DNA of 64,000 nt from an uncultured SAR86 cluster bacterium. Its GTDB lineage: Bacteria; Pseudomonadota; Gammaproteobacteria; Magnimaribacterales; AG-339-G14. Under the pieces are notes generated by a model. It saw only the letters and a program-made list of their open reading frames with translations. It made no database searches and had not been told where the DNA came from. Below, piece after piece: positions 1 through 64,000 of the stretch. Both the position numbers and the translations under genes were made by a program. The stretch is taken from positions 98,318 to 162,317 of the forward strand of contig CACPMT010000004.1 in NCBI GenBank assembly GCA_902635045.1. The letters run 5' to 3'. The stretch's first letter is position 1. Each line of letters begins with the position of its first letter.

Positions 1-993
1 AGTAATACATATGTTCAAAATTATCTTCTTAAATCACTTTTTGAATCTCGCATGCAAACACTTTTTGAAGAAAGCGAGTCTATCAATTCTGACAAACTAG
101 AAATTTTTTTCTGTGGCTCAGGTTCTCCTTTATCAATGATGCCCGAGGGAGCTCAATGTATGGCATTTGTCATAGGTTCTGACATTTATGTGATTGACAA
201 TGGAGAAAATAGTTTTGCTAAGATTTCAAATAATTATCCCCCTCAAAATATTAAAGCGGTTTTTATCACCCATGCCCATTCAGATCATATTGGAGATTTA
301 GATGAGCTGAATTTAAGAAGATGGGTTAGTGGAGCTGAAACACCTTTAGAAGTTTATGGTAGTTCTGAGATTATTAACGTTACAGAAGGAATAAATTTAG
401 CTTATCAAAATGATGAAAACTATCGGGTTGATCATCATGGAGTTGAATTTGTTCCGCCGGAAAATAGACCTATGATTCCCAAAGTACACAAACCAACAAA
501 TTCTCCTCAGGTAATCTTTGAAGATGAAAATTTAAAAGTTGAATCATTTCTTGTTGATCATCACCCTGTTAAAGAGGCACTTGGATTTAGGCTCTTTTTT
601 GGTAATAAAAAAATTATAATTTCTGGTGATACCGAGATAACAGATAATGTTTTTTCTTTAGTAAATGGAGCCGATATTTTGATTCACGATGGAATGATAA
701 AAGATCACGTAAGACTTTTGGAAAAAGTTGCTAAAGAAAATAATGTTTATAGAGCGGAAGTTGCATTTCATGATATTTTGGATTACCACGCTGATGTCAT
801 TGATATAAAGAGAAACTTAGAGGATAAAGACCTGGGCTTGTTGATAATTAATCATCTGGTTCCAGCCAAGAATCCAATTGGAATAAGGTATATGGAAGAC
901 TTATTTTCAGACGTGTCTTATGATTTTTTGTTGGCTAGAGACAACGATAAAATCATTGTCTCCAAGAATTCAGATGAAATAATTATTAATTAA
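1..993 (+). CDS. MBL-fold metal-dependent hydrolase (5' end outside window)
   Basis: Metallo-beta-lactamase fold protein of the ribonuclease Z/arylsulfatase-like group. The signature HAHSDH lies at residues 74-79 counted from the ATG at 52, with later metal-site candidates in VDHH and SGDTE. The frame stays open from that ATG to base 1 with no stop, so the gene may begin upstream; the ATG at 52 is the first visible start. The substrate cannot be read from sequence; tRNA 3' processing, lactonase or sulfatase-like activity are all possible. The stop shares a TTAA with the stop of the convergent aldehyde dehydrogenase (4-base overlap). Confidence 0.8.
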   Translation, partial: SNTYVQNYLLKSLFESRMQTLFEESESINSDKLEIFFCGSGSPLSMMPEGAQCMAFVIGSDIYVIDNGENSFAKISNNYPPQNIKAVFITHAHSDHIGDLDELNLRRWVSGAETPLEVYGSSEIINVTEGINLAYQNDENYRVDHHGVEFVPPENRPMIPKVHKPTNSPQVIFEDENLKVESFLVDHHPVKEALGFRLFFGNKKIIISGDTEITDNVFSLVNGADILIHDGMIKDHVRLLEKVAKENNVYRAEVAFHDILDYHADVIDIKRNLEDKDLGLLIINHLVPAKNPIGIRYMEDLFSDVSYDFLLARDNDKIIVSKNSDEIIIN

Positions 994-2432
994 TCTATTT
1001 CGTCGGGCTTGTAACCCAACACAGCTTTAATCTCTAAAAATTCTTCAAATCCAAAAACTCCCCATTCTCTTCCATTTCCTGATTGTTTAAAACCCCCGAA
1101 AGGATCATTTATACCTGTTGGCGCGTTGTTTATATGAACGTTACCGCTTCTAATTCTTCTTGCGACACTTAAAGCATGTTCAGGATCCTCAGAAGATATG
1201 TATCCTGATAATCCATAAGGAGTATCATTAGCAATTTTTATAGCATCTTCTTCATCTTTATAAGGAATCATGCACAAAACTGGACCGAATATCTCTTCTC
1301 TAGCTATTGTCATGTCATTAGAGACATTTGCAAAAACTGTAGGTTTAACAAAATAGCCTTGATTTAATCCTTCTGGCTTTCCTAAACCACCAACGACAAC
1401 CTCAGCACCTTCTTCAATGCCTTTTTCTATTAAGCCTTGAATTTTATTAAATTGAACATCGCTTACTACAGGACCCATGACAGTTTCCTCAGAAGAAGGA
1501 TCACCAACTATTAATTCATCGGCTACTTTTTTAGCAGCTTCTTTTGCTTCTGCTTGTCTACTTTCGGGAACCAACATTCTTGAAGGAGCGTTACATGATT
1601 GTCCAGTATTGTTGAACATATGCTTCGTACCTCTGCTTACCGCGTTAGCAAAATCTGCATCATCTAGAATTATATTTGCAGATTTTCCGCCTAGTTCTTG
1701 ATGAACTCTCTTTACTGAATCAGCGGAACCTTTAGCAACAGCTACTCCAGCTCTAGTAGATCCTGTAAAAGACATCATGTCGATGTCTGGATGAGCAGAC
1801 ATTGCTTCTCCAACAGTCGGTCCATCCCCATTGATTAAATTAAAAACTCCTTTTGGCAATCCGGCTTCATGTAAAACCTCTGCTAATAAGATCGCATTTA
1901 AAGGAGCTATCTCTGTTGGTTTCAATACCATTGTGCAACCGGCTGCAATAGCAGGACCGACTTTGCAAGATATTTGATTTATGGGCCAATTCCAAGGAGT
2001 TATCATTCCTACCACACCAATTGGCTCTTTCCTGATTACTGTTTCTCCTCTAATTTCTTCAAAATTGTAGTTTTGTAATGTTGCTAAAGCTGTTGCGAAG
2101 TGACCTATACCCGATGCCGCTTGTGCATTTCTAGAGAGCGTTATAGGAGAACCATTTTCTATTGAAATCATTTCCGCAATTTCTGCAGATCTGGTCATGT
2201 ATATTTCTACAATTTTTTGAAGAATTTCAATTCTTTCTTCTGTAGTAGTTTGTCCAAATGTCTCGAAAGCATTTTTTGCAGCTTTAACTGCAGAGTCAAC
2301 ATCATCAGAATCACCCATAGCAATGGTTCCAATAACATCCTCAGTTGCAGGATTTATAACATCCAACGTTTTTAATTTATTTACAGGATTTACCCATTCA
2401 CCATTGATATAAAATTGTTCGTATTTATTCAT
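990..2432 (-). CDS. NAD(P)-dependent aldehyde dehydrogenase
   Basis: Soluble aldehyde dehydrogenase superfamily enzyme of 480 residues, normal for the family, oxidising an aldehyde to the acid with NAD(P). Visible landmarks are the PWNWP motif with Asn148, the cofactor-loop motif FTGSTRAG at 222-229, the general base Glu246 in QELGGK, and the catalytic Cys280 in GQSCNAPSR. It is the last gene of a minus-strand group with the carboxyltransferase and enoyl-CoA hydratase upstream (18-base gap to the former), suggesting fatty-acid, branched-chain or terpenoid aldehyde breakdown. The substrate is not resolvable. Confidence 0.93.
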   Translation of the reverse strand: MNKYEQFYINGEWVNPVNKLKTLDVINPATEDVIGTIAMGDSDDVDSAVKAAKNAFETFGQTTTEERIEILQKIVEIYMTRSAEIAEMISIENGSPITLSRNAQAASGIGHFATALATLQNYNFEEIRGETVIRKEPIGVVGMITPWNWPINQISCKVGPAIAAGCTMVLKPTEIAPLNAILLAEVLHEAGLPKGVFNLINGDGPTVGEAMSAHPDIDMMSFTGSTRAGVAVAKGSADSVKRVHQELGGKSANIILDDADFANAVSRGTKHMFNNTGQSCNAPSRMLVPESRQAEAKEAAKKVADELIVGDPSSEETVMGPVVSDVQFNKIQGLIEKGIEEGAEVVVGGLGKPEGLNQGYFVKPTVFANVSNDMTIAREEIFGPVLCMIPYKDEEDAIKIANDTPYGLSGYISSEDPEHALSVARRIRSGNVHINNAPTGINDPFGGFKQSGNGREWGVFGFEEFLEIKAVLGYKPDEID

Positions 2433-2450
2433 ATTTCTCCTTAATAGTTA

Positions 2451-3980
2451 TTATTTTATATGTAATCTTGCCTTCAATTGAGGCTGAACTTTTTCAATCC
2501 ATCCACAAAGATACTTTCTAGTTTCGCTGGGGTCAATAATTTCATGAACAGAAAAGCTTTCTGCTTTTGAAAAAGGATTTTGTTTTTTTGCCATTTCCTC
2601 TTCAATTTCCTTTCTTTTCTTTTCAGGATTATCAGCACTTGCAATTTCCTTGGCAAATGCAACCGCTACTCCTCCTTCCAGTGGCAGTGCTCCCGATTCA
2701 GAGGAGGGCCAAGCTAGGACGTAAGGATTATTCCCAAAATGTGCAGCAGCTGCGACACCAAAAGATTTTCTTACTAAAACAGTAGCCCAAGGAACTGTAG
2801 TTTCATTTACAGCAAGAACTGCTTCAGTACCGTACAAGATAGTTGCCTCTTTCTCCGCTTCCGGGCCAATTAAAAAACCAGGTTCATCCACAAAGGTAAT
2901 AATAGGTAAGTGAAATGTATCGCAGAGTTTAACAAATCTAGAAGTTTTCTTTGCATTATCCGCAGTCATTGAACCGGCATAAAAATTACTATCATTTGCA
3001 AATACTCCAAAAGAAAATCCATTCAATCTAGCGAAACCCGTAATTATTCCCCGACCAAAAAAGTTGGTCATTTCAAAAAAGCTTTCTTTGTCGAATACTA
3101 AATTCAATATATCTCTCATTTCATAACTTTTGTTTCTTTCCTTTGGAATAATAGATGAAAGAGAAGATTCAGATCGTTTAGGAGAATCTATCGATTCAAT
3201 AACTGGAGGTATTTCGTATATATTTTGAGGAAAATACGATAGAAAAGATTTGATCTGGTCTAAAGCTTCTTCCTCAGAATTAGCAATATTATCTGTCACA
3301 CCATTTTTTTTATGTATATCAGAACCTCCTAATTCATCCTTGGTAAATTCTTTTCCAAAGGCTCTTGACACTACCTGCGGCCCTGCCACTAATATTTGAG
3401 AATTTTTTTTTGTCATTACTCTAAAATGAGAACCCACAAATCTGGAAGCAGGTAGGCCAGCAACCGGTCCGAGAGCAGCACTGGCAACAGGTACCTCTTT
3501 TAATGAATCAGCAACGGATTTAAATCTTGATCTTGTAAAAACCGGATCGGCGCTGGAACCAGATTTTGGTCCGGCAACGGAACCACCTCCACCTTCGTGT
3601 AATCTAACTAGGGGCAATTTATATTGGATTGCTAGTTCTTCGGTATAGACACTTTTTCTCAAACCCGCGGAATTGGGAGAGCCACCTTTAACTGTAAAAT
3701 CTTCTCCACCAACTATAACTTGCTTTCCATTCACTTTTCCAAATCCCAGAATAAAATTTGCTGGAGTCATTGATTTGAAATTTTCATTCTCATCTTTTTC
3801 GACTCCACCAGCTAATTCCCCAATTTCCTCAAAGGAATCTTTATCTAGAAAAATATCAATCCTTTCTCTCAGAGTGAGTCTTCCTTTTTTATGATGAAGT
3901 TCAACAGCTTCCTTACCACCTTGAGCTTTGGAAGCTTTTTTTCTGATACCTATTTCTTTAATTTCTTTTTTCCAAGACAT
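2451..3980 (-). CDS. Acyl-CoA carboxylase carboxyltransferase (beta) subunit
   Basis: Carboxyltransferase subunit of the propionyl-/methylcrotonyl-/geranyl-CoA carboxylase family, 509 residues. It transfers CO2 from carboxybiotin to an acyl-CoA. Both crotonase-like halves are visible: a Gly-rich acyl-CoA pocket near LHEGGGGSVAG, and a C-terminal half with FVDEPGFLIGPEAE and SFGVAAAAHFG. No biotin carboxylase/BCCP (alpha) subunit is next to it, so the partner must be encoded elsewhere. The neighbouring enoyl-CoA hydratase (2-base gap) and aldehyde dehydrogenase fit leucine or acyclic-terpene type degradation; the exact acyl-CoA is not determinable. Confidence 0.88.
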   Translation of the reverse strand: MSWKKEIKEIGIRKKASKAQGGKEAVELHHKKGRLTLRERIDIFLDKDSFEEIGELAGGVEKDENENFKSMTPANFILGFGKVNGKQVIVGGEDFTVKGGSPNSAGLRKSVYTEELAIQYKLPLVRLHEGGGGSVAGPKSGSSADPVFTRSRFKSVADSLKEVPVASAALGPVAGLPASRFVGSHFRVMTKKNSQILVAGPQVVSRAFGKEFTKDELGGSDIHKKNGVTDNIANSEEEALDQIKSFLSYFPQNIYEIPPVIESIDSPKRSESSLSSIIPKERNKSYEMRDILNLVFDKESFFEMTNFFGRGIITGFARLNGFSFGVFANDSNFYAGSMTADNAKKTSRFVKLCDTFHLPIITFVDEPGFLIGPEAEKEATILYGTEAVLAVNETTVPWATVLVRKSFGVAAAAHFGNNPYVLAWPSSESGALPLEGGVAVAFAKEIASADNPEKKRKEIEEEMAKKQNPFSKAESFSVHEIIDPSETRKYLCGWIEKVQPQLKARLHIK

Positions 3981-3982
3981 AT

Positions 3983-4843
3983 TTACTCAAATTCTTTTTC
4001 ATTCCACCATGGAAAAAAACTTGGCATATCTTTTGAAACTTTTCCTGGAAAAGAAGGTGAGCGTTTTTCAAGAAAGGATGTAACACCTTCAACTGCTTCT
4101 CCTGATTGACCTAGTTCGAAAATTGCTCTTGAGTCAACTTTATGTGCTTCCATAGGATCATCTGCACCAAGCATTCGCCACATCATTTGCCTTGTAAGCG
4201 CTATAGAGATTTGTGAGCTCTCTGCGGTAAATTCTTTAGCAATTTCCAGAGCTCTTTCTATTAATTTCTCTTGCGGCAATACTTCAGAAACCAAGTTAAT
4301 TTCTTTAGCCTCTTCGGCTGAAATAACTTTTCCCGTGTAACATAACTCAAGGGCTTTATCGATACCAATTAATCTTGGAAGAAACCAACTCGATGCTGCC
4401 TCTGGGACAATACCTCGTCTCGCAAAAACAAAACCAAACCGAGCTCGATCGGAACAAATCCTAGTATCCATTGGCAGCAACATAGTTGCTCCTATTCCTA
4501 CGGCAGCTCCATTAACAGCAGCAATCAGTGGCTTTTTGGATTTAAAAAGTCTTAAGGTAAGAAGCCCTCCGGAATCTCTTACGACATTATTTGTTCTCTT
4601 TCTGCCTTTTCTATTATCAAAAGTATCACCTCCAGATGATAAATCTGCTCCTGCGCAATAAGCTTTTCCGTCCCCAGTAAATATGATTGCCTTTATGTCA
4701 TCGTTTTGCTCTGCATCGTCTAAAACTTTGACAATTTCTTGTTGCATAGATAGAGTGAAAGCATTCATTCTTTCTTCTCTTGATAGATAAATCACCAAAG
4801 AATTGTCTCTTACCTCAGTGCGAACTGTTTCTAAATTATTCAT
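3983..4843 (-). CDS. Enoyl-CoA hydratase/isomerase family protein
   Basis: Crotonase-fold protein of 286 residues, likely hydrating a trans-2-enoyl-CoA or catalysing a related acyl-CoA reaction. The CAGADLSSG segment and the NGAAVGIGATMLL segment form the two halves of the expected oxyanion hole. It is first in a minus-strand run followed 2 bases later by the acyl-CoA carboxyltransferase, so co-transcription is likely. The start ATG at 4843 lies just beside the divergent metY promoter and riboswitch region. The reaction beyond the fold is inferred. Confidence 0.88.
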   Translation of the reverse strand: MNNLETVRTEVRDNSLVIYLSREERMNAFTLSMQQEIVKVLDDAEQNDDIKAIIFTGDGKAYCAGADLSSGGDTFDNRKGRKRTNNVVRDSGGLLTLRLFKSKKPLIAAVNGAAVGIGATMLLPMDTRICSDRARFGFVFARRGIVPEAASSWFLPRLIGIDKALELCYTGKVISAEEAKEINLVSEVLPQEKLIERALEIAKEFTAESSQISIALTRQMMWRMLGADDPMEAHKVDSRAIFELGQSGEAVEGVTSFLEKRSPSFPGKVSKDMPSFFPWWNEKEFE

Positions 4844-4850
4844 AAAATAG

Positions 4851-4880
4851 TTGATAATTATAAATTAATTTGGTTTTATA
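4851..4880 (+). promoter_or_regulatory. Putative sigma-70 promoter of metY
   Basis: A TTGATA hexamer at 4851-4856 and a TTTATA hexamer at 4875-4880 are separated by 18 bases. Transcription from this pair would begin near 4886, exactly at the 5' strand of stem P1 of the SAM-II aptamer. The agreement between predicted start and aptamer edge supports the call; the hexamers alone are weak in this AT-rich DNA. Confidence 0.5.
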
Positions 4881-4884
4881 TACC

Positions 4885-4936
4885 TAGCGTTGATTTATCT
4901 GACTTGCAAACGCTTTATAAATTTTGCTAAACAAGA
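4885..4936 (+). promoter_or_regulatory. SAM-II (SAM-alpha) riboswitch aptamer upstream of metY
   Basis: The leader aligns without gaps to the classical SAM-II aptamer as I recall it. Conserved blocks are TGATTTA (4891-4897), TTGCAA (4904-4909), ATAAAT (4917-4922) and GCTAAA (4926-4931). Stem P1 is AGCGT 4886-4890 with ACGCT 4910-4914. TCT 4898-4900 can pair with AGA 4934-4936 as a pseudoknot segment, with a C-G to U-A covariation against the remembered sequence. The gene downstream is an O-acetylhomoserine sulfhydrylase, a standard SAM-II target. The ribosome binding site lies beyond a terminator hairpin, so control is probably by transcription termination. Confidence 0.9.
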
Positions 4937-4944
4937 CTTTTAAG

Positions 4945-4977
4945 ACCTGTTTAGCGAAAGCAAACAGGTTTTTTTAT
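4945..4977 (+). terminator. Intrinsic terminator, expression platform of the SAM-II riboswitch
   Basis: ACCTGTTT (4945-4952) pairs with AAACAGGT (4962-4969). The top of the hairpin is GC-GAAA-GC with one bulged A at 4953, and a T run follows at 4969-4975. The 5' half of this stem, 4949-4959, can instead pair over 11 positions (one G-U) with 4922-4932, the 3' part of the SAM-II aptamer containing GCTAAA. Terminator and antiterminator are therefore mutually exclusive, which makes this the expression platform rather than the end of another gene. Confidence 0.9.
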
Positions 4978-4997
4978 TTTAAGTTAAAGGAGAAAAA

Positions 4998-6302
4998 ATG
5001 GCTTACGAAGGGAAAAATTTAGAAACTATCGCGCTTCATGCGGGGTGGAGGAATGATGAAAACACAGGTTCTGTAGCAGTTCCAATTCATCAAACAACGA
5101 GTTATCAATTTAATGACACTGCGCACGCAGCGAGTCTTTTTGGTTTGCAGGAGTTTGGAAATATTTATACCCGAATAATGAATCCAACTTGTGATGTTCT
5201 TGAGCAAAGAATGGCTGCATTGGACGGAGGAGCAGCAGGACTTGCAGTTGCTTCAGGACAAACAGCATCTGCATATTCGATTCAAAATTTGGCTAGAGCA
5301 GGAGATAACATTGTTTCTTCTTCTCACTTATATGGCGGAACATATAATCAATTCAAAAACAATTTGAAAGAGATGGGTATAGAAGTGAGATTTGTTGATC
5401 CCACTGACCCAGAAAATTTTGAGAAGGCAACCGATGATAAAACAAGAGCTTATTTTGCTGAAACATTGCCAAATCCAAAACTTCATGTTTTTCCTATCTC
5501 TGAGGTAGCAGAAATTGGAAGAAAACATGATATTCCTTTAATTGTTGATAATACTGCAGCGCCAGTCCTGTGCAGGCCTTTTGATCATGGTGCTGCTATT
5601 ACTACTTATTCAACTACTAAGTACATTGGCGGTCATGGAACTACTATTGGTGGCTTGATTGTGGATGGCGGTAATTTTGATTGGGGCAAAGCAGGTGCTG
5701 ATAGGCAGCCAGCTATGAATACTCCAGATCCTTGTTATGGTGGAGTAGTCTGGGATGAACAAGTCACAAAAAATATGGGGCTTCCTTTTGCCTATTTGCT
5801 TAAATTAAGGACTACCTTGTTAAGAGATTTAGGTGGCGCTATGAGTCCTTTCAATGCTTGGATGTTCATTCAAGGACTGGAAACTTTACCGTTGAGAATG
5901 AGAGAACATGCAAAAAATGCTCAAGCAGTTGCTGAAGCTCTCGCAGCCAATAAAAAAGTACAATCGGTAACTTACCCGGGACTATTTGAAGGAGCTGAAA
6001 AAGAAAAGGCTGATAAATATATGACTGGTGGTTACGGTGCCTTAATAGGTTTTGAATTACCAGGTGGAAAAGAAGCTGGTAGTAAGTTTATTGACTCTTT
6101 GGAGCTTCTGTATCACGTTGCCAATATTGGAGATTCAAGATCCTTAGCCATTCATCCTGCAACTACAACGCATAGTCAATTGGCTCCAGAAGAACAACTC
6201 TCTGCTGGTGTGACACCTGGCTATGTCAGATTATCTATTGGAATTGAAAATGTTGAAGATATTATTGCCGATATTAATCAAGCAATAGATAAAGCTAGTT
6301 AA
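4998..6302 (+). CDS. metY: O-acetylhomoserine sulfhydrylase (aminocarboxypropyltransferase)
   Basis: PLP-dependent Cys/Met metabolism enzyme of 434 residues that makes homocysteine from O-acetyl-L-homoserine and sulfide. The length and sequence style match MetY rather than the roughly 390-residue MetB/MetC group. The PLP lysine is Lys208 in YSTTKYIGGHG; ASGQTA and VDNTAAP supply other cofactor contacts. A strong AAAGGAG ribosome binding site lies at 4986-4992. The gene sits alone behind a SAM-II riboswitch and terminator, so it should be switched off when SAM is abundant, and it is closed by a terminator at 6315-6344. Confidence 0.94.
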   Translation: MAYEGKNLETIALHAGWRNDENTGSVAVPIHQTTSYQFNDTAHAASLFGLQEFGNIYTRIMNPTCDVLEQRMAALDGGAAGLAVASGQTASAYSIQNLARAGDNIVSSSHLYGGTYNQFKNNLKEMGIEVRFVDPTDPENFEKATDDKTRAYFAETLPNPKLHVFPISEVAEIGRKHDIPLIVDNTAAPVLCRPFDHGAAITTYSTTKYIGGHGTTIGGLIVDGGNFDWGKAGADRQPAMNTPDPCYGGVVWDEQVTKNMGLPFAYLLKLRTTLLRDLGGAMSPFNAWMFIQGLETLPLRMREHAKNAQAVAEALAANKKVQSVTYPGLFEGAEKEKADKYMTGGYGALIGFELPGGKEAGSKFIDSLELLYHVANIGDSRSLAIHPATTTHSQLAPEEQLSAGVTPGYVRLSIGIENVEDIIADINQAIDKAS

Positions 6303-6314
6303 AATCAAATAAAC

Positions 6315-6344
6315 AAAAAAACCCAGCTTTAGCTGGGTTTTTTA
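6315..6344 (+). terminator. Intrinsic terminator after metY
   Basis: ACCCAGC (6321-6327) and GCTGGGT (6332-6338) form a perfect 7-bp stem with a TTTA loop. A run of A precedes it and a run of T follows (6338-6343), so it could act in both directions. It lies 18 bases after the metY stop and before the esterase gene. Confidence 0.9.
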
Positions 6345-6365
6345 TACCATTTTAAAAATTCTGAG

Positions 6366-7367
6366 ATGTATCTAATTTCAAAATTATATTCTTTAGATAA
6401 AAACATAAATAATAAGAAGAATTATTCTTTATCAAAAAATGTTATCTGGGCTTCACCTAAAGGTTTTGATTTGGCGATGGATATATATTCTCCAACTAAA
6501 GAGGGGAGTTCTTTTCCGGTCTTGATAATGTTTCATGGCGGTGGTTTTTTATTAAGAAGAAAATATATCATAGAAAATATGGCTCAATATATTGCCAGCA
6601 ATTATGACTATGTCGTCTGTAATGTAGATTATCGTTTGTTAAGAGACCAAAAAAACTCCGTAACATTCGATGAATTAATTGGCGATACATTCGGCGCAGT
6701 GTTATGGATTAAAGAAAATATTTCTAATTACAAAGGCAAAGAAAATTCTATTGCTGTGACTGGCGATAGTGCAGGAGCATACATCTCAGCAATGATTGTT
6801 AATTCAGGAAATAAAATAGCAACCAGTGGCAGTTTTTCTGATCATCTTTGTATAACACCATCTTATGTGCCTGAATCCATAACTGCAGAAGATGTCAAAA
6901 ATCAAAATTTGCTTGATGTGCAGGCAGCAGTGCTTAGTTATGGGGCTTACAATTTATATAGCTCAGCTCTTAAAGGAATTTTTGAAACTAGAAAAAATCC
7001 GTTTTGGACACTTGCTCTATCAAAACCCAGAGGCGTCTTTGGGAATAATTTTAATGCACAGGAAAATTCTGAAATGTATAAGGCAGTTTCTCCCATTTAT
7101 AACATTCCTAATATAGATGAAAGAAAATTGCCACCACAATTCATAACTTCAGCAAGTGAAGATAGAGTAACTCCGGTTCATGCTATCGAGGAATACGTTA
7201 AAGCCCTAAAAGATGCTGGTCAGGAAGTTACCTATTGGGAATACAAAGATCAAAGACATGCTTATTTAGATTCCGGTAAAACTTTTTTATCAGGAAATGA
7301 CTTTAAGAGAGATGCTATTCCCGCCCTTAAAAAAATTATGAATTTTTTAAATTCTAAGCTCCTTTAA
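6366..7367 (+). CDS. Alpha/beta hydrolase, HSL-type esterase/lipase
   Basis: Hormone-sensitive-lipase type esterase of 333 residues. The oxyanion-hole motif HGGGF is at 57-61, the nucleophile Ser135 lies in GDSAGAY, and the predicted acid Asp266 (SEDRVTP) and base His298 (DQRHAY) complete the triad. There is no clear signal peptide, so it is probably cytoplasmic. It starts just after the metY terminator and no strong ribosome binding site is visible. The natural substrate (short-chain ester, lactone or carbamate) cannot be inferred. Confidence 0.86.
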   Translation: MYLISKLYSLDKNINNKKNYSLSKNVIWASPKGFDLAMDIYSPTKEGSSFPVLIMFHGGGFLLRRKYIIENMAQYIASNYDYVVCNVDYRLLRDQKNSVTFDELIGDTFGAVLWIKENISNYKGKENSIAVTGDSAGAYISAMIVNSGNKIATSGSFSDHLCITPSYVPESITAEDVKNQNLLDVQAAVLSYGAYNLYSSALKGIFETRKNPFWTLALSKPRGVFGNNFNAQENSEMYKAVSPIYNIPNIDERKLPPQFITSASEDRVTPVHAIEEYVKALKDAGQEVTYWEYKDQRHAYLDSGKTFLSGNDFKRDAIPALKKIMNFLNSKLL

Positions 7368-7440
7368 AAAAGAGTTAAAAGTGATATCGATTTAATAAAA
7401 ATTTTATATAATAAATCGTTAAATCTATTGGAGACATAAA

Positions 7441-7767
7441 ATGAAAAAATACTTTGTTCTAGGTGTTGCGTTAATGTTTTGTAATATCTCACAAGCAGCT
7501 ATCTACATGATTGATTTCAAATGCAATCAAGAGGCATATAAAGTTTTTGCTTCCATGACGTTAGATGAGCTTGATGGTCAATTCCTAAAGGGCTCTAAAA
7601 AGCTTGCTAGATATCACGACCTCACAACTGGCAACGGAATAGTTATAGTTGAGGCAGATGATCCGACACTTGTAATTGAATTCGCTAATGGATGGAACGA
7701 AGTGTGCGAGTCTGCAATAGTACCTGTAGTAGACGATAAAAAAGCAATGGAGATTTTGACTAGATAA
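7441..7767 (+). CDS. Small secreted protein, DUF3303-like
   Basis: 108 residues with a cleavable-looking signal peptide (about residues 1-19, ending in SQAA), so probably periplasmic. The remainder resembles the small ferredoxin-like DUF3303 family, including a C-terminal NGWNEVCESAIVPVVDD segment; this match is from memory and moderate. A GGAG ribosome binding site precedes the start, and a TATAAT at 7407-7412 may be its promoter. It is monocistronic, facing tRNA-Arg and hisI. No enzymatic residues are recognisable and the function is unknown. Confidence 0.72.
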   Translation: MKKYFVLGVALMFCNISQAAIYMIDFKCNQEAYKVFASMTLDELDGQFLKGSKKLARYHDLTTGNGIVIVEADDPTLVIEFANGWNEVCESAIVPVVDDKKAMEILTR

Positions 7768-7835
7768 CTTAATTTTTCAAGGCTTTTAGGAATCTTAGGG
7801 TGTGAGGGCGCAATCAAAAGTGTGACCACTTTTAG

Positions 7836-7884
7836 AATCAAATCTATTTCTAAATATTAAAAAAAGAGAAAATAGGATTTGATT
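7836..7884. repeat. Imperfect inverted repeat downstream of tRNA-Arg
   Basis: AATCAAATC plus TATTT (7836-7849) is the reverse complement of AAATA plus GATTTGATT (7870-7884) apart from one bulged G at 7875. This gives about 14 pairs around a roughly 20-base AT-rich loop. A second small hairpin, AAAAGTG/CACTTTT, lies at 7816-7833. Both follow the tRNA-Arg gene in its direction of transcription and may aid 3' end formation, though neither has a convincing T tail on that strand. Confidence 0.45.
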
Positions 7885-7895
7885 ACATATTCTTT

Positions 7896-7971
7896 TGGTG
7901 CCCCAGCCAGGACTCGAACCTAGAGTTGCCACTTAGGAGGCGGCCGTTTTATCCAGTTAAACTACAAGGGC
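7896..7971 (-). tRNA. tRNA-Arg (anticodon CCT)
   Basis: The minus strand folds as a 76-nt cloverleaf with encoded CCA. The acceptor GCCCTTG/CTGGGGC carries one T-T mismatch at pair 6-67. The D stem is GTTT/AAAC, the anticodon stem GCCGC/GTGGC encloses loop CTCCTAA giving anticodon CCT (codon AGG), and the T arm is CTAGG-TTCGAGT-CCTGG. It lies 5 bases after the hisI stop on the same strand and may be co-transcribed with it. Confidence 0.93.
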
Positions 7972-7976
7972 AGATA

Positions 7977-8435
7977 TTAAAGAATGGTTGGGTTGTCTTG
8001 ACCTTCGTAAACCTCTTCAGGATCAAACACTTTTTCCGTCTCGGTAAAAATTAACTCATTTTTACCTTTCAATGACCTATAAAAACATGATTTGTAACCG
8101 ACATGACAACTCGCTGCTAATCCACCAAGTTCAACTCTAAAAATTAGACAATCCTGATCATCGTCAATAAGTATTTTTTTTATTGCTTGGTTCAAGCCAC
8201 TGGTTTCACCTTTTTTCCAGATTTTTTTTCTACTTCTACTCCAATAATGAGCTTGATTGGTCTCGATTGTTTTTAGCAAAGCTTCTTTGTTTGAGTAGCC
8301 ATGCATAAGTATTTCATTAGTGCTATCTTCTACGGTTATCACCGGAATCAAGCCTTTTTCATCAAATTTAGGCGCGAAAGAGGTTCCTTCTTCTACCTCT
8401 TCTATACTTATTCTCTTTCCAAAATCGTCACTCAT
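7977..8435 (-). CDS. hisI: Phosphoribosyl-AMP cyclohydrolase
   Basis: Monofunctional HisI of 152 residues (no HisE pyrophosphatase domain), opening the purine ring of PR-AMP in histidine synthesis. Diagnostic segments are HYWSRSRKKIWKKGETSG, the Asp-rich metal site DDDQDC, and the zinc-site region ASCHVGYKSCFYR. The gene is detached from other his genes and followed at once by tRNA-Arg. It is divergent from ccmA over an AT-rich gap of 77 bases. Confidence 0.94.
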   Translation of the reverse strand: MSDDFGKRISIEEVEEGTSFAPKFDEKGLIPVITVEDSTNEILMHGYSNKEALLKTIETNQAHYWSRSRKKIWKKGETSGLNQAIKKILIDDDQDCLIFRVELGGLAASCHVGYKSCFYRSLKGKNELIFTETEKVFDPEEVYEGQDNPTIL

Positions 8436-8512
8436 TCTAAAGTCCTTAATTTTATAATTAGTTATAATATTAACTTAAAACGGTTAAATATTTAATTTAA
8501 CTAATTTCGATC

Positions 8513-9118
8513 ATGTTAAAAGTCGATAATTTATCATATGCCTATACGGATAAATATCTATTTGAAAATCTAAACCTTTCCTTAGATATTAAAACAATTA
8601 CAAAAGTTTCAGGCTCTAATGGGTCTGGAAAGACGACCTTTTTAAAAAATATTTCTGGAATATTACAAGACTATGAAGGAGAAATTTTGTATCTAAATAA
8701 AAATATCAAAGATATTTCTTCTCCAAATATTTTTTACGCGGGACATAAGAACGGATTTAAAGACAATTTAACAGTTGCAGAAAATTTAAAAAATGATTTG
8801 AGAAATCCAGTATTTGATCTGGAAAAAATCAAAAATTTTCTAAGTGATTTTGGCTGCAAGGTCTCTTTCTCGACTTCAATTGGTAATTACTCAGAAGGTC
8901 AAAAGAAAAAAATTTTATTATCTTTGTTTGCTTCTGTAAAAGCTGATTTGTATGTCTTAGACGAGCCTTTTTCTAGTCTGGATGACAAAGGAATAGATTG
9001 CTTGAATGAAATATTTCGGCAAAAAACTTCTGAAGGAAGTTCAATAGTTTTCACTTCTCATGAGAATCAAGGGAAAAGCTTTCAAGAAATAAATATCGAT
9101 GATTTTAAAAATGACTAA
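8513..9118 (+). CDS. ccmA: Heme exporter ATP-binding protein CcmA
   Basis: ABC ATPase of 201 residues for System I cytochrome c maturation, working with CcmB and CcmC to release holo-CcmE. Walker A is GSNGSGKTT (34-42), the signature is YSEGQKKKILLS, and Walker B is LYVLDEPF. It is the first gene of a nine-gene ccm operon in canonical order and overlaps ccmB by 8 bases. Confidence 0.95.
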   Translation: MLKVDNLSYAYTDKYLFENLNLSLDIKTITKVSGSNGSGKTTFLKNISGILQDYEGEILYLNKNIKDISSPNIFYAGHKNGFKDNLTVAENLKNDLRNPVFDLEKIKNFLSDFGCKVSFSTSIGNYSEGQKKKILLSLFASVKADLYVLDEPFSSLDDKGIDCLNEIFRQKTSEGSSIVFTSHENQGKSFQEINIDDFKND

Positions 9119-9773
9119 TTTAGCAAAAAGGATATTTTATAAAGAGCTAGTTTCTTATAGAAAGAGATCAAGCACTTACTTAAGTCCAATTGTATTCTTT
9201 CTGATTACTATCGCGCTTTATCCTCTTGCTTTATCTAATGATCCAGCAGATTTATCTTTTTTGGCTCCAGGCATAACTTGGATCTGCGTTCTTTTGTCAA
9301 CTTTGCTATCAATCCAAAATATATTCAATGAAGATTTTGAAGATGGCTCACTAGATATTTTCTTTTCATTAAGAGTTTCAACCCTTCCTTTGGTTATTTT
9401 AAAAATTTTAGTTAATTGGATTTTCAGTTCCTTGCCGATAATAATATTGTCATCAACGGTTGTATTTTTATTATTTCTGCCGAGTGAAGGATTAGTAATT
9501 TTGTTAACAAGTCTTTTAATAGGTACTCCTGTGATATCTCTTTTCGGAGCTTTGGCAGGAGCATTGTCTTTAGGAAAAAGTAGTATTTTAGGCCCAGCAA
9601 TTGTTTTGCCTTTAAGTCTGCCTATACTGATATTGGGAACTTCCGCGGTTACTTCATTTTTAAATGGCGAAAATCCGAGTTTTTACTTTTTAATGATGTT
9701 AGCAATATTTATTTTCTTGTTACCTTTGATTTGTTACGCGTGTATTGGCGCTTTGAGGTTGCATTATGAATAG
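9111..9773 (+). CDS. ccmB: Heme exporter membrane protein CcmB
   Basis: Six-helix membrane subunit of the CcmAB transporter, 220 residues from the ATG at 9111, which equals the E. coli length as I recall it. An in-frame ATG at 9099 would add four residues and overlap ccmA more. The N-terminal RIFYKELVSYRK segment, the central EDFEDGSLD segment and hydrophobic helices throughout match the family. Its end overlaps the ccmC start by 8 bases. Confidence 0.93.
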   Translation: MTNLAKRIFYKELVSYRKRSSTYLSPIVFFLITIALYPLALSNDPADLSFLAPGITWICVLLSTLLSIQNIFNEDFEDGSLDIFFSLRVSTLPLVILKILVNWIFSSLPIIILSSTVVFLLFLPSEGLVILLTSLLIGTPVISLFGALAGALSLGKSSILGPAIVLPLSLPILILGTSAVTSFLNGENPSFYFLMMLAIFIFLLPLICYACIGALRLHYE

Positions 9774-10512
9774 GGCGTTCAATAATTTAAAAACTTTTTA
9801 TCATAAATTAGGTTCTTCGCCATGGTTTTACAGAATTTCTGGAATTACTATTCCCTATGTAGCTTTGCTCTCATTTCTATTTTTAACAATTGGTATTGTT
9901 TGGGGAGTCTTTTTTTCTCCAACAGACTTTAAACAAGGAGACGTTTACAGAATTATCTACATGCATGTGCCAGCGGCTTCAGTATCTCAATCTATTTACT
10001 ACACCATGACTGTTGCTGCTGTTGTGTCAATGATTTGGCGAATGAAAATGGCTGGTATTTTTATCAAATCAATGGCACCGATTGGCGCATCTTTTACGTT
10101 CTTAGCTTTAATAAGTGGTTCCATATGGGGACAACCAACGTGGGGAACTTGGTGGATCTGGGATGCGAGACTTACATCTACGCTTGTATTATTTATCTTT
10201 TATGTTGCTATTATTAGTTTGTATTCGTCTTTTAGTGAAAAGAAATCTGCCGATCAAGCAGTTTCTATTCTAACGTTAGTAGGGGCAGTTAATTTGCCTA
10301 TTATAAAAAAATCAGTTGACTGGTGGAATACTCTTCACCAACCAGCAAGTATTAAATTTACAGAAAGTTCTTCTATCTCTCCTGAGATGTTATACCCACT
10401 CATAATTTCTATATTTGGTTTTTATTTAGTTGTTCTTTTATCAGGCTTGATGGCAATGAGAGCTGAGATTGCAAAACGAGAAACTAATAAGGAATGGTTT
10501 AAAAATTATTAA
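9766..10512 (+). CDS. ccmC: Heme exporter/handling protein CcmC
   Basis: Inner-membrane heme-handling protein of 248 residues that loads heme onto CcmE. The tryptophan-rich WWD domain is seen as WGTWWIWDARLTS, and the conserved periplasmic histidines include the one in YMHVPAA. Six membrane segments are apparent. It overlaps ccmB by 8 bases, and ccmD starts 4 bases after its stop. Confidence 0.95.
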   Translation: MNRAFNNLKTFYHKLGSSPWFYRISGITIPYVALLSFLFLTIGIVWGVFFSPTDFKQGDVYRIIYMHVPAASVSQSIYYTMTVAAVVSMIWRMKMAGIFIKSMAPIGASFTFLALISGSIWGQPTWGTWWIWDARLTSTLVLFIFYVAIISLYSSFSEKKSADQAVSILTLVGAVNLPIIKKSVDWWNTLHQPASIKFTESSSISPEMLYPLIISIFGFYLVVLLSGLMAMRAEIAKRETNKEWFKNY

Positions 10513-10516
10513 AAAA

Positions 10517-10657
10517 ATGATTTACGATTTCAATGATTATAATTTTCATGTTTGGTTGGTTTTGTTAATAACCGTTGCTCTGATAGGTCTTAATTTAATA
10601 GTTCCTAAAGTAAGACTCAATAAAATAAATAAATTAAAAAAAATTGAAAAAAATTAG
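10517..10657 (+). CDS. ccmD: Heme exporter protein CcmD
   Basis: 46-residue single-span membrane protein, typical of CcmD, which assists release of holo-CcmE from CcmABC. After an aromatic start (YDFNDYNFHVW) comes one hydrophobic helix and a basic tail rich in Lys and Asn. The ATG at 10517 was chosen because an upstream in-frame ATG at 10469 lies inside ccmC and would add residues absent from the family. The 3' end overlaps ccmE by 14 bases. Confidence 0.88.
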   Translation: MIYDFNDYNFHVWLVLLITVALIGLNLIVPKVRLNKINKLKKIEKN

Positions 10658-11069
10658 AAAAAATCGTCTTTACGCAGTTTTATTTATATTTGGCTCTTCA
10701 TTATTGGCAACCGTTTTAGTTTTGACAGCGCTAAATCAGAACATCAACCTTTTTTACTCTCCTACAGATTTGCTCGTATCTAATCCCTCACCAAATAAGT
10801 CAATACGTATTGGTGGATTAGTCCAAAAAGGATCACTTATAAGAGTGCCTGATTCTTTAGAAATAAATTTTACAATCACTGATTTAAAAGAAGAAGTTAC
10901 AGTAAATTATTCAGGAATCTTGCCCGATTTGTTTAAAGAAGATGCTGGAGTGGTTGCAACTGGATATTACGATCAAACTAAAAATAATTTTCAAGCTTTT
11001 GAAATTTTGGCTAAACACGATGAAAATTATGAACCAAAAGAAGTAGTCCAAGCTCTGGAGAGAAAATGA
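10644..11069 (+). CDS. ccmE: Cytochrome c-type biogenesis heme chaperone CcmE
   Basis: Periplasmic heme chaperone of 141 residues, anchored by one N-terminal helix and carrying a beta-barrel domain. The heme-linking motif AKHDENYEP supplies the covalent heme histidine and nearby tyrosine. The start is a TTG at 10644; translation from there gives KKIRKNRLYAVL, which matches the usual family N-terminus, and no nearby ATG does so. It overlaps ccmD by 14 and ccmF by 4 bases, implying coupled translation. Confidence 0.94.
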   Translation: MKKIRKNRLYAVLFIFGSSLLATVLVLTALNQNINLFYSPTDLLVSNPSPNKSIRIGGLVQKGSLIRVPDSLEINFTITDLKEEVTVNYSGILPDLFKEDAGVVATGYYDQTKNNFQAFEILAKHDENYEPKEVVQALERK

Positions 11070-12940
11070 TTCCTGAAATAGGCAATATTTTTTTAATAAT
11101 ATCCTTTGTTCTAGCTGTTTCTATTTTTTGTCTAGCAAGCTATTCATACTATCTGAATAGAGAAATAATTAATTTATCAAATTTAGTTTATTTCAAGTTT
11201 GTTTTTATCCTGATGAGTTTTATAGCACTAGAGATATCATTCTTATCTGATGATTTCAGTGTGCTTTATGTAGCAAGTAATTCCAATCCTTTTTTGCCAA
11301 TTTATTACAAGTTTTCAGCTTTATGGGGTGGACATGAAGGCTCGATGCTTTTATTTATTTTGATTCTTTCTTTATGGATTGTTTTATTCTCACTATTTAC
11401 AAATTATCATTCTGTAAGAGACAAGAACTACCTTCATGGCTTTACCTCTTTAATTTTTTTAAGTTTTGCAGGCTTCACTATTTTCACATCTAATCCTTTT
11501 GAAAGATTACTGCCAATTTCTCCTTTAAATGGAACAGATCTGAATCCTTTATTGCAAGATTTTGCTTTTACTATTCATCCCCCGATGCTTTATTTAGGTT
11601 ATGCAGGTTTGGTAATTCCATTTGCTATAGCGTTAGGCCGTTGTGTCGGTGTGATGGAAGCTTGGGCTTTGAGAATTAAAAAATGGACAACATTAGCATG
11701 GAGTTTTTTAACACTTGGGATTGCACTTGGGAGTTGGTGGGCTTATTACGAGCTCGGTTGGGGTGGTTGGTGGTTTTGGGATCCTGTAGAAAACTCCTCA
11801 TTGGTTCCCTGGTTGATTGCCACAGCGTTAATACATTCAGCGATTGTTACCAATAAAAGAAATATTTTTATTAACTGGACTATTCTGTTATCTGTTCTAG
11901 CAGTAATTGGAAGCTTTATTGGTATGTTTTTAGTTAGGTCTGGTATTTTAACTTCAGTTCATACTTTTGCTCTTGATCCTGAAAGAGGATTGATTTTGTT
12001 GATGTTAACTTTTTTGATATCTGTTTATTCTTTTTATTTATTTTTTAGGGCAGACATAATCTCAAAAGAAGAGGCAGATTATTCTTTTTTTTCAAAAGAA
12101 TTTTTCTTGTTAATTAATAATGCTTTATTGTTGATATTAGCCATTGTGATCTTGTTTGGAACAATATACCCAATTATTTATGACATCTTTACTGGTGGTA
12201 AAAGTATTACAGTTGGAGCACCTTATTTTAATTTAACAACTGTACCAATTGCTTTTTTTATAGCCTTTTTTCAAGGTTATGGAATCTTAACTTTTTGGGG
12301 AAAATCTAAAAAAGATAATTACCTTTATTTAACTTGTTTAGGCATAGTTTTTATTCTCACCTTTTTCTTTACTTACACTTTGTTTAATTACCCAGATATT
12401 TTTTCTACGGCTAGTTATTTGATGTTTGCTGCAATTATTTCTGGATTAGTAGTCTATATTTATAGAAATTCAAAAAACTCAATTTTACTATTTAATAATT
12501 TAGGTATGGTTACGGCACATTTCGGGATTGCCGTAATGATTTTAGGTATAGGAGTCGTTTCTTCTTTTTCGCAAAATAAAGAAGTAATAATTGGAAAAGG
12601 AGAATTCACTAATTTAAATAATTACAATATAAAATTGGTTGATGAGGGCAAGCAAGATTTTTCAAATTACTATGCTCAAGTTGTTCAATTCGAAGTTTTA
12701 AACAATGCAACTAGAAATAAAATAGCTCTAAAACCTGAAAAAAGTTTTTATCCAGCTTCGAATAATGTGATGACCGAATCTGATATCCATGTAGGTCTGA
12801 AAGAAGATTTGTATATCAGTCTTAGTGAAAAATTGGATTCAGGTAAGTGGATAGCAAAAATACAGATCAAACCCTTTGTAAGATTAATCTGGTTAGGCGC
12901 TTTAATTATGACAATTGGGGGGGTTTTTAGCGGCTCTTAG
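11066..12940 (+). CDS. ccmF: Cytochrome c heme lyase subunit CcmF
   Basis: Large polytopic membrane protein of 624 residues that receives heme from CcmE and joins it to apocytochrome c together with CcmH/I. The heme-binding WWD domain is visible as WGGWWFWDPVENSS, preceded by FTIHPPMLYLGY with a conserved histidine. Many membrane spans and a late periplasmic loop before the last helix are seen. It starts within ccmE (ATGA overlap), and ccmG begins 11 bases after its stop. Confidence 0.95.
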   Translation: MIPEIGNIFLIISFVLAVSIFCLASYSYYLNREIINLSNLVYFKFVFILMSFIALEISFLSDDFSVLYVASNSNPFLPIYYKFSALWGGHEGSMLLFILILSLWIVLFSLFTNYHSVRDKNYLHGFTSLIFLSFAGFTIFTSNPFERLLPISPLNGTDLNPLLQDFAFTIHPPMLYLGYAGLVIPFAIALGRCVGVMEAWALRIKKWTTLAWSFLTLGIALGSWWAYYELGWGGWWFWDPVENSSLVPWLIATALIHSAIVTNKRNIFINWTILLSVLAVIGSFIGMFLVRSGILTSVHTFALDPERGLILLMLTFLISVYSFYLFFRADIISKEEADYSFFSKEFFLLINNALLLILAIVILFGTIYPIIYDIFTGGKSITVGAPYFNLTTVPIAFFIAFFQGYGILTFWGKSKKDNYLYLTCLGIVFILTFFFTYTLFNYPDIFSTASYLMFAAIISGLVVYIYRNSKNSILLFNNLGMVTAHFGIAVMILGIGVVSSFSQNKEVIIGKGEFTNLNNYNIKLVDEGKQDFSNYYAQVVQFEVLNNATRNKIALKPEKSFYPASNNVMTESDIHVGLKEDLYISLSEKLDSGKWIAKIQIKPFVRLIWLGALIMTIGGVFSGS

Positions 12941-12951
12941 AAGAACAAAGT

Positions 12952-13458
12952 ATGAATAAAATAAATCTTTTTCTATTTTCCAGTCTTTTTATAGGAATTC
13001 TTTTTCTTGTTTTTATAGTGACTTTGTTAAATCCTAATGAAAAAACAATTGAGGTCTCTAGTTTTCCAGCTTTTGAGATGAACGAATTAAATGAGGAGCC
13101 AATTAATCAATATTCATTTCAAGAGGGCGAGTATAAATTAATTAATGTATGGGCTACTTGGTGCGTTAATTGCAAATTAGAGCATGGCTTTTTAATGAGT
13201 CTACAGAATAAAGGAGTAAAAATTTTTGGATTGAACTACAAAGATGACAAAGAAAAAGCTTTAAGATGGCTTGATCAATTTGGTAATCCTTATTGGAAAA
13301 CTATTTATGATCCAAAAGGTAATTTTGGATTAGAAATTGGAGTTTCTGGAGCTCCAGAAACTTATTTAATAGACAAAAGAAATAGAATCATTCAAAAACA
13401 TATTGGCATAATTGATGAGAAGGTTTGGTTGAATAAATTTACAAATTTAATGAAATGA
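12952..13458 (+). CDS. ccmG: Periplasmic thiol:disulfide reductase CcmG/DsbE
   Basis: Membrane-anchored thioredoxin-fold protein of 168 residues that keeps apocytochrome c cysteines reduced. An N-terminal signal anchor (about 7-25) precedes the active site WATWCVNCKLEH, and the cis-proline region GAPETYLID is present. It probably receives electrons from the DsbD-like protein at 41569-43587. Its stop overlaps ccmH by 4 bases. Confidence 0.94.
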   Translation: MNKINLFLFSSLFIGILFLVFIVTLLNPNEKTIEVSSFPAFEMNELNEEPINQYSFQEGEYKLINVWATWCVNCKLEHGFLMSLQNKGVKIFGLNYKDDKEKALRWLDQFGNPYWKTIYDPKGNFGLEIGVSGAPETYLIDKRNRIIQKHIGIIDEKVWLNKFTNLMK

Positions 13459-13838
13459 AAATTTTTTCTTATTTTTTATTATTTATTTCATATATTGTTT
13501 TTACTCAAGAGGCTTTGAATTTGTACTCTTTTTCATCCGAAGATCATGAACAAAGATTTTATTCTTTAGCTGAGGAAATAAGCTGTCCGTTGTGCGAAGG
13601 CTCAAGCATCAATGGTTCAACATCTCCAATAGCTAAAGATATGAAAAATATTATTTTTAATATGATTCTCGAAAACAAGAGTGATGATCAAATTAAATTT
13701 TTTTTAACAGAAAAATTTGGCGACGATATTCTTTACATGCCTCCAGTAAATAACTTTTCTTATTTACTTTTTCTCTTTCCAATTATTTTAATTTTATTAT
13801 CAGCTTATTTTCTTTTCTTAGTTCTTCAAAAAAAATGA
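13455..13838 (+). CDS. ccmH: Cytochrome c-type biogenesis protein CcmH
   Basis: 127 residues: a signal peptide, the short helical CcmH domain with redox motif CPLC in EEISCPLCEGSS, and one C-terminal membrane helix. The usual motif is LRCxxC, so the residues around the first cysteine are somewhat divergent, but both cysteines are present. It reduces apocytochrome disulfides in the CcmFHI ligation complex. It overlaps both ccmG and the TPR gene by 4 bases. Confidence 0.9.
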   Translation: MKIFSYFLLFISYIVFTQEALNLYSFSSEDHEQRFYSLAEEISCPLCEGSSINGSTSPIAKDMKNIIFNMILENKSDDQIKFFLTEKFGDDILYMPPVNNFSYLLFLFPIILILLSAYFLFLVLQKK

Positions 13839-14419
13839 CAAGCAGAATTCTTTTATTAATATCAGTAATTATTGCTCTGTTAATTTATTTATCCATTGGC
13901 GGCTTTGATAATTTAACTAAACAGTCTTTTAGTTCTTTTTACAAAGGCGAAAAAGACGAAAACTTTCTTTTAGATTTAAACACTAGAATTGATGAATTAT
14001 TGAATTTGAATAGTTTGTCTGCGTCTGAATTGAGTTTACTTGCTATGAATTTACTTGCAGATGGATACTATGATCAATCTTATAAAGTTTTAAATAATTA
14101 TATTGATGTTTATCCGGATCAAATTGATGCAGAAATTTATGCCGCTTATTCAGAGGTTCAATATCTTATTAATGATCTATCTTTTAATACAAATATCTTA
14201 AAAAATCTGGAGAAATCTCTTTACCTTGATCCGTCAAACCATAAAGCCCTAACAATGAAAGGGCTTTATTTATTCAGTCAAAGTGAATTTGAACTAGCAC
14301 TAAAAAGTTGGTCTGTTGCTCTGGAAAATGTAGATTCTGAAGATCAAAAAAAAGCTTTAATTTTAGTTATGAATACAGCTCTTAAAGAGTTAGAAATTAA
14401 AAAAAACAACAGTAAATAA
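13835..14419 (+). CDS. TPR protein, CcmI-like (C-terminal CcmH function)
   Basis: 194 residues with one N-terminal membrane helix and a periplasmic region holding tetratricopeptide-like helices (GYYDQSYKVLNNYIDVYPDQ; KSLYLDPSNHKALTMKGLYLFS). Position at the end of the ccm operon, overlapping ccmH by 4 bases, and the architecture indicate the apocytochrome-binding CcmI role. It is much shorter than typical CcmI and lacks a long first cytoplasmic loop, so it is a reduced version. The symbol is withheld because sequence identity to CcmI cannot be checked here. Confidence 0.72.
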   Translation: MTSRILLLISVIIALLIYLSIGGFDNLTKQSFSSFYKGEKDENFLLDLNTRIDELLNLNSLSASELSLLAMNLLADGYYDQSYKVLNNYIDVYPDQIDAEIYAAYSEVQYLINDLSFNTNILKNLEKSLYLDPSNHKALTMKGLYLFSQSEFELALKSWSVALENVDSEDQKKALILVMNTALKELEIKKNNSK

Positions 14420-14456
14420 GTCTTAAATCGTTTAAAATATAGCTTAGAAGCTAAAT

Positions 14457-16889
14457 ATGCGATTAAAAAATATTAGTCTTTCAGGTTTTAAATCTTTCGT
14501 TGATCCAACGAAAATAAGCTTCCCCTCCAGTATGTCAGGTGTCGTAGGACCAAATGGGTGTGGTAAATCAAATATTATTGATGCAGTTCGATGGGTGATG
14601 GGTGAAATTTCAGCTAAAAACCTAAGAGGAGAATCAATGGCCGATGTTATTTTCAATGGATCTTCATCTAGAGCCCCCTCAAGCAGAGCTTCAGTGGAAC
14701 TTCTTTTTGACAACGATCAAGGCAGGATAGGAGGTGAATATTCGTCTTATTCAGAAATTTCAGTAAAAAGAGTTTTAGATTTAGATGGAAAATCTACTTA
14801 TTCATTAAATGGAACTGAATGCAGAAGAAAAGACATAACCGATATATTTTTAGGAACTGGATTAGGTCCAAGAAGTTATGCCGTCATCGAACAAGAAATG
14901 GCAACAAAATTGATAAGCTCAAAACCTGAGGAGTTGAGAGCTTATATAGAAGAGGTTGCTGGAATATCAATATATAGAGAAAGAAAAAAAGAAACTGAAT
15001 CGAGGATAAGAAAGACCAGAGAAAATTTAAATAGAGTCTCTGATATTCGCGACGAAATAGAAAGAGCTTTACTTAAACTCAACCAGCAAGTTAAGTCAGC
15101 TGAAAGATATAATTTTCTCAAAGAAAAGGAAAAAAAATTTAATGGCTTATTGAAAGCATTTAGTTGGCAGGCTAGAAACGAAGCTGCATCAAGATTAGAT
15201 TTGAGTGTAAAACAAACTGAATTAGAAATAGAAAAATTACAAACCGAAAAACAGAAATTAATTAGCTCAATTGATGTTTTTAGATCGCAACAAAACGACT
15301 TGCAATCAGAAATAGATTCCATTCAAGAAGATTTTTATTCAAGTGGCGCAAATCTTTCTAAATCTGAACAACAACTAGTTTTTTTAAAAGATAAAAAAAA
15401 TCAATTAACAATTGAACTAGAAACTCAAAAAGAAAATCAACAAAATTTATCTGAAAAGAAAATTTCTTTTACAAAAGAAATCGAAGATTTAAATAAAGAA
15501 CTCAAACAAAAAGAACCCAAATTAGAAAAAATGGATGCATCTATTTCAAAACTTGATGGAGCTATGTCCCCAGTTTTTATTTTAAAACAAATTATGATCG
15601 AACAATCTAGCCTGATGAATAGTCTTAACGATTTTAAGATAAATTTTGACTCTAAGAGCAGTCAAGATTTAGATCCAATTATTAATGATTTAAAAAAGTT
15701 TGAAGACAAACTTTCTCAGCTAAATGAAATTATAGAAAAACAGGAAGATCACCAAGAAGAAAAATTTCTGTCTCAAAAAAATGATCTTTTGCAACTTAGT
15801 GGAGAGATTACAAGTCTTAAAGTAAAAATTGCAACCATATCTAGAGATATTGCTTCTATAAACGAACAAGAGCAACTTGCTAAAGAAGCTTTTGAATCAA
15901 ACACGAATCAACTTAATGAATTAGAACAGCCAATTTCTGAATTAGAAAAAGACATGAAGCCTTTGTTAGATTCGAGAGCAAATGTAGAGGAAGACCTAAC
16001 TAATCGAAGATCAAAATTTGCTGAGATTTCCGAAGAAATTAGACAATGCGAAAGAAGATCTCACGAAGTTGACATCTCTATTGAAAAAATCAGAACGGAC
16101 TCTCAAGATTCAAAAGTTACAAGACAAGGATATCTTTCCGAAGCAGAGATATATTTAAAACAGATAGAGAAAGATAATTTTGTCTTAGAAGACTTATTAA
16201 AAGAAATTTCTAATGATGAAACGGAAGAAAATCTTATAAATGAAATCTCAAAAATCGAGTCTTCAATTTCTAGAATTGGACCTATAAATTTAGCTGCAGC
16301 GGAAGAATATAAAATTGAAGAAGAGAGGAAATTAGAAATAGAATCTCAATTCTCAGAATTAGAAAAGGCGTTAACAACTTTGCAAAATGCTATAAAGAAA
16401 ATTGATTTGGAATCAAAAACAAAATTTAAAGATACCTTAGACCAGCTGAATATAAAAGTTAGTGAATTGTTTCCGAAGCTCTTTGGAGGTGGACACGCAA
16501 GCCTAGAACTTACCAGCCAAGATCTTTTGGAATCGGGTGTTTTTTTTAGAGCAATGCCTCCTGGTAAAAAAAATGTAAATGTGTCTCAATTATCTGGAGG
16601 AGAAAAAGCTCTTTCAGCAATTGCTTTAGTTTTCTCATTTTTTGCTCTCAACCCAGCACCTTTTTGCATATTGGACGAAATAGACGCTCCACTGGATGAT
16701 TTTAATACCGCTAGATTTATTTCTATGGTTGAAGAAATGTCAGATAAAGTTCAATTTATTTTTGTAACGCACAATAAAATTTCAATGGAGAAAAGCAAAC
16801 ACTTGTTAGGAGTTACTATGCAAGAACCTGGTGTTTCAAGATTGGTTTCCGTTGATGTAGATGAGGCAATGAAGCTAGCAGCAGTATAA
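14457..16889 (+). CDS. smc: Chromosome segregation SMC protein, short form without visible hinge
   Basis: SMC ATPase of 810 residues against roughly 1150-1190 for bacterial SMC. The N-terminal head (1-170) has Walker A GPNGCGKS (31-38). The C-terminal head (about 605-810) has signature LSGGEKAL (712-719), Walker B ILDEIDAPL (738-746) and a VTHNK switch. Between them lie two coiled-coil arms of about 195 residues each (about 172-365 and 410-605), separated by only about 45 residues with Pro372 and Pro407; I cannot find the roughly 150-residue hinge. zipA overlaps the stop by one base. The smc-zipA-ligA order is a known gammaproteobacterial arrangement. Confidence 0.9.
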   Translation: MRLKNISLSGFKSFVDPTKISFPSSMSGVVGPNGCGKSNIIDAVRWVMGEISAKNLRGESMADVIFNGSSSRAPSSRASVELLFDNDQGRIGGEYSSYSEISVKRVLDLDGKSTYSLNGTECRRKDITDIFLGTGLGPRSYAVIEQEMATKLISSKPEELRAYIEEVAGISIYRERKKETESRIRKTRENLNRVSDIRDEIERALLKLNQQVKSAERYNFLKEKEKKFNGLLKAFSWQARNEAASRLDLSVKQTELEIEKLQTEKQKLISSIDVFRSQQNDLQSEIDSIQEDFYSSGANLSKSEQQLVFLKDKKNQLTIELETQKENQQNLSEKKISFTKEIEDLNKELKQKEPKLEKMDASISKLDGAMSPVFILKQIMIEQSSLMNSLNDFKINFDSKSSQDLDPIINDLKKFEDKLSQLNEIIEKQEDHQEEKFLSQKNDLLQLSGEITSLKVKIATISRDIASINEQEQLAKEAFESNTNQLNELEQPISELEKDMKPLLDSRANVEEDLTNRRSKFAEISEEIRQCERRSHEVDISIEKIRTDSQDSKVTRQGYLSEAEIYLKQIEKDNFVLEDLLKEISNDETEENLINEISKIESSISRIGPINLAAAEEYKIEEERKLEIESQFSELEKALTTLQNAIKKIDLESKTKFKDTLDQLNIKVSELFPKLFGGGHASLELTSQDLLESGVFFRAMPPGKKNVNVSQLSGGEKALSAIALVFSFFALNPAPFCILDEIDAPLDDFNTARFISMVEEMSDKVQFIFVTHNKISMEKSKHLLGVTMQEPGVSRLVSVDVDEAMKLAAV

Positions 16890-17551
16890 TGATTTTTAGT
16901 GAGATTTTAGTTTTATTTTTAGCACTAGTAATAGCCATTACATTGGTTCTAATGTTAAGAAAACTTTTTTTTGGAAGGAAATCAAAAATACAAATTGATA
17001 AAAAAGTTAACTCAAGAGAATTATTTGAACCAGTTGGATCTGAGAATTCTGAAAGAGAAGTTTTTCAAGATAATGATTTAGAAAAACTCTCTGAAAACGG
17101 AGACTTAGATTCAAGTCAAGAAGGAGAAATTGAAAATACTCAATCTGAGATGCTTACTCTTCACTTAGAAAATTCTGAGGAATCTAAATTTTCTTATGAT
17201 GCAATTAAAAAGTTTCTTGGATCTAACAAAATTGAGTATAACGATGAAGGAGGTTGGTTTAAAATTTTAATAGAAGAAAATGATTCTTTTTTATTAATTA
17301 ACGGATTAAATCCAGGTAAGTTTATTCCTGAAGACGACTTATTAGAGACCCAAGTTATGACTCTAGTTTATTCTTTTAAGCCCAAGGCCAATTCTGTGAG
17401 TGCTTTTTCCAAGATGATAGACATCGCACAACTTATGGCAGAAAACTTTCAAAGTGAAATATTAGATTCTGATCGTAATAATCTAACCAAACAAATGGTA
17501 GATCATTATTCCCAAATTGCAGAAGAGTTTGATTTAAAAAACCTTGCCTAA
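16889..17551 (+). CDS. zipA: Cell division protein ZipA
   Basis: 220 residues: an N-terminal membrane anchor (about 3-28), an acidic Ser/Glu/Asn-rich linker in place of the usual Pro/Gln linker, and a C-terminal FtsZ-binding domain (about 88-220) with GGWFKIL and PGKFIPEDD segments. It tethers FtsZ to the inner membrane at the division site. It starts on the last base of smc and ends 2 bases before ligA, as in other gammaproteobacteria, and this context strengthens a domain match that is divergent by itself. Confidence 0.87.
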   Translation: MIFSEILVLFLALVIAITLVLMLRKLFFGRKSKIQIDKKVNSRELFEPVGSENSEREVFQDNDLEKLSENGDLDSSQEGEIENTQSEMLTLHLENSEESKFSYDAIKKFLGSNKIEYNDEGGWFKILIEENDSFLLINGLNPGKFIPEDDLLETQVMTLVYSFKPKANSVSAFSKMIDIAQLMAENFQSEILDSDRNNLTKQMVDHYSQIAEEFDLKNLA

Positions 17552-17553
17552 TC

Positions 17554-19596
17554 ATGGCATCAAAAAAAGAAATCAAAGAAAAACATGTCTATTTGAAAAA
17601 TGAGATAAACCATCATAATTTTCTTTATCACAATAAAGATCAGCCAGAAATTACTGATAATGAGTACGATCAATTATTTCAAGAACTTTTAAAGCTTGAA
17701 AATGATTATGTTTTTTTAGATAAAAGCGATTCGCCAACTTCTCGAGTCGGAGACACACCTCAGTCAGATTTAAAGGAATTTTTTCATGAGGTGCCAATGT
17801 TATCTTTAGATAACGCTTTTGAACCAGAAGATTTGCACGATTTCGAAAAAAGAACTTTTAATAAAATAAAAAAACAAACACTTTTTTATTCTTGCGAGCC
17901 AAAAATTGATGGCGTTGCTGTTAGCTTAATTTATGAAAAAGGAAAGTTTATTAAAGCAGGCACTAGAGGGGATGGAGAACAAGGCGAAGATATTACTCAC
18001 AATGTTAAAACGATCAAACAAATACCTTTGATGTTAAATGGAAAAAATCATCCTGATAAAATTGAAATAAGGGGAGAAATATATTGCGAAAAGACAGCAT
18101 TTGATAAATTTAATGAAGAGTATGCCAAGTCTGGTCAAAAGACCTTTGCGAATCCTAGAAATTTTGTGGCTGGGAGTATTAGACAGCTTAATCCTGAAAT
18201 TGCTGCGGCAAGACCACTAAAAATTCAATTGCATAGTTTAGGCTATGTGGATCAAAAAAATTTTTTCAAATCCCACCAAGAAATGCTCAATACTTTTTTA
18301 AGTTGGAATCTACCAATCAATCCTGATACTGAATTGGTTAATTCAATTGAAGAAGTTATTTCATATTGCGATAGGTTAACTAACAAACGAGAAGCTTTAA
18401 ATTATGAAATAGATGGAGTGGTGATAAAAATTGATGACGTTTTTCTTCAGCAAGAGCTTGGTTTTTCTTCAAGATCTCCAAAATGGTCGATTGCGAAAAA
18501 ATTTAAAGCTGAAGAGGGCACTACTGAGGTTTTGTCAGTTAATTTTCAAATGGGAAGAACAGGAGCTTTGACACCGGTTGCTAATTTAAAACCGGTTAAA
18601 TTAGGTGGCGTAACAATTTCAAATGCAACATTACACAACATGGATGAAGTTGAAAGGCTTGATATTAGAATTGGTGATTTTGTAAAAGTAAAAAGAGCTG
18701 GAGACGTAATTCCTAAAGTTATCAAAGTAGAAAAAAACAAAAGAAATAATAAAACTCAAAAAATAAAACAACCAACACATTGTTCAAGTTGCTCTAGACC
18801 CATAGCTTTTTTTGAGGGATTAACTCCGAATTTAGATTTAGCAAGACTGAAAAATGAAGATCAAAGTTGTTATGGATACAGTCAATTTAAAGAAACTTTA
18901 AAACATTTTGTTTCTAGACAAGCAATGGACATTGATGGACTTGGTTCAAAAACTATTGATCAAATGGTTGATAAGGGAATTATTAAATCAATTAAAGATT
19001 TGTATCTTTTAAAAAAAGAAAGCTTTAGAGATTTAGATGGTTTTGCAGAGAAATCTATTAATAATTTGCTTAGTTCTATAAATAAAAGCAAAAACATTAA
19101 GTTAAGTAATTTTATATATGCTTTAGGCATTAAAGAGATAGGTCTTGAAACTTCAAAAAATTTATCAAAAAGATTCTTAACAATTGAGAATATTTTTTCA
19201 GCTACGGTAGACGATTTTATCGCAGTTGATGATATCGGCGAAGTTGCATCATCTAACTTGCATGCATTCTTTTCAGATAAATTTAATATTAAGTTTTTAA
19301 AAGAAATTATTAATTTAGGCTTTAAACTTGAAGCAGAAAAAGTTTTATCAAGAAATTCTAAAATCGAAGACAAAAAAATTGCCATTACAGGTAAATTGTC
19401 CTCTATTTCGAGAGATGATTTGAAATCCAAATTAGAGGATCTTGGAGTAAAAGTTGTAAATTCGATTTCAAAAAATACTGACTATGTGATTGTAGGATCT
19501 GATGCCGGTTCTAAATTGGCGAAAGCAAAAGCTTTAAATATTGAAATAATATCAGATGAAGATTTAGATTCCTTTTTAACACAAAATGAAAATTAA
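17554..19596 (+). CDS. ligA: NAD-dependent DNA ligase LigA
   Basis: Replicative DNA ligase of 680 residues. The adenylated lysine is Lys117 in CEPKIDG; the GTRGDGEQGEDIT and EIDGVVIKI motifs follow. An OB domain (VNFQMGRTGALTPVA), a zinc finger, HhH repeats and a C-terminal BRCT domain (about 605-675, starting KIAITGKLSS) are in the usual order. The zinc finger shows only Cys411, Cys414 and Cys440: the position expected for the other cysteine reads Leu433 (ARLKNEDQSC). The 3' end overlaps the transglycosylase gene by 11 bases. Confidence 0.95.
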   Translation: MASKKEIKEKHVYLKNEINHHNFLYHNKDQPEITDNEYDQLFQELLKLENDYVFLDKSDSPTSRVGDTPQSDLKEFFHEVPMLSLDNAFEPEDLHDFEKRTFNKIKKQTLFYSCEPKIDGVAVSLIYEKGKFIKAGTRGDGEQGEDITHNVKTIKQIPLMLNGKNHPDKIEIRGEIYCEKTAFDKFNEEYAKSGQKTFANPRNFVAGSIRQLNPEIAAARPLKIQLHSLGYVDQKNFFKSHQEMLNTFLSWNLPINPDTELVNSIEEVISYCDRLTNKREALNYEIDGVVIKIDDVFLQQELGFSSRSPKWSIAKKFKAEEGTTEVLSVNFQMGRTGALTPVANLKPVKLGGVTISNATLHNMDEVERLDIRIGDFVKVKRAGDVIPKVIKVEKNKRNNKTQKIKQPTHCSSCSRPIAFFEGLTPNLDLARLKNEDQSCYGYSQFKETLKHFVSRQAMDIDGLGSKTIDQMVDKGIIKSIKDLYLLKKESFRDLDGFAEKSINNLLSSINKSKNIKLSNFIYALGIKEIGLETSKNLSKRFLTIENIFSATVDDFIAVDDIGEVASSNLHAFFSDKFNIKFLKEIINLGFKLEAEKVLSRNSKIEDKKIAITGKLSSISRDDLKSKLEDLGVKVVNSISKNTDYVIVGSDAGSKLAKAKALNIEIISDEDLDSFLTQNEN

Positions 19597-20191
19597 TCTC
19601 ATTTTAATGACTTTAATCTTGCTTGCTAGTTGTGCAGCAACTCCGCCATCTAAAACGTCGAATATTTGCGATATCTATGATGAAAAGAGAAGTTGGTATA
19701 GGGCGTCACTTAAGACAGAAAAAAAATGGGGCATTGCCCCTGAGGTCACTATGGCTTTCATAAAGCACGAATCCAGCTATCAACAGGGAGCAAAGCCTGA
19801 AAGAACAAGAATATTTTTTGGACTGCTACCAGGAAAAAGAAAAAGTACAGCGTATGGTTATGCTCAAGTCACTGACGGAACATGGGAATCTTATAAAAAA
19901 GCAACAGGATATAGGTTTGTTTCTAGAAGAAACTTCAGCGATGCTGTCGATTTTATTGGCTGGTATAACGACAGAAGCAGCAAAAAATTAGGTATTCCCA
20001 AAAATAACGCCCGCTTACTTTATTTAGCTTATCACGAGGGAATGAATGGATATAAAAAAGGCTCTTATCGCTCTAAGCCTTGGCTGCTTTCCGTATCAAC
20101 TAATGTTCAAAACACAGCCAACATGTACAGCAGCCAATTTGAAAAATGCAAAAAGAGACTTCGAAGTCCTTTTTACTTTTTATTCAATTAA
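19586..20191 (+). CDS. Lytic transglycosylase (SLT domain) lipoprotein
   Basis: 201 residues with a lipoprotein signal peptide ending in LLASC, so probably an outer-membrane or periplasmic lipoprotein. The SLT-type fold is seen through the catalytic glutamate in FIKHESSY, the STAYGYAQVTDGTW segment and the YLAYHEGMNGY segment. It would cleave peptidoglycan glycan strands to anhydromuropeptides. It overlaps ligA by 11 bases and shares a 4-base stop overlap with the convergent acyl-CoA dehydrogenase. Confidence 0.85.
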   Translation: MKINLILMTLILLASCAATPPSKTSNICDIYDEKRSWYRASLKTEKKWGIAPEVTMAFIKHESSYQQGAKPERTRIFFGLLPGKRKSTAYGYAQVTDGTWESYKKATGYRFVSRRNFSDAVDFIGWYNDRSSKKLGIPKNNARLLYLAYHEGMNGYKKGSYRSKPWLLSVSTNVQNTANMYSSQFEKCKKRLRSPFYFLFN

Positions 20192-21420
20192 TTTTTTGAC
20201 CCAGTAGGAATTTCGTTGAATGGCACGTTTTTGTCCACTCTAACGTCTTGAGGCATTCCTAAAACTTGTTCAGCTATTATATTTTTTAAAACTTCATCCG
20301 TTCCACCAGCAATTCTGATAAGTGGGGCACCTAGAAGACTACCTTGAAAAAGCGCAGAAGTATCATCATTTCTGACAATTGAACCGCTATCCATCAAGTC
20401 CATACCATAATTTGCTATGTCCTGAAGTTTATTAGCGCTCACAATCTTAGTAATAGAGGCCTCTGGACCCGGAGTACTTCCTTGAGACAAAGCAGAAATG
20501 TTTCTCATTTTCGTATACTTGAGACCAGATTGTTCACAATACCAGTCAGCAAGTTTTTCTCTAACAGAACCATTTTTGATAGCTTGGTCACCATTAAAAT
20601 CTTGCTCTTTGGCAAGGTCGAAAATTTCTTGAAAATCAACTCCTGAAGCGTCTCCAACAGCGAGTCTTTCGTTCATCAAAGTGGTTAAAGAAACTTTCCA
20701 GCCATCTCCAACTTCACCGAGCCTTTGAGAGTCAGGAATTTTCACATCTGTGAAGTACACTTCGTTAAATCCAGAACCACCTGTTATTTGTTTGATAGGT
20801 CTTACTTCAACTCCTGGGGATTTCATATCAAGGAAGAAATAAGTCAAGCCTTTGTGTTTTGGAGCAGAAAAGTCACTTCTTGTAACTAAGATACCGTAAT
20901 CACTGTATTGAGCTCCAGAAGTCCATACTTTTTGACCATTTATTGTCCAAGTGTCTCCATCTAATTCAGCTTTGGTTTTAATTCCTGCTAAATCGGAACC
21001 TGCACCGGGTTCACTAAACAATTGACACCAAATTTCTTCACCTTTGGCCATTGGAGGTAAATATCTTTGCTTTTGTTCTTCAGTAGCATATGTCATTAAC
21101 ACAGGACCAGCCATTCCTTGACCAATTTCGAAATAACCGCCAGGAACTTTATATTTAGACATTTCTTGGCCCCAAATAACTCTTTCCATTGGTGATGCAT
21201 CTCTGCCACCATAATCTTTAGGCCAGTGAAGACAAGCCCAGCCAGCATCGTACAACTTTTCTTGCCATTTTTTAGCATCTTGCAATGCAGTGCCGTCGCC
21301 TGGGATGCCAGCAGCTTTGTAAATATCTCTCGCATGCTGTTTTTTTTCAGCATTTTTACTAAGCCAATTATTTACTTCTTCTCTAAATTGAGCTTCTTCT
21401 TTAGTGTCATTAAAATCCAT
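20188..21420 (-). CDS. Acyl-CoA dehydrogenase, catalytic-type subunit
   Basis: FAD-dependent acyl-CoA dehydrogenase of 410 residues with QLFSEPGAGSDLAG (FAD-binding motif), GQKVWTSGA and a C-terminal GGTDEVLKN in which the glutamate is the likely catalytic base. The following EQVLGMP ending is typical of actinobacterial FadE17/FadE26-like enzymes. It lies 24 bases downstream of a second, shorter acyl-CoA dehydrogenase on the same strand. Such pairs form alpha2beta2 enzymes acting on sterol or other bulky acyl-CoA side chains; applying that here is inference. Confidence 0.9.
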   Translation of the reverse strand: MDFNDTKEEAQFREEVNNWLSKNAEKKQHARDIYKAAGIPGDGTALQDAKKWQEKLYDAGWACLHWPKDYGGRDASPMERVIWGQEMSKYKVPGGYFEIGQGMAGPVLMTYATEEQKQRYLPPMAKGEEIWCQLFSEPGAGSDLAGIKTKAELDGDTWTINGQKVWTSGAQYSDYGILVTRSDFSAPKHKGLTYFFLDMKSPGVEVRPIKQITGGSGFNEVYFTDVKIPDSQRLGEVGDGWKVSLTTLMNERLAVGDASGVDFQEIFDLAKEQDFNGDQAIKNGSVREKLADWYCEQSGLKYTKMRNISALSQGSTPGPEASITKIVSANKLQDIANYGMDLMDSGSIVRNDDTSALFQGSLLGAPLIRIAGGTDEVLKNIIAEQVLGMPQDVRVDKNVPFNEIPTGSKN

Positions 21421-21444
21421 GGTTTTTACTCCTTTTCTTTTATT

Positions 21445-22554
21445 TTAAGCCGGCGAATTGCTTTTTTCCAGCGATGTAATTAATTTATCTTTCCATATTC
21501 CTTGACTGCCTATATTACTTGAAAGCAATCTAGCTCTCCTGTAAAACAGATGACAATCGAATTCCCAAGTAGCCCCCATGCCTCCATGAGTCTGAATATT
21601 TTCCTTTGAGCATTCATAAAAAGCTTTGGTTGCGCTAACACGCGCAGTTGCAGCTGCAGTAGGCAGCTCAGAAGAATCGTTACTTAGAGCCCAAGCACCG
21701 TAATAACAGTTTGATCTAGCTAATTGTAACGAAATATACATATCAGCTACCTTATGTTTTATAGCTTGAAATGATGCTATTGCTCTCCCAAAGGCATATC
21801 TACCCATTGCATATTCTTTTGCCATATTCATTGCTGCTTCCGCTCCACCAACTTGTTCAAAAGCGAAAAGAACTGCAGATTGATCAAGTAATTTTTCGAT
21901 TGACGTCCAAGCATCGTCTTCAAGTGAAGTAGCAGTTGCTCCATCGAAACTGACGTTGGCATGAGACCTAGACGGATCAAAAGTATCCAGTGTTTCTATG
22001 CTTACTTTTTTATCTTTTAGATCTACTATGTATAAGCCAACTTTCTTTCCGCTGCTTGCTGAAACAATTGCAAAATCTGCAATATCTCCATCAGGAACAG
22101 CAATTTTTTGACCTGAAATTTTATTTCCTTTAACTGTAACCGCTATTCCAGTTTCATCAGGAAAAGAAGTTTTCTCAGAATGAGCAAATGTGCCAATTAT
22201 TTCTCCATTGGCTAATTTTGGTAAATATTCTTTTTTTATTTCTTCGTTTGACGAATTTAGGATTGCTGTAGTTGCGAGATACACACTAGAAGAAAAAGGT
22301 ACTGGAGCGATGCCTCTTCCTAGTTCTTCAGCAATCACACACAATTCTAAAAAACCCATTCCAATACCACCATATTCTTCAGGAATGGTGGTAGCAGTTA
22401 AACCCATCGCAACAAGGGATTTCCAAAGCTCCTGATCAAACTTTTCTTCACCTTCTAAAATTGTTCTATTTCTTTTAACAGAATTTTCTTTATCAAGAAG
22501 TTTTTTAACCTCTTCTTGCATTAATATTTGCTCGTTTGAAAAACTAAAATTCAT
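21445..22554 (-). CDS. Acyl-CoA dehydrogenase, short partner subunit
   Basis: 369-residue acyl-CoA dehydrogenase family protein, first in a two-gene minus-strand unit. The N-terminal helical domain (QELW/EEYGGIGMGFLE) and C-terminal domain (ASFQAIKHKVADMYI, HGGMGATWEFD) are recognisable. The C-terminal segment WEFDCHLFYRRARL replaces the usual catalytic-glutamate loop, as in the FadE27-like partner of heteromeric acyl-CoA dehydrogenases. It therefore probably pairs with the 410-residue protein downstream. Substrate unknown. Confidence 0.85.
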   Translation of the reverse strand: MNFSFSNEQILMQEEVKKLLDKENSVKRNRTILEGEEKFDQELWKSLVAMGLTATTIPEEYGGIGMGFLELCVIAEELGRGIAPVPFSSSVYLATTAILNSSNEEIKKEYLPKLANGEIIGTFAHSEKTSFPDETGIAVTVKGNKISGQKIAVPDGDIADFAIVSASSGKKVGLYIVDLKDKKVSIETLDTFDPSRSHANVSFDGATATSLEDDAWTSIEKLLDQSAVLFAFEQVGGAEAAMNMAKEYAMGRYAFGRAIASFQAIKHKVADMYISLQLARSNCYYGAWALSNDSSELPTAAATARVSATKAFYECSKENIQTHGGMGATWEFDCHLFYRRARLLSSNIGSQGIWKDKLITSLEKSNSPA

Positions 22555-22648
22555 TTCTTCTCCATTTTTATAAGATTTTCACCTTACTTAAGTAGTTACA
22601 ACCAATCAAAGAAAATTTAAAATATCTTAATTGGCAGATAAATTTACA

Positions 22649-23281
22649 ATGAAACAAGACGAATTAAAAGATAAAAAGTCTGACAGAAGTTTGTCTTCAA
22701 GAAAGATATATGTATCCAGCCAGGTTCCGCCCAAGCAATTCTTTTTTTATTTAGTAGTATCTGTAATTGTTTTGGCAACATTTTCATGGACTTATTTTGG
22801 AATATCTTCTCAACAAGATAATTTAGTTAAGATTAATAATAGATTGATATCATTAGAAGAAAATATTCAACTATCTTCTGATAGTTCTGAGGAAAGCATT
22901 GAAACTCTATTGGCTGATTTAAAAATAGTTAATAGAGAAATTAGAAAGCTTTGGGATTTAAGCAACAAAAGAAATAAAAAGGATATTTCAATTCTAACTG
23001 AACAAAATAAAGTTATCAGTGACGAAATATTTGAAGTACAAAATAGTTCAGCATCCAATACTGAGTCTTTAGCGGAAATAGATGCTTCTTTAAAAAATAT
23101 AAAAGCAAGATTGGCGAAGCTTTCGTCTTTCGAGCTCAACAGTAATACATTTGCTGAAAGATTGGCTGAATTGGAAGAAGCAATAGAAGCAGTAGATGCT
23201 TATAGAAAACAGACTAATCAAACTATTGCGGATTTGCAAGATCAATTAAGTTCTAAACCTGCCTTGATTGACACTCAATAA
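22649..23281 (+). CDS. Unknown membrane-anchored coiled-coil protein
   Basis: About 210 residues: a charged N-terminus, one membrane helix (about residues 35-55 from this start), then a long predicted coiled coil rich in Glu, Lys, Ser and Asn to the end, probably periplasmic. I do not recognise the family. An in-frame TTG at 22631 would add six residues; I prefer the ATG at 22649, though neither has a clear ribosome binding site. It is divergent from the acyl-CoA dehydrogenase pair and followed by tRNA-Leu. A role in envelope organisation would fit but is speculative. Confidence 0.65.
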   Translation: MKQDELKDKKSDRSLSSRKIYVSSQVPPKQFFFYLVVSVIVLATFSWTYFGISSQQDNLVKINNRLISLEENIQLSSDSSEESIETLLADLKIVNREIRKLWDLSNKRNKKDISILTEQNKVISDEIFEVQNSSASNTESLAEIDASLKNIKARLAKLSSFELNSNTFAERLAELEEAIEAVDAYRKQTNQTIADLQDQLSSKPALIDTQ

Positions 23282-23307
23282 TGGTTAAACTTATCGACTC
23301 TTCATGT

Positions 23308-23392
23308 GCGCATATGGTGGAATTGGTAGACACGCTGGTTTTAGGTACCAGTGCCGCAAGGTGTGGGGGTTCGACTCCCTCTATGCGCACCA
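23308..23392 (+). tRNA. tRNA-Leu (anticodon TAG)
   Basis: 85-nt class II tRNA with encoded CCA. The acceptor GCGCATA/TATGCGC is perfect, the anticodon stem CTGGT/ACCAG encloses loop TTTAGGT giving anticodon TAG (codon CTA and relatives), a long variable arm follows (TGCCGCAAGGTGT region), and the T arm contains GTTCGACTC. It stands alone between a coiled-coil protein and an S51 peptidase gene. Confidence 0.96.
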
Positions 23393-23407
23393 AGAATTTT
23401 TAAATTA

Positions 23408-24109
23408 ATGGCTAAAGATAGAAATATAATTGCAATTGGCGGAGGAGGTTTTGGTCGAAATCCAGGCGAGGGAATTATTGAAGAATACATTCTCAAGCAG
23501 ACTAAAAAAAGGAAACCAAACATTTGTTTCATTCCAACAGCAACCGGAGATAACGAGGCTTATAAAGTAAATTACTATGCAACTTTCTCTAAGCTTTCAT
23601 GTGAGCCCACGCATTTAGATTTTTTTAAAAGAACTCCAGATCTAAAAAAACTCATTTTTTCTCAAGATGCTATCTTTGTGGGCGGAGGCAATACAAAAAG
23701 CATGTTGGCTGTCTGGAATGAATGGGGTTTAGACAAGATTCTTAAAAAAGCTTACAAAGATGGAATTGTCATGAGCGGTGTAAGTGCTGGCGCTATTTGT
23801 TGGTTTCAAAACGGTATTACAGATTCTTGGGATTCAAATTTAAGAGTAATGCCTTGTATGAATATTATTAAAGGAACTTGTTGCCCACATTATGATGAAG
23901 AGCCAGAAAGAAGACCTACAGTTAAAAAATTAACGGTTTCAAAGAAGTTAAAGAATGTTTATGCCGTTGATGGCGGAGCAGCTTTGCACATTAAAAATGA
24001 AAAACAATTTAAATCCGTAGTTTTTAAAAAGGAAAAAAGTTCTTATGAAGTTAGCTCAGATAAAGAAAATTTTATCGAAACAAGTTTTAAGAAAGTATCT
24101 TTAATTTAA
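23408..24109 (+). CDS. Peptidase S51 family protein (dipeptidase E/cyanophycinase-like)
   Basis: 233-residue class-I-glutamine-amidotransferase-like serine peptidase. The nucleophile lies in MSGVSAGAICW, preceded by the GGGNTKSML motif; a conserved CCPHYDEEPER segment follows, as in aspartyl dipeptidase-like S51 proteins. The ATG at 23408 was chosen because the longer open frame begins inside the tRNA-Leu gene. It probably cleaves Asp-containing dipeptides in the cytoplasm, but cyanophycinase-like activity cannot be excluded. Confidence 0.85.
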   Translation: MAKDRNIIAIGGGGFGRNPGEGIIEEYILKQTKKRKPNICFIPTATGDNEAYKVNYYATFSKLSCEPTHLDFFKRTPDLKKLIFSQDAIFVGGGNTKSMLAVWNEWGLDKILKKAYKDGIVMSGVSAGAICWFQNGITDSWDSNLRVMPCMNIIKGTCCPHYDEEPERRPTVKKLTVSKKLKNVYAVDGGAALHIKNEKQFKSVVFKKEKSSYEVSSDKENFIETSFKKVSLI

Positions 24110-24148
24110 TCAAATCTAACAGCTCAAAATCTTTAACATTAAAGAGAA

Positions 24149-24430
24149 TTGCATAATCTTGAAACGATATGGGACAATGAATTTATGAAGAAATATAAAA
24201 ATTCATATTTTGTTCATAACGATGGTCGCAATGATTACGATGTTTTAGTAAAAGACGATGGTAGTACATGGGTTTTGAAAGAGGAGTATTTTGAATTTAA
24301 TGGCGAAGTAAAAACTCAAAATAAGACAGAACTTGCTGACGAAAAAAAATATCAGAGCTTGTTTGATGAAATAGAAGAAAAATGTCTAAGTGGAATATTA
24401 ACTTCCATTGGACGAGAGATCGACCTATGA
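24149..24430 (+). CDS. Unknown small acidic protein
   Basis: 93 residues from a TTG start, or 81 from an ATG at 24185; neither choice is decisive. It is acidic, without signal peptide or membrane helix, with a predicted beta-rich middle (DYDVLVKDDGSTWVLKEEYFEF). I do not recognise a family. Its stop overlaps the ATG of the next gene as ATGA, so the two are probably translated together. Confidence 0.5.
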   Translation: MHNLETIWDNEFMKKYKNSYFVHNDGRNDYDVLVKDDGSTWVLKEEYFEFNGEVKTQNKTELADEKKYQSLFDEIEEKCLSGILTSIGREIDL

Positions 24431-24822
24431 AATATTTGTTAAGTATTTTAGTTTTGTTTTCAGGTCTTAGTTTTAGTTATGATTTTATTTGTGACGAGCC
24501 ATATACTTTTTATCCTGATAAAAATAAAAGACACCTTGTCAGAATGGATGGGACTGAAGTTGATATGTATAAACTTTCTTCAGATAATTATCGATTACTT
24601 AAATACTCTTACAATTTTATAACCACCGATTCTAAATATGAATGGGAAATGGATACCCTTGGTACCTTTAAATGGAGTCTTGATAGAGAAACACTTATGC
24701 TTATACATTGGGAACGATATTCAAGATATCAGTGTAAGGTAGTAGATTGGTCAGGATTTAAAAATGCTTTAAGTGAATTAACCGATATTGTTGATAAGAC
24801 TAAGAAAAAAAGAAAAATTTAA
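24427..24822 (+). CDS. Unknown secreted small protein
   Basis: 131 residues beginning with a clear signal peptide (about 1-18, KYLLSILVLFSGLSFS), so probably periplasmic. The mature part has two cysteines (near FICDEP and RYQCKV) that could form a disulfide, and a Lys-rich tail. The ATG at 24427 was chosen over an upstream in-frame ATG at 24382 because it exposes the signal peptide and gives an ATGA overlap with the preceding small gene. No family recognised. Confidence 0.65.
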   Translation: MKYLLSILVLFSGLSFSYDFICDEPYTFYPDKNKRHLVRMDGTEVDMYKLSSDNYRLLKYSYNFITTDSKYEWEMDTLGTFKWSLDRETLMLIHWERYSRYQCKVVDWSGFKNALSELTDIVDKTKKKRKI

Positions 24823-24902
24823 CCAATTAATATTTCTCTGACTCTAAAAAAATAGTGTGGTCGCGAATAACCCACATGACTTTTAGGAAAGCATTAATCG
24901 TT

Positions 24903-25664
24903 TTACTTTAAATGTTCTACCAAAAGAGTTGGTATTTTTATCTCATCGAATTTAACAGTCGCAACCAAAGTATCTTTTTTTCTTCCATCTTTAACATCGC
25001 TCACTTTGAAACCATTTTCGACGAGATATTCTCTTTTTTTTCTAATATCTTTTGTTTTCCAAGCCAAACCCCAAAACTGATCATTGCCCTCAACTTTATT
25101 ATCAATAACTTCAATAGTTGCCTGACCAGTTCTAAAAAAAAGCATTCGACCTCCCCATTTTTCAACAAATTGATCTAACGCAAGTCTGATGCCTAGTTCT
25201 TTTTCATAAAGATCAATTAAATCGTCACTTTTGTTGGTTGTCAGAACAAGATGATCCAAAGCAAATAAATTATTTTTATTTGCTCGATCCATATCTAAAT
25301 TTTCATATTCATTCACTAGCAATTGAAAGTCAGGAGACTGTTTGATATCTATAGACTTAACTAATTGAACTTTATCTTCAAATTCTTCTTGTCTATTATT
25401 TTTTTCACTTATTATAGAAATATCTATGCTTGATAAATCATCGGATAGCAGAGAAAAACCATACAATTTATTTTTTTCAGACAAATCGTCTTTTTCAATG
25501 ACTTCAAAACACATGTTCTCAAAAATATAAATTAATGATTCATAATTTTTTTCTGCAGAAATTACTCTCTTTGATGGTTTTAAATCAAAAAAGGACGAAA
25601 AAGTTTTTTCTGCTTTTTCTAAAGAACTTGCAAGGTAGGTAATTCTATCCAAAGACTTAATCAT
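24903..25664 (-). CDS. VOC/glyoxalase-like protein
   Basis: 253 residues with two vicinal-oxygen-chelate type halves. The N-terminal half begins SLDRITYLASSLEKAEKTF; the C-terminal half contains ALDHLVLTTNKSDDLIDLYEKELGI, a histidine and later glutamates consistent with a VOC metal site. It resembles the glyoxalase_3-like VOC domain proteins found next to fatty-acid genes in marine bacteria. Whether it is an enzyme or a binding protein cannot be told. It faces away from the acyl-CoA dehydrogenase at 25763. Confidence 0.72.
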   Translation of the reverse strand: MIKSLDRITYLASSLEKAEKTFSSFFDLKPSKRVISAEKNYESLIYIFENMCFEVIEKDDLSEKNKLYGFSLLSDDLSSIDISIISEKNNRQEEFEDKVQLVKSIDIKQSPDFQLLVNEYENLDMDRANKNNLFALDHLVLTTNKSDDLIDLYEKELGIRLALDQFVEKWGGRMLFFRTGQATIEVIDNKVEGNDQFWGLAWKTKDIRKKREYLVENGFKVSDVKDGRKKDTLVATVKFDEIKIPTLLVEHLK

Positions 25665-25762
25665 TCAACATTCCAAAAAATTAAAATTTCAATTTTATCT
25701 TACTAAAAGTACTGGAAAGATGTAGAATTTTCATACTAAAAAATAGCTTAAAGGAGAAAATA

Positions 25763-27025
25763 ATGAATTTTGATCATTCGGACAAAACAAAAGAACTCTT
25801 AGGAAAGATACAACAGTTTATGGACGATCACTTATATGAAGGTGAAAAAACTTACCATGAACAACATGCCAAAATGCGAGAAGAGGGCAACCCTTGGCAA
25901 CAACCTCCGATTTTAGATGAGCTTAAAGCCAAAGCTAAAAAAGCAGGGTTGTGGAACTTATTTTTACCTGAATCTGAGTATGGTTATGGCTTAACAAATT
26001 TAGAATATGCTCCTTTATCGGAATTGATGGGTACAGTAGGAATCGCTTCTGAAGTGTTCAATTGTTCAGCTCCAGATACTGGAAACATGGAAGTAATCGA
26101 TAAATACGGAACTGATGAACAAAAAAAGGAATGGTTAGAACCATTATTAGCAGGTGAAATAAGATCTGCTTTTGGTATGACTGAACCCAATGTTGCATCT
26201 TCTGATGCAACCAATATAGGCAGTTCAATAGTCGAAGATGGTGACGAATATGTGATTAATGGAGAAAAATGGTGGACTTCAGGTGCTGGAGACCCAAGAT
26301 GTAAAATCATCATTTTTATGGGCGTATCCAATCCAGATAATCCCAAACATCAAAGACAATCTCAGATCTTAGTTCCTATGGACACTCCTGGAGTAGAGGT
26401 ACTAAGAATGATGACTGTGTTTGGAAATGACGATGCTCCTCACGGTCACGCACATATGAGATTTACCGATGTCAGAGTACCTAAATCGAACATAATCCTT
26501 GGTGAAGGAAGAGGTTTTGAAATTGCTCAAGGCAGACTTGGCCCTGGCCGTATTCATCATTGTATGAGAACTATCGGAGTTGCTGAAAGGGCATTAGACC
26601 TCTTATGCAAAAGATCTTTAGATAGGGTTGCGTTCGGTAAGCCGCTTGCTGAACTGGGAGGCAATTACGATATCATTGCTGATTGCAGAACAGAAATTGA
26701 AATGTGTAGGTTGCTTACTTACCGAGCTGCGGATCGTATGGATAAATTGGGCAATCAAATAGCTAGATCTGACATAGCACAAATTAAGGTAGCTGTTCCA
26801 AAAATGGCTTTAGCAGTAATCGATAAAGCTATCCAAATACACGGTGGTGGCGGAGTCTCTCAGGATACGCCTCTCGCTAGAATGTATGCTGGAATGAGAA
26901 CCTTAAGATTGGCTGATGGACCAGATGAAGTTCACCGCAGAACTATAGCGAGAATTGAACTTAGCAAACATCAAGCAGCTAAAGTTACCAACATCGAGGA
27001 AAAAGCTAAAGCAGCAAAAGCTTAA
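25763..27025 (+). CDS. Acyl-CoA dehydrogenase, ACAD10/11-like
   Basis: 420-residue acyl-CoA dehydrogenase with the FAD loop [28 protein letters not shown], and the C-terminal [13 protein letters not shown] and DGPDEVHRR segments; the glutamate of the latter is the likely catalytic base. This pattern matches the ACAD10/ACAD11 branch that handles very long or 4-hydroxy acyl-CoAs. A strong AAAGGAG precedes the ATG. A quinone-oxidoreductase gene follows after 15 bases, probably in the same transcript. Confidence 0.92.
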
Positions 27026-27040
27026 CAATAGTTTTTTTAG

Positions 27041-28048
27041 ATGTCTGAAGATCTTACTGAAGGATTTGTCTGTTCAAATCTTTCAGACGATCTTAGTGGC
27101 TTGTCTTTTAAAGAAATTCCAATAGAAAAAGTTTCCAAGAATTTCGTAAAAATCGATATTAAAGCTGCATCATTAAATTTTCCTGACTTGTTGATGACTC
27201 AAGGGAAATATCAAAATAAGCCCGAGTTACCTTTTGCATTGGGTATGGAAGGTTCGGGCGTGATATCTCAAATGGGCTCTGATGTAAAAAATTACAAAAC
27301 AGGTGATGAAGTCATGTTTGGTGGTTGGGGACATGGTGCCATCGCAAAATCAATTGTCGTTTCGGAATCAATGATTTCTCTAAAACCTGAATCATATTCC
27401 TTTGAAGAAGCTGCTGCATTTAAAACTGCTTACCTAACAGCTTATGTCGGCTTGATCAGAAGAGGCCAGCTTCAAAGAGGTGAAACTCTGTTGGTGCATG
27501 GTGCTTCTGGCGGAGTTGGAATGGCAGCTGTTCAGCTTGGCAAGTTATATGGGGCAAAAGTTATTGCAACTGGAACATCTGATGAAAAATTAGAAATAGT
27601 GAAAACTTGGGGTGCAGACGAAGTACTCAATATATTTGAAAATGAAAAAGTAAGTTTCAAAGATCGAGTAAAAGACCTTACAAATGGCAAAGGTGCAGAC
27701 GTAATCTATGATCCAGTTGGCGGTGAAGTTTTTGATCAATCAATAAGATGTATAAATTGGGGGGGTAGACTCTTAATCATCGGTTTTGCTGGGGGAACCA
27801 TTCCTACCTTGCCAGTAAACTATCCCCTGATAAAAGGTTTCTCAGTGGTTGGCGTTAGAGCCGGTGAATTTGGTAGAAGAGACCCTGTTCTTGGAAAAGA
27901 AAATATAGACATAATCAATACTTTAGCGGATGAAGACAAATTAAGACCTCATATATGTAAGGTTTTTGACTTTAAAGATTCTAAAGAAGCATTAGAGTAT
28001 TTAGAAAATAGAGAACTTATTGGGAAAGTAGTAATTCGTATCAACTAG
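27041..28048 (+). CDS. NADPH:quinone oxidoreductase, MDR family
   Basis: Medium-chain dehydrogenase/reductase of 335 residues without the zinc-binding cysteine cluster, resembling QorA/crotonyl-CoA-reductase-like proteins ([12 protein letters not shown] near the N-terminus). The Rossmann motif is [14 protein letters not shown], followed by GADEVLN and [11 protein letters not shown]. It follows the ACAD11-like gene by 15 bases, suggesting a joint role in acyl-CoA or enone reduction. It overlaps the small convergent zinc-ribbon gene by 8 bases. Confidence 0.9.
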
Positions 28049-28172
28049 CTTTTTTGTTTCTTCGGCATCTCTCAGAACAATAAATGACATTTTCCCAGTC
28101 CCGTTCCCATTTTTTTCTCCAACTAAAGGGTTTTTTGCATACTTTGCAGATCTTAGTTTCTTTTTTTTTCAT
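28041..28172 (-). CDS. DUF2256-type four-cysteine zinc-ribbon protein (43 aa)
   Basis: A 43-residue protein. Two CxxC-type pairs, KICKVC near residues 8-12 and YCSERC near 31-36, flank a basic/aromatic stretch [12 protein letters not shown]. This is the DUF2256 pattern as I recall it, presumably binding one zinc. Its ATG overlaps the stop of the upstream photolyase-like gene as ATGA, so translation is probably coupled. The function is unknown; adjacency of DUF2256 to photolyase/cryptochrome genes in other bacteria is recalled, not checked. Confidence 0.85.
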
Positions 28173-29662
28173 TTTGCTGTGAATGCACCGATAAAATTAT
28201 CTGCTTCTTTAAAAATTAGTTTTTTCCTTTCAGGTTTCATTCTGTCTAATGATCTAGGAAGAATAGATAGTCTAGGATTGGACGCAAAGAATTTCCTATT
28301 GTCGCTCATAAACTTCCAATACAAACCATCCACTACATCGCACCAAGGACCTTTTTTATAATTACTCATTTTTAACAAATAATTTGAACCGCAGGAGTAT
28401 GGTTTAGTAGCAAAAATACCACCGTCGGCAAATGTACCCATACCAAACACATTCGGGACCATTACCCACTCAGACGAATCTATAAACATTTCCATAAACC
28501 ATTTATAAATTTCTTCAGGATGAATACGAGACAATGTCATTAAATTGCTTATTACCATTAGTCTTGGAATATGATGCGTATAGCCGTAATTCAGACAATC
28601 TTTGATTGCATCATCTAGGGGAGGAATTCCAGTTTCACCAGCGTACCAAGCGTCAGTGAGTTTGTGATCATGATTAAAAAAGTTGGATTGTCTTTCTTCT
28701 CCACCTTTCTGATGATAGGTTCCTCTTATAAATTCTCTCCAGCCAATAATTTGTCTTACGAAACCTTCTAACGAATTCAAAGGAATTTCGTTTTTTTTAG
28801 AAAATTCAATTGTTTCTTTAATCACTTCGCTTGGAGTTAATAATCCGATGTTTAGCAGTGGACTTAAAGCACTATGAAAAATAAAGTTATGGTCTGAATC
28901 TATCACATCTTCATAATCACCAAACTTAGCAAACCTTTTTTCTAAAAAATTTTTTAACCATTTTATAGAATTTGATCTGTTAGTTGGAAACCAAACTTTT
29001 TCCAATCTTCCAGGATGATTGGTAAATTTTGATTCAATTGTTTTTTTTAATTCAGATTCAAAATCAGCAGTTTTAAGTTTTGGCAAAACTGGAATTTCAA
29101 TATTCTTTGGAAGTTTTTTTCTATTTTCAGCATCAAAGGACCATTTACCGCCTTCGGGTTTATCTCCATCCATTAATAAATCATATTTTTTTCTCATCAT
29201 TTGGTAGAAACTCACCATTCTTAAGCTTTTATTGCCAAAGAAATCTTTAAATTCAGTCTTCGAACATAAAAACATAGGCGATTGGAATTCGTTTGTTTTT
29301 ATTTTTTCTTCTTTTAGAAAACTTTTGAACTTATCATTAAATTCGTCATCTTCAATTTCAAAATACCCAAGATCAGAAATACTATTTTCTTTAATTTCTT
29401 GATCTAGGGTTTTTAAAAAATCAACATCAAAGGATTGATCATCAATTGAGTGATAAATAACTTCGTACCCATTTTCTATAAGATAGTCTCTGTATTGCCT
29501 CATAGAGGAAAGAAAAAAGAAAATTTTAAGTTTGTGGTGACGATAATTAGTACAAAGACCAAGATCTTCTTTCATGAAAACTTTTTTTATTTTCGTCCTC
29601 TTTATTTCTTCGATGGGAAATAATTGGTTGCCAAGAATTATCAGTAAGCTATGATCTGCCAT
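28169..29662 (-). CDS. Cryptochrome/photolyase family protein, FeS-BCP-like without FeS ligands
   Basis: 497-residue flavoprotein of the bacterial (6-4) photolyase/cryptochrome (PhrB-like) group: an N-terminal antenna domain ([11 protein letters not shown]) and a C-terminal FAD domain with [30 protein letters not shown] and [14 protein letters not shown]. In PhrB-type proteins four cysteines bind a 4Fe-4S cluster; here the segments read IPPLDDAI and [16 protein letters not shown], so at most one is kept. It likely repairs UV lesions or senses blue light. It is divergent from the thioesterase gene, with the DUF2256 gene coupled downstream. Confidence 0.9.
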
Positions 29663-29696
29663 TATTTTTTTAAATTTACTTTAACTTCCTCATCTT

Positions 29697-30176
29697 ATGA
29701 AAAATAAGTTCCCATATAAAGGCAATATAGTAACTGTGACTAAGGATATGTGTGATATGAATGGTCATATGAATGTGTCTTACTATTCGAAAGTTTTTGA
29801 CGAAGGCGGTTTTGAATTGTACAAGGATCTTGGTTTTTCATGGGACAATGAAACAATAAGATCAGAATTCTCCACCTTTACCCTTGAAGAAAATATTAGA
29901 TATCTAAAGGAAAACTTATTAGGAGAAAAAATAATCCCTTGTTATCGCATAGTTAATGTAAATAGAAAATTAATTCATCAAGCCGCTGTTCTTCTTAACG
30001 AAAAGGAAGAAGTTTCAGCCATCTCAGAAGTTTTATTAATTCACATCGATATGGTGAAAAGGAAGTCAACACCTTTTTCAGATGAGTCGTTTGAGCGGAT
30101 TAAAGGTTTAAAAGAAGCTCATGACAAGTTAGGTGATTTGGGAATTGAATTTAGATTGAAGATTAAGAGCCCTTAA
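29697..30176 (+). CDS. Hotdog-fold acyl-CoA thioesterase
   Basis: 159-residue single hotdog protein of the YbgC/4HBT type. The motif DMNGHMNVSYY with Asp20 is the characteristic catalytic region; FTLEENIRYLKE and later YRIVNVNRKL fit the helix and sheet. It would hydrolyse an acyl- or betainyl-type CoA thioester. It is divergent from the photolyase-like gene and overlaps the convergent enoyl-CoA hydratase by 14 bases. Substrate unknown. Confidence 0.82.
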   Translation: MKNKFPYKGNIVTVTKDMCDMNGHMNVSYYSKVFDEGGFELYKDLGFSWDNETIRSEFSTFTLEENIRYLKENLLGEKIIPCYRIVNVNRKLIHQAAVLLNEKEEVSAISEVLLIHIDMVKRKSTPFSDESFERIKGLKEAHDKLGDLGIEFRLKIKSP

Positions 30177-30924
30177 AATTTGGCTCTTTTCTTTCTAGCG
30201 AGGCTTTAATTCCCTCCTTAAAATCAGCAGTTTCTCTCAGTCGATTTTGTTCGGAAAGTTCCCATTTAACAATTTCTGCAATTTGATCGGCAATTCCTTC
30301 ATTAACAGTGAATCTAATGGCTTGAACCCCTAATGGGCCAGCGGAGTTTATCTCATCAGCAAGGTCTCTTGCTTTTTGCATTAAGTTTTCTTTATCAACT
30401 AAATAATCCGCCAGACCTATTTTAAAAGCCTCTTCCCCTGTTAATCTTGCACTAGTAAGTAACATCCATTTTGCCTTTTGTTCGCCAACCACTCTAGGTA
30501 AAGTGATAGATGTTCCGAAGCCCTGATGAAAGCCAAGCTTAGAAAAATTTGCACTGAATCTTGCTTCAGGACATGCCACTCTGAAATCCGCAGCTAAAGA
30601 AACTCCAAGCCCACCTCCAACAGCTGCGCCTTGAATTGCAGCAATAATAGGTTTCTTTGTTCGAAATAATCTTACAGCTTGATCATATAGGCTCGCGTAA
30701 GCATCAGATTCTTCTTTAAAACTTGATCGAGTGAAGTCAGCACCGGCACAGAAATGTTTTCCTTCCGAATACAAAATAATAGAACGACATTCTATATTGT
30801 TATCTTGTTCCTCGAGAAAATCTGCAATCTGAGATATGAGTTCAGAATCAAAATGATTATTTGGTGGGCGATTTATCTTTATGAACGCCGTATGTTCTTC
30901 AATTGATGTTACTAAATCTTCCAT
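30163..30924 (-). CDS. Enoyl-CoA hydratase/isomerase family protein
   Basis: 253-residue crotonase-fold enzyme. CAGADFTRSSF and QGAAVGGGLGVSLAADFR form the oxyanion hole; the region around LGFHQGFGTSITLPRV corresponds to the catalytic acid/base loop. It is monocistronic on the minus strand and overlaps the thioesterase by 14 bases at the 3' end. Hydratase or isomerase activity cannot be separated by sequence alone. Confidence 0.88.
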   Translation of the reverse strand: MEDLVTSIEEHTAFIKINRPPNNHFDSELISQIADFLEEQDNNIECRSIILYSEGKHFCAGADFTRSSFKEESDAYASLYDQAVRLFRTKKPIIAAIQGAAVGGGLGVSLAADFRVACPEARFSANFSKLGFHQGFGTSITLPRVVGEQKAKWMLLTSARLTGEEAFKIGLADYLVDKENLMQKARDLADEINSAGPLGVQAIRFTVNEGIADQIAEIVKWELSEQNRLRETADFKEGIKASLERKEPNFKGS

Positions 30925-31011
30925 AAATATATCAATTTTAAATTCTTAAAATGAAATACAATAACGTATTAAAGCAGAAAATTGCTAAGACAAAAAAATC
31001 TTTTCTAGTTT

Positions 31012-31221
31012 ATGGATTTTATAAATAGAATACTTAATAAAATAGACGTAACACTTTTTATTATTTATGGCTTCATGGGTATTGGAAGTGTTTATTTGGG
31101 AGCATTTATTAGAAATCAAATAGATATGGCTTTTTGGCCCGAAATTTTTATCTGTGTTTTAGTCATTTCACCAATTTATTTTTTAGTAAGATTGGCTAAG
31201 AAAAAATACATGCCCAAGTGA
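31012..31221 (+). CDS. Small membrane protein with two predicted helices
   Basis: 69 residues with two hydrophobic spans (about 13-33 and 44-62) and a basic C-terminal tail, hence an inner-membrane protein of unknown function. The rhodanese gene begins one base after its stop, so the two likely form an operon. No family recognised. Confidence 0.6.
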   Translation: MDFINRILNKIDVTLFIIYGFMGIGSVYLGAFIRNQIDMAFWPEIFICVLVISPIYFLVRLAKKKYMPK

Positions 31222-31222
31222 A

Positions 31223-31588
31223 ATGAAAACTTTTACAGAATTACTTAACGAAGCAGCAAAAGAAGTAAATGAGATAGATATTTTCCAATTAAAAAAACTT
31301 ATCGATGAAAATTATTCTTTTAAATTAATAGATATCAGAGAAGATAATGAGCTATTAGGTGGAAAAATAAATACTGCACAACATATTGGAAGAGGAGTAT
31401 TAGAAAAAAATATAGAAGCAAATGCTCCTGACAGAGAAGAAGAAATAATTCTTTATTGTGCTGGAGGAATAAGATCTATCTTAGGGTGTAAGTCCTTACA
31501 AGATATGGGCTATAAGAAAGTTTTCTCTTTAAAAGGGGGAATAGGAGATTGGATCAATGCTGAGTTTCCGCTTGTTTCCAATGAATAA
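31223..31588 (+). CDS. Rhodanese-like sulfurtransferase
   Basis: 121-residue single-domain rhodanese. The active-site loop YCAGGIRS carries the persulfide-forming cysteine, and LIDIREDNELLGGKI marks the N-terminal conserved segment. It probably transfers sulfane sulfur in the cytoplasm. It lies one base after a small membrane protein and 48 bases before the flavin monooxygenase. Partner and acceptor unknown. Confidence 0.88.
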   Translation: MKTFTELLNEAAKEVNEIDIFQLKKLIDENYSFKLIDIREDNELLGGKINTAQHIGRGVLEKNIEANAPDREEEIILYCAGGIRSILGCKSLQDMGYKKVFSLKGGIGDWINAEFPLVSNE

Positions 31589-31636
31589 GCCATATGAAAA
31601 ATTAATAAATTAAATTTTTTTGTATTAAAATAAGTT

Positions 31637-33097
31637 ATGGAAAATGAATTTGATGTAGTTGTTGTTGGAGCAGGAATATCTGGAATCGGAGCTGGAGCTC
31701 ATTTTAATTTAAAATGTCCTGATCAAACATATGTAATTCTTGAAGGCAGAGAGAGTTTTGGGGGAACTTGGGATCTTTTTAAATATCCCGGAATAAGATC
31801 AGATTCGGACATGCATACCCTTGGATATTCATTCAAACCCTGGGTACATAAAAAATCTATTGCGAACGCACCAGCAATAATGGAGTATCTTGAAGAAACA
31901 ATTGATGAATACGAATTGCATCCACACATAAGGTACAACCATCATGTTGAAACAGCCAACTGGTCGCCTAAAGAGGGTAAATGGATAGTTTCAGTGACTG
32001 ATAAAGTAAATAACAAGGAAATTATTTTTAAAGGCAAATTGCTTTATATGTGTTCAGGATATTATAAATATGCTCATGGGTATGAGCCAAAATTTGAAGG
32101 CTCGGAAAACTTTGAAGGTCAAATTGTCCACCCTCAAAAATGGTCTGACGATGTTGAGTATGAGAATAAAGAAGTTGTGGTTATTGGAAGCGGCGCCACT
32201 GCTGCAACTTTAGTTCCTGAGTTAGCAAAAAAAACCAAGCATACAACTATGCTTCAAAGATCTCCAACTTATTTTGTTTCTGCTCCAGACGAAGATTATT
32301 TAGCTAACAATTTAAGAAGATTCATTCCTGATAGATTAGCTTATTTTCTCATAAGGATAAGAAATATATCTTTTCAACAATTCTTTTTTAAAAGAGCAAG
32401 AGCTTATCCCGAACAAGCAAAAGAACGAATTCTTAACATGGTTAAAGAAGAATTGCCTGAGGACATTGTGAACAAACATTTCACTCCTTCTTATAATCCC
32501 TGGGATCAAAGAATATGCCTCATACCTAACAGCGATTTTTTTGAATCTATCAAAGCTAAGACTTCTTCAGTTGTTACGGATCATATTGAAAAATTTGAAG
32601 AGAAGGGGATAAGGTTGAAATCTGGAAACTTTCTGCCTGCGGACCTGATCGTAACTGCAACTGGTTTGATATTGGAGTCTTTTGGCGGAGTTAAAATGAG
32701 TGTTGATAATAAGCCTATCGAAGCTTCCGATACTTATACATATAGAAGCCTAATGTACAGCGGTATCCCCAATCTTGTTAGCTGTTTTGGCTATATCAAT
32801 GCTTCCTGGACTCTAAAAGCAGACCTTACTAGCGAATACGTTTGTCGCTTGATCAAACATATGAAGAAAAATGACTTCGAAGTTGTTTGTCCTCAATTTG
32901 AAGTAGACATCGAAGAATCTGATGACTTTTTAAATGGTTTCTCATCTGGCTATATTAAAAGAGCCGCTGATTCTCAACCGAAACAAGGAAAGGAGAAACC
33001 TTGGATTAATCTTCAAGATTACTTTAAAGACTGGATAGATATAAAATTCAAGAAGCTGGATGACGGGTATCTTAATTTTTCTAAATTAGAAAAGTAG
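31637..33097 (+). CDS. Flavin-containing monooxygenase (FMO/Baeyer-Villiger type)
   Basis: 486-residue class B flavoprotein monooxygenase. The FAD-binding motif GAGISGIGAG is near residue 11, the NADPH-binding motif GSGATAATL is central, and the fingerprint FEGQIVHPQKW matches the FxGxxxHxxxW rule shared by FMO and Baeyer-Villiger enzymes. It may oxygenate ketones, amines or sulfur compounds. It is a stand-alone gene before rlmN and the substrate is unknown. Confidence 0.9.
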   Translation: MENEFDVVVVGAGISGIGAGAHFNLKCPDQTYVILEGRESFGGTWDLFKYPGIRSDSDMHTLGYSFKPWVHKKSIANAPAIMEYLEETIDEYELHPHIRYNHHVETANWSPKEGKWIVSVTDKVNNKEIIFKGKLLYMCSGYYKYAHGYEPKFEGSENFEGQIVHPQKWSDDVEYENKEVVVIGSGATAATLVPELAKKTKHTTMLQRSPTYFVSAPDEDYLANNLRRFIPDRLAYFLIRIRNISFQQFFFKRARAYPEQAKERILNMVKEELPEDIVNKHFTPSYNPWDQRICLIPNSDFFESIKAKTSSVVTDHIEKFEEKGIRLKSGNFLPADLIVTATGLILESFGGVKMSVDNKPIEASDTYTYRSLMYSGIPNLVSCFGYINASWTLKADLTSEYVCRLIKHMKKNDFEVVCPQFEVDIEESDDFLNGFSSGYIKRAADSQPKQGKEKPWINLQDYFKDWIDIKFKKLDDGYLNFSKLEK

Positions 33098-33165
33098 CAA
33101 TTTAAGATGATTTCAACAAGGCGTTACCAAGGTCTTGTCTTTGTCTTTAAGTAAACACTACGAAA

Positions 33166-34287
33166 ATGAACTCTACAATTTTTCAAAAGACAAACATTTT
33201 AGGTAAAACTTTGCCAGAGATGGAAGAGCTTTTGATTAATCTTGGTCAGAAGTCATACAGAGCAAAACAAATTTTAAAATGGATTCACCAAAGAGGAATT
33301 TCTAATTTTGATGAAATGACAGACTTATCCAAGGATTTAAGAAGTGTTATGAAAGATCACTTTATTATTGAAGCGCCAATCATTTCTTACGAAGAACTAT
33401 CTGAAGATGGGACAAAAAAATGGATTTTAGATGTAGGAAATCAAGATTCCATAGAGATGGTTTTAATCCCAGAAGGTAAAAGGGCCACACTATGTGTTTC
33501 TTCTCAAGTAGGTTGTGCTATAAATTGCAGTTTTTGTGCAACCGGTAAACAAGGATTCTCAAGAAATTTAAAGGCATCGGAAATAATTGGACAAGTGTGG
33601 TTGGCGGCAAATTCATATGGCGCCCCAAGAACGGCCAACGACAAAAATATTACCAATGTGGTAATGATGGGAATGGGAGAGCCACTTCATAATTTTGATC
33701 CCGTAGTTTCTGCAATGAATATTATGCTTGATGAAAACGCCTACGGACTTTCTAAAAGAAAAGTGACTTTGAGCACTTCTGGTTTAGTGCCTGAAATTAA
33801 TAAATTAGCCAAAGTATCAGATGTTTCATTAACTATATCCTTGCATGCTCCAAACGACGAACTGAGGAATATTTTGGTGCCTGTAAATAAAAAGTATCCT
33901 ATTCAATTATTATTAGATGCAGTTAAAAATTATGTAGAAGGGTGTGACGATAAAAGAATTACAACCATTGAATACATTCTGATTGATAAGGTAAATGATA
34001 CATTGGAGTTAGCTAAAGAATTAGCAGATTTACTTTCGCAAATTAAGTGCAAAATAAATTTGATACCTTTTAATGAATTTAATGAATCTGATTACTTACA
34101 ACCCTCGGGTAATAGAATAAGGAAGTTTAAAGACTATCTTGTCAAAAGAGGTTACGTTACCACCATTAGATCAACGAGAGGCGACGATATTATGGCAGCT
34201 TGCGGACAATTAGTTGGTCAAGTTAATGATAAGACTAGAAGAAAAGAAAGAATACAAAGAGCCAAAATTGAAGCTCAAAGCATTTAG
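33166..34287 (+). CDS. rlmN: Dual-specificity 23S rRNA/tRNA adenine-C2 methyltransferase RlmN
   Basis: Radical SAM enzyme of 373 residues that methylates A2503 of 23S rRNA and A37 of some tRNAs. The cluster motif Cys117-x3-Cys121-x2-Cys124 (CAINCSFC) is intact, MMGMGEPLHNF and LSTSGLVPEI are the other landmarks, and a late cysteine in MAACGQL is the methyl-carrying residue. It shares a 4-base stop overlap with convergent hflX. Confidence 0.96.
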   Translation: MNSTIFQKTNILGKTLPEMEELLINLGQKSYRAKQILKWIHQRGISNFDEMTDLSKDLRSVMKDHFIIEAPIISYEELSEDGTKKWILDVGNQDSIEMVLIPEGKRATLCVSSQVGCAINCSFCATGKQGFSRNLKASEIIGQVWLAANSYGAPRTANDKNITNVVMMGMGEPLHNFDPVVSAMNIMLDENAYGLSKRKVTLSTSGLVPEINKLAKVSDVSLTISLHAPNDELRNILVPVNKKYPIQLLLDAVKNYVEGCDDKRITTIEYILIDKVNDTLELAKELADLLSQIKCKINLIPFNEFNESDYLQPSGNRIRKFKDYLVKRGYVTTIRSTRGDDIMAACGQLVGQVNDKTRRKERIQRAKIEAQSI

Positions 34288-35585
34288 GAAACCTTAGATA
34301 TAGATTCTTCGGCCTCTACTAAACGAAATTCTTTATTTTCCATAAATTCCTTTAAAAGTTTTATCCCCATTGTTACTGATAAGTAAATTTGATCAGTAGA
34401 GTTTTTTTCCTCTTTCACACAACCTAAAGCAAATAGCCTTGATCTTAATTTACCGGCAGATGAATCAATTGAAACCCAGCCTTTAAAAATCCCCTCATTA
34501 AAATGATCATTTATTTTCTCTTTTAGATTTTCAATTCCTAAATTTTTGGTTGCAGATACCCAAGACTCAAAATCATTAACTTTTGGAATAATAAATTTTT
34601 CTAAATCAATCAGATCACATTTATTATTAACCATTAGTTGGGGAATAGAGTCAGCTTTTAAATCTTTTAATAATTTATTTACTTGCGAGATTTTAAAACT
34701 TGAATCGATATCTGAAGCATCAACAACATGCAAAAGAAGATCCGCAGATCTTAACTCGTCTAACGTTCCTTTAAATGATTCAATTAATTGAGTTGGTAAA
34801 TCCGATATAAAACCAACCGTATCGGAAAATAAGATTGAATCTATCCCTGGTGTTGTATTTTTTCGAGTGGTCGCATCCAGTGTTGCAAAGGGTTTATCAG
34901 CTGCATAGAGATTTTGTCCTGTTAATTTGTTAAACAATGAAGTTTTACCTGCATTGGTATATCCAATGAGAGATACCAATTTATTTTTACTTTTCTTTCT
35001 AGAGTAGCGATTAACTGATCTTTGACTATGAGATTTATTTAATTTCTTGTTGATTGATTTAATTCTATGAGAAATTAATCTTCGGTCTGTTTCTAGCTGA
35101 GTTTCTCCTGGACCCCTTAAACCAATTCCTCCTTTTTGCCTCTCTAAATGACTCCATCCTCTGACAAGCCTTGTTGAAAGGTGTTTGAGTTGAGCTAATT
35201 CAACTTGAAGTTTTCCAATATGACTTGATGCTCTTCTAGCAAAAATATCTAAAATCAAACCAGTTCTATCTAGAACTCTAGCACCTAAGAACTTCTCTAA
35301 ATTTCTTTCTTGAGATGGAGATAGATCATGATTAAATATGACTAACTCAGCTTTTTTAGCTTGGACAAGATTTTTTACTTCTTCTGCTTTTCCTTGTTTT
35401 AAATAAAATTTTGCCGAGGGTCTATCTTGCTTTCCTATAACTTCACCAAAAATTTCTGCACCAGAAGACAAAACAAGTTCTCTGAATTCTGATATAGAGT
35501 TTTTTTGGGAATTTTTAGTTTTAAGTTTGAAAAGTTCGATCTGAACTAGAATAGCGTTTTGCGTAAATTTTTCACGATCTTGCAT
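34284..35585 (-). CDS. hflX: Ribosome-associated GTPase HflX
   Basis: 433-residue GTPase that splits or rescues stalled ribosomes. The N-terminal HflX domain (GAEIFGEVIGKQDRPSAKFYLKQGK), a Gly-rich linker (GGIGLRGPGETQLETDRR) and the G domain with G1 GYTNAGKTS and NNKCD-type G4 are present. The start at 35585 was chosen although the frame is open to 35687: the extension would run into the divergent glycosyltransferase and has no family match. Its usual partner hfq is not next to it. Confidence 0.94.
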   Translation of the reverse strand: MQDREKFTQNAILVQIELFKLKTKNSQKNSISEFRELVLSSGAEIFGEVIGKQDRPSAKFYLKQGKAEEVKNLVQAKKAELVIFNHDLSPSQERNLEKFLGARVLDRTGLILDIFARRASSHIGKLQVELAQLKHLSTRLVRGWSHLERQKGGIGLRGPGETQLETDRRLISHRIKSINKKLNKSHSQRSVNRYSRKKSKNKLVSLIGYTNAGKTSLFNKLTGQNLYAADKPFATLDATTRKNTTPGIDSILFSDTVGFISDLPTQLIESFKGTLDELRSADLLLHVVDASDIDSSFKISQVNKLLKDLKADSIPQLMVNNKCDLIDLEKFIIPKVNDFESWVSATKNLGIENLKEKINDHFNEGIFKGWVSIDSSAGKLRSRLFALGCVKEEKNSTDQIYLSVTMGIKLLKEFMENKEFRLVEAEESISKVS

Positions 35586-35607
35586 GCAAAGATTATAATG
35601 CAGAACG

Positions 35608-36672
35608 ATGACAAAAGATGAGTTTTCTAAAATAGAACTGCTAATTGGAAATTCCAGTAGAAAATTTTCAGGCGGAACATCTATCATGCTTCAACTTCTT
35701 GATTATCAACAAAAACTTAAACCGCTTGTTGTTGTAGGAAGGCACTTTGTGCCGGAGCATATCCAAAGCATATCTTTCTTTAGTTTTTTAAAAATTGCTA
35801 GCACTAAAACTATTAGTGGAAGATCAAGAATTTTTTATGCCCGAAGAAACGATGAAATGATTCAGGCGTTGATTGCTAAATGGTTTTTTGGTGCAAACTT
35901 AAAGATAATTTTCTCCTCGTCTGCACAAAGAAGTCATACTAAATTTACAAGATGGTTAATGCAGAAAATGGATGCACTTGTCAGTACTTCAAATAAAGCA
36001 GCCTCGTATTTAGAATCTAGAAAAGCAGATGAGGTTATACCGCATGGTATAGATATAAACAGATTTAAATTACCCGAGGACAAAGACGCTGTTTGGAAAT
36101 CCTTAGGTTATCCAGGAGACTTTGGTATAGGTATTTTTGGTCGAATAAGACATTCAAAAGGAATTGATATTTTAGTAGATGCTGGCATAAAAGTTTTACC
36201 AAACTATCCTCAAGCTACAATAATTATTTGCGGTGAATGTATGCCAAAAGATTATAAATACAAACAAAAAATGATGGATAAGATTAAGGATGCCAAATTA
36301 GAAGAAAGAATTTTATTTATAGGTAAACAGTCATTTGATGAATTACCGAAAATTTTTCAAGGCATGAAAGTTGTTGCTGCTTTGAGTCGAAATGAAGGTT
36401 ATGGTTTGACTCCGCTTGAAGGAATGGCTTCTGGAGCAGCTGTAATTACTAGTGAAGAGGGCGCGTGGAAAGAAATTATCAGAAATAATATTGATGGGTT
36501 TTGTATCCCAACCGATAATTTAGAACTTACAGAACTAAAACTAGAAGAATTAATATCAAATAATGACAAAACAAGAGAAATGGGACTTAATGCAAATAGA
36601 AACATAGCGGAAAATTACTCAATTGAAAATGAAGCTAGAAAAATTATTGAATTTGCTGAAAACATAAATTGA
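35608..36672 (+). CDS. GT4 glycosyltransferase, LpcC-like LPS core mannosyltransferase
   Basis: 354-residue GT-B fold glycosyltransferase, family 4. The N-terminal part resembles rhizobial LpcC (IFYARRNDEMIQAL, then KIIFSSSAQRSHTKFTRW and IPHGIDINRF, as I recall that family). The C-terminal donor site is seen as GRIRHSKGID and ALSRNEGYGLTPLEGMASG. It probably adds a mannose or related sugar to the lipopolysaccharide inner core at the cytoplasmic membrane face. No other LPS genes are nearby. Donor and acceptor are inferred. Confidence 0.82.
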   Translation: MTKDEFSKIELLIGNSSRKFSGGTSIMLQLLDYQQKLKPLVVVGRHFVPEHIQSISFFSFLKIASTKTISGRSRIFYARRNDEMIQALIAKWFFGANLKIIFSSSAQRSHTKFTRWLMQKMDALVSTSNKAASYLESRKADEVIPHGIDINRFKLPEDKDAVWKSLGYPGDFGIGIFGRIRHSKGIDILVDAGIKVLPNYPQATIIICGECMPKDYKYKQKMMDKIKDAKLEERILFIGKQSFDELPKIFQGMKVVAALSRNEGYGLTPLEGMASGAAVITSEEGAWKEIIRNNIDGFCIPTDNLELTELKLEELISNNDKTREMGLNANRNIAENYSIENEARKIIEFAENIN

Positions 36673-36682
36673 AATAACTTTT

Positions 36683-37000
36683 ATGGAAAAAAGTAGAGTT
36701 TTATTTAACGAGAAGTGCAGTATTTGTAACTTCGAAATCAAACATTACAAAAAACGTTCGTCATTACACTTCGAAGACTGCAGCGCAATGGAAGATAAAT
36801 ATTTGAAAGCATTGTATGTCCAGTTTTCAGATGGGACTGAGTTAAAAGGAGTCGATGCTTTTATTTATGTTTGGTCTAATACAAGAGGGTATAACTGGCT
36901 AGCAAAAATCATCAGGCTGCCTATAATTTTTCAAATAGCTAAATTTTGTTACATACCAATTGCATTTATTATATTTTGGCGTTTTAAAATATTCGGTTAA
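36683..37000 (+). CDS. DCC-family thiol-disulfide oxidoreductase-like protein (DUF393)
   Basis: 105 residues starting with the family motif FNEKCSICNFEI (CxxC) and ending in a hydrophobic segment typical of DUF393 proteins. A thioredoxin-like redox role is presumed for the family but not demonstrated. It starts 10 bases after the glycosyltransferase stop and may share its transcript. Confidence 0.82.
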   Translation: MEKSRVLFNEKCSICNFEIKHYKKRSSLHFEDCSAMEDKYLKALYVQFSDGTELKGVDAFIYVWSNTRGYNWLAKIIRLPIIFQIAKFCYIPIAFIIFWRFKIFG

Positions 37001-37044
37001 GTTTAGCTTCTCAATGTTTTTCTATTAGAATATACATCCGATTT

Positions 37045-37121
37045 AGACGTGTAGCTCAGTTGGTTAGAGTATCTCGGTGACATCGAGAGGGTCGGTGGTT
37101 CGAATCCACTCACGTCTACCA
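37045..37121 (+). tRNA. tRNA-Val (anticodon GAC)
   Basis: 77-nt tRNA with encoded CCA. The acceptor AGACGTG/CACGTCT is perfect, the D arm is GCTC...GAGT, the anticodon stem TCTCG/CGAGA encloses loop GTGACAT giving anticodon GAC, and the T arm GGTGGTTCGAATCCACT is standard. Much of the D loop, variable and T arm matches E. coli tRNA-Val(GAC) as recalled. Position 32 is G, which is unusual. Confidence 0.94.
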
Positions 37122-37141
37122 TTTTTTAAAGGAGATTTTTC

Positions 37142-37399
37142 ATGTTTGAGTTAAGCATATTTAATACAGCGCAAATATTCGACCAAATATTTGCTTTTGC
37201 TTGTGTATATTTACTTACGAGTTTAAGTGCAAAAATTCGTTTTTATGGATTTGTAGTAGGTTCAATAGGATTTATTCCTGGATCTTATCTTTTAATCGTA
37301 ACGGAGCTTTGGTGGCTTTTAGCTGCAACTCCAATATGGGTATATATTAATTATCGTGGATTAGTGAATAACTGGAGGGAGTTTAGAGCAAGCGTTTAG
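37142..37399 (+). CDS. Small membrane protein, unknown
   Basis: 85 residues with up to three hydrophobic segments (about 12-30, 34-55 and 56-70), so an inner-membrane protein. A clear AAAGGAG ribosome binding site lies just after the tRNA-Val gene, and it may be transcribed with that tRNA. The pattern of helices and a C-terminal YRGLVNNW recalls small PnuC-like or YgjV-like fragments, but no family is claimed. Confidence 0.65.
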   Translation: MFELSIFNTAQIFDQIFAFACVYLLTSLSAKIRFYGFVVGSIGFIPGSYLLIVTELWWLLAATPIWVYINYRGLVNNWREFRASV

Positions 37400-37467
37400 A
37401 TGTCTACGATTAATGTTTAGAAAATTTTAATTTCCTTATAACTTGATTCTCATCTAACATTTCTTAT

Positions 37468-37983
37468 ATGAACAAATTACTAGAATCTTTTCTTCGATCT
37501 GATCATGCGGGCGAGGTAGGCGCTGTTTATATCTATAAAGGTATTCTTACTATTGCTAATGATCCCGATTTAGTTGAATTCTCAACTCGTCATTTAGCTA
37601 CTGAAAAAGAGCATCTTCGAAAGATAGAGGAAGTATTACCAGTTAATAAACGTAGCAAGTTAGTAGGCTTATGGAAAATAGCTGGATATTTGCTTGGTTT
37701 TTTACCTGCTTTAATTAGTTCAAAAATAGTTTTTGCGACTATTGAAGCTGTTGAAGCTTTCGTCGAAGAACACTACGAAGATCAGTTGAAGTATTTACGA
37801 GCTCAACCTAATCCTGATAATGCTTTAATCGATCTTTTACAATCCTGCCAAGATGATGAAATCGAACACAAACTTGAATCAGGACATAAAAAGCAACTTA
37901 CCCCTGGTTTCTTTTTAAAAATTTGGATCAAAATTGTTGGAGGTGGTTCAGCTTTTGCCGTTAAAGTTGCAAAAGTTATTTAA
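37468..37983 (+). CDS. coq7: Demethoxyubiquinone hydroxylase Coq7
   Basis: 171-residue di-iron monooxygenase that hydroxylates C6 of the ubiquinone ring. Ligand motifs are [40 protein letters not shown] and [12 protein letters not shown], giving the expected Glu/His set. It is the short form typical of alphaproteobacteria and eukaryotes rather than the longer gammaproteobacterial form as I recall it. A CPXCG-type zinc protein gene follows after 5 bases. Membrane-associated, aerobic ubiquinone synthesis. Confidence 0.93.
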
Positions 37984-37988
37984 AGCTT

Positions 37989-38186
37989 ATGAGCTTTCAT
38001 GAGCTTGTCGAAAAAGATATTACTTGTCCATTTTGTTGGGAATTAATTCCAATTTTAGTTGATCCAAGTGAATCACAAACTTATACCGAAGATTGTTCAG
38101 TGTGCTGTCATCCAATTCTTATTAAAACAGAAATATTTGGCAACGATATCTCTGTTTTAGCAACACAAGAAGACGAAGGGTTTTAA
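37989..38186 (+). CDS. CPXCG-motif cysteine-rich protein
   Basis: 65-residue protein with two cysteine pairs, CPFC near the start and CSVCC in the middle, fitting the small CPXCG-containing zinc-ribbon family. Function unknown. It follows coq7 by 5 bases, suggesting joint transcription. The final bases precede the SOS-controlled umuDC promoter. Confidence 0.8.
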
Positions 38187-38197
38187 TTATCTTTTAG

Positions 38198-38225
38198 TTG
38201 CAATCTAAAACATTTTAAATATACT
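38198..38225 (+). promoter_or_regulatory. Putative umuDC promoter
   Basis: TTGCAA at 38198-38203 and TATACT at 38220-38225 are separated by 16 bases. The -10 hexamer overlaps the left half of the LexA palindrome, so bound LexA would block RNA polymerase. Hexamers were assigned by eye. Confidence 0.6.
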
Positions 38226-38241
38226 GTATATATATACAGTA
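38222..38241. promoter_or_regulatory. LexA (SOS) box upstream of umuD
   Basis: A perfect 20-base palindrome TACTG-TATATATATA-CAGTA. It equals the gammaproteobacterial consensus CTG-N10-CAG with the fully alternating TA core. It lies 13 bases before the umuD ATG and directly over the predicted -10 element, the normal arrangement for tight SOS repression. Confidence 0.95.
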
Positions 38242-38253
38242 AAAATAATTTAG

Positions 38254-38682
38254 ATGAATGTTAAAAATTTAGGCCATCTTGCCGACTCAAATAAAAGCTC
38301 AACTAAGATTCCAATTTTTACTGAGCAAGTAAAAGTTGGTTGGCCAAGTCCAGCGGACGATTACATAGAACGACCAATAGATTTAAATGAATATTTAGTT
38401 AGCAATGCAGCGGCTACTTATCTAGTTAGAGCTAGCGGCGATTCGATGATTAATGCCGGTATAAATGATGGAGCTATATTAGTGGTAGATAGAAGCGTAG
38501 AACCCCAACACGGTAAGATAGTTATTGCTTCAGTCAACGGTTCTTACGCTTGTAAAAGATTGCAATTATTTCCAGAACCATTTTTATTATCTGAAAACAT
38601 AAAGTATCCACCCATAAAAATAGAAAAAGATGAAGATCTTGAAATTATGGGAGTTGTCTTAGCTGCAATAAATCAATTTTAG
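38254..38682 (+). CDS. umuD: SOS translesion polymerase accessory protein UmuD
   Basis: 142-residue LexA/S24-type self-cleaving protein. The catalytic pair is Ser64 (ASGDSM) and Lys101 (YACKRL), 37 residues apart as in E. coli UmuD. The cleavage site, Cys24-Gly25 in E. coli, aligns to Val28-Gly29 in [12 protein letters not shown]. After RecA-stimulated cleavage UmuD' would join UmuC as DNA polymerase V. It sits behind a consensus LexA box, and umuC follows after 7 bases. Confidence 0.95.
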
Positions 38683-38689
38683 TTCATAC

Positions 38690-39952
38690 ATGTTTGCTTT
38701 AGTTGATTGCAATAGTTTTTATGCCTCCTGTGAACGCGTGTTTAGACCTGATTTAAGAAATAAACCCGTCGTTGTGTTATCTAATAATGACGGTTGTGTA
38801 GTTGCCTTATCGAAAGAGGCTAAGAATTTAGGTATTAAAATGTGTGATCCTTGGTTCAAAATTGAAAAGGAATATAAACAAAAAGGAGGAATTGCTTTCT
38901 CTTCAAATTACGAACTGTACGCAGATATTTCATCCAGGATTATGGATATTCTTGAACAACTATCTCCACGTGTTGAAATTTATAGCATTGATGAAGCTTT
39001 TTTAGATCTGTCTGGAGTTAGCAATTGTCTAGATTTAGATATTTTTGGCAGAGATTGTTTGGAGACTATAAAAAAATGGACAGGCATGCCGGTTAGAGTA
39101 GGAATCGGTCCCACTAAAACCTTAGCCAAAGTCGCTAGCTTTGGAGCGAAGAAATATCCTAAAACTAATGGTGTCGTAGATCTATCTTCAAAAGATAGAC
39201 AAATTAAATTGATGAAATTAATGCCAGTAGAAGAAGTTTGGGGTGTTGGCAGAAAAATACATCGGCATTTAAATGGTATAGGTATTAAAAATGCTTATGA
39301 ATTGTCTCAATTGGATCTTAATTTCATTAGGAGTAAATTTAATATAGTTTTGGCTAAAACAGTTAGAGAATTAAGAGGGGAAGTTTGTATTGATTTAGAA
39401 GAAGAAGCCCCTACAAAAAAGCAGATTGTTGTGAGCAGAACTTTCAATAGCCGTGTAACAAACTTAAAAATGTTACACGAAGCTGTTAGTGATTACGCGG
39501 CTCGAGCAGCTGTAAAACTGAGAAGAGAAAACCAAACTTGTAAAGTTTTGTCTGTTTTTATTAGAACTAATCCATTTCGAAAACAGGACATACAGCATCG
39601 AGAAATTATTTCAGTGCCTTTCATTTTGCCAACCAACGATTCAAGAGATTTAATCAGAGCAGCAAAAAAAGGTATGGATAGAGTTTATAGAGAAGACTTT
39701 CAATACAATAAAGCAGGAATAATGCTAAGTGATTTTTATGACGAGGGCGTTTCTCAATTAGATTTATTTAATAGTCAAGAACGAAAAGAGCTTGATAAAA
39801 AATTAATGCAAACCATTGATAAAATAAATCGTACCAGTTTAGGACCAATAACTTTTTTAGCCCAAGGAATTAAAAAAGAATGGTCAATGAAGCGAGAAAT
39901 GCAGTCTCCCAGATATACAACAAGCTGGAACGACCTGCTTGAGGTTGGTTAA
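38690..39952 (+). CDS. umuC: DNA polymerase V catalytic subunit UmuC
   Basis: 420-residue Y-family polymerase for translesion synthesis. The metal-site motifs [17 protein letters not shown] and [12 protein letters not shown] are intact, followed by the palm/thumb segment [14 protein letters not shown] and a little-finger domain. A QLDLFN segment near the C-terminus is a good beta-clamp binding motif. It is co-transcribed with umuD and SOS controlled. The stop shares TTAA with convergent pyrB. Confidence 0.95.
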
Positions 39953-40977
39953 GACTTATCAGAAAACCAATCAACAGAAGAGGCAGTGTCTTCGATTTTA
40001 TCTGTTACTCCTAAAATCAAACAAAATAGTGCCATTCTGATCAAAAGTCCGTTATCAGTTTGTCGATAAATGGCTAGATTAGGATTTTGGTTTAAATCAT
40101 CATCCAACTCGTTGGCATCTTTTCTAGAGTCTCTTGGTAAAGGATGCATAATGATAGTATTAGGTTCACAGTTTTTTGTATAAATCTCCTGATTCAGAGA
40201 CATTAGTCCTTTATATTTATTGGCTTCAGATACATTCTTAAATCGTTCTTCTTGAATGCGCGTCATATAAATAATGTCCACATCTGCAATGCCTTCTTTA
40301 ATATCTTGAGTTTCAAGAATAGAAATATTATTTTTTTTAAATTCATTAATTAGAAAGTCAGGTAACCTTAATTTGTCAGGAGAAACAAGCTTTATAGAAA
40401 TATTTGTATAAAGCATAAGAATTTTGCAAAGGGAGTGAGCGGCTCTTCCAAATTTTAAGTCTCCAATTAGCGCAATACGAACTGTATCTAATTTCTTATT
40501 ATGCGACTCTAGCTCTTTTTTAATTGTGAAGAGATCTAACAGGGCTTGACTAGGATGTTCATTATCTCCATCTCCACCATTTATAACGGGAACCCTGGAG
40601 GCCTCGGCGAATTCAGCAACTGAGCCTGCTAAAGGATGTCGCATAACAATTACATCGCTATAACCACTCAAGACTCTCGAAGTATCATATAGAGATTCTC
40701 CTTTTGCTAAGGAAGTTGCTTCTATTTCTGTTGTTTCTCTGACTTCTCCACCAAGCATATTAAATGCGCTTCCAAAACTTATTCTAGTTCTAGTACTGGG
40801 CTCGAAAAACATATTGCTCAATATGGCACCTTGAAGGACCTTGGTAATTTTTTGCCGGGATGCGAAAGGAACTAGGGAATCAGCAGTTTTAAAAATTAAA
40901 TCTATATCCTTCCTATCAAACTGATCTATGGAGAGGATATTACTACCTAGAAACTCCATTGGCGTGAATTCTATCAC
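39949..40977 (-). CDS. pyrB: Aspartate carbamoyltransferase catalytic subunit
   Basis: 342-residue transcarbamoylase that makes N-carbamoyl-aspartate in pyrimidine synthesis. The carbamoyl-phosphate motif [15 protein letters not shown], the loop [24 protein letters not shown] and the aspartate-binding HPLPRDSR are all present. It is longer than E. coli PyrB (311) by some N- and C-terminal residues; an internal ATG six codons in is also possible. No pyrI or pyrC lies beside it. Confidence 0.93.
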
Positions 40978-41056
40978 TATCTTTTAAAATAAAGATACAA
41001 ATATTAATAAGATTTAAGTATTTATAAAAAAACAATTTTTCTAGTATTATTAAATT

Positions 41057-41572
41057 ATGTCGAAGGATTGTTTAATTTTGAATGGAGATGGAAGGCCTCT
41101 TAGTTATTTTCCACTTTCTTCTGTTGATTGGAAAACTGCAGTTAAATTAGTTATAACGAGAAACGTAATAATAATTAAAGAACATGAGGATTGGATCGTA
41201 AGATCACCTTCTACTTCATTTAAGGTACCCAGCATTGTGATGCTCAGAAAATTTCATAGGTTTTCAAAGAAGGTTAAATTTTCCAGATCTAATGTCTTCT
41301 TAAGAGATATGTTCACATGTCAGTACTGCAATGATGTATTTGAAAAAAAGGAATTAACAATTGATCATCTGATTCCTAAAAGTAAAGGCGGGATTACTTC
41401 TTGGGAAAATGTAACTACCTCGTGTAAAAGTTGTAATTTAAAAAAAGCCGATAGTATTCCAAAAGTTTTACCAAAAGCAGAAAAGCCGTCTCATAGACAG
41501 TTAATTAGGGGACAAGAAAAAGCAAGCGGTCAAAAAATTTCACCCGATTGGCAAGAATACATTGTTGCCTAG
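41057..41572 (+). CDS. HNH endonuclease family protein
   Basis: 171-residue protein with a C-terminal HNH nuclease module: CQYC, then LTIDHLIPKSKGG, then NVTTSCKSCNLKKAD, giving the four zinc cysteines and the HNH histidine and asparagine. The N-terminal 75 residues match the host-encoded HNH group found widely in bacteria. It is probably a genomic house-keeping nuclease of unknown target rather than a homing enzyme, since no intron or element surrounds it. Shared-stop overlap (CTAG) with convergent dsbD. Confidence 0.88.
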   Translation: MSKDCLILNGDGRPLSYFPLSSVDWKTAVKLVITRNVIIIKEHEDWIVRSPSTSFKVPSIVMLRKFHRFSKKVKFSRSNVFLRDMFTCQYCNDVFEKKELTIDHLIPKSKGGITSWENVTTSCKSCNLKKADSIPKVLPKAEKPSHRQLIRGQEKASGQKISPDWQEYIVA

Positions 41573-43587
41573 TAGTCTTTATTTAAATATTCGATTACTA
41601 GCTTTTCAGTCAATACTTCAGGCAAAATTATTGGTTTTTTATTCTTTGAGGGATAAAAAACATAAAGAGGAATGCCGCTTCTACCATATGACTCTAGCAA
41701 ATTAAAAATTTCATCATTTCTGTTCGTCCAATCGGCTTTTATGTAGGAAATTTTTTTTGTTTTAATCAAGTTATTAAAAGCCTCACCATTAAGAGCTACT
41801 TTTTCATTGACTTTACAAGTGATACACCAATCAGCTGTGAAATTTAAAAATACTGGACCTTCATTTATTTTGGTATTTAATTCTGACACCGAAAAAGCTT
41901 GTTGTTTATTAGTCGAATCAAAATTTTCAATTGGAAGCAAATATAAGATGGTTAATAGACAAAGAAAAATTAATGGAAAATTAAATTTGTTATTGGAAGA
42001 AATAAAATTATTGAAGTTATTTAAACCAATTAAAATTAATATAATGGAAACTCCTAATAAAACTTTCAAAAGATCTATTTCAGAAATTTGATTGCTTAAT
42101 ACCCAGAATAACCACAGTGCAGTAAGACTCATTGGAATAGCCATAAATTTCTTGAAACTTTCCATCCATTGACCTGGTTTAGGTAAAAATTTAAGTAAGT
42201 TTGGTTGAAAACTAAGAATTAAGTAAGGGAAACAGAATCCTAATCCTAATGATAAGAAGATCAAAAATGAATAAATACTAGGCTGAATAAGAGCGAAACC
42301 AATTGCAGATCCCATAAAAGGGGCTGTGCAAGGTGTTGCAACAAGAACTGCAAGAAATCCCGTACCAAATGAATTACTGTAGCCATTTGAAGCAGTCATC
42401 AAATTACCTAAACGAGTAAAGACAGAACCAAAGGCTACTGAGGAAATAAACAGGCCGCTCATAAACACAAATAAATAAATAAGAGAAGTAACAAAAATTG
42501 GAGACTGTAATTGAAATCCCCAACCAATCTGTTCTCCACTATTCCTTATCAAAAGTATAATTAATCCAATAGCAAGAAAAGTAATTAGTGTTCCTGCAGA
42601 AAAGACTAACCCATGTTTTTTTACTTCTGAAGGACTATCAGAAATTTTAAGAAAATTTAAAATTTTTAAGGAGATAACAGGAAAAACGCATGGCATCAAA
42701 TTCAAAATTAAGCCTCCTAAAAAAGCAAAAATAATTGCTAAAAATGGTGATAAACCATCAAAATTAGATTTTTTTGGCAATTGAGTTTCAAATTGATAAG
42801 AAGTTTTAGATGTTTCTCCAAGGAATTGAAGTAATCCTGAAACATTAACAAAATTATTACTAGAGTCTAATTTAAATGAAGATAAAGATGCACTATTGTT
42901 ATTTCTTTCAATTAATTGATCTTTTGAATAATCAATCAATCCAGACTCATCTGGGAAAAAAATAATATCATCTTTGACATGTCTGTCAGGAAGCTCAAAA
43001 GAAAGGACCAAACTATTATTTATATAAGTTGCACTAATATTTTTTTTGAAAACTTTTGGAATATTTTTGTTGAAAGAATCATTCATTTCTAAAGCATTTT
43101 TATTAGAAATAGGATTTTTATTGATGTTAGTTTTTATGAAAGCTTCCTGTGGCAAACAAACATCAGCACATGCCAACCATTTGGTCGATAAAGAGATTTC
43201 CGAATCATCATTAATTTTTCCAGAAGAACTTAGCTTGAAAAAGACAATTACTTCATCGTTATATCCAAAAGTCATCAAAGGTGGATAGGGGATTTTTTCG
43301 GGTTGCGGCCAAAATGGTCCATCAATTTTAAACCCATCGGGCAAAGTCCATTCAAATGAAGCTTTTTCTCCAGAGTCCCCTGGATTTTTCCAGTAAGTAT
43401 GCCAGCCAGGATCTAATTTAAATTTTACTCCGAGCAGGTATTCTTGATTTGATTCTGAAGATCCGACGTCATAATAAATTTCAACACTTGAGTTTGAAGC
43501 ATAACCAATATTTCCTGCATTAGAAAATGAAGAAAATAAAAAAAATAATATGAATTTTAAATATATAAAACTTCTACGAATTTCCAT
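41569..43587 (-). CDS. dsbD: Protein-disulfide reductase, DsbD/ScsB family
   Basis: 672-residue inner-membrane electron carrier passing reducing power from cytoplasmic thioredoxin to the periplasm. A signal peptide precedes an N-terminal periplasmic domain with ACADVCLPQEAF, then about eight membrane helices with redox cysteines in LNLMPCVFPV and ATPCTAPF, then a C-terminal thioredoxin domain with TADWCITCKVN. The N-terminal type is closer to ScsB-like DsbD. It probably supplies CcmG and the TlpA-like protein. It overlaps upstream yqgE by 14 bases. Confidence 0.9.
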   Translation of the reverse strand: MEIRRSFIYLKFILFFLFSSFSNAGNIGYASNSSVEIYYDVGSSESNQEYLLGVKFKLDPGWHTYWKNPGDSGEKASFEWTLPDGFKIDGPFWPQPEKIPYPPLMTFGYNDEVIVFFKLSSSGKINDDSEISLSTKWLACADVCLPQEAFIKTNINKNPISNKNALEMNDSFNKNIPKVFKKNISATYINNSLVLSFELPDRHVKDDIIFFPDESGLIDYSKDQLIERNNNSASLSSFKLDSSNNFVNVSGLLQFLGETSKTSYQFETQLPKKSNFDGLSPFLAIIFAFLGGLILNLMPCVFPVISLKILNFLKISDSPSEVKKHGLVFSAGTLITFLAIGLIILLIRNSGEQIGWGFQLQSPIFVTSLIYLFVFMSGLFISSVAFGSVFTRLGNLMTASNGYSNSFGTGFLAVLVATPCTAPFMGSAIGFALIQPSIYSFLIFLSLGLGFCFPYLILSFQPNLLKFLPKPGQWMESFKKFMAIPMSLTALWLFWVLSNQISEIDLLKVLLGVSIILILIGLNNFNNFISSNNKFNFPLIFLCLLTILYLLPIENFDSTNKQQAFSVSELNTKINEGPVFLNFTADWCITCKVNEKVALNGEAFNNLIKTKKISYIKADWTNRNDEIFNLLESYGRSGIPLYVFYPSKNKKPIILPEVLTEKLVIEYLNKDY

Positions 43588-44131
43588 ACTGAGAACTGAC
43601 TGTAGTCAAATCAAATCCCGCCAATTTTGAAGTTTTATTGATTTTTTCGATAGCCGGGGTATTAAATATAATATCTTTATCAGCTGGAGTTATTAACCAT
43701 GAACCTTTTAATATCTCCTTTTCCAGTTGACCTTTGCTCCAGCCGGTGTAACCAAAAGAAACTAAAAATTCCTCTGGTCCGTTATCATCTAAAATACTTT
43801 TAATTAAATTTATATCAGTAGAAATAGAAAGTTTATCGTTAATAGAGATCAGTTCTTCGAATCTACTATCTTTTGAATGGATAATATAAACAGTCATTGG
43901 CTCAACCGGACCGCCGATAACTATTTTTTCTTTATTTAACTTTGCTTCTATTTCTTCGCTTGCGGAAGAAAAGAAATCCTTTAGTCTTATTTCAACCGTT
44001 CTGTTTATGATAATGCCAAAAGATCCTTCGTCATTATTTTCGCAAAGGTAAATTAAAGTTTTAGAAAAATAATCTTTATCGTTTTCAGAGTTACAAAAAT
44101 AAAGAAACTTATCCTTTAAATTATTATTCAT
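43574..44131 (-). CDS. YqgE/AlgH family protein (DUF179)
   Basis: 185-residue soluble protein of the YqgE/AlgH family. The conserved ENNDEGSFGIIINR, VIGGPVEP and FGYTGWSKGQLEKEI segments are clear. Its biochemical role is unresolved in the family. It is first in a two-gene minus-strand unit with dsbD. The usual neighbour ruvX/yqgF is absent. Confidence 0.9.
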   Translation of the reverse strand: MNNNLKDKFLYFCNSENDKDYFSKTLIYLCENNDEGSFGIIINRTVEIRLKDFFSSASEEIEAKLNKEKIVIGGPVEPMTVYIIHSKDSRFEELISINDKLSISTDINLIKSILDDNGPEEFLVSFGYTGWSKGQLEKEILKGSWLITPADKDIIFNTPAIEKINKTSKLAGFDLTTVSSQYGNS

Positions 44132-44181
44132 TATGCTTATTTATATTAAACTAAAGAATTCTTGTAAAATCCTCTATAGAA

Positions 44182-45225
44182 ATGAATGATACATCAACAA
44201 ATACTGTTTCAGTTGAGTTATTTGAGCAACATAAAAAACGCTTGAGTAGTCCTCTGTTATTGTCTTCAAAAGATATCGATTCGCTTAAAGGCTCTATAAA
44301 GAAACTTTTAGATCAAAATAATGCGACATTAATTGCCCATTACTATGTGGACAGCCACATTCAATCTTTGGCAGAAGAAGTAGGAGGCTGTGTATCAGAT
44401 TCTTTAGAAATGGCTAAGTTCGGAAAAAATTCTGATGCAGAATTATTAGTAGTTGCTGGCGTAAAATTTATGGGTGAAACAGCAAAAATTTTAAGCCCTG
44501 AAAAAAAAGTCATCATGCCAACACTAGAGGCAACTTGTTCATTAGATATTGGTTGTCCAGCAGAAGAGTTTGAAAATTTTTGTTCCGATTATCCTGATCG
44601 TGAAATAGTCGTTTATGCAAATACATCTGCTAAAGTAAAAGCATTAGCGGATTGGGTTGTAACATCAAGTATTGCTGTAGATGTGATAGATCATCTAGAT
44701 AGTTTAGGTAAGAAAATAATTTGGGGACCAGATAAACATTTAGGAAGTTATATACAAACAAAAACAAGCGCAGATATGGTTTTGTGGAATGGCTCTTGCA
44801 TCGTTCATGATGAATTTAAGTCCGATGGTTTAAAGCAAATGAAAGCAATTCATCCTGATGCAAAGGTTTTAGTTCATCCAGAATCACCAAGTGAAGTAGT
44901 TAGAATTGCAGATATGGTCGGCTCAACCAGCCAGATTTTAAAAGCAGCAAAGGATTCATCTGCAAAAAAATTTATTGTTGCTACAGATAAAGGAATTTTT
45001 TATCAACTGATAAAAAATAATCCTAATAAAGAATTTTACGAAGCTCCTACAGCGGGCGAAGGAGCAACCTGTAAAAGCTGTTCTCAATGCCCTTGGATGG
45101 GACTAAATTCTCTAATTAATTTGAAAGAAGTTCTTGAGAATTTAAATAATGAAATAATTGTAGACTCGCGTATTTCTAATTTAGCAAACAGATCTTTATC
45201 GAAAATGATTAATTTTGCTAACTAA
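44182..45225 (+). CDS. nadA: Quinolinate synthase NadA
   Basis: 347-residue iron-sulfur enzyme condensing iminoaspartate with dihydroxyacetone phosphate to give quinolinate. Candidate cluster ligands are the cysteines in [10 protein letters not shown], in [11 protein letters not shown] and in [11 protein letters not shown]; the N-terminal [12 protein letters not shown] and HPESPSEV motifs are family hallmarks. It heads a plus-strand run in which nadC follows at once. nadB is not in the window. Confidence 0.95.
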
Positions 45226-45229
45226 AATA

Positions 45230-46060
45230 ATGATCGATAAAGATATCTTAATTAAGAGTGTTAAAAATGCTTTGAAAGAAGATAGAGTTAACAAAGATTT
45301 AACTCATAAAGTTTTAGGTAATGAGGCAATAAAAAAAATTAATGCTGTATTAACAAACAAAGAAGAGTTAATACTTTCAGGAATTGATTGGTTTAATCAC
45401 TCATTTAAGCTCATAGACAAATCAATAAGAATTAAATGGTATTTTAAGGAGGGAGATTTTATTCCGCCTAGTCAGGAAATATGTAAAGTATCAGGAACAG
45501 CAAAAACAATCTTATCATCTGAAAGAACAGCAATAAATTTTATTCAATTTATGTCAGGTATTTCAACCAAAGCTAAGTCATACTTAGATATTTTAAATAA
45601 TGAAAAGATTCAGCTTTTGGATACTAGAAAAACATTACCTGGATTGCGTTATGAACAAAAATACGCAACAAAAATAGCAGGTATAAAAAATCATAGATTT
45701 AGTCTCTCTGATGGAATGATGCTTAAAGACAATCATCTTAAAACTTTAGGTGGAGTTGATTTAATAAACTATAAACACAACCAAACAAATAAATTTTTTT
45801 TTGAAATTGAAGTTAAAAAAATAAAAGAAATAGAACCAGCACTTTCCCTAAAGCCAGACATTTTAATGTTTGATAATTTTTCTTTAAGTCAAATAAAAAA
45901 AGGAATAAAGATTGTTAATCAAAGAGCAAAGATAGAGGTATCGGGTTTAAAAAATGAGAAGGATTTAATCAATCTTTCAAAGTTAAACATTGATTTTATT
46001 TCAATGGGTGATCTTACAAAGAATATTTCATCTATAGATTTTTCACTTAATATTATATGA
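45230..46060 (+). CDS. nadC: Nicotinate-nucleotide pyrophosphorylase NadC
   Basis: About 276 residues from the ATG at 45230 (an upstream in-frame TTG at 45215 overlaps nadA and was not preferred). It converts quinolinate and PRPP to nicotinate mononucleotide. The PRPP/quinolinate-binding segments LDTRKTLPGLRYEQKYA, HRFSLSDGMMLKDNH and EVSGL are present. It begins 4 bases after nadA and overlaps the next lipoprotein gene by 4. Confidence 0.95.
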   Translation: MIDKDILIKSVKNALKEDRVNKDLTHKVLGNEAIKKINAVLTNKEELILSGIDWFNHSFKLIDKSIRIKWYFKEGDFIPPSQEICKVSGTAKTILSSERTAINFIQFMSGISTKAKSYLDILNNEKIQLLDTRKTLPGLRYEQKYATKIAGIKNHRFSLSDGMMLKDNHLKTLGGVDLINYKHNQTNKFFFEIEVKKIKEIEPALSLKPDILMFDNFSLSQIKKGIKIVNQRAKIEVSGLKNEKDLINLSKLNIDFISMGDLTKNISSIDFSLNII

Positions 46061-46785
46061 GTTTATTTAATAACTTTATTTTTATGATTTTTATTACGAT
46101 CATAATTAATTCATGCGCAGAAGAAATAATATTTGAAGATAAATATCCAAATAAAAATTATTTAGAAATAAGTTTTTGCTCTTTTATAAACAATTCATCT
46201 GTTTCTAGTTTGTCTGAAAATCTAAATAATTTAAATAATTTGAACGATTCTTATCTAGACAAAAAAGTTTTAAGAACTTTTTATCTTGATCCTTTATTTG
46301 AAACAGAAACATATGATTTTATTTGGTTTGATGAATTTTCTTCAAAGCTTCTTTATTTGGAATACGAAAATTTATTTAAAAGAGTAAAAAAATATATCAA
46401 TTGGAATGATGATTTTTTAGAAAAAGTTGATTGTGTTGGTAATGATAAGCAATTATTTTATAAAGCATATGAAAAAAATATCATGATAGCTTTTTCAGAA
46501 AAATTTAAAAAAAATGTGAGCTTTTGCAAATTTTTACCGAATGTAAACTTATTTGATCTTGAACAATTTTTAGAAAACGATTTTTCATCTAGCGCTCAAT
46601 TAAGCATATTGATTTCTGAATCTGAAATAGAGAATTTCGATTTTGTTCTTGATGAAAATTATATTGATTCGAAAGATTATCAAACCGCTGCATCTCAAAT
46701 AGGATTCCTTGTTAGTTGTAATGAAGAAATTTCTGATTCTTTTCTAAATGGATTAAAGTTTGATGCCTATCCTATTTATAATTAA
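46057..46785 (+). CDS. Unknown lipoprotein
   Basis: 242 residues with a lipoprotein-type signal (about 1-20, IIINSC before the presumed lipidated cysteine). The rest is acidic and rich in Asn, Phe and Glu, with four further cysteines. I do not recognise a family. The 4-base overlap with nadC suggests co-translation, but no link to NAD metabolism is evident. Confidence 0.6.
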   Translation: MSLFNNFIFMIFITIIINSCAEEIIFEDKYPNKNYLEISFCSFINNSSVSSLSENLNNLNNLNDSYLDKKVLRTFYLDPLFETETYDFIWFDEFSSKLLYLEYENLFKRVKKYINWNDDFLEKVDCVGNDKQLFYKAYEKNIMIAFSEKFKKNVSFCKFLPNVNLFDLEQFLENDFSSSAQLSILISESEIENFDFVLDENYIDSKDYQTAASQIGFLVSCNEEISDSFLNGLKFDAYPIYN

Positions 46786-46822
46786 GAAATAAGATATTAA
46801 TTGTCGCTTTGTTTATAATTAA

Positions 46823-48151
46823 ATGATGAAATTTAAATTAAAAATATTATCTATTTTTTTCTTTTTAGCTTTTACAATCCCAATAACCGCAGATGAAACA
46901 TCCTATGATTTTTCATCGCTTTCCAATTTTTTACAAAAAGAAATTAAGAAGGGGAGATATCCAGGATTTTTAACTTTAATCCAGAAGGATGGAAAACTGA
47001 TTTATTCTGAAGTTTTAGGGTATAACGACGTAAAAAATAAAATATCTTTAAAAAGAGATTCTTTATTTAGAATTTATTCAATGACAAAACCTGTTACAGG
47101 GGTAGCTCTTATGATTGCTGTTGATAAAGGTCTTCTAAAACTCTCTGATCCTGTATCTAAATATATTCCTGAATTTAAAAATACTAAAGTGCTTTTAAGC
47201 AATAATAAAATTGAAAATCTTGAGAGAGAAATAACGCTGTTAGATTTAGCAACTCATACCTCAGGACTTGCTTATACTTTTAGTATAAAAGGAAAATTAC
47301 AAGATATATATCTCGAGGAAAAAATATATCCTTACTTTGCGCTTGATTCTCTTAATAACGACTTAAAACCTGACAAAATCTACAAAGATATTTGTAGTTT
47401 TAGTAAAAAGGTTGCTTCTGTGCCATTGGCACATCAGCCCGGAGAAAAATGGACCTATTCTATTGGAATGGATATTTTAGGTTGCGTTATTGAGAAAGCT
47501 TCAAATAGAAGTTTTGGTGATTTTTTAAAAGCTAATATTTTTGAGCCTCTTGATATGGAAGATACCTTTTTTCGGGTTCCTGAAGACAAAAGAGACAGGA
47601 TGACAAATTTATATGCACATCATAATGCTTTCAGAGCATTCAATGTGGACAAACCAGCGGATTTAAAAGGTAAAAAACCAAAAATGTACTTGGTAGATTC
47701 TCCCGAAAATAGTCTCTTTTATAAAGAAGTAAAAGTTGAAGATGGTGGGTCTGGGCTGGTTTCAACCGCAGATGATTATTTAAATTTTGCCGAAATGCTT
47801 TTAAATAAAGGTGTTTATAAAGGTAAAAGAATACTATCAGCTAATTCTTTTAACACCTTAACGAGTGACCAGTTAGATGAAAATAATTCTATTTTTCCTG
47901 GATTAGGTCAGGGTATTACTTTGGGCGTTGTTTTAGATAGTGAAAAAATTCGTCTTAACAGAGGAGATAATTCTTTTTTTTGGGGAGGAGCAGCTAAAAC
48001 TAAATTTTGGGTTGATCCAAAAAATAATATAACAGTTGTTCATATGACCCAATTGATTGGTACTCCAAGAGATCTAACAAATCAAATTGACAAAAGGATC
48101 TACAAAGAAATTAATAGATTTGAAAAACTTAATCAAAAAACAGGATATTAG
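46823..48151 (+). CDS. Serine beta-lactamase-like hydrolase/esterase
   Basis: 442-residue class C beta-lactamase/EstB-like protein with a signal peptide (about 1-23, ending ITADE), so periplasmic. The active site is Ser86-x-x-Lys89 in YSMTKPVTG, and a tyrosine motif YSIGMD lies near residue 213. Such proteins are esterases, D-aminopeptidases or transpeptidase-like enzymes more often than antibiotic-resistance enzymes. It overlaps the 5' end of recX. Confidence 0.87.
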   Translation: MMKFKLKILSIFFFLAFTIPITADETSYDFSSLSNFLQKEIKKGRYPGFLTLIQKDGKLIYSEVLGYNDVKNKISLKRDSLFRIYSMTKPVTGVALMIAVDKGLLKLSDPVSKYIPEFKNTKVLLSNNKIENLEREITLLDLATHTSGLAYTFSIKGKLQDIYLEEKIYPYFALDSLNNDLKPDKIYKDICSFSKKVASVPLAHQPGEKWTYSIGMDILGCVIEKASNRSFGDFLKANIFEPLDMEDTFFRVPEDKRDRMTNLYAHHNAFRAFNVDKPADLKGKKPKMYLVDSPENSLFYKEVKVEDGGSGLVSTADDYLNFAEMLLNKGVYKGKRILSANSFNTLTSDQLDENNSIFPGLGQGITLGVVLDSEKIRLNRGDNSFFWGGAAKTKFWVDPKNNITVVHMTQLIGTPRDLTNQIDKRIYKEINRFEKLNQKTGY

Positions 48152-48566
48152 AAAAAAACTCTTAGATCTTCTTTCTAGAAGAGAACATTCTAGATATGAG
48201 CTTCTGACCAAATTAAAACATAGAGTTGAACTTCAGAGTGCTTTAGAAGAAGAAATCAATAAACTATGCGCAGAAAACCTACAAAGCGATTTCAGGTTTT
48301 CTGAATCATATATACGATCAAGGTATAATTCAGGATTTGGTCCAACAAGAATAAAATATGACTTGTTAGTTAGAAGAGTTAAAGAATCAGTTATTTCAAG
48401 CGTTTTTAATGAAATTGATTTGGATTGGATGGAAAAATTAAAAAAAGAAAAAATAAAAAAATATGGCAATTCTTCATCGGAAAATATGCAAGAATTATCT
48501 AAAAGAATAAATTTTTTTATTCAAAGAGGATTTGAAAAAGAAATGATTAATAAAGTTATAAATTGA
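48120..48566 (+). CDS. recX: Regulatory protein RecX
   Basis: About 148 residues of helical repeats that bind RecA filaments and damp recombination. Segments ALLSRREHS-like (LLSRREHSRYELLTKL) and SRYNSGFGPTRIKYDLL are diagnostic. Only TTG starts are available: 48120 is preferred because an earlier one at 48087 lies 65 bases inside the hydrolase gene. recA is not adjacent. Its stop overlaps the TTG start of dnaX by 4 bases. Confidence 0.85.
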   Translation: MKNLIKKQDIRKKLLDLLSRREHSRYELLTKLKHRVELQSALEEEINKLCAENLQSDFRFSESYIRSRYNSGFGPTRIKYDLLVRRVKESVISSVFNEIDLDWMEKLKKEKIKKYGNSSSENMQELSKRINFFIQRGFEKEMINKVIN

Positions 48567-50035
48567 GCTATCTAGTATTAGCAAGGAAGTGGCGACCCAA
48601 ACTTTTTAGCGAGGTTGTAGGGCAGGACCATGCTGTTCAAGCTTTAAAAAACTCGATTGTAGATGAAAAAGTAAACCAAGCTTATATATTTAACGGTACT
48701 AGAGGCGTAGGAAAAACTTCTATAGCTAGAATTTTAACCAAAGCGCTTAATTGTGAAAAACATATAAATGGTGAACCTTGTGGGAAATGTGATCATTGTC
48801 TTGCAATGAATGAAAATTCTTCAATAGATTTTCAGGAAATAGATGCTGCCTCTAGACGGTCTAGGGAAGAAACAATGAATTTATTAGAAACAGTTCCTTA
48901 TTTGCCTGCTTCATCTAAATACAAAGTGTATTTGATAGATGAGGTCCATATGCTTACCAAAGAAAGTTTTAATGCTCTATTAAAAACCTTAGAAGAGCCT
49001 CCGCCTCACGTTATTTTTATGTTTGCCACTACAGAAATAGATAAGGTTCCAGCAACAATATTATCCAGATGTTTGCAATTAAATTTAAGGCTTTTATCCG
49101 AAGAAGAGATTGTCAAACAACTATCCGAAATATTCAAAGAAGAAAAAATTTCTTTTGATGACGAATCGTTAAAGATAATTTCTAAATCCGCATCTGGAAG
49201 TATGAGAGATGCTTTAACAATTTCAGAAAAAGTTATTTCTTATTGTAATGGAAAATTAAAAAAAGAAGACGTACAGACACTCCTCGGCATTCCTAGCGAG
49301 GAAAAAGTCTTTGCTCTATTAGACATCTTAAAAGACAGAGATTCAAAAGGTCTTTATGAGTTTTTTGAAAACTTTGATGAAAATGATTCCTGTCAAAATT
49401 TATTAGAATCTTTAATGAAATCAATACAAGAAATTTCTTTGATGCAATTTAGTTCAGACAAAGAATCAAATTTATCTAAATTTGCAGAGATGAGCCCTGA
49501 ATACTTGCAATTGATTTATCAAATAGGACTATCCAATAAGATTTATTTTGAAACTTCTAGCGATCCAAAAGGATTACTATCTATGACTCTAATAAAAATG
49601 ATTGCTTTTTGTCCTGAAGAAAAAAAAAATTTTAAATTAGCGAATTTAAATTCTTTAAAAGATGAAGGTCTTTTTAATTGGGATGATGTATTAAAAAAAA
49701 TTGACCTATCAGCTCTACTTAATCAAGTTTTATCTTTTTCGTCAGCCAAAAAAGATAAAAAAACTTTAATAATTTCTCTACCGAAAGAAAAAATTGAAAG
49801 AATAAATGATGAATATAAAAAAGAGATAGCATCAAGTTTAAATATTTTCTTCAATGAAATTTTAGAAATATCATACGATACAAATGTAGATGTAAATAAA
49901 ACTCCAGCACTTATTAAAGAAAAATTAGATTTAAAAAGAACAAATGAGGCAGTCGAGATGATATCAAATGATGAAGGTTTTAAAAAAATAAGTTCTGAAT
50001 TTGAGACCGACATCAAAAACATTAGTAAAAAATGA
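48563..50035 (+). CDS. dnaX: DNA polymerase III subunit gamma/tau
   Basis: 490-residue clamp-loader ATPase with a TTG start giving SYLVLARKWRPKLFSEVVGQ. Walker A is GTRGVGKTS, the zinc module is CEKHINGEPCGKCDHC, Walker B is LIDEVHML, and sensor 1 and the SRC motif follow. Domain III ends near residue 350 (LIKMIAFCP); an A10 tract at 49620-49629 lies directly after it, where loss or gain of one A brings a stop within a few codons. The short C-terminal 135 residues would be the polymerase/helicase-binding part. Coupled to recX and recR by 4-base overlaps. Confidence 0.94.
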   Translation: MSYLVLARKWRPKLFSEVVGQDHAVQALKNSIVDEKVNQAYIFNGTRGVGKTSIARILTKALNCEKHINGEPCGKCDHCLAMNENSSIDFQEIDAASRRSREETMNLLETVPYLPASSKYKVYLIDEVHMLTKESFNALLKTLEEPPPHVIFMFATTEIDKVPATILSRCLQLNLRLLSEEEIVKQLSEIFKEEKISFDDESLKIISKSASGSMRDALTISEKVISYCNGKLKKEDVQTLLGIPSEEKVFALLDILKDRDSKGLYEFFENFDENDSCQNLLESLMKSIQEISLMQFSSDKESNLSKFAEMSPEYLQLIYQIGLSNKIYFETSSDPKGLLSMTLIKMIAFCPEEKKNFKLANLNSLKDEGLFNWDDVLKKIDLSALLNQVLSFSSAKKDKKTLIISLPKEKIERINDEYKKEIASSLNIFFNEILEISYDTNVDVNKTPALIKEKLDLKRTNEAVEMISNDEGFKKISSEFETDIKNISKK

Positions 50036-50641
50036 AAATTAGTGAAAACATAGAATCGCTTATAGACGCTTTAAAAATTTTACCCGGCGTAGGTCCAAAA
50101 AACAGCTAAAAGGATGGCATTGAATTTATTGAGTACAAACAAACAAGGGGCTGAATTGATTTCAAATTCAATCAATATAGCTCTAGACACAATTAGACCA
50201 TGCCAATGTTGCGGAGTTATTAATGATTTAGAAATATGTAATATTTGTTCTAGCAAGACAAGAGATAATGATCTTTTATGTATTGTTGAATCAACTTCAG
50301 ATTTGTTTTCAATCGAAGAGACAAGAGAATTTTCTGGTAAATATTTTGTATTGAACGGATTGTTATCCCCAATTGAAAATATAGGACCTGATGATTTAAG
50401 AATTTCTAAATTAATTGAGATCTGCGAAGAAAGAAATGTTAAGGAAGTTATAATTGCTTTAAATTCTACATTAGAAGGTGAAGCAACTACTTATTACTTA
50501 TTAGACAAATTAGAAAAAACAGATATTAAAATATCAAAATTGGCTCAAGGGGTACCTGCTGGAGGAGACCTAAATTATGTTGATAATAACACTCTCAAAC
50601 AAGCTTTTTCTTGGAGAAGAGAATTGGAAAAAAATAAATAA
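50032..50641 (+). CDS. recR: Recombination mediator RecR, with an apparent +1 frameshift
   Basis: The ATG at 50032 (overlapping dnaX) begins [23 protein letters not shown], the normal RecR N-terminus, then meets a stop after the A6 run at 50097-50102. The remaining 175 codons continue in another frame from ATG 50114 with the zinc finger CQCC...CNIC and the TOPRIM part ([37 protein letters not shown]). Removing one A restores about 202 residues, the usual RecR length. It is either a sequencing/assembly error or a real lesion. RecR acts with RecF/RecO to load RecA. Confidence 0.9.
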
Positions 50642-50646
50642 GTTAC

Positions 50647-51219
50647 ATGGCTATAAAATCAGATAAATGGATAAGAGAAATGTGTAAGGAAAATCAAATG
50701 ATTTCTCCTTTTGTAGACTCTCAAATAAAATTAGACAAAGGAACAGATAGAAAATTGATATCGTTTGGGTTATCAAGTTACGGTTACGATGTTAGATGCT
50801 CAAGGAAATTTAAAATTTTTACTAATATTAACTCTGCTACAGTAGATCCAAAAAATTTTGATCCAGACAGTTTCGTAGATTATGAAGGTGATGAATGTAT
50901 TATTCCGCCGAACTCCTTTGCATTAGCGAGCACAATAGAATTTTTTAAAATTCCGAGGAATGTTTTAACTATTTGTCTTGGGAAATCTACATATGCTCGG
51001 TGCGGAATCATAGTTAATGTTACACCTCTGGAGCCTGAATGGGAGGGCCACGTAACTTTGGAGTTTTCTAATACAACTAGCCTGCCTGCAAAAATTTATG
51101 CCGAAGAGGGAGTTGCACAGATGTTATTTTTTCAGTCAGATGAAGATTGTGAAGTTAGTTACAAAGATAGAGGTGGAAAATATCAAGGTCAAGAAGGAGT
51201 TACTCTTCCAAAAGCTTAG
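50647..51219 (+). CDS. dcd: dCTP deaminase
   Basis: 190-residue trimeric enzyme deaminating dCTP to dUTP, the main route to dUMP in gammaproteobacteria. [31 protein letters not shown]-region residues (shown here in part: [18 protein letters not shown]) hold the catalytic glutamate and substrate-binding residues, and the [10 protein letters not shown] segment is typical. It lies 5 bases after recR. It overlaps the convergent DUF3108 gene by 20 bases, the longest such overlap in the window. Confidence 0.95.
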
Positions 51220-51910
51220 ATTGAAGATTCCAAGTTAAGTCTTGAGCGCCAAAATCTTGATAAATTTTATAGGTTGTATAATTTATCAGAGGATCAAACC
51301 AAAGAGTAAATCCTTTATCGTCATCTCGAATTTCACTAAATTTTATTTTATTTGCATTAGTGTCTTGGTCGGCATCAATACTGTCTTCTATTTTGAATAC
51401 TTTCTCTTTTATTTTTCCTTTATCTAAATAATTGAATTTAAGATTTATAGGTAATTCCTTATCTACCAACGATAGCTTAGACTGGATTTGCAGAGTTAAA
51501 TTATCGAAGAATCTGCAATCAGAAAAATTTTCGCATTTAAAAGGTATCGTTCCCTTTTCTCTATTGTATTCATAAACAATTTCATTTTTGTCATAATCAA
51601 CTAAGAAAGATTGTTTCTCTTTTCTAAATCCTCCGAAAGCTCTAGTTTTTCTAAAAGCATTCAATAAAAAAACCTTATCGTCTTTAATTTTAAAAGTAGC
51701 TTCCTGTGTAACTTGAAAAACAGAATGTTCAATTTTTGAAGACATTTTCCATATATTGTTTTCAACATTTACTAATGATTCTTCAGCAGAATTACTTCCT
51801 GAATTATAAAAAGTAGAATATTCTTTTAAGTTGTATGCGCTTATATTGAAAGAACAAACTAAAAGAAAACTAAAAAATAACTTCTTTACTTTTTTGATCA
51901 GACTTTCCAT
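51200..51910 (-). CDS. Periplasmic DUF3108-like protein
   Basis: 236 residues with a signal peptide (about 1-24) and a beta-rich mature domain ([41 protein letters not shown]) resembling DUF3108. In several gammaproteobacteria a DUF3108 gene directly follows purN, which supports the call. The function is unknown. Its 5' end overlaps purN by 41 bases, so the signal-peptide start may lie slightly further in. Confidence 0.7.
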
Positions 51911-52514
51911 TTATTAAAATATTATTCTTATTTAAAATTATCTTTTTGGTTGCTATTAGACTACAAATTTTAGGTAAAAGTTTGTGTTCAATTTCATGAG
52001 TCTTAGCTAATAATGAATCGTAATTATCATGTTTTTTAACCTTAAATTTTGAAAATCCTATTATTCTGCCAGTATCTAAGCCTTCATCTACTAAGTGAAC
52101 AGTGGCACCATGAAATTTATCTTTATTTTCTAAAACTTTCTCATGAGTGTTTAATCCTGGGTATTTTGGCAAAAGTGATGGATGTAAATTAACAATTCTA
52201 TTTTCATATTTCTTGATAAAATCTTTACTTAAGATTCTCATAAAACCAGCAAGAACAATCAAATCAAAATTTATTTGTTCCAATTTCTTGCTTAAAGTTG
52301 CATCAAATTCTTGTCTAGTTTTGAAGGCTTTATGATCTAAGGTCAAAATTGGAATATCGCTCTGCGATGCTCTTGCAAGACCAAATGCATTTGGATTATT
52401 AGAAAACACTAGCTCTATTTTAAACGGACAGTCAGAGCTTTTACTTGCATTTATTAAAGCCTGCAAGTTGGAACCATTTCCAGAAATGAAAACAGCTAAC
52501 TTAAATTTCTTCAT
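51870..52514 (-). CDS. purN: Phosphoribosylglycinamide formyltransferase
   Basis: 214-residue GART transferring a formyl group from 10-formyl-THF to GAR in purine synthesis. The GNGSNLQALI phosphate loop, NLHPSLLPKYPG with the catalytic His, and DEGLDTGRIIG are intact. It follows purM after 9 bases, the standard purMN order. Its C-terminal tail extends past the usual end and overlaps the DUF3108 gene. Confidence 0.95.
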   Translation of the reverse strand: MKKFKLAVFISGNGSNLQALINASKSSDCPFKIELVFSNNPNAFGLARASQSDIPILTLDHKAFKTRQEFDATLSKKLEQINFDLIVLAGFMRILSKDFIKKYENRIVNLHPSLLPKYPGLNTHEKVLENKDKFHGATVHLVDEGLDTGRIIGFSKFKVKKHDNYDSLLAKTHEIEHKLLPKICSLIATKKIILNKNNILINGKSDQKSKEVIF

Positions 52515-52523
52515 TTTTTATGT

Positions 52524-53567
52524 TTAATAGATATTTACTGAAGAATCTCCTTTTTTCAAATTAGAACAAGAGCCAATAATTTTAAAACCGATTTTTAGTT
52601 TAGTAAGTGATTTTATTGTTTTTTCTAATTCATTTTCATTTATTACGATGACCATTCCATTACCGCAATTAAAAGTATTTAACATTTCTTCGTCAGACAA
52701 ATTAGATGCTTCTTGTAAAAGCGAAAATAATTCTTTATTGAAATTAAACAAAGAATTCTTAAAAAGATTAATTTTTATATTTTCAGGGATTATTCTTTTC
52801 AAATTACCAATAAGTCCTCCGCCAGTGATATGAGCTATTGATTTTAAATCTATATTTTTTTGCAATTCAAGAATCTCTTTTACGTAAATTTTTGTTGGAT
52901 TGAGCAATATTTCACCTAAATTTTTACCTTTTATTTTTGATTTTAAATTTAATTTTTTTCTTTTTATTAACTCTCTAATTAGAGAAAAACCATTTGAATG
53001 CACCCCAGAAGACTTTAGCGAAATCAGTAAATCACCATTTTTTAATTTATTTTTCCTCAAGATATTTTTTTTCTCAACTACTCCAACGCTAAATCCAGCA
53101 AGATCATATTTTCCTTTCGGAAATGCATTGGGATGCTCTGCAGTTTCTCCGCCGATTAAAGAACAATTTGCGATTTTACAACCTTTAGCAATTCCTTTAA
53201 TTATTTCTTTCGCTTTTAAAAGATTAATTCTTTCCGTGACTAAATAATCAAGAAAAAACAGTGGCTCTGCACCACAAGTAATAAGATCGTTTACACACAT
53301 AGCAACTAAATCTTGACCAATCGTAGAATGATTTTTCATGAGCTCTGCTATTTCAATTTTAGTTCCTACTCCGTCAGTAGCACTGACAATCAATGGGTCT
53401 TTGTATTTAGACGGTATTGAGGTAATTGCTGAAAACCCTCCAATACTTTCCATTATTTCTACTCTGCTAGTCTTTTTAGCGAAAGGTTTTATAAGATTAA
53501 CTAAAGCATCTCCTTTCTCGATATCAACACCAGAAGTTTTGTATGAGATTTTATTTTTTTTGGACAA
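52524..53567 (-). CDS. purM: Phosphoribosylformylglycinamidine cyclo-ligase
   Basis: 347-residue AIR synthetase. The N-terminal [50 protein letters not shown]-type segment and [12 protein letters not shown] are all recognisable, as is [14 protein letters not shown]. It is first in a purM-purN-DUF3108 unit and divergent from the DUF2066-like gene, as in Pseudomonas and relatives. Confidence 0.96.
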   Translation of the reverse strand: [347 protein letters not shown]

Positions 53568-53629
53568 GATAAACCTATTGACGGAATTTAAAGAAAATTA
53601 TCTGAATAACATTATAATTCAATATCAGC

Positions 53630-54625
53630 ATGAAACCTTTAATAAAAAATCTTTATCTTCTAATTTTTTTGAGTTTTTTTTCAACTCATTTATTAAGTTC
53701 TTTTCCAAATGAGCACGTAATCATTTTGGATGATGAAAAATCTAATACAAACAATTCTCTTAGAAAAGCTATTGATATATCTTCAATTAGAATTTTAGGA
53801 AGCAGAAGTGAATTCGATCAGCAAATAAATTTAATAAGAAATTTGCTTCCCCAAAAATATATTAAATCTTATGAATTTATTAACACAAATAAAATAAAGA
53901 TCGTAGTGAACGCAAAACTTTTAAGAAAAAAATTTTTGGATAGTAATCTTTCTATTTCACTAGAAGAAAGATCTTCCATAGCAGCTTGGATTTTATGTAA
54001 AACAGATTTAAATTCTAAAAGTGAATATGATTCTTTGATTAATAAATGCGAGAATTTTAAAAAAGAATTGTCAGAATTATCAAATGAACGAGATATAAAA
54101 ATAATTTTTCCAATTTTAGATTCAAATGATATTAGTTTTTTAGATTTAGAACAAAAAGAGAAAAGGTTGAATAACTCTTACATTAATACTAGATATTTAA
54201 GTGACGAATCTTTTTATTGTGAAGTAACTTTAACAGACGAAAATTGCTATAAAACTTATTCTTCAAAAAGTAAAAAAATAGATTTCTCTAAGAAATACAC
54301 ATCCAAAAATATCTACAACTTAACTGCTGATTCTCTCCAAAAAATGAAAAAAGTTTATCTCAATAAAAAAAATTTTAAACCTGTTTTTATTCGTATTTCA
54401 AATATTAAATCAATTGAAGAATATGATTTAGTTTCCCAAGAGTTAGAAAATATAATTTTTTTTGATGATCTTTCTCTCAATCAGTTAAATAATAATGATG
54501 TAATTTTTTCTACTAATCTTTTAGGAAAAATAAGCGACATTCAAAAGCTTTTCAAAAATAATCCAATATTAAGTATCAATTCTCTTAACTATGCAGAAAT
54601 TTTTCTTGAATTCAATTCAATATAA
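53630..54625 (+). CDS. Secreted DUF2066-like protein
   Basis: 331 residues with a signal peptide (about 1-24) and an Asn/Lys/Ser-rich periplasmic body. Position opposite purM and upstream of the CDP-alcohol transferase and hda fits the DUF2066 gene of gammaproteobacteria, and the LRKAIDISSIRILGSRSEF and KIKIVVNAKLLRKKFL segments agree with it moderately. Function unknown. It overlaps the next gene by 35 bases. Confidence 0.6.
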   Translation: MKPLIKNLYLLIFLSFFSTHLLSSFPNEHVIILDDEKSNTNNSLRKAIDISSIRILGSRSEFDQQINLIRNLLPQKYIKSYEFINTNKIKIVVNAKLLRKKFLDSNLSISLEERSSIAAWILCKTDLNSKSEYDSLINKCENFKKELSELSNERDIKIIFPILDSNDISFLDLEQKEKRLNNSYINTRYLSDESFYCEVTLTDENCYKTYSSKSKKIDFSKKYTSKNIYNLTADSLQKMKKVYLNKKNFKPVFIRISNIKSIEEYDLVSQELENIIFFDDLSLNQLNNNDVIFSTNLLGKISDIQKLFKNNPILSINSLNYAEIFLEFNSI

Positions 54626-55172
54626 AGTGTTAAAAGTAATACCAAATTTGCTTACAATTTTCAGATTTTTCTTGGTTTATCCAATAGTATTATTCATTTT
54701 GGATAATAATTTCTTATGGGCAATTTTTTTATATATCCTAGCGGCGATTACTGATTTTTTTGATGGATTGATAGCTAGAAAATTTGATCTTATAAGCGAA
54801 TTTGGCAAAATTGCTGATCCAATTTCAGATAAAACACTGATACTGGGAGCTTTAATATCTTTATCTCTAATTGGAGAGATAGACTCGATAATGGCTTTTA
54901 TAATTTTAGGCAGAGATGTTTTTGTTATTGTTGGTTTTATTTTAGCTTCTCTTTTAGTAAAAGATTATGAAGTTCGACCTCATTTTTCAGGAAAACTAAA
55001 TGCACTATTTCTAATGATTTATTTAGGGTTAATAATCATTAATGCTTCAGGTTTTTTTATATTAAGAGAAATAATTTTTTTTCTAGAAATTCTTTTAATT
55101 ATCACCATTATTTTAAGTATTTATAATTATTTAAAATATCCTGGAAGGGCGGTTTTTAAACAAATTTTTTAA
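54591..55172 (+). CDS. CDP-alcohol phosphatidyltransferase family protein
   Basis: 193-residue membrane enzyme with several hydrophobic helices and the CDP-alcohol motif DGx2ARx8Gx3Dx3D, seen as FFDGLIARKFDLISEFGK followed by IADPISDK. It could make phosphatidylglycerophosphate (PgsA) or cardiolipin; which one cannot be decided. The N-terminus overlaps the previous gene by 35 bases, so a slightly later start is possible. hda follows after 3 bases. Confidence 0.88.
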   Translation: MQKFFLNSIQYKVLKVIPNLLTIFRFFLVYPIVLFILDNNFLWAIFLYILAAITDFFDGLIARKFDLISEFGKIADPISDKTLILGALISLSLIGEIDSIMAFIILGRDVFVIVGFILASLLVKDYEVRPHFSGKLNALFLMIYLGLIIINASGFFILREIIFFLEILLIITIILSIYNYLKYPGRAVFKQIF

Positions 55173-55175
55173 TTT

Positions 55176-55841
55176 ATGATTCAAAAAACACTTAATTTAA
55201 GCCTAAATTATAAAATTCTGTTTGACGATATTAAAAGTTTAAGTTTCTGTGATGAAGTCAGAGATAAATCTGATGACTTTTTGTCCTCTGATAATCACTG
55301 TTTGATTCTAAAAGGCGATGAGCTTGTAAATTCCTATATTTTTCAAGCTATCTATAATGATTTAGAGAAAAATTCTAAATGTATATTTATTTCTATGAAA
55401 GATAATAAAAGTGAAGTCTTAAAAGATTTAGATAATTTTAGTCATATTTTCATTGATTCATTTAATGAATGTTTTGAAAATAAAATTTCTGAAATTGATT
55501 TATTCAATCTTTATAACTCATCAAAAGACAATAGTTCCAAATTAATACTTAGAGAAAATTCACTGACTCAGAAGAATATCCTCTTACCAGATTTAAAATC
55601 TAGAATAAATTCAAATATAGAACTAGTGATGCCAAAGCTAACTGATAAAGACAAGAAACATATTATAGAGATTGAACTAATAAAGAGAGGATTATCTATT
55701 AAAGAAAAAAACTTAGATTTCATTATGAATCATAGTTCGAGAAATCTTGAAACGTTACAAACATTAGTTAACAAACTTGATAAACTTACCATGGAAAGAA
55801 AGAAAAATATTTCTATTCCTCTTATCAAAGAGCTCATTTAA
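55176..55841 (+). CDS. hda: DnaA regulatory inactivator Hda-like protein
   Basis: 221-residue DnaA-like AAA+ protein that promotes hydrolysis of DnaA-ATP with the sliding clamp. The N-terminal TLNLSLNY is a plausible clamp-binding segment, HIFIDSFNE replaces the Walker B acidic pair region, and the HSSRNLETLQTLVNKLDK end carries the arginine-finger/sensor box of Hda. It is strongly divergent (the Walker A loop is degenerate, LILKGDELVNSY). Context after a CDP-alcohol transferase supports the call. Confidence 0.8.
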   Translation: MIQKTLNLSLNYKILFDDIKSLSFCDEVRDKSDDFLSSDNHCLILKGDELVNSYIFQAIYNDLEKNSKCIFISMKDNKSEVLKDLDNFSHIFIDSFNECFENKISEIDLFNLYNSSKDNSSKLILRENSLTQKNILLPDLKSRINSNIELVMPKLTDKDKKHIIEIELIKRGLSIKEKNLDFIMNHSSRNLETLQTLVNKLDKLTMERKKNISIPLIKELI

Positions 55842-57588
55842 TTGAGCAATTTATGCAGTCTAGTCTTAAATCTATTATGTTTTTTTCCAAAAAATAGAAT
55901 TCTTTAAACAAAAAGTTTTTTAAGCTTAATTCTTTAGAAAAAATGCTAAAAAAGGAATTAAAATTAAAAATATTTGTTCTTACAAAATCAAGAAAAGTTT
56001 GTTCAAAATTTAAATACTCAACTTCAATTTCTTCGTTTCCAATTATTTCTTTTAATCGATTTAAAGCTTCTGATTGAGTTCCTAGATTATCAATAAGTCC
56101 ATTATTTAATGCTTGCGTTCCAGTCCATATTTTTCCATCAGAAATTTCTTTAACTAATTCTGTAGCAATTTCTCTACCATCAGAAACAAGTTCAATAAAA
56201 TCTAAATAAGCTCTATCAACGTAATTTTGAATATAATTTTTAAGATTTGAATCTGGATTTGAAATAAGTGAGGGATTAAATTCTGTTGTGCTTATTCCAT
56301 CGTACTCAATTCCATAACTCGATAAGGCATCTTCGATCGAAGGCAGTAAAGCAAAAACACCTATAGAGCCAGTCACAGATAATGGGGTGGCCCAAATCTC
56401 ATTAGCATTTGCAGATATCCAATAACCTCCAGAGGCAGCTACATCTGAAATTGATACTATTATAGGTATTTTTAGTTTTTTTAAATTAAGAAGTTCTTGT
56501 CTAATGATTTCTGATGCAAAGCCGCTACCACCGGGAGAATTAACTCGCAAAAGCAAACCTTTTATTTCAGGATCATTAGAAATTTCTCTAATTTTTTTTG
56601 CATAGAACTCACTAGAAATTTGATTTTCTTGAAAAGAACCATCAATTATTTCTCCATACGCATTAAGTATTACAATTTTATCGCTGGTTGGTTTGGGTGG
56701 CTTTTTTGATTTAAAGTAAGATTCAAGGCTTAGAATTTTAGGATCTGTGCTGTCTATATTATGATCAAGATTGTTTAAATCTATAAAATAATTACGTAAT
56801 TCAACTCTATTTAATATTTCATCTACCAAACCATATTTTTTTGCTTTTTCGGCAGAAGTTAAATTTATATCAAAGTCATTAAAATTATTTATAAAGTAGT
56901 TAATGTCAATTTTAAGATTTTTTCTGTTTTTATTTATCTCTAAAATCCAATTATTCCAGAGGTCATTTAAAAAAACTTTTGATTGCTCTTTGTCTTCTAA
57001 AGACATTTCAGAATTAGTAAAGATCTCAGTTGCTGACTTGTAATCGCCTGCAACAAAAGTATTTACATTTATTTTATTATTGATTAAAAATTCTTTTAAA
57101 TAAATCTGATATTTCTTGAATCCTTCCAAATAAACCATACCAAAAGGATTGAGTATTATTTCATCAGCATATGAAGCCAATAAATATTGCGACTGTGTAA
57201 AAAAATCTCCATAAGCAATAACTTTTTTTCCTTTCTCTTTAAGAAGATTAATTGATTTACCAACTTCATAAGCAGATACAGATGAAATGTTAAGATAAGA
57301 AACGTCAATAAAAATAATTTCAACATCATCATCTGTAGAAGCAATCTCAAAAGCCTTAACGACCTCATATATCGTTAAATTATTTTGAGGACTCAAATAT
57401 GAGGAGTTTCGATCTGAAATATCATTTGTTTTAAGACTCAATATATGACCTTTAACGTTTACATTATCCTCTTTAAAAAAAGGAAATATAAATAGACCTA
57501 TAAGAAAGATTGTTAAAAAAATGACAAAAAAGAAATTTATAATAATTCTTCTAATAAAATCTAATCTATCAACAATTTTGGTAAACAT
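55834..57588 (-). CDS. sppA: Signal peptide peptidase SppA, long form
   Basis: 584-residue inner-membrane serine peptidase (S49) that degrades cleaved signal peptides. An N-terminal anchor (about 16-36) precedes two repeats: the lysine half with Lys184 in GDYKSATEIF and the serine half with Ser386 in SDVAASGGYW, 202 residues apart (200 in E. coli as recalled). RVNSPGGSG is the other hallmark. Convergent 8-base overlap with hda. Confidence 0.94.
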   Translation of the reverse strand: MFTKIVDRLDFIRRIIINFFFVIFLTIFLIGLFIFPFFKEDNVNVKGHILSLKTNDISDRNSSYLSPQNNLTIYEVVKAFEIASTDDDVEIIFIDVSYLNISSVSAYEVGKSINLLKEKGKKVIAYGDFFTQSQYLLASYADEIILNPFGMVYLEGFKKYQIYLKEFLINNKINVNTFVAGDYKSATEIFTNSEMSLEDKEQSKVFLNDLWNNWILEINKNRKNLKIDINYFINNFNDFDINLTSAEKAKKYGLVDEILNRVELRNYFIDLNNLDHNIDSTDPKILSLESYFKSKKPPKPTSDKIVILNAYGEIIDGSFQENQISSEFYAKKIREISNDPEIKGLLLRVNSPGGSGFASEIIRQELLNLKKLKIPIIVSISDVAASGGYWISANANEIWATPLSVTGSIGVFALLPSIEDALSSYGIEYDGISTTEFNPSLISNPDSNLKNYIQNYVDRAYLDFIELVSDGREIATELVKEISDGKIWTGTQALNNGLIDNLGTQSEALNRLKEIIGNEEIEVEYLNFEQTFLDFVRTNIFNFNSFFSIFSKELSLKNFLFKEFYFLEKNIIDLRLDCINCSIK

Positions 57589-57626
57589 TGTAAAGATAAT
57601 ATCTGAACTTAGTAAAGTTTGAAATT

Positions 57627-58070
57627 ATGAAATTAAAAAAAATATCAGTTTATGCATTTATTTTCATTTTAATTAGTTGCGCCAAACCTGATTTAGTAAC
57701 GAGCGATAATAAAAAAATTTTTTTAGATGATTTATATGGTAAATGGGTAGTAATCAACTATTGGGCAGATTGGTGCCCACCTTGTATAAAAGAAATACCA
57801 GAATTGAATAAGTTAAATGCTAAATATAGTGATGAATTAAATGTTTTCTTATTTAATTTTGATAGGTTAGAGGGTGAGGAATTAAAAAACCAACTAAGAA
57901 AGATAGATGCAAAAGTTCCGTCGTTGGTAACCGATCCTCAAAGTATATATAACTTTACAATTCCAGAATCTTTGCCCGTTACTTTTGTCATCAATAAAAA
58001 AGGCGAGTTAAGTAATATTCTTCAAGGCCCACAAACTCTAGAGGAAATGGAAAAGGTCCTTAATCTTTAG
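57627..58070 (+). CDS. TlpA-like thioredoxin-fold lipoprotein
   Basis: 147 residues: lipoprotein signal ending LISC (about residue 18), then a thioredoxin fold with WADWCPPCIKEIPEL and the cis-Pro segment LPVTFVINKKG. Probably a periplasmic, membrane-tethered disulfide reductase, separate from CcmG in the ccm operon. It is divergent from sppA and overlaps the convergent M23 gene by 11 bases. Confidence 0.87.
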   Translation: MKLKKISVYAFIFILISCAKPDLVTSDNKKIFLDDLYGKWVVINYWADWCPPCIKEIPELNKLNAKYSDELNVFLFNFDRLEGEELKNQLRKIDAKVPSLVTDPQSIYNFTIPESLPVTFVINKKGELSNILQGPQTLEEMEKVLNL

Positions 58071-58854
58071 TTAGGAAAAATTCAGGATTTAATTTTTCTC
58101 CTATAAAAATTACTTCAAAATGTAAATGAGGACCGGTTACTCTTCCAGTTGAGCCTATAAATCCAATTAATTCTCCTTTTTTAACTAGATCTCCTTCATT
58201 AACGACAATCTTTGCAAGATGCGAATAAGAAGTTTTAAAGTCAAATCCATGATCAATTAAAATATTGTTGCCTTTGTAGAAGAAATTTCTAGCTAAAATA
58301 ACCAACCCAGATTCGGCGGCGTAAATTGGAGTTCCGCTTGCAGCAGCTATATCCAAACCTAAGTGAGGATTCCTTGGAATATTATTTATAAAACGCCTCA
58401 CTCCATATTCACTTGAAACCACTCCTTCAGCAGGAAGGTGAAGAGGGAAACTTATATTTTCAGAATAAAATTTAGATTGGATTTTTTGTTTATAAATTTT
58501 AGACTCAGTTTTTATTCTTTCTAAATCTTTGTTAGAAATATTATTAAATTTTTTTTCTTTAATAATAATTTTTGATTCTCTAAAAATCCTATTATTAAGT
58601 TCAATCCCATCCTCGGCGTAAATCAAATCATCTGAAAAAAAAGAAATTGGAGTAATTATTTTTTTTACAGCTCCTTCGTAGCAAGAAATATTTTTTTTAA
58701 AAATATTTTTTTCTTTCTCATTGAATTTAAAAGTTTCTTTAATTAAGCCTCCCTTTTCTATAACAGAATCAGGAAAATTGCATTGAGGAGAAAGTGAAAT
58801 CTTGCTAGCGCAACTAAGAAGACTGAGAAACAGTATAAGTAAAATTTTAATCAA
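58060..58854 (-). CDS. M23 (LytM) family peptidase lipoprotein
   Basis: 264-residue zinc endopeptidase-type protein with a lipoprotein signal (LLSCAS). The C-terminal LytM domain has the motifs HLGLD and HLHFE plus SYSHLAKI, covering all metal ligands, so it may be an active peptidoglycan hydrolase. The N-terminal half is a beta-rich linker. It overlaps xseA by 8 bases on the same strand. Confidence 0.88.
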   Translation of the reverse strand: MIKILLILFLSLLSCASKISLSPQCNFPDSVIEKGGLIKETFKFNEKEKNIFKKNISCYEGAVKKIITPISFFSDDLIYAEDGIELNNRIFRESKIIIKEKKFNNISNKDLERIKTESKIYKQKIQSKFYSENISFPLHLPAEGVVSSEYGVRRFINNIPRNPHLGLDIAAASGTPIYAAESGLVILARNFFYKGNNILIDHGFDFKTSYSHLAKIVVNEGDLVKKGELIGFIGSTGRVTGPHLHFEVIFIGEKLNPEFFLTKD

Positions 58855-60202
58855 TTTTAGTAATCTTTGATTCTATTTCTGCTTTGGCAACAACGGAGGA
58901 AATTACATCTCCAATTTTTAAATTTTTTGAGTTTCTGATTATTTTTTGTGATGATTTAATTTTTGTAATCGAATATCCTCGAGCTAATATTTCTAAAGGA
59001 CTGAGAGCTTCAAGCTCCTTCACTATTCCTTTAAAGGTTTCATTCTTAATATTCACCATATTTTTAGTCAGTACTTTAAGATTTTTGTCTAGGGCAGCAA
59101 CTTGATTATTTGCTGTATTAATATAATTTTTAGGGTTTAGTTTTTTAATCGTAAGAACATTTCGTTCAATGAGATATTTTTTTTCATTTATAAATGAGTC
59201 CAACAAATATTTAAGCTTGTTAGTTAATTCGTCTGTTTTTAATAAATCTTCTTTTAATTTGGTTTGCGGATTTATTAAACTTTTTGAAGTCATATCTAAG
59301 GAGTTACTTAACATTAAGAGTTTTGAGCCTATTTCTTTTTTTAACTGACTTTTATAAAAAGTTATTGAATCTATTATGCTAACGTAGAATTCACTGATAA
59401 TTTCTGCTGCAGATGAGGGAGTAGGCGCTCTTAAGTCGCTGACAAAATCACAAATTGTAAAATCTGTCTCGTGACCAACTGCACTGATCACAGGAATTTC
59501 GAATTCGAAGATCCTTCTAGCAAGTTTTTCAGAGTTGAAGCTCCATAGGTCTTCCAAAGAACCTCCGCCTCTTGCAATTATAATTGCATCTATATTTTCT
59601 TTTTTATGTAATTTAAGAATTTTGTCAAATGAATCAATTAGACTTATCTCTGATTTTTCTCCTTGAACTAAACTTGGGATTAAGAATACATTTATCAAGG
59701 GAGCTCTTCTTGAAAGGACATTTTTGATATCCTGAATAACAGCTCCATTTGAAGAAGTTATTACAGCTACATTTTTTAATATTTTTGGGATTATTTTTTT
59801 ATGTTCCGCATCAAAAATACCTTCTTTAGTTAATCTTTTTTTTAAATCTTCAAAGTTCTTTAGTAAAACTCCTTCACCAGCATATTCAATTTGATCTACT
59901 TGAAATTGATAAGATCCTCTAGCAACGTACATGGACACGCTTCCTTTAAGAATTAGGTTGTCTCCATCCATAGGTCTTCTATTAATCGAGCTATTTCTAA
60001 ATTTAAACATTACGCATTGAATTTCAGAATTTTCATCTTTAATCTTGAAATACCAATGGCCAGAATCATATGATCTAAAATTTGACATTTCTCCCGTTAC
60101 CCAAACAGAAGAAAAATCTTTTTCTAATAATTTTTTTGCAGAAGCATTAAGTTCCGTCACAGAGACAATATTTGTATTTTTCTTTTGAACAAACTCTGAC
60201 AT
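58847..60202 (-). CDS. xseA: Exodeoxyribonuclease VII large subunit
   Basis: 451-residue nuclease subunit. The N-terminal OB fold (VTELNASAKKLLEKDFSSVWVTGEMSN; only partly quoted) is followed by the catalytic domain with IPKILKNVAVITSSNGA, IIIARGGGSLEDLWSFN and SAVGHETDFTICDFVSDLRAPTPS-type segments, then a coiled-coil C-terminus. It degrades single-stranded DNA with XseB, which is not in the window. Confidence 0.95.
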   Translation of the reverse strand: MSEFVQKKNTNIVSVTELNASAKKLLEKDFSSVWVTGEMSNFRSYDSGHWYFKIKDENSEIQCVMFKFRNSSINRRPMDGDNLILKGSVSMYVARGSYQFQVDQIEYAGEGVLLKNFEDLKKRLTKEGIFDAEHKKIIPKILKNVAVITSSNGAVIQDIKNVLSRRAPLINVFLIPSLVQGEKSEISLIDSFDKILKLHKKENIDAIIIARGGGSLEDLWSFNSEKLARRIFEFEIPVISAVGHETDFTICDFVSDLRAPTPSSAAEIISEFYVSIIDSITFYKSQLKKEIGSKLLMLSNSLDMTSKSLINPQTKLKEDLLKTDELTNKLKYLLDSFINEKKYLIERNVLTIKKLNPKNYINTANNQVAALDKNLKVLTKNMVNIKNETFKGIVKELEALSPLEILARGYSITKIKSSQKIIRNSKNLKIGDVISSVVAKAEIESKITKID

Positions 60203-60232
60203 TAATGCAGTATAGCGAATCTATCTAAAAAT

Positions 60233-61126
60233 ATGACTACGAATAAATTAAATATTATTCCCATTATCTTAACTTGCATTGGAGGTTGTCTAATTGGTTT
60301 AGCTCCAATCTTTGTTAGATTCAGTGAAATAGGACCTTCCTTCACAGGTTTTTATAGATTTCTGTTTGCAACAATATTAATTTTTATTTATGGATTTTTT
60401 GCAAACAAAATAAAAGTTTTGTCTTTGAAAGAGCTTTTGATCATAAGTATCCCCGGCCTATGTTTTGGGACAGATATTGCGTTATGGCACTCATCGATAG
60501 TTTTTACTTCAATTGCTCATGCAACATTATTTGTCAATACGGCTCCTTTATATGTTTGCATGCTTGGATTTTTAATATTTAAGGATAAATTAAATAACCT
60601 TTTTTTGATTTCTTTGTTCGTTAGTTTATTAGGTGTTTATGTTTTAGTTAGTAACAACCCAAGTTTTAGCGGATCATATTTTTCTTTTGGCGATTTATTA
60701 GCTTTATTAGCGGCATTTTTTTATGCTGGTTATTTGTTATCTGTAAGTAAGCTTTCAAATAGATTCAATACATTTAATTTAATTTTTTATTCTTCACTTT
60801 TTGCGTGTATTCCATTCGGAATAGCATCACTTTATGAACTTGATAATCCGATTCCTTATTCAGCATTTGGTTGGTTGAATTTCTTAGGGCAAGCTATTTT
60901 TGTCCAGATTTTGGGACAAGGATTAGTTATTTATGGTTTATCAAAAATTAGACCGCAACTTTCTTCATTACTACTATTATTTCAACCTATTACAGCAACT
61001 ATTTTAGGAGCTTATTTTTTTTCAGAGATACTATTATTTGGACAACTCATAGGTGTTATTATTCTTTTAATTGGTATTTATTTTGCCGGTTTGAGTGAGA
61101 GACTGAGAGAAATTAATGAAAAGTGA
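60233..61126 (+). CDS. EamA/DMT-superfamily transporter
   Basis: 297-residue inner-membrane protein with about ten hydrophobic helices in two EamA repeats (PSFTGFYRFLFATILIF and TAHATLFVNTAPLY in the first; SLLLLFQPITATILGAYFF in the second). It probably exports or imports a small metabolite by exchange with protons or sodium. It overlaps the AtuA-family gene by 11 bases, so it may serve the same pathway. Confidence 0.87.
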   Translation: MTTNKLNIIPIILTCIGGCLIGLAPIFVRFSEIGPSFTGFYRFLFATILIFIYGFFANKIKVLSLKELLIISIPGLCFGTDIALWHSSIVFTSIAHATLFVNTAPLYVCMLGFLIFKDKLNNLFLISLFVSLLGVYVLVSNNPSFSGSYFSFGDLLALLAAFFYAGYLLSVSKLSNRFNTFNLIFYSSLFACIPFGIASLYELDNPIPYSAFGWLNFLGQAIFVQILGQGLVIYGLSKIRPQLSSLLLLFQPITATILGAYFFSEILLFGQLIGVIILLIGIYFAGLSERLREINEK

Positions 61127-62882
61127 TTCAATAAGAATAGCAAATTGTAGTGGATTCTATGGAGATAAATTATCTGTTGCTAGAGATATGATCGAAGGGG
61201 GACCTATTGATGTTTTAACCGGTGATTATTTAGCAGAATTAACGATGACTATTCTTTATAACCAAAAGCTAAAAAGAGGAGAACAACATGGTTATGTAGG
61301 TACTTTTTTAAAACAATTTAGAGATGTAGCAAAATTAGCTCAAGAAAAAAATATAAAAATTGTCACAAATGCCGGAGGTTTAAATCCTTCATCTATGGCT
61401 AACTCGGTTAAAGAAATTGTTGACGAATTGAATTTAGATTTGAAAGTAGCTCACATTGAGGGTGACGATTTAATGCCTAGAATTGACGAACTTTATCAAG
61501 GGGGCGAAAAGTTAACGAATATAGATAAATCGTTAGATTTGCAAAATTATAAAAAAAAACCAATTACCGCCAATGCTTATCTGGGAGCATGGGGAATAAA
61601 AGAAGCTTTAGACAATGGAGCAGATGTAGTTATCTGTCCAAGAGTTACGGATGCTGCAGTGGTCATAGGTCCAGCAGCATGGAAATATAATTGGTCACGC
61701 GATCAATATGATGAACTAGCCGGAGCTCTTGCTGCTGGGCACATAATTGAATGTGGAGCTCAAGCTACTGGAGGCAACTATTCTTTTTTTCAAGAGGTTC
61801 CGACCTTTGATAACATAGGATATCCAATTGCAGAGATATATGAAGATGGTAGTTTTGTGATCACAAAACATGAAAATACTGGCGGATTAGTTTCAGTAGG
61901 TACAGTCACTGCTCAATTACTTTACGAGATAGGTTCACCGGCTTATTTAAACCCAGACGTAATTAGTCATTTTGACACTTTAGAAATAACTCAAGAATCA
62001 ACAGATAGAGTTTTAGTTACCAATAATCGAGGAAGTAGTCCTACCAAAACTCATAAAGTCTGCATTAACTTAGTAGGAGGATTTAGAAATGGGATTGAAT
62101 TGCTTCTCACAGGTTTAGATATCGAAGAGAAATCTAAATTAATAGTTGACCAAATATTCAAATCTGTTGGCGGCCAAGATCAATTTGATAAAGTTGATAT
62201 CCAATTACATAGAACTGATAAAGAAAATCCAATTTCAAATGAGGAAGCTCAAGCTTTTTTAAGAATAGATGTGATGTCTTCAAATCCAGATCTTGTTGGA
62301 AGGCTATTTAATGCAAAAATTGTTGAATTAGCATTAGCAAATTTTCCTGGATGGACTGGACGAAGTGGGGTCGTCCCTAATGGAGCTTACATTGAATATT
62401 GGCCTGCGTTGGTAGATAGTAAATTCATAAAAGAACACATACACGTTGATGGAAAGATTATAGATGTCACCCCAACCAGTCAGCTAGATCTTGAAGAAAA
62501 ATATTATCAAAAAATTCCTTATGAAAATCCAAAAATTAGTATCGATAATTTGAAGGAAGATTATTTCGGAAAGATTTTTGGAACTAGATCTGGCGATAAA
62601 GGAGGCTGTGCAAATTTAGGAGTATGGGCTAAATCACAAGAAGCATATTCTTTTTTATATGATTTCTTGACTGTTAAAAAGCTTAAAGAACTCTTACCAG
62701 ATTTGGAAAAATTTGAGATAGATAGATTTGAATTACCTAATATTTATTCTTTAAATTTTTATGTTCACGGAATACTTCAAGACGGTGTATCTTCATCAAC
62801 TAGAATGGATGGACAAGCAAAATCTTTAGGAGAATATTTAAGAGCAAAAAAGATAAACTTTCCCGAACAATTATTAAAATAA
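61116..62882 (+). CDS. Acyclic terpene utilization AtuA family protein (DUF1446)
   Basis: 588-residue two-domain protein: an N-terminal DUF1446 region (about 1-450, with NCSGFYGDKLSVARDMIEGG, TGDYLAELTM and CPRVTDAAVVIGPAAW) and a C-terminal AtuA-like domain (about 485-588, GTRSGDKGGCANLGVWAK). In Pseudomonas, AtuA belongs to the citronellol/geraniol degradation cluster but its reaction is not established. Here it is followed after 2 bases by an enoyl-CoA hydratase. The carboxyltransferase at 2.4-4.0 kb may take part in the same route. Confidence 0.88.
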   Translation: MKSDSIRIANCSGFYGDKLSVARDMIEGGPIDVLTGDYLAELTMTILYNQKLKRGEQHGYVGTFLKQFRDVAKLAQEKNIKIVTNAGGLNPSSMANSVKEIVDELNLDLKVAHIEGDDLMPRIDELYQGGEKLTNIDKSLDLQNYKKKPITANAYLGAWGIKEALDNGADVVICPRVTDAAVVIGPAAWKYNWSRDQYDELAGALAAGHIIECGAQATGGNYSFFQEVPTFDNIGYPIAEIYEDGSFVITKHENTGGLVSVGTVTAQLLYEIGSPAYLNPDVISHFDTLEITQESTDRVLVTNNRGSSPTKTHKVCINLVGGFRNGIELLLTGLDIEEKSKLIVDQIFKSVGGQDQFDKVDIQLHRTDKENPISNEEAQAFLRIDVMSSNPDLVGRLFNAKIVELALANFPGWTGRSGVVPNGAYIEYWPALVDSKFIKEHIHVDGKIIDVTPTSQLDLEEKYYQKIPYENPKISIDNLKEDYFGKIFGTRSGDKGGCANLGVWAKSQEAYSFLYDFLTVKKLKELLPDLEKFEIDRFELPNIYSLNFYVHGILQDGVSSSTRMDGQAKSLGEYLRAKKINFPEQLLK

Positions 62883-62884
62883 AC

Positions 62885-63679
62885 ATGAGTCAAGAAAAGC
62901 TATCTCTGAAGGGTTTGAATTTTCAAGCAACTAAAATTGAAGAGAATAAAAATATATTAACAATTACTTTAAACCGTCCTGAGAAGAAGAATGCTCTGAA
63001 CAATGTAATGGTGAATGAAATTTGTTATGCGTTAGCATATGCAAAACAAGAAAGATCAGTAAGAGTAATTATTATTGCAGCAGAGGGAGATATTTTTTGT
63101 GCAGGTGCGGACTTAAGAAGAGAGGAGTCTGAATCAAACGTTCCTAAAATAGAAGGAGCTGACGATATAAGTTTAATGTTAAGACATTTGTATAAGCCTG
63201 TAATTTGTAAAATTCAGGGTTCTGTCTTAGCAGGAGCGTTATTAATGGTAACTAACTCTACTCATGCTATTGCAATCAAAGAAGCAAAGTTTTCGGCACC
63301 AGAGATCCTAAGAGGACTTTGGCCTCATATGGTGATGGCTGGACTCTTCAGAGTAATGCCGAAGAGAGCTGGCTTGGATTTTATAATGAGAGGGCAGTCA
63401 ATCGATGCTTCTAAAGCCAAAGAATGGGGTTTGATAAATGATTTTGTTGAAAAAGAACAATTAGATGAGCATGTAAAAAATCTTTCGGAAGAATTATCTA
63501 ATTTAGCTCCTGGCACAATGCAATTTGGTTTAGAAGCATACGAGAAACAAGATGCAATGGCTTTTGACGAAGCGTTACCATTTTTGCAAAAACAGATAGC
63601 TAAAACTTTTGAAGGGCCAGATGCCAAAGAAGGAATAGCTGCATTTTTAGAAAAAAGAAAACCCGATTGGGATAAATAA
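62885..63679 (+). CDS. Enoyl-CoA hydratase/isomerase (AtuE-like context)
   Basis: 264-residue crotonase-fold enzyme with CAGADLRREES and QGSVLAGALLMV oxyanion-hole halves and a catalytic region EILRGLWPHMVMAG. It follows the AtuA-family gene by 2 bases and precedes a Rossmann dehydrogenase by 5, so it is probably part of a terpenoid or branched acyl-CoA breakdown operon. The specific isohexenylglutaconyl-CoA hydratase role of AtuE is possible but not shown. Confidence 0.88.
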   Translation: MSQEKLSLKGLNFQATKIEENKNILTITLNRPEKKNALNNVMVNEICYALAYAKQERSVRVIIIAAEGDIFCAGADLRREESESNVPKIEGADDISLMLRHLYKPVICKIQGSVLAGALLMVTNSTHAIAIKEAKFSAPEILRGLWPHMVMAGLFRVMPKRAGLDFIMRGQSIDASKAKEWGLINDFVEKEQLDEHVKNLSEELSNLAPGTMQFGLEAYEKQDAMAFDEALPFLQKQIAKTFEGPDAKEGIAAFLEKRKPDWDK

Positions 63680-63684
63680 AAAAT

Positions 63685-64000
63685 ATGAAAGTTTTAGCAT
63701 TGGGAGGCAGTGGGGGAATGGGTAGATTTTCTTCCTTTGCCATTTCTAATTATCCAAATATTACAAAAGTTACAATCGCCGATTTAAATGAGGCCAATGC
63801 AAAAGAATTTTCGAATCATTTTGATGATAGGTTTAATGGAATTGGATTAGATGTAACTGATAAAGAACACCTTGAGAAAGTAATGTCGGACCATGATATT
63901 GTTTTGAATACAACTGGGCCATTTTTTAAATTTGGCTTACCTATTTTAAAGTCAGCAATAAAATGTAAATGTCATTATTTTGATATTTGTGATGATTGGG
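63685..64000 (+). CDS. Saccharopine dehydrogenase-like protein (3' truncated by window end)
   Basis: The first 105 codons of a Rossmann-fold protein: ALGGSGGMGRFSSF gives the nucleotide-binding loop, followed by TIADLNEANAKEF, LDVTDKEHLEKVM and VLNTTGPFFKFG, a saccharopine dehydrogenase-family signature. The frame is open to the last base. It starts 5 bases after the enoyl-CoA hydratase and likely belongs to the same operon. Substrate unknown. Confidence 0.82.
   Translation, partial: MKVLALGGSGGMGRFSSFAISNYPNITKVTIADLNEANAKEFSNHFDDRFNGIGLDVTDKEHLEKVMSDHDIVLNTTGPFFKFGLPILKSAIKCKCHYFDICDDW

Follow-up and report, generated by a model that had tools for sequence, protein, structure and literature searches.

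The window analysed here, a 64,000-nucleotide stretch of DNA from a SAR86 cluster bacterium of a kind common in the ocean, carries metY, whose product scores 603.2 bits against TIGR01326 (cut-off 495.1). Upstream of it on the same strand lies a SAM-II aptamer of the RF00521 (SAM_alpha) family, followed by an intrinsic terminator hairpin; the ATG of metY stands 22 nt past the terminator (Table 1). The reading frame on the far side of the leader is divergent and runs away from it, so the terminator is not its own.

Table 1. Features of the metY leader and its flanks (window positions)
Feature	Position	Strand	Basis
Divergent upstream reading frame, 286 aa	3983-4843	-	ORF list
SAM-II aptamer (RF00521)	4886-4936	+	cmscan of 4840-5010
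P1 helix	4886-4891 with 4909-4914	+	cmscan alignment, covariation in 67 leaders
Core strands inside P1	4892-4896 (GAUUU), 4904-4907 (UUGC)	+	cmscan alignment
P2a, pseudoknot extension	4898-4900 (UCU) with 4934-4936 (AGA)	+	pair conservation in 67 leaders
GCUAAA, 3' strand of pseudoknot P2b (with UUGC 4904-4907) and 5' strand of predicted antiterminator	4926-4931	+	cmscan
Predicted antiterminator	4922-4932 with 4949-4959	+	sequence, repeat finder, 67 leaders, folding
Intrinsic terminator	4945-4955 with 4960-4969; A4953 bulged; loop 4956-4959; U run 4969-4975	+	folding, relatives
Shine-Dalgarno-like AAAGGAG	4986-4992	+	sequence
metY, O-acetylhomoserine aminocarboxypropyltransferase family, 434 aa	4998-6302	+	TIGR01326

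A preliminary description, made from the sequence alone, had proposed a gapless SAM-II match at 4885-4936 and suggested a covariance-model scan as the check. In cmscan of the 171 nt around the leader, RF00521 aligns to 4877-4951 of the forward strand over the whole model (1-79) with 29.9 bits and E 2.3e-5, which is significant though below the Rfam gathering score of 36. The aptamer thus stands, but the match is not gapless: the alignment contains a four-base gap in a loop that is shorter in the window than in the model. RF01726 (SAM-II long loop) overlaps the same place with 21.6 bits and E 0.035. Apart from the score and the shorter loop, the window shares with the Rfam family P1, the P2 pseudoknot, the GAUUU, UUGC and GCUAAA strands, the position ahead of a methionine-synthesis gene (metY) and a terminator after P2. 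P1 encloses the conserved core and covaries among relatives, and the pseudoknot (UUGC with GCUAA) is accompanied by P2a, with the P2b evidence partly due to selection and the third P2a pair weak.

The gathering score is the curators' listing rule rather than a property of the RNA. Because the leader falls under it, a gathering-threshold Rfam scan of the whole window reports three tRNAs and no SAM-II, and a permissive scan was needed. In the genome of origin (88.5% complete), the window site is the best RF00521 match (E 3.6e-5) and the sole one at E<=1e-3; the next has E 0.0127. Two weaker candidates in the same genome (L002 and L003, E 0.013 and 0.038) are without the SAM-II core and were taken as chance. 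SAM-II and SAM-V are both described from SAR11 (PMC2704228, as far as its accessible text goes); no SAM-V family is among the 14 matches at E up to 5 in 4840-5010, so the leader holds no tandem SAM-II/SAM-V. A search of the genome of origin for SAM-I/IV found none.

The 10-bp terminator hairpin and T run of the preliminary description were recovered at 4945-4975, with a GAAA loop, seven T and a folding energy of -13.6 kcal/mol alone. Leaders of relatives show the same kind of hairpin. A simple terminator scan has no entry at the leader, perhaps because of the bulge. The proposed 11-nt complement also holds, as 11 pairs with one G-U, and a repeat finder stretches it to 4922-4939/4942-4959 at 83%; in relatives, shuffles rarely match it. 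The leader therefore has the arrangement of an intrinsic-terminator attenuator: a hairpin and U run, with one arm of the hairpin able to pair instead in a competing helix. A third proposal, that the promoter start coincides with P1, was not confirmed by a promoter scan, which has no forward-strand site there. Start sites just before P1 are usual for SAM-II in the available text of Corbino et al. (2005; PMC1273637), which also reports many putative intrinsic terminators.

Folding transcripts of increasing length gives the antiterminator a pair probability of 0.998-0.999 at ends from 4955 to 4967; the terminator reaches 0.825 at end 4969 and 0.988 at 4971. When each state is forced, the terminator has -21.3 and the antiterminator -17.8 kcal/mol, so equilibrium favours the terminator in a program that models neither the pseudoknot nor SAM. 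Read-through would thus need a kinetic advantage of the antiterminator, and on this model the outcome without ligand would depend on the speed of strand exchange. Taken as a whole, 4880-4998 does not fold unusually stably (z -1.45; 17/200 shuffles as good).

Leaders of SAR86 relatives were taken from 30 loci of the order scan, 100 stretches around listed matches (a subset) and the named metY loci. The 104 core-bearing leaders with a run of six T reduce to 76 distinct ones, 67 of which have a hairpin of -9 kcal/mol or better; the nine dropped at this threshold are all rows of alignment A1, which collects a variant described below. Another alignment of 16 leaders (A2), in which the L199 row has wrong coordinates and some rows are cut, contributes to none of the counts. 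Selection demanded UUGC and GCUAAA, so the constancy of these motifs, including the pairing of UUGC with GC(U)AA in 67/67 leaders, is partly built in. Each of the six P1 pairs is kept in 60 to 67 of the 67 leaders, with both-sided changes at four. When the P1 partners are slid by -1, +1 or +2, two to three pairs often form and the others do not. The inner P2a pairs are kept in 56/67 and 65/67 leaders, with a C-G to U-A exchange, and the outermost in 23/67.

Of the antiterminator pairs, the six with GCUAAA (pairs 1-6) can form in 67, 65, 67, 63, 61 and 57 of the 67 leaders, and pairs 7-10 in 52, 66, 52 and 58; pairs 7 and 9 fail in 15/67 each. Summed over pairs, 608/670 cells form, compared with 342/670 when the strands are slid by +1, 191/603 by -1 and 219/670 by +2; at +1, five pairs still form in 58-65 rows, where A and U runs match. 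The mean energy of the duplex is -11.9 kcal/mol, and that of dinucleotide shuffles -4.2. The observed value is reached by no more than one of 100 shuffles in 53/67 leaders and by no more than five in 61/67. Covariation in this helix, which the preliminary description had suggested looking for, is slight: the complement is mostly kept, but the aptamer strand is invariant, and both partners have changed at only one pair in ten. The contrary case it had named, a terminator kept while complementarity to GCUAAA is lost, is found only in part. L186 and L201, which lie ahead of an OmpW gene and not metY, keep the terminator and lose 2/6 GCUAAA pairs (14 and 8 of 100 shuffles do as well), and four further leaders have weak duplexes (L169, L073, L170 and L029, with 15, 20, 6 and 6).

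The two terminator arms differ in how far they vary. The 5' arm reads UUUAGC in 45/67 and UUAGC in 53/67 leaders. In the 66 leaders that could be parsed (all except L073), the 3'-arm pentamers are GCTGG 21, GCAAA 13, ACAAG 9, GCAGA 5, GCAAG 5, GCTGA 4, GTTGG 3, GCTAA 3, AGCTG 2 and TTGGC 1, of which AGCTG and TTGGC stem from arms shifted by a base. Even with the 5' side constant as CCTG-TTTAGC, seven forms of the facing 3' arm occur. There is drift in the 5' arm too, which has nine hexamer forms once three rows with a misread 5' arm (L185, L021 and L038) are set aside. The stem is usually bulged on its 5' side. The terminator requires only that its arms match each other; a match between the 5' arm and GCUAAA matters only for an antiterminator, and the constancy of the 5' arm supports the antiterminator for that reason. 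The evidence from sequence comparison is thus unequal constraint and not covariation, in statistics that ignore the relatedness of the leaders.

Conservation among relatives and folding by length agree with the switch ahead of metY that the preliminary description put forward, and very probably the leader is a SAM-II riboswitch that attenuates metY transcription and is OFF with SAM. When SAM is low, the nascent GCUAAA strand would pair with 4949-4959 as this segment emerges from RNA polymerase; with the terminator's 5' arm occupied by the antiterminator, transcription would continue into metY. When SAM is high, GCUAA would be locked with UUGC in the P2 pseudoknot, leaving the 5' arm free, so that the 4945-4969 hairpin could form at the U run and stop transcription. 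With the aptamer family, its helices, their mutual exclusion by sequence, their conservation and the in silico folding order in hand, we infer SAM as the ligand, termination in the cell and the direction of control.

An alternative is control of translation, in which the aptamer would mask the ribosome binding site and the hairpin would be incidental. Compact SAM-II switches of this type are described in the accessible part of Scheuer et al. (2022; PMC9373788). In addition, eleven SAR86 metY leaders of family f2 (L016, L114, L134, L137, L140, L148, L150-L152, L156 and L159) have no hairpin with a six-T run in the sequence inspected, so the terminator platform is not universal in the order. Against this, AAAGGAG sits 54 nt after GCUAAA in the window, beyond a strong hairpin and U run. 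A run of at least six T also follows the aptamer in 36/36 of the metY loci nearest the window (L039-L071, L093, L094 and L097; 29 titled SAR86 and seven 'Gammaproteobacteria bacterium'), with the hairpin visible in the leaders inspected. We consider control of translation improbable for the window. Slightly less probable again is a constitutive attenuator whose decayed aptamer no longer binds SAM. The score below the gathering threshold is what such decay would give, but the core strands are intact, 14/203 genomes of the order do pass the gathering score, and P1 and P2a covary within SAR86, which decay would not produce. Least probable is an aptamer for a related metabolite such as SAH, given core strands that match the SAM-II model and a downstream gene that serves methionine synthesis.

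The preliminary description regarded such a switch as unusual in a gammaproteobacterium-like genome, a view that the genome scans do not support. At E<=1e-3, RF00521 matches 112/203 genomes of the order and 118/369 sampled genomes of the class, of which 14 and 30, respectively, pass the gathering score; the class sample includes four genomes of the window's own order, its own genome among them. The family is found in 58/299 genomes of the phylum sample and in 0/14 control genomes. The Rfam gathering score therefore misses most SAM-II RNAs of the order, with only 14 of the 112 matching genomes passing. Given their frequency in the class sample, neither SAM-II nor the terminator platform sets the window apart.

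Many of the class leaders examined have a terminator of this design. A UUU[AG]GC arm is present in four of the ten best class matches (L218, L220, L221 and L223). We also fetched the 40 class matches next in rank, leaving out genome repeats and G518, G415, G406 and G526; the core is present in 39 of these leaders and a hairpin with T run in 30. Among those 30, the duplex is -9 or better in 26 and the 5' arm is UUU[AG]G[CU] in 22. At most 2/200 shuffles reach the observed duplex in 18/30 and at most 10/200 in 22/30, in leaders that are richer in G+C. The gammaproteobacterial set (L215-L224 and L255-L294) resembles the window in having GCUAAA followed by a terminator with this arm, and differs in that most of the first residues downstream do not, by eye, look like those of the window metY. 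Three of its members (L267, L285 and L294) carry SAM-II before a frame beginning TSESVSEGHPDK, which we take to be the start of a SAM synthetase.

The window leader is accordingly a further example of a known design and, as a mechanism, nothing new in kind. In the text available to us, Barrick and Breaker (2007; PMC2258182) already list SAM-II for alphaproteobacteria, gammaproteobacteria and Bacteroidetes, tying it to terminators most often in alpha- and betaproteobacteria. SAM_alpha was found only in Rhizobiales and Rhodobacterales by Leyn et al. (2014; PMC4239095), with metY as a core target; the portion available does not name metK as a target of SAM_alpha. The Sinorhizobium meliloti metZ leader, studied with metA by Scheuer et al. 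(2022), is comparable with the window in that it too precedes a gene of methionine synthesis and is predicted to terminate transcription intrinsically in response to SAM; it comes from another organism and is likened here by description and not by sequence. In the open-licence literature we found no earlier report of SAM-II in SAR86, without claiming that none exists; the accessible main text of a paper on SAR86 (PMC11582366) does not contain the word 'riboswitch'.

The gene and its leader point to different relatives. metY is 93-100% identical in 25 named loci (L039-L062 and L097), of which 23 bear the title SAR86 cluster and the other two that of Gammaproteobacteria bacterium. A maximum-likelihood tree of 59 MetY rows places the 14 SAR86 rows in one group (100/97) that joins six PS1-like rows (100/99). 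Both nest in a set (100/100) whose other rows are titled alphaproteobacteria, in one case Proteobacteria, or come from genomes outside the class, and six other gammaproteobacterial rows lie apart. Because the tree is midpoint-rooted and its rows were chosen from best matches, the direction of MetY transfer can only be inferred. The PS1-like leaders (L072, L074-L081, L092 and L100; titled PS1 clade, OCS116, Rhodobiaceae, Hyphomicrobiales or alphaproteobacteria) precede the closest metY outside SAR86 and have a SAM-II core and T run in 11/11 cases. Unlike the window leader, 5/5 of those tested pass the gathering score, and their hairpin differs from the window's.

In comparisons where some rows are mis-cut (for example L255), the window aptamer has a mean identity of 62% (best 73%) to gammaproteobacterial aptamers, 56% (best 58%) to those of six PS1-like leaders and 60% (best 66%) to those of the alphaproteobacterial metY leaders L226, L227 and L229. 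Transfer of metY together with its leader from a PS1-like donor was considered and is not favoured; the MetY tree fits transfer, but the aptamer is closer to gammaproteobacterial ones. By sequence comparison, then, the window MetY groups with alphaproteobacterial MetY under an aptamer nearer to gammaproteobacterial ones, which is modestly new. Gene and leader may have different histories, a suggestion drawn from about 55 bases. Separately, a contig titled Gemmatimonadales (L073) carries a SAR86-like metY (80%) with a SAM-II leader and is perhaps mislabelled or from a mixed bin.

The order also contains a SAM-II-like variant with the core ATCGTGATTTGATCCTATTGC..GCTAAAACGGAA..TTCCCAGGATTTAA and no terminator, seen only in SAR86 in these samples. 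Alignment A1 holds 58 elements (57 distinct rows, among them L107-L110, L112, L113, L115, L129, L164, L187 and L191) that share this core and a conserved 3' extension; the elements were picked by the core pattern, so constancy of the core is partly built in. The extension forms a GGAA..UUCC hairpin followed by AGGAU, which is complementary to the loop AUCCU. Pairing in P1 holds for 98.6% of cells, and two of its pairs have changed on both sides; for P2a the figure is 98.2%, without any such pair. AUCCU can pair with AGGAU in 93.3%, one pair having changed on both sides. At its GG-CC base the hairpin is intact in 100%, and over the following two pairs in 84.5%. Each structure does better than slid versions of itself; in the case of the alternative structure, 40/500 shuffles have an equal number of both-sided pairs.

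A model built for the variant finds 63/203 genomes of the order and 1/369 of the class, with no match in the genome of the window at E<=1. The sole class match outside the order (L214) scores 37.2 bits with RF00521, above gathering, and was not counted as a variant. Genes behind representative elements encode homocysteine S-methyltransferase (L115 and L129), metH (L112), a fatty acid desaturase (L108), a TonB plug protein (L121, and L183 for its cluster), a thioredoxin-like protein (L168) and carbonic anhydrase (L113); a family search of the lipoprotein-like gene behind L192 returned none. Two variant copies stand in tandem before one gene in L108 (210-396), where that gene is the desaturase, and in L110 (201-383).

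We put forward only tentatively a wider reading in which much of the methionine economy of SAR86 would rest on SAM-II RNAs that fall under the Rfam cut-off, in two designs. One would be the terminator switch. The other would be the terminator-less variant ahead of genes for metH, homocysteine methyltransferase, desaturase and TonB receptors; there the loop AUCCU could pair either with CGGA or with the AGGAU further downstream, giving two mutually exclusive pseudoknots. The metY of the window would be of alphaproteobacterial origin, with a leader of the gammaproteobacterial subtype in front of it.

Two further arrangements were seen among the SAR86 loci. A SAM-II leader with terminator precedes a gene for an AhpC/TSA peroxiredoxin, an unexpected target (L163 in G150, element L163_1994, frame 1298-1966). 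In L106 (201-380), and also in L174, L178, L184, L186 and L201, a SAM-II element is followed by a SAM-I/IV riboswitch (RF01725, above the gathering score); the genes behind form one cluster, whose scanned member is of the OmpW family. Tandems of SAM-II with SAM-I/IV have already been reported, according to the accessible text of PMC9481103.
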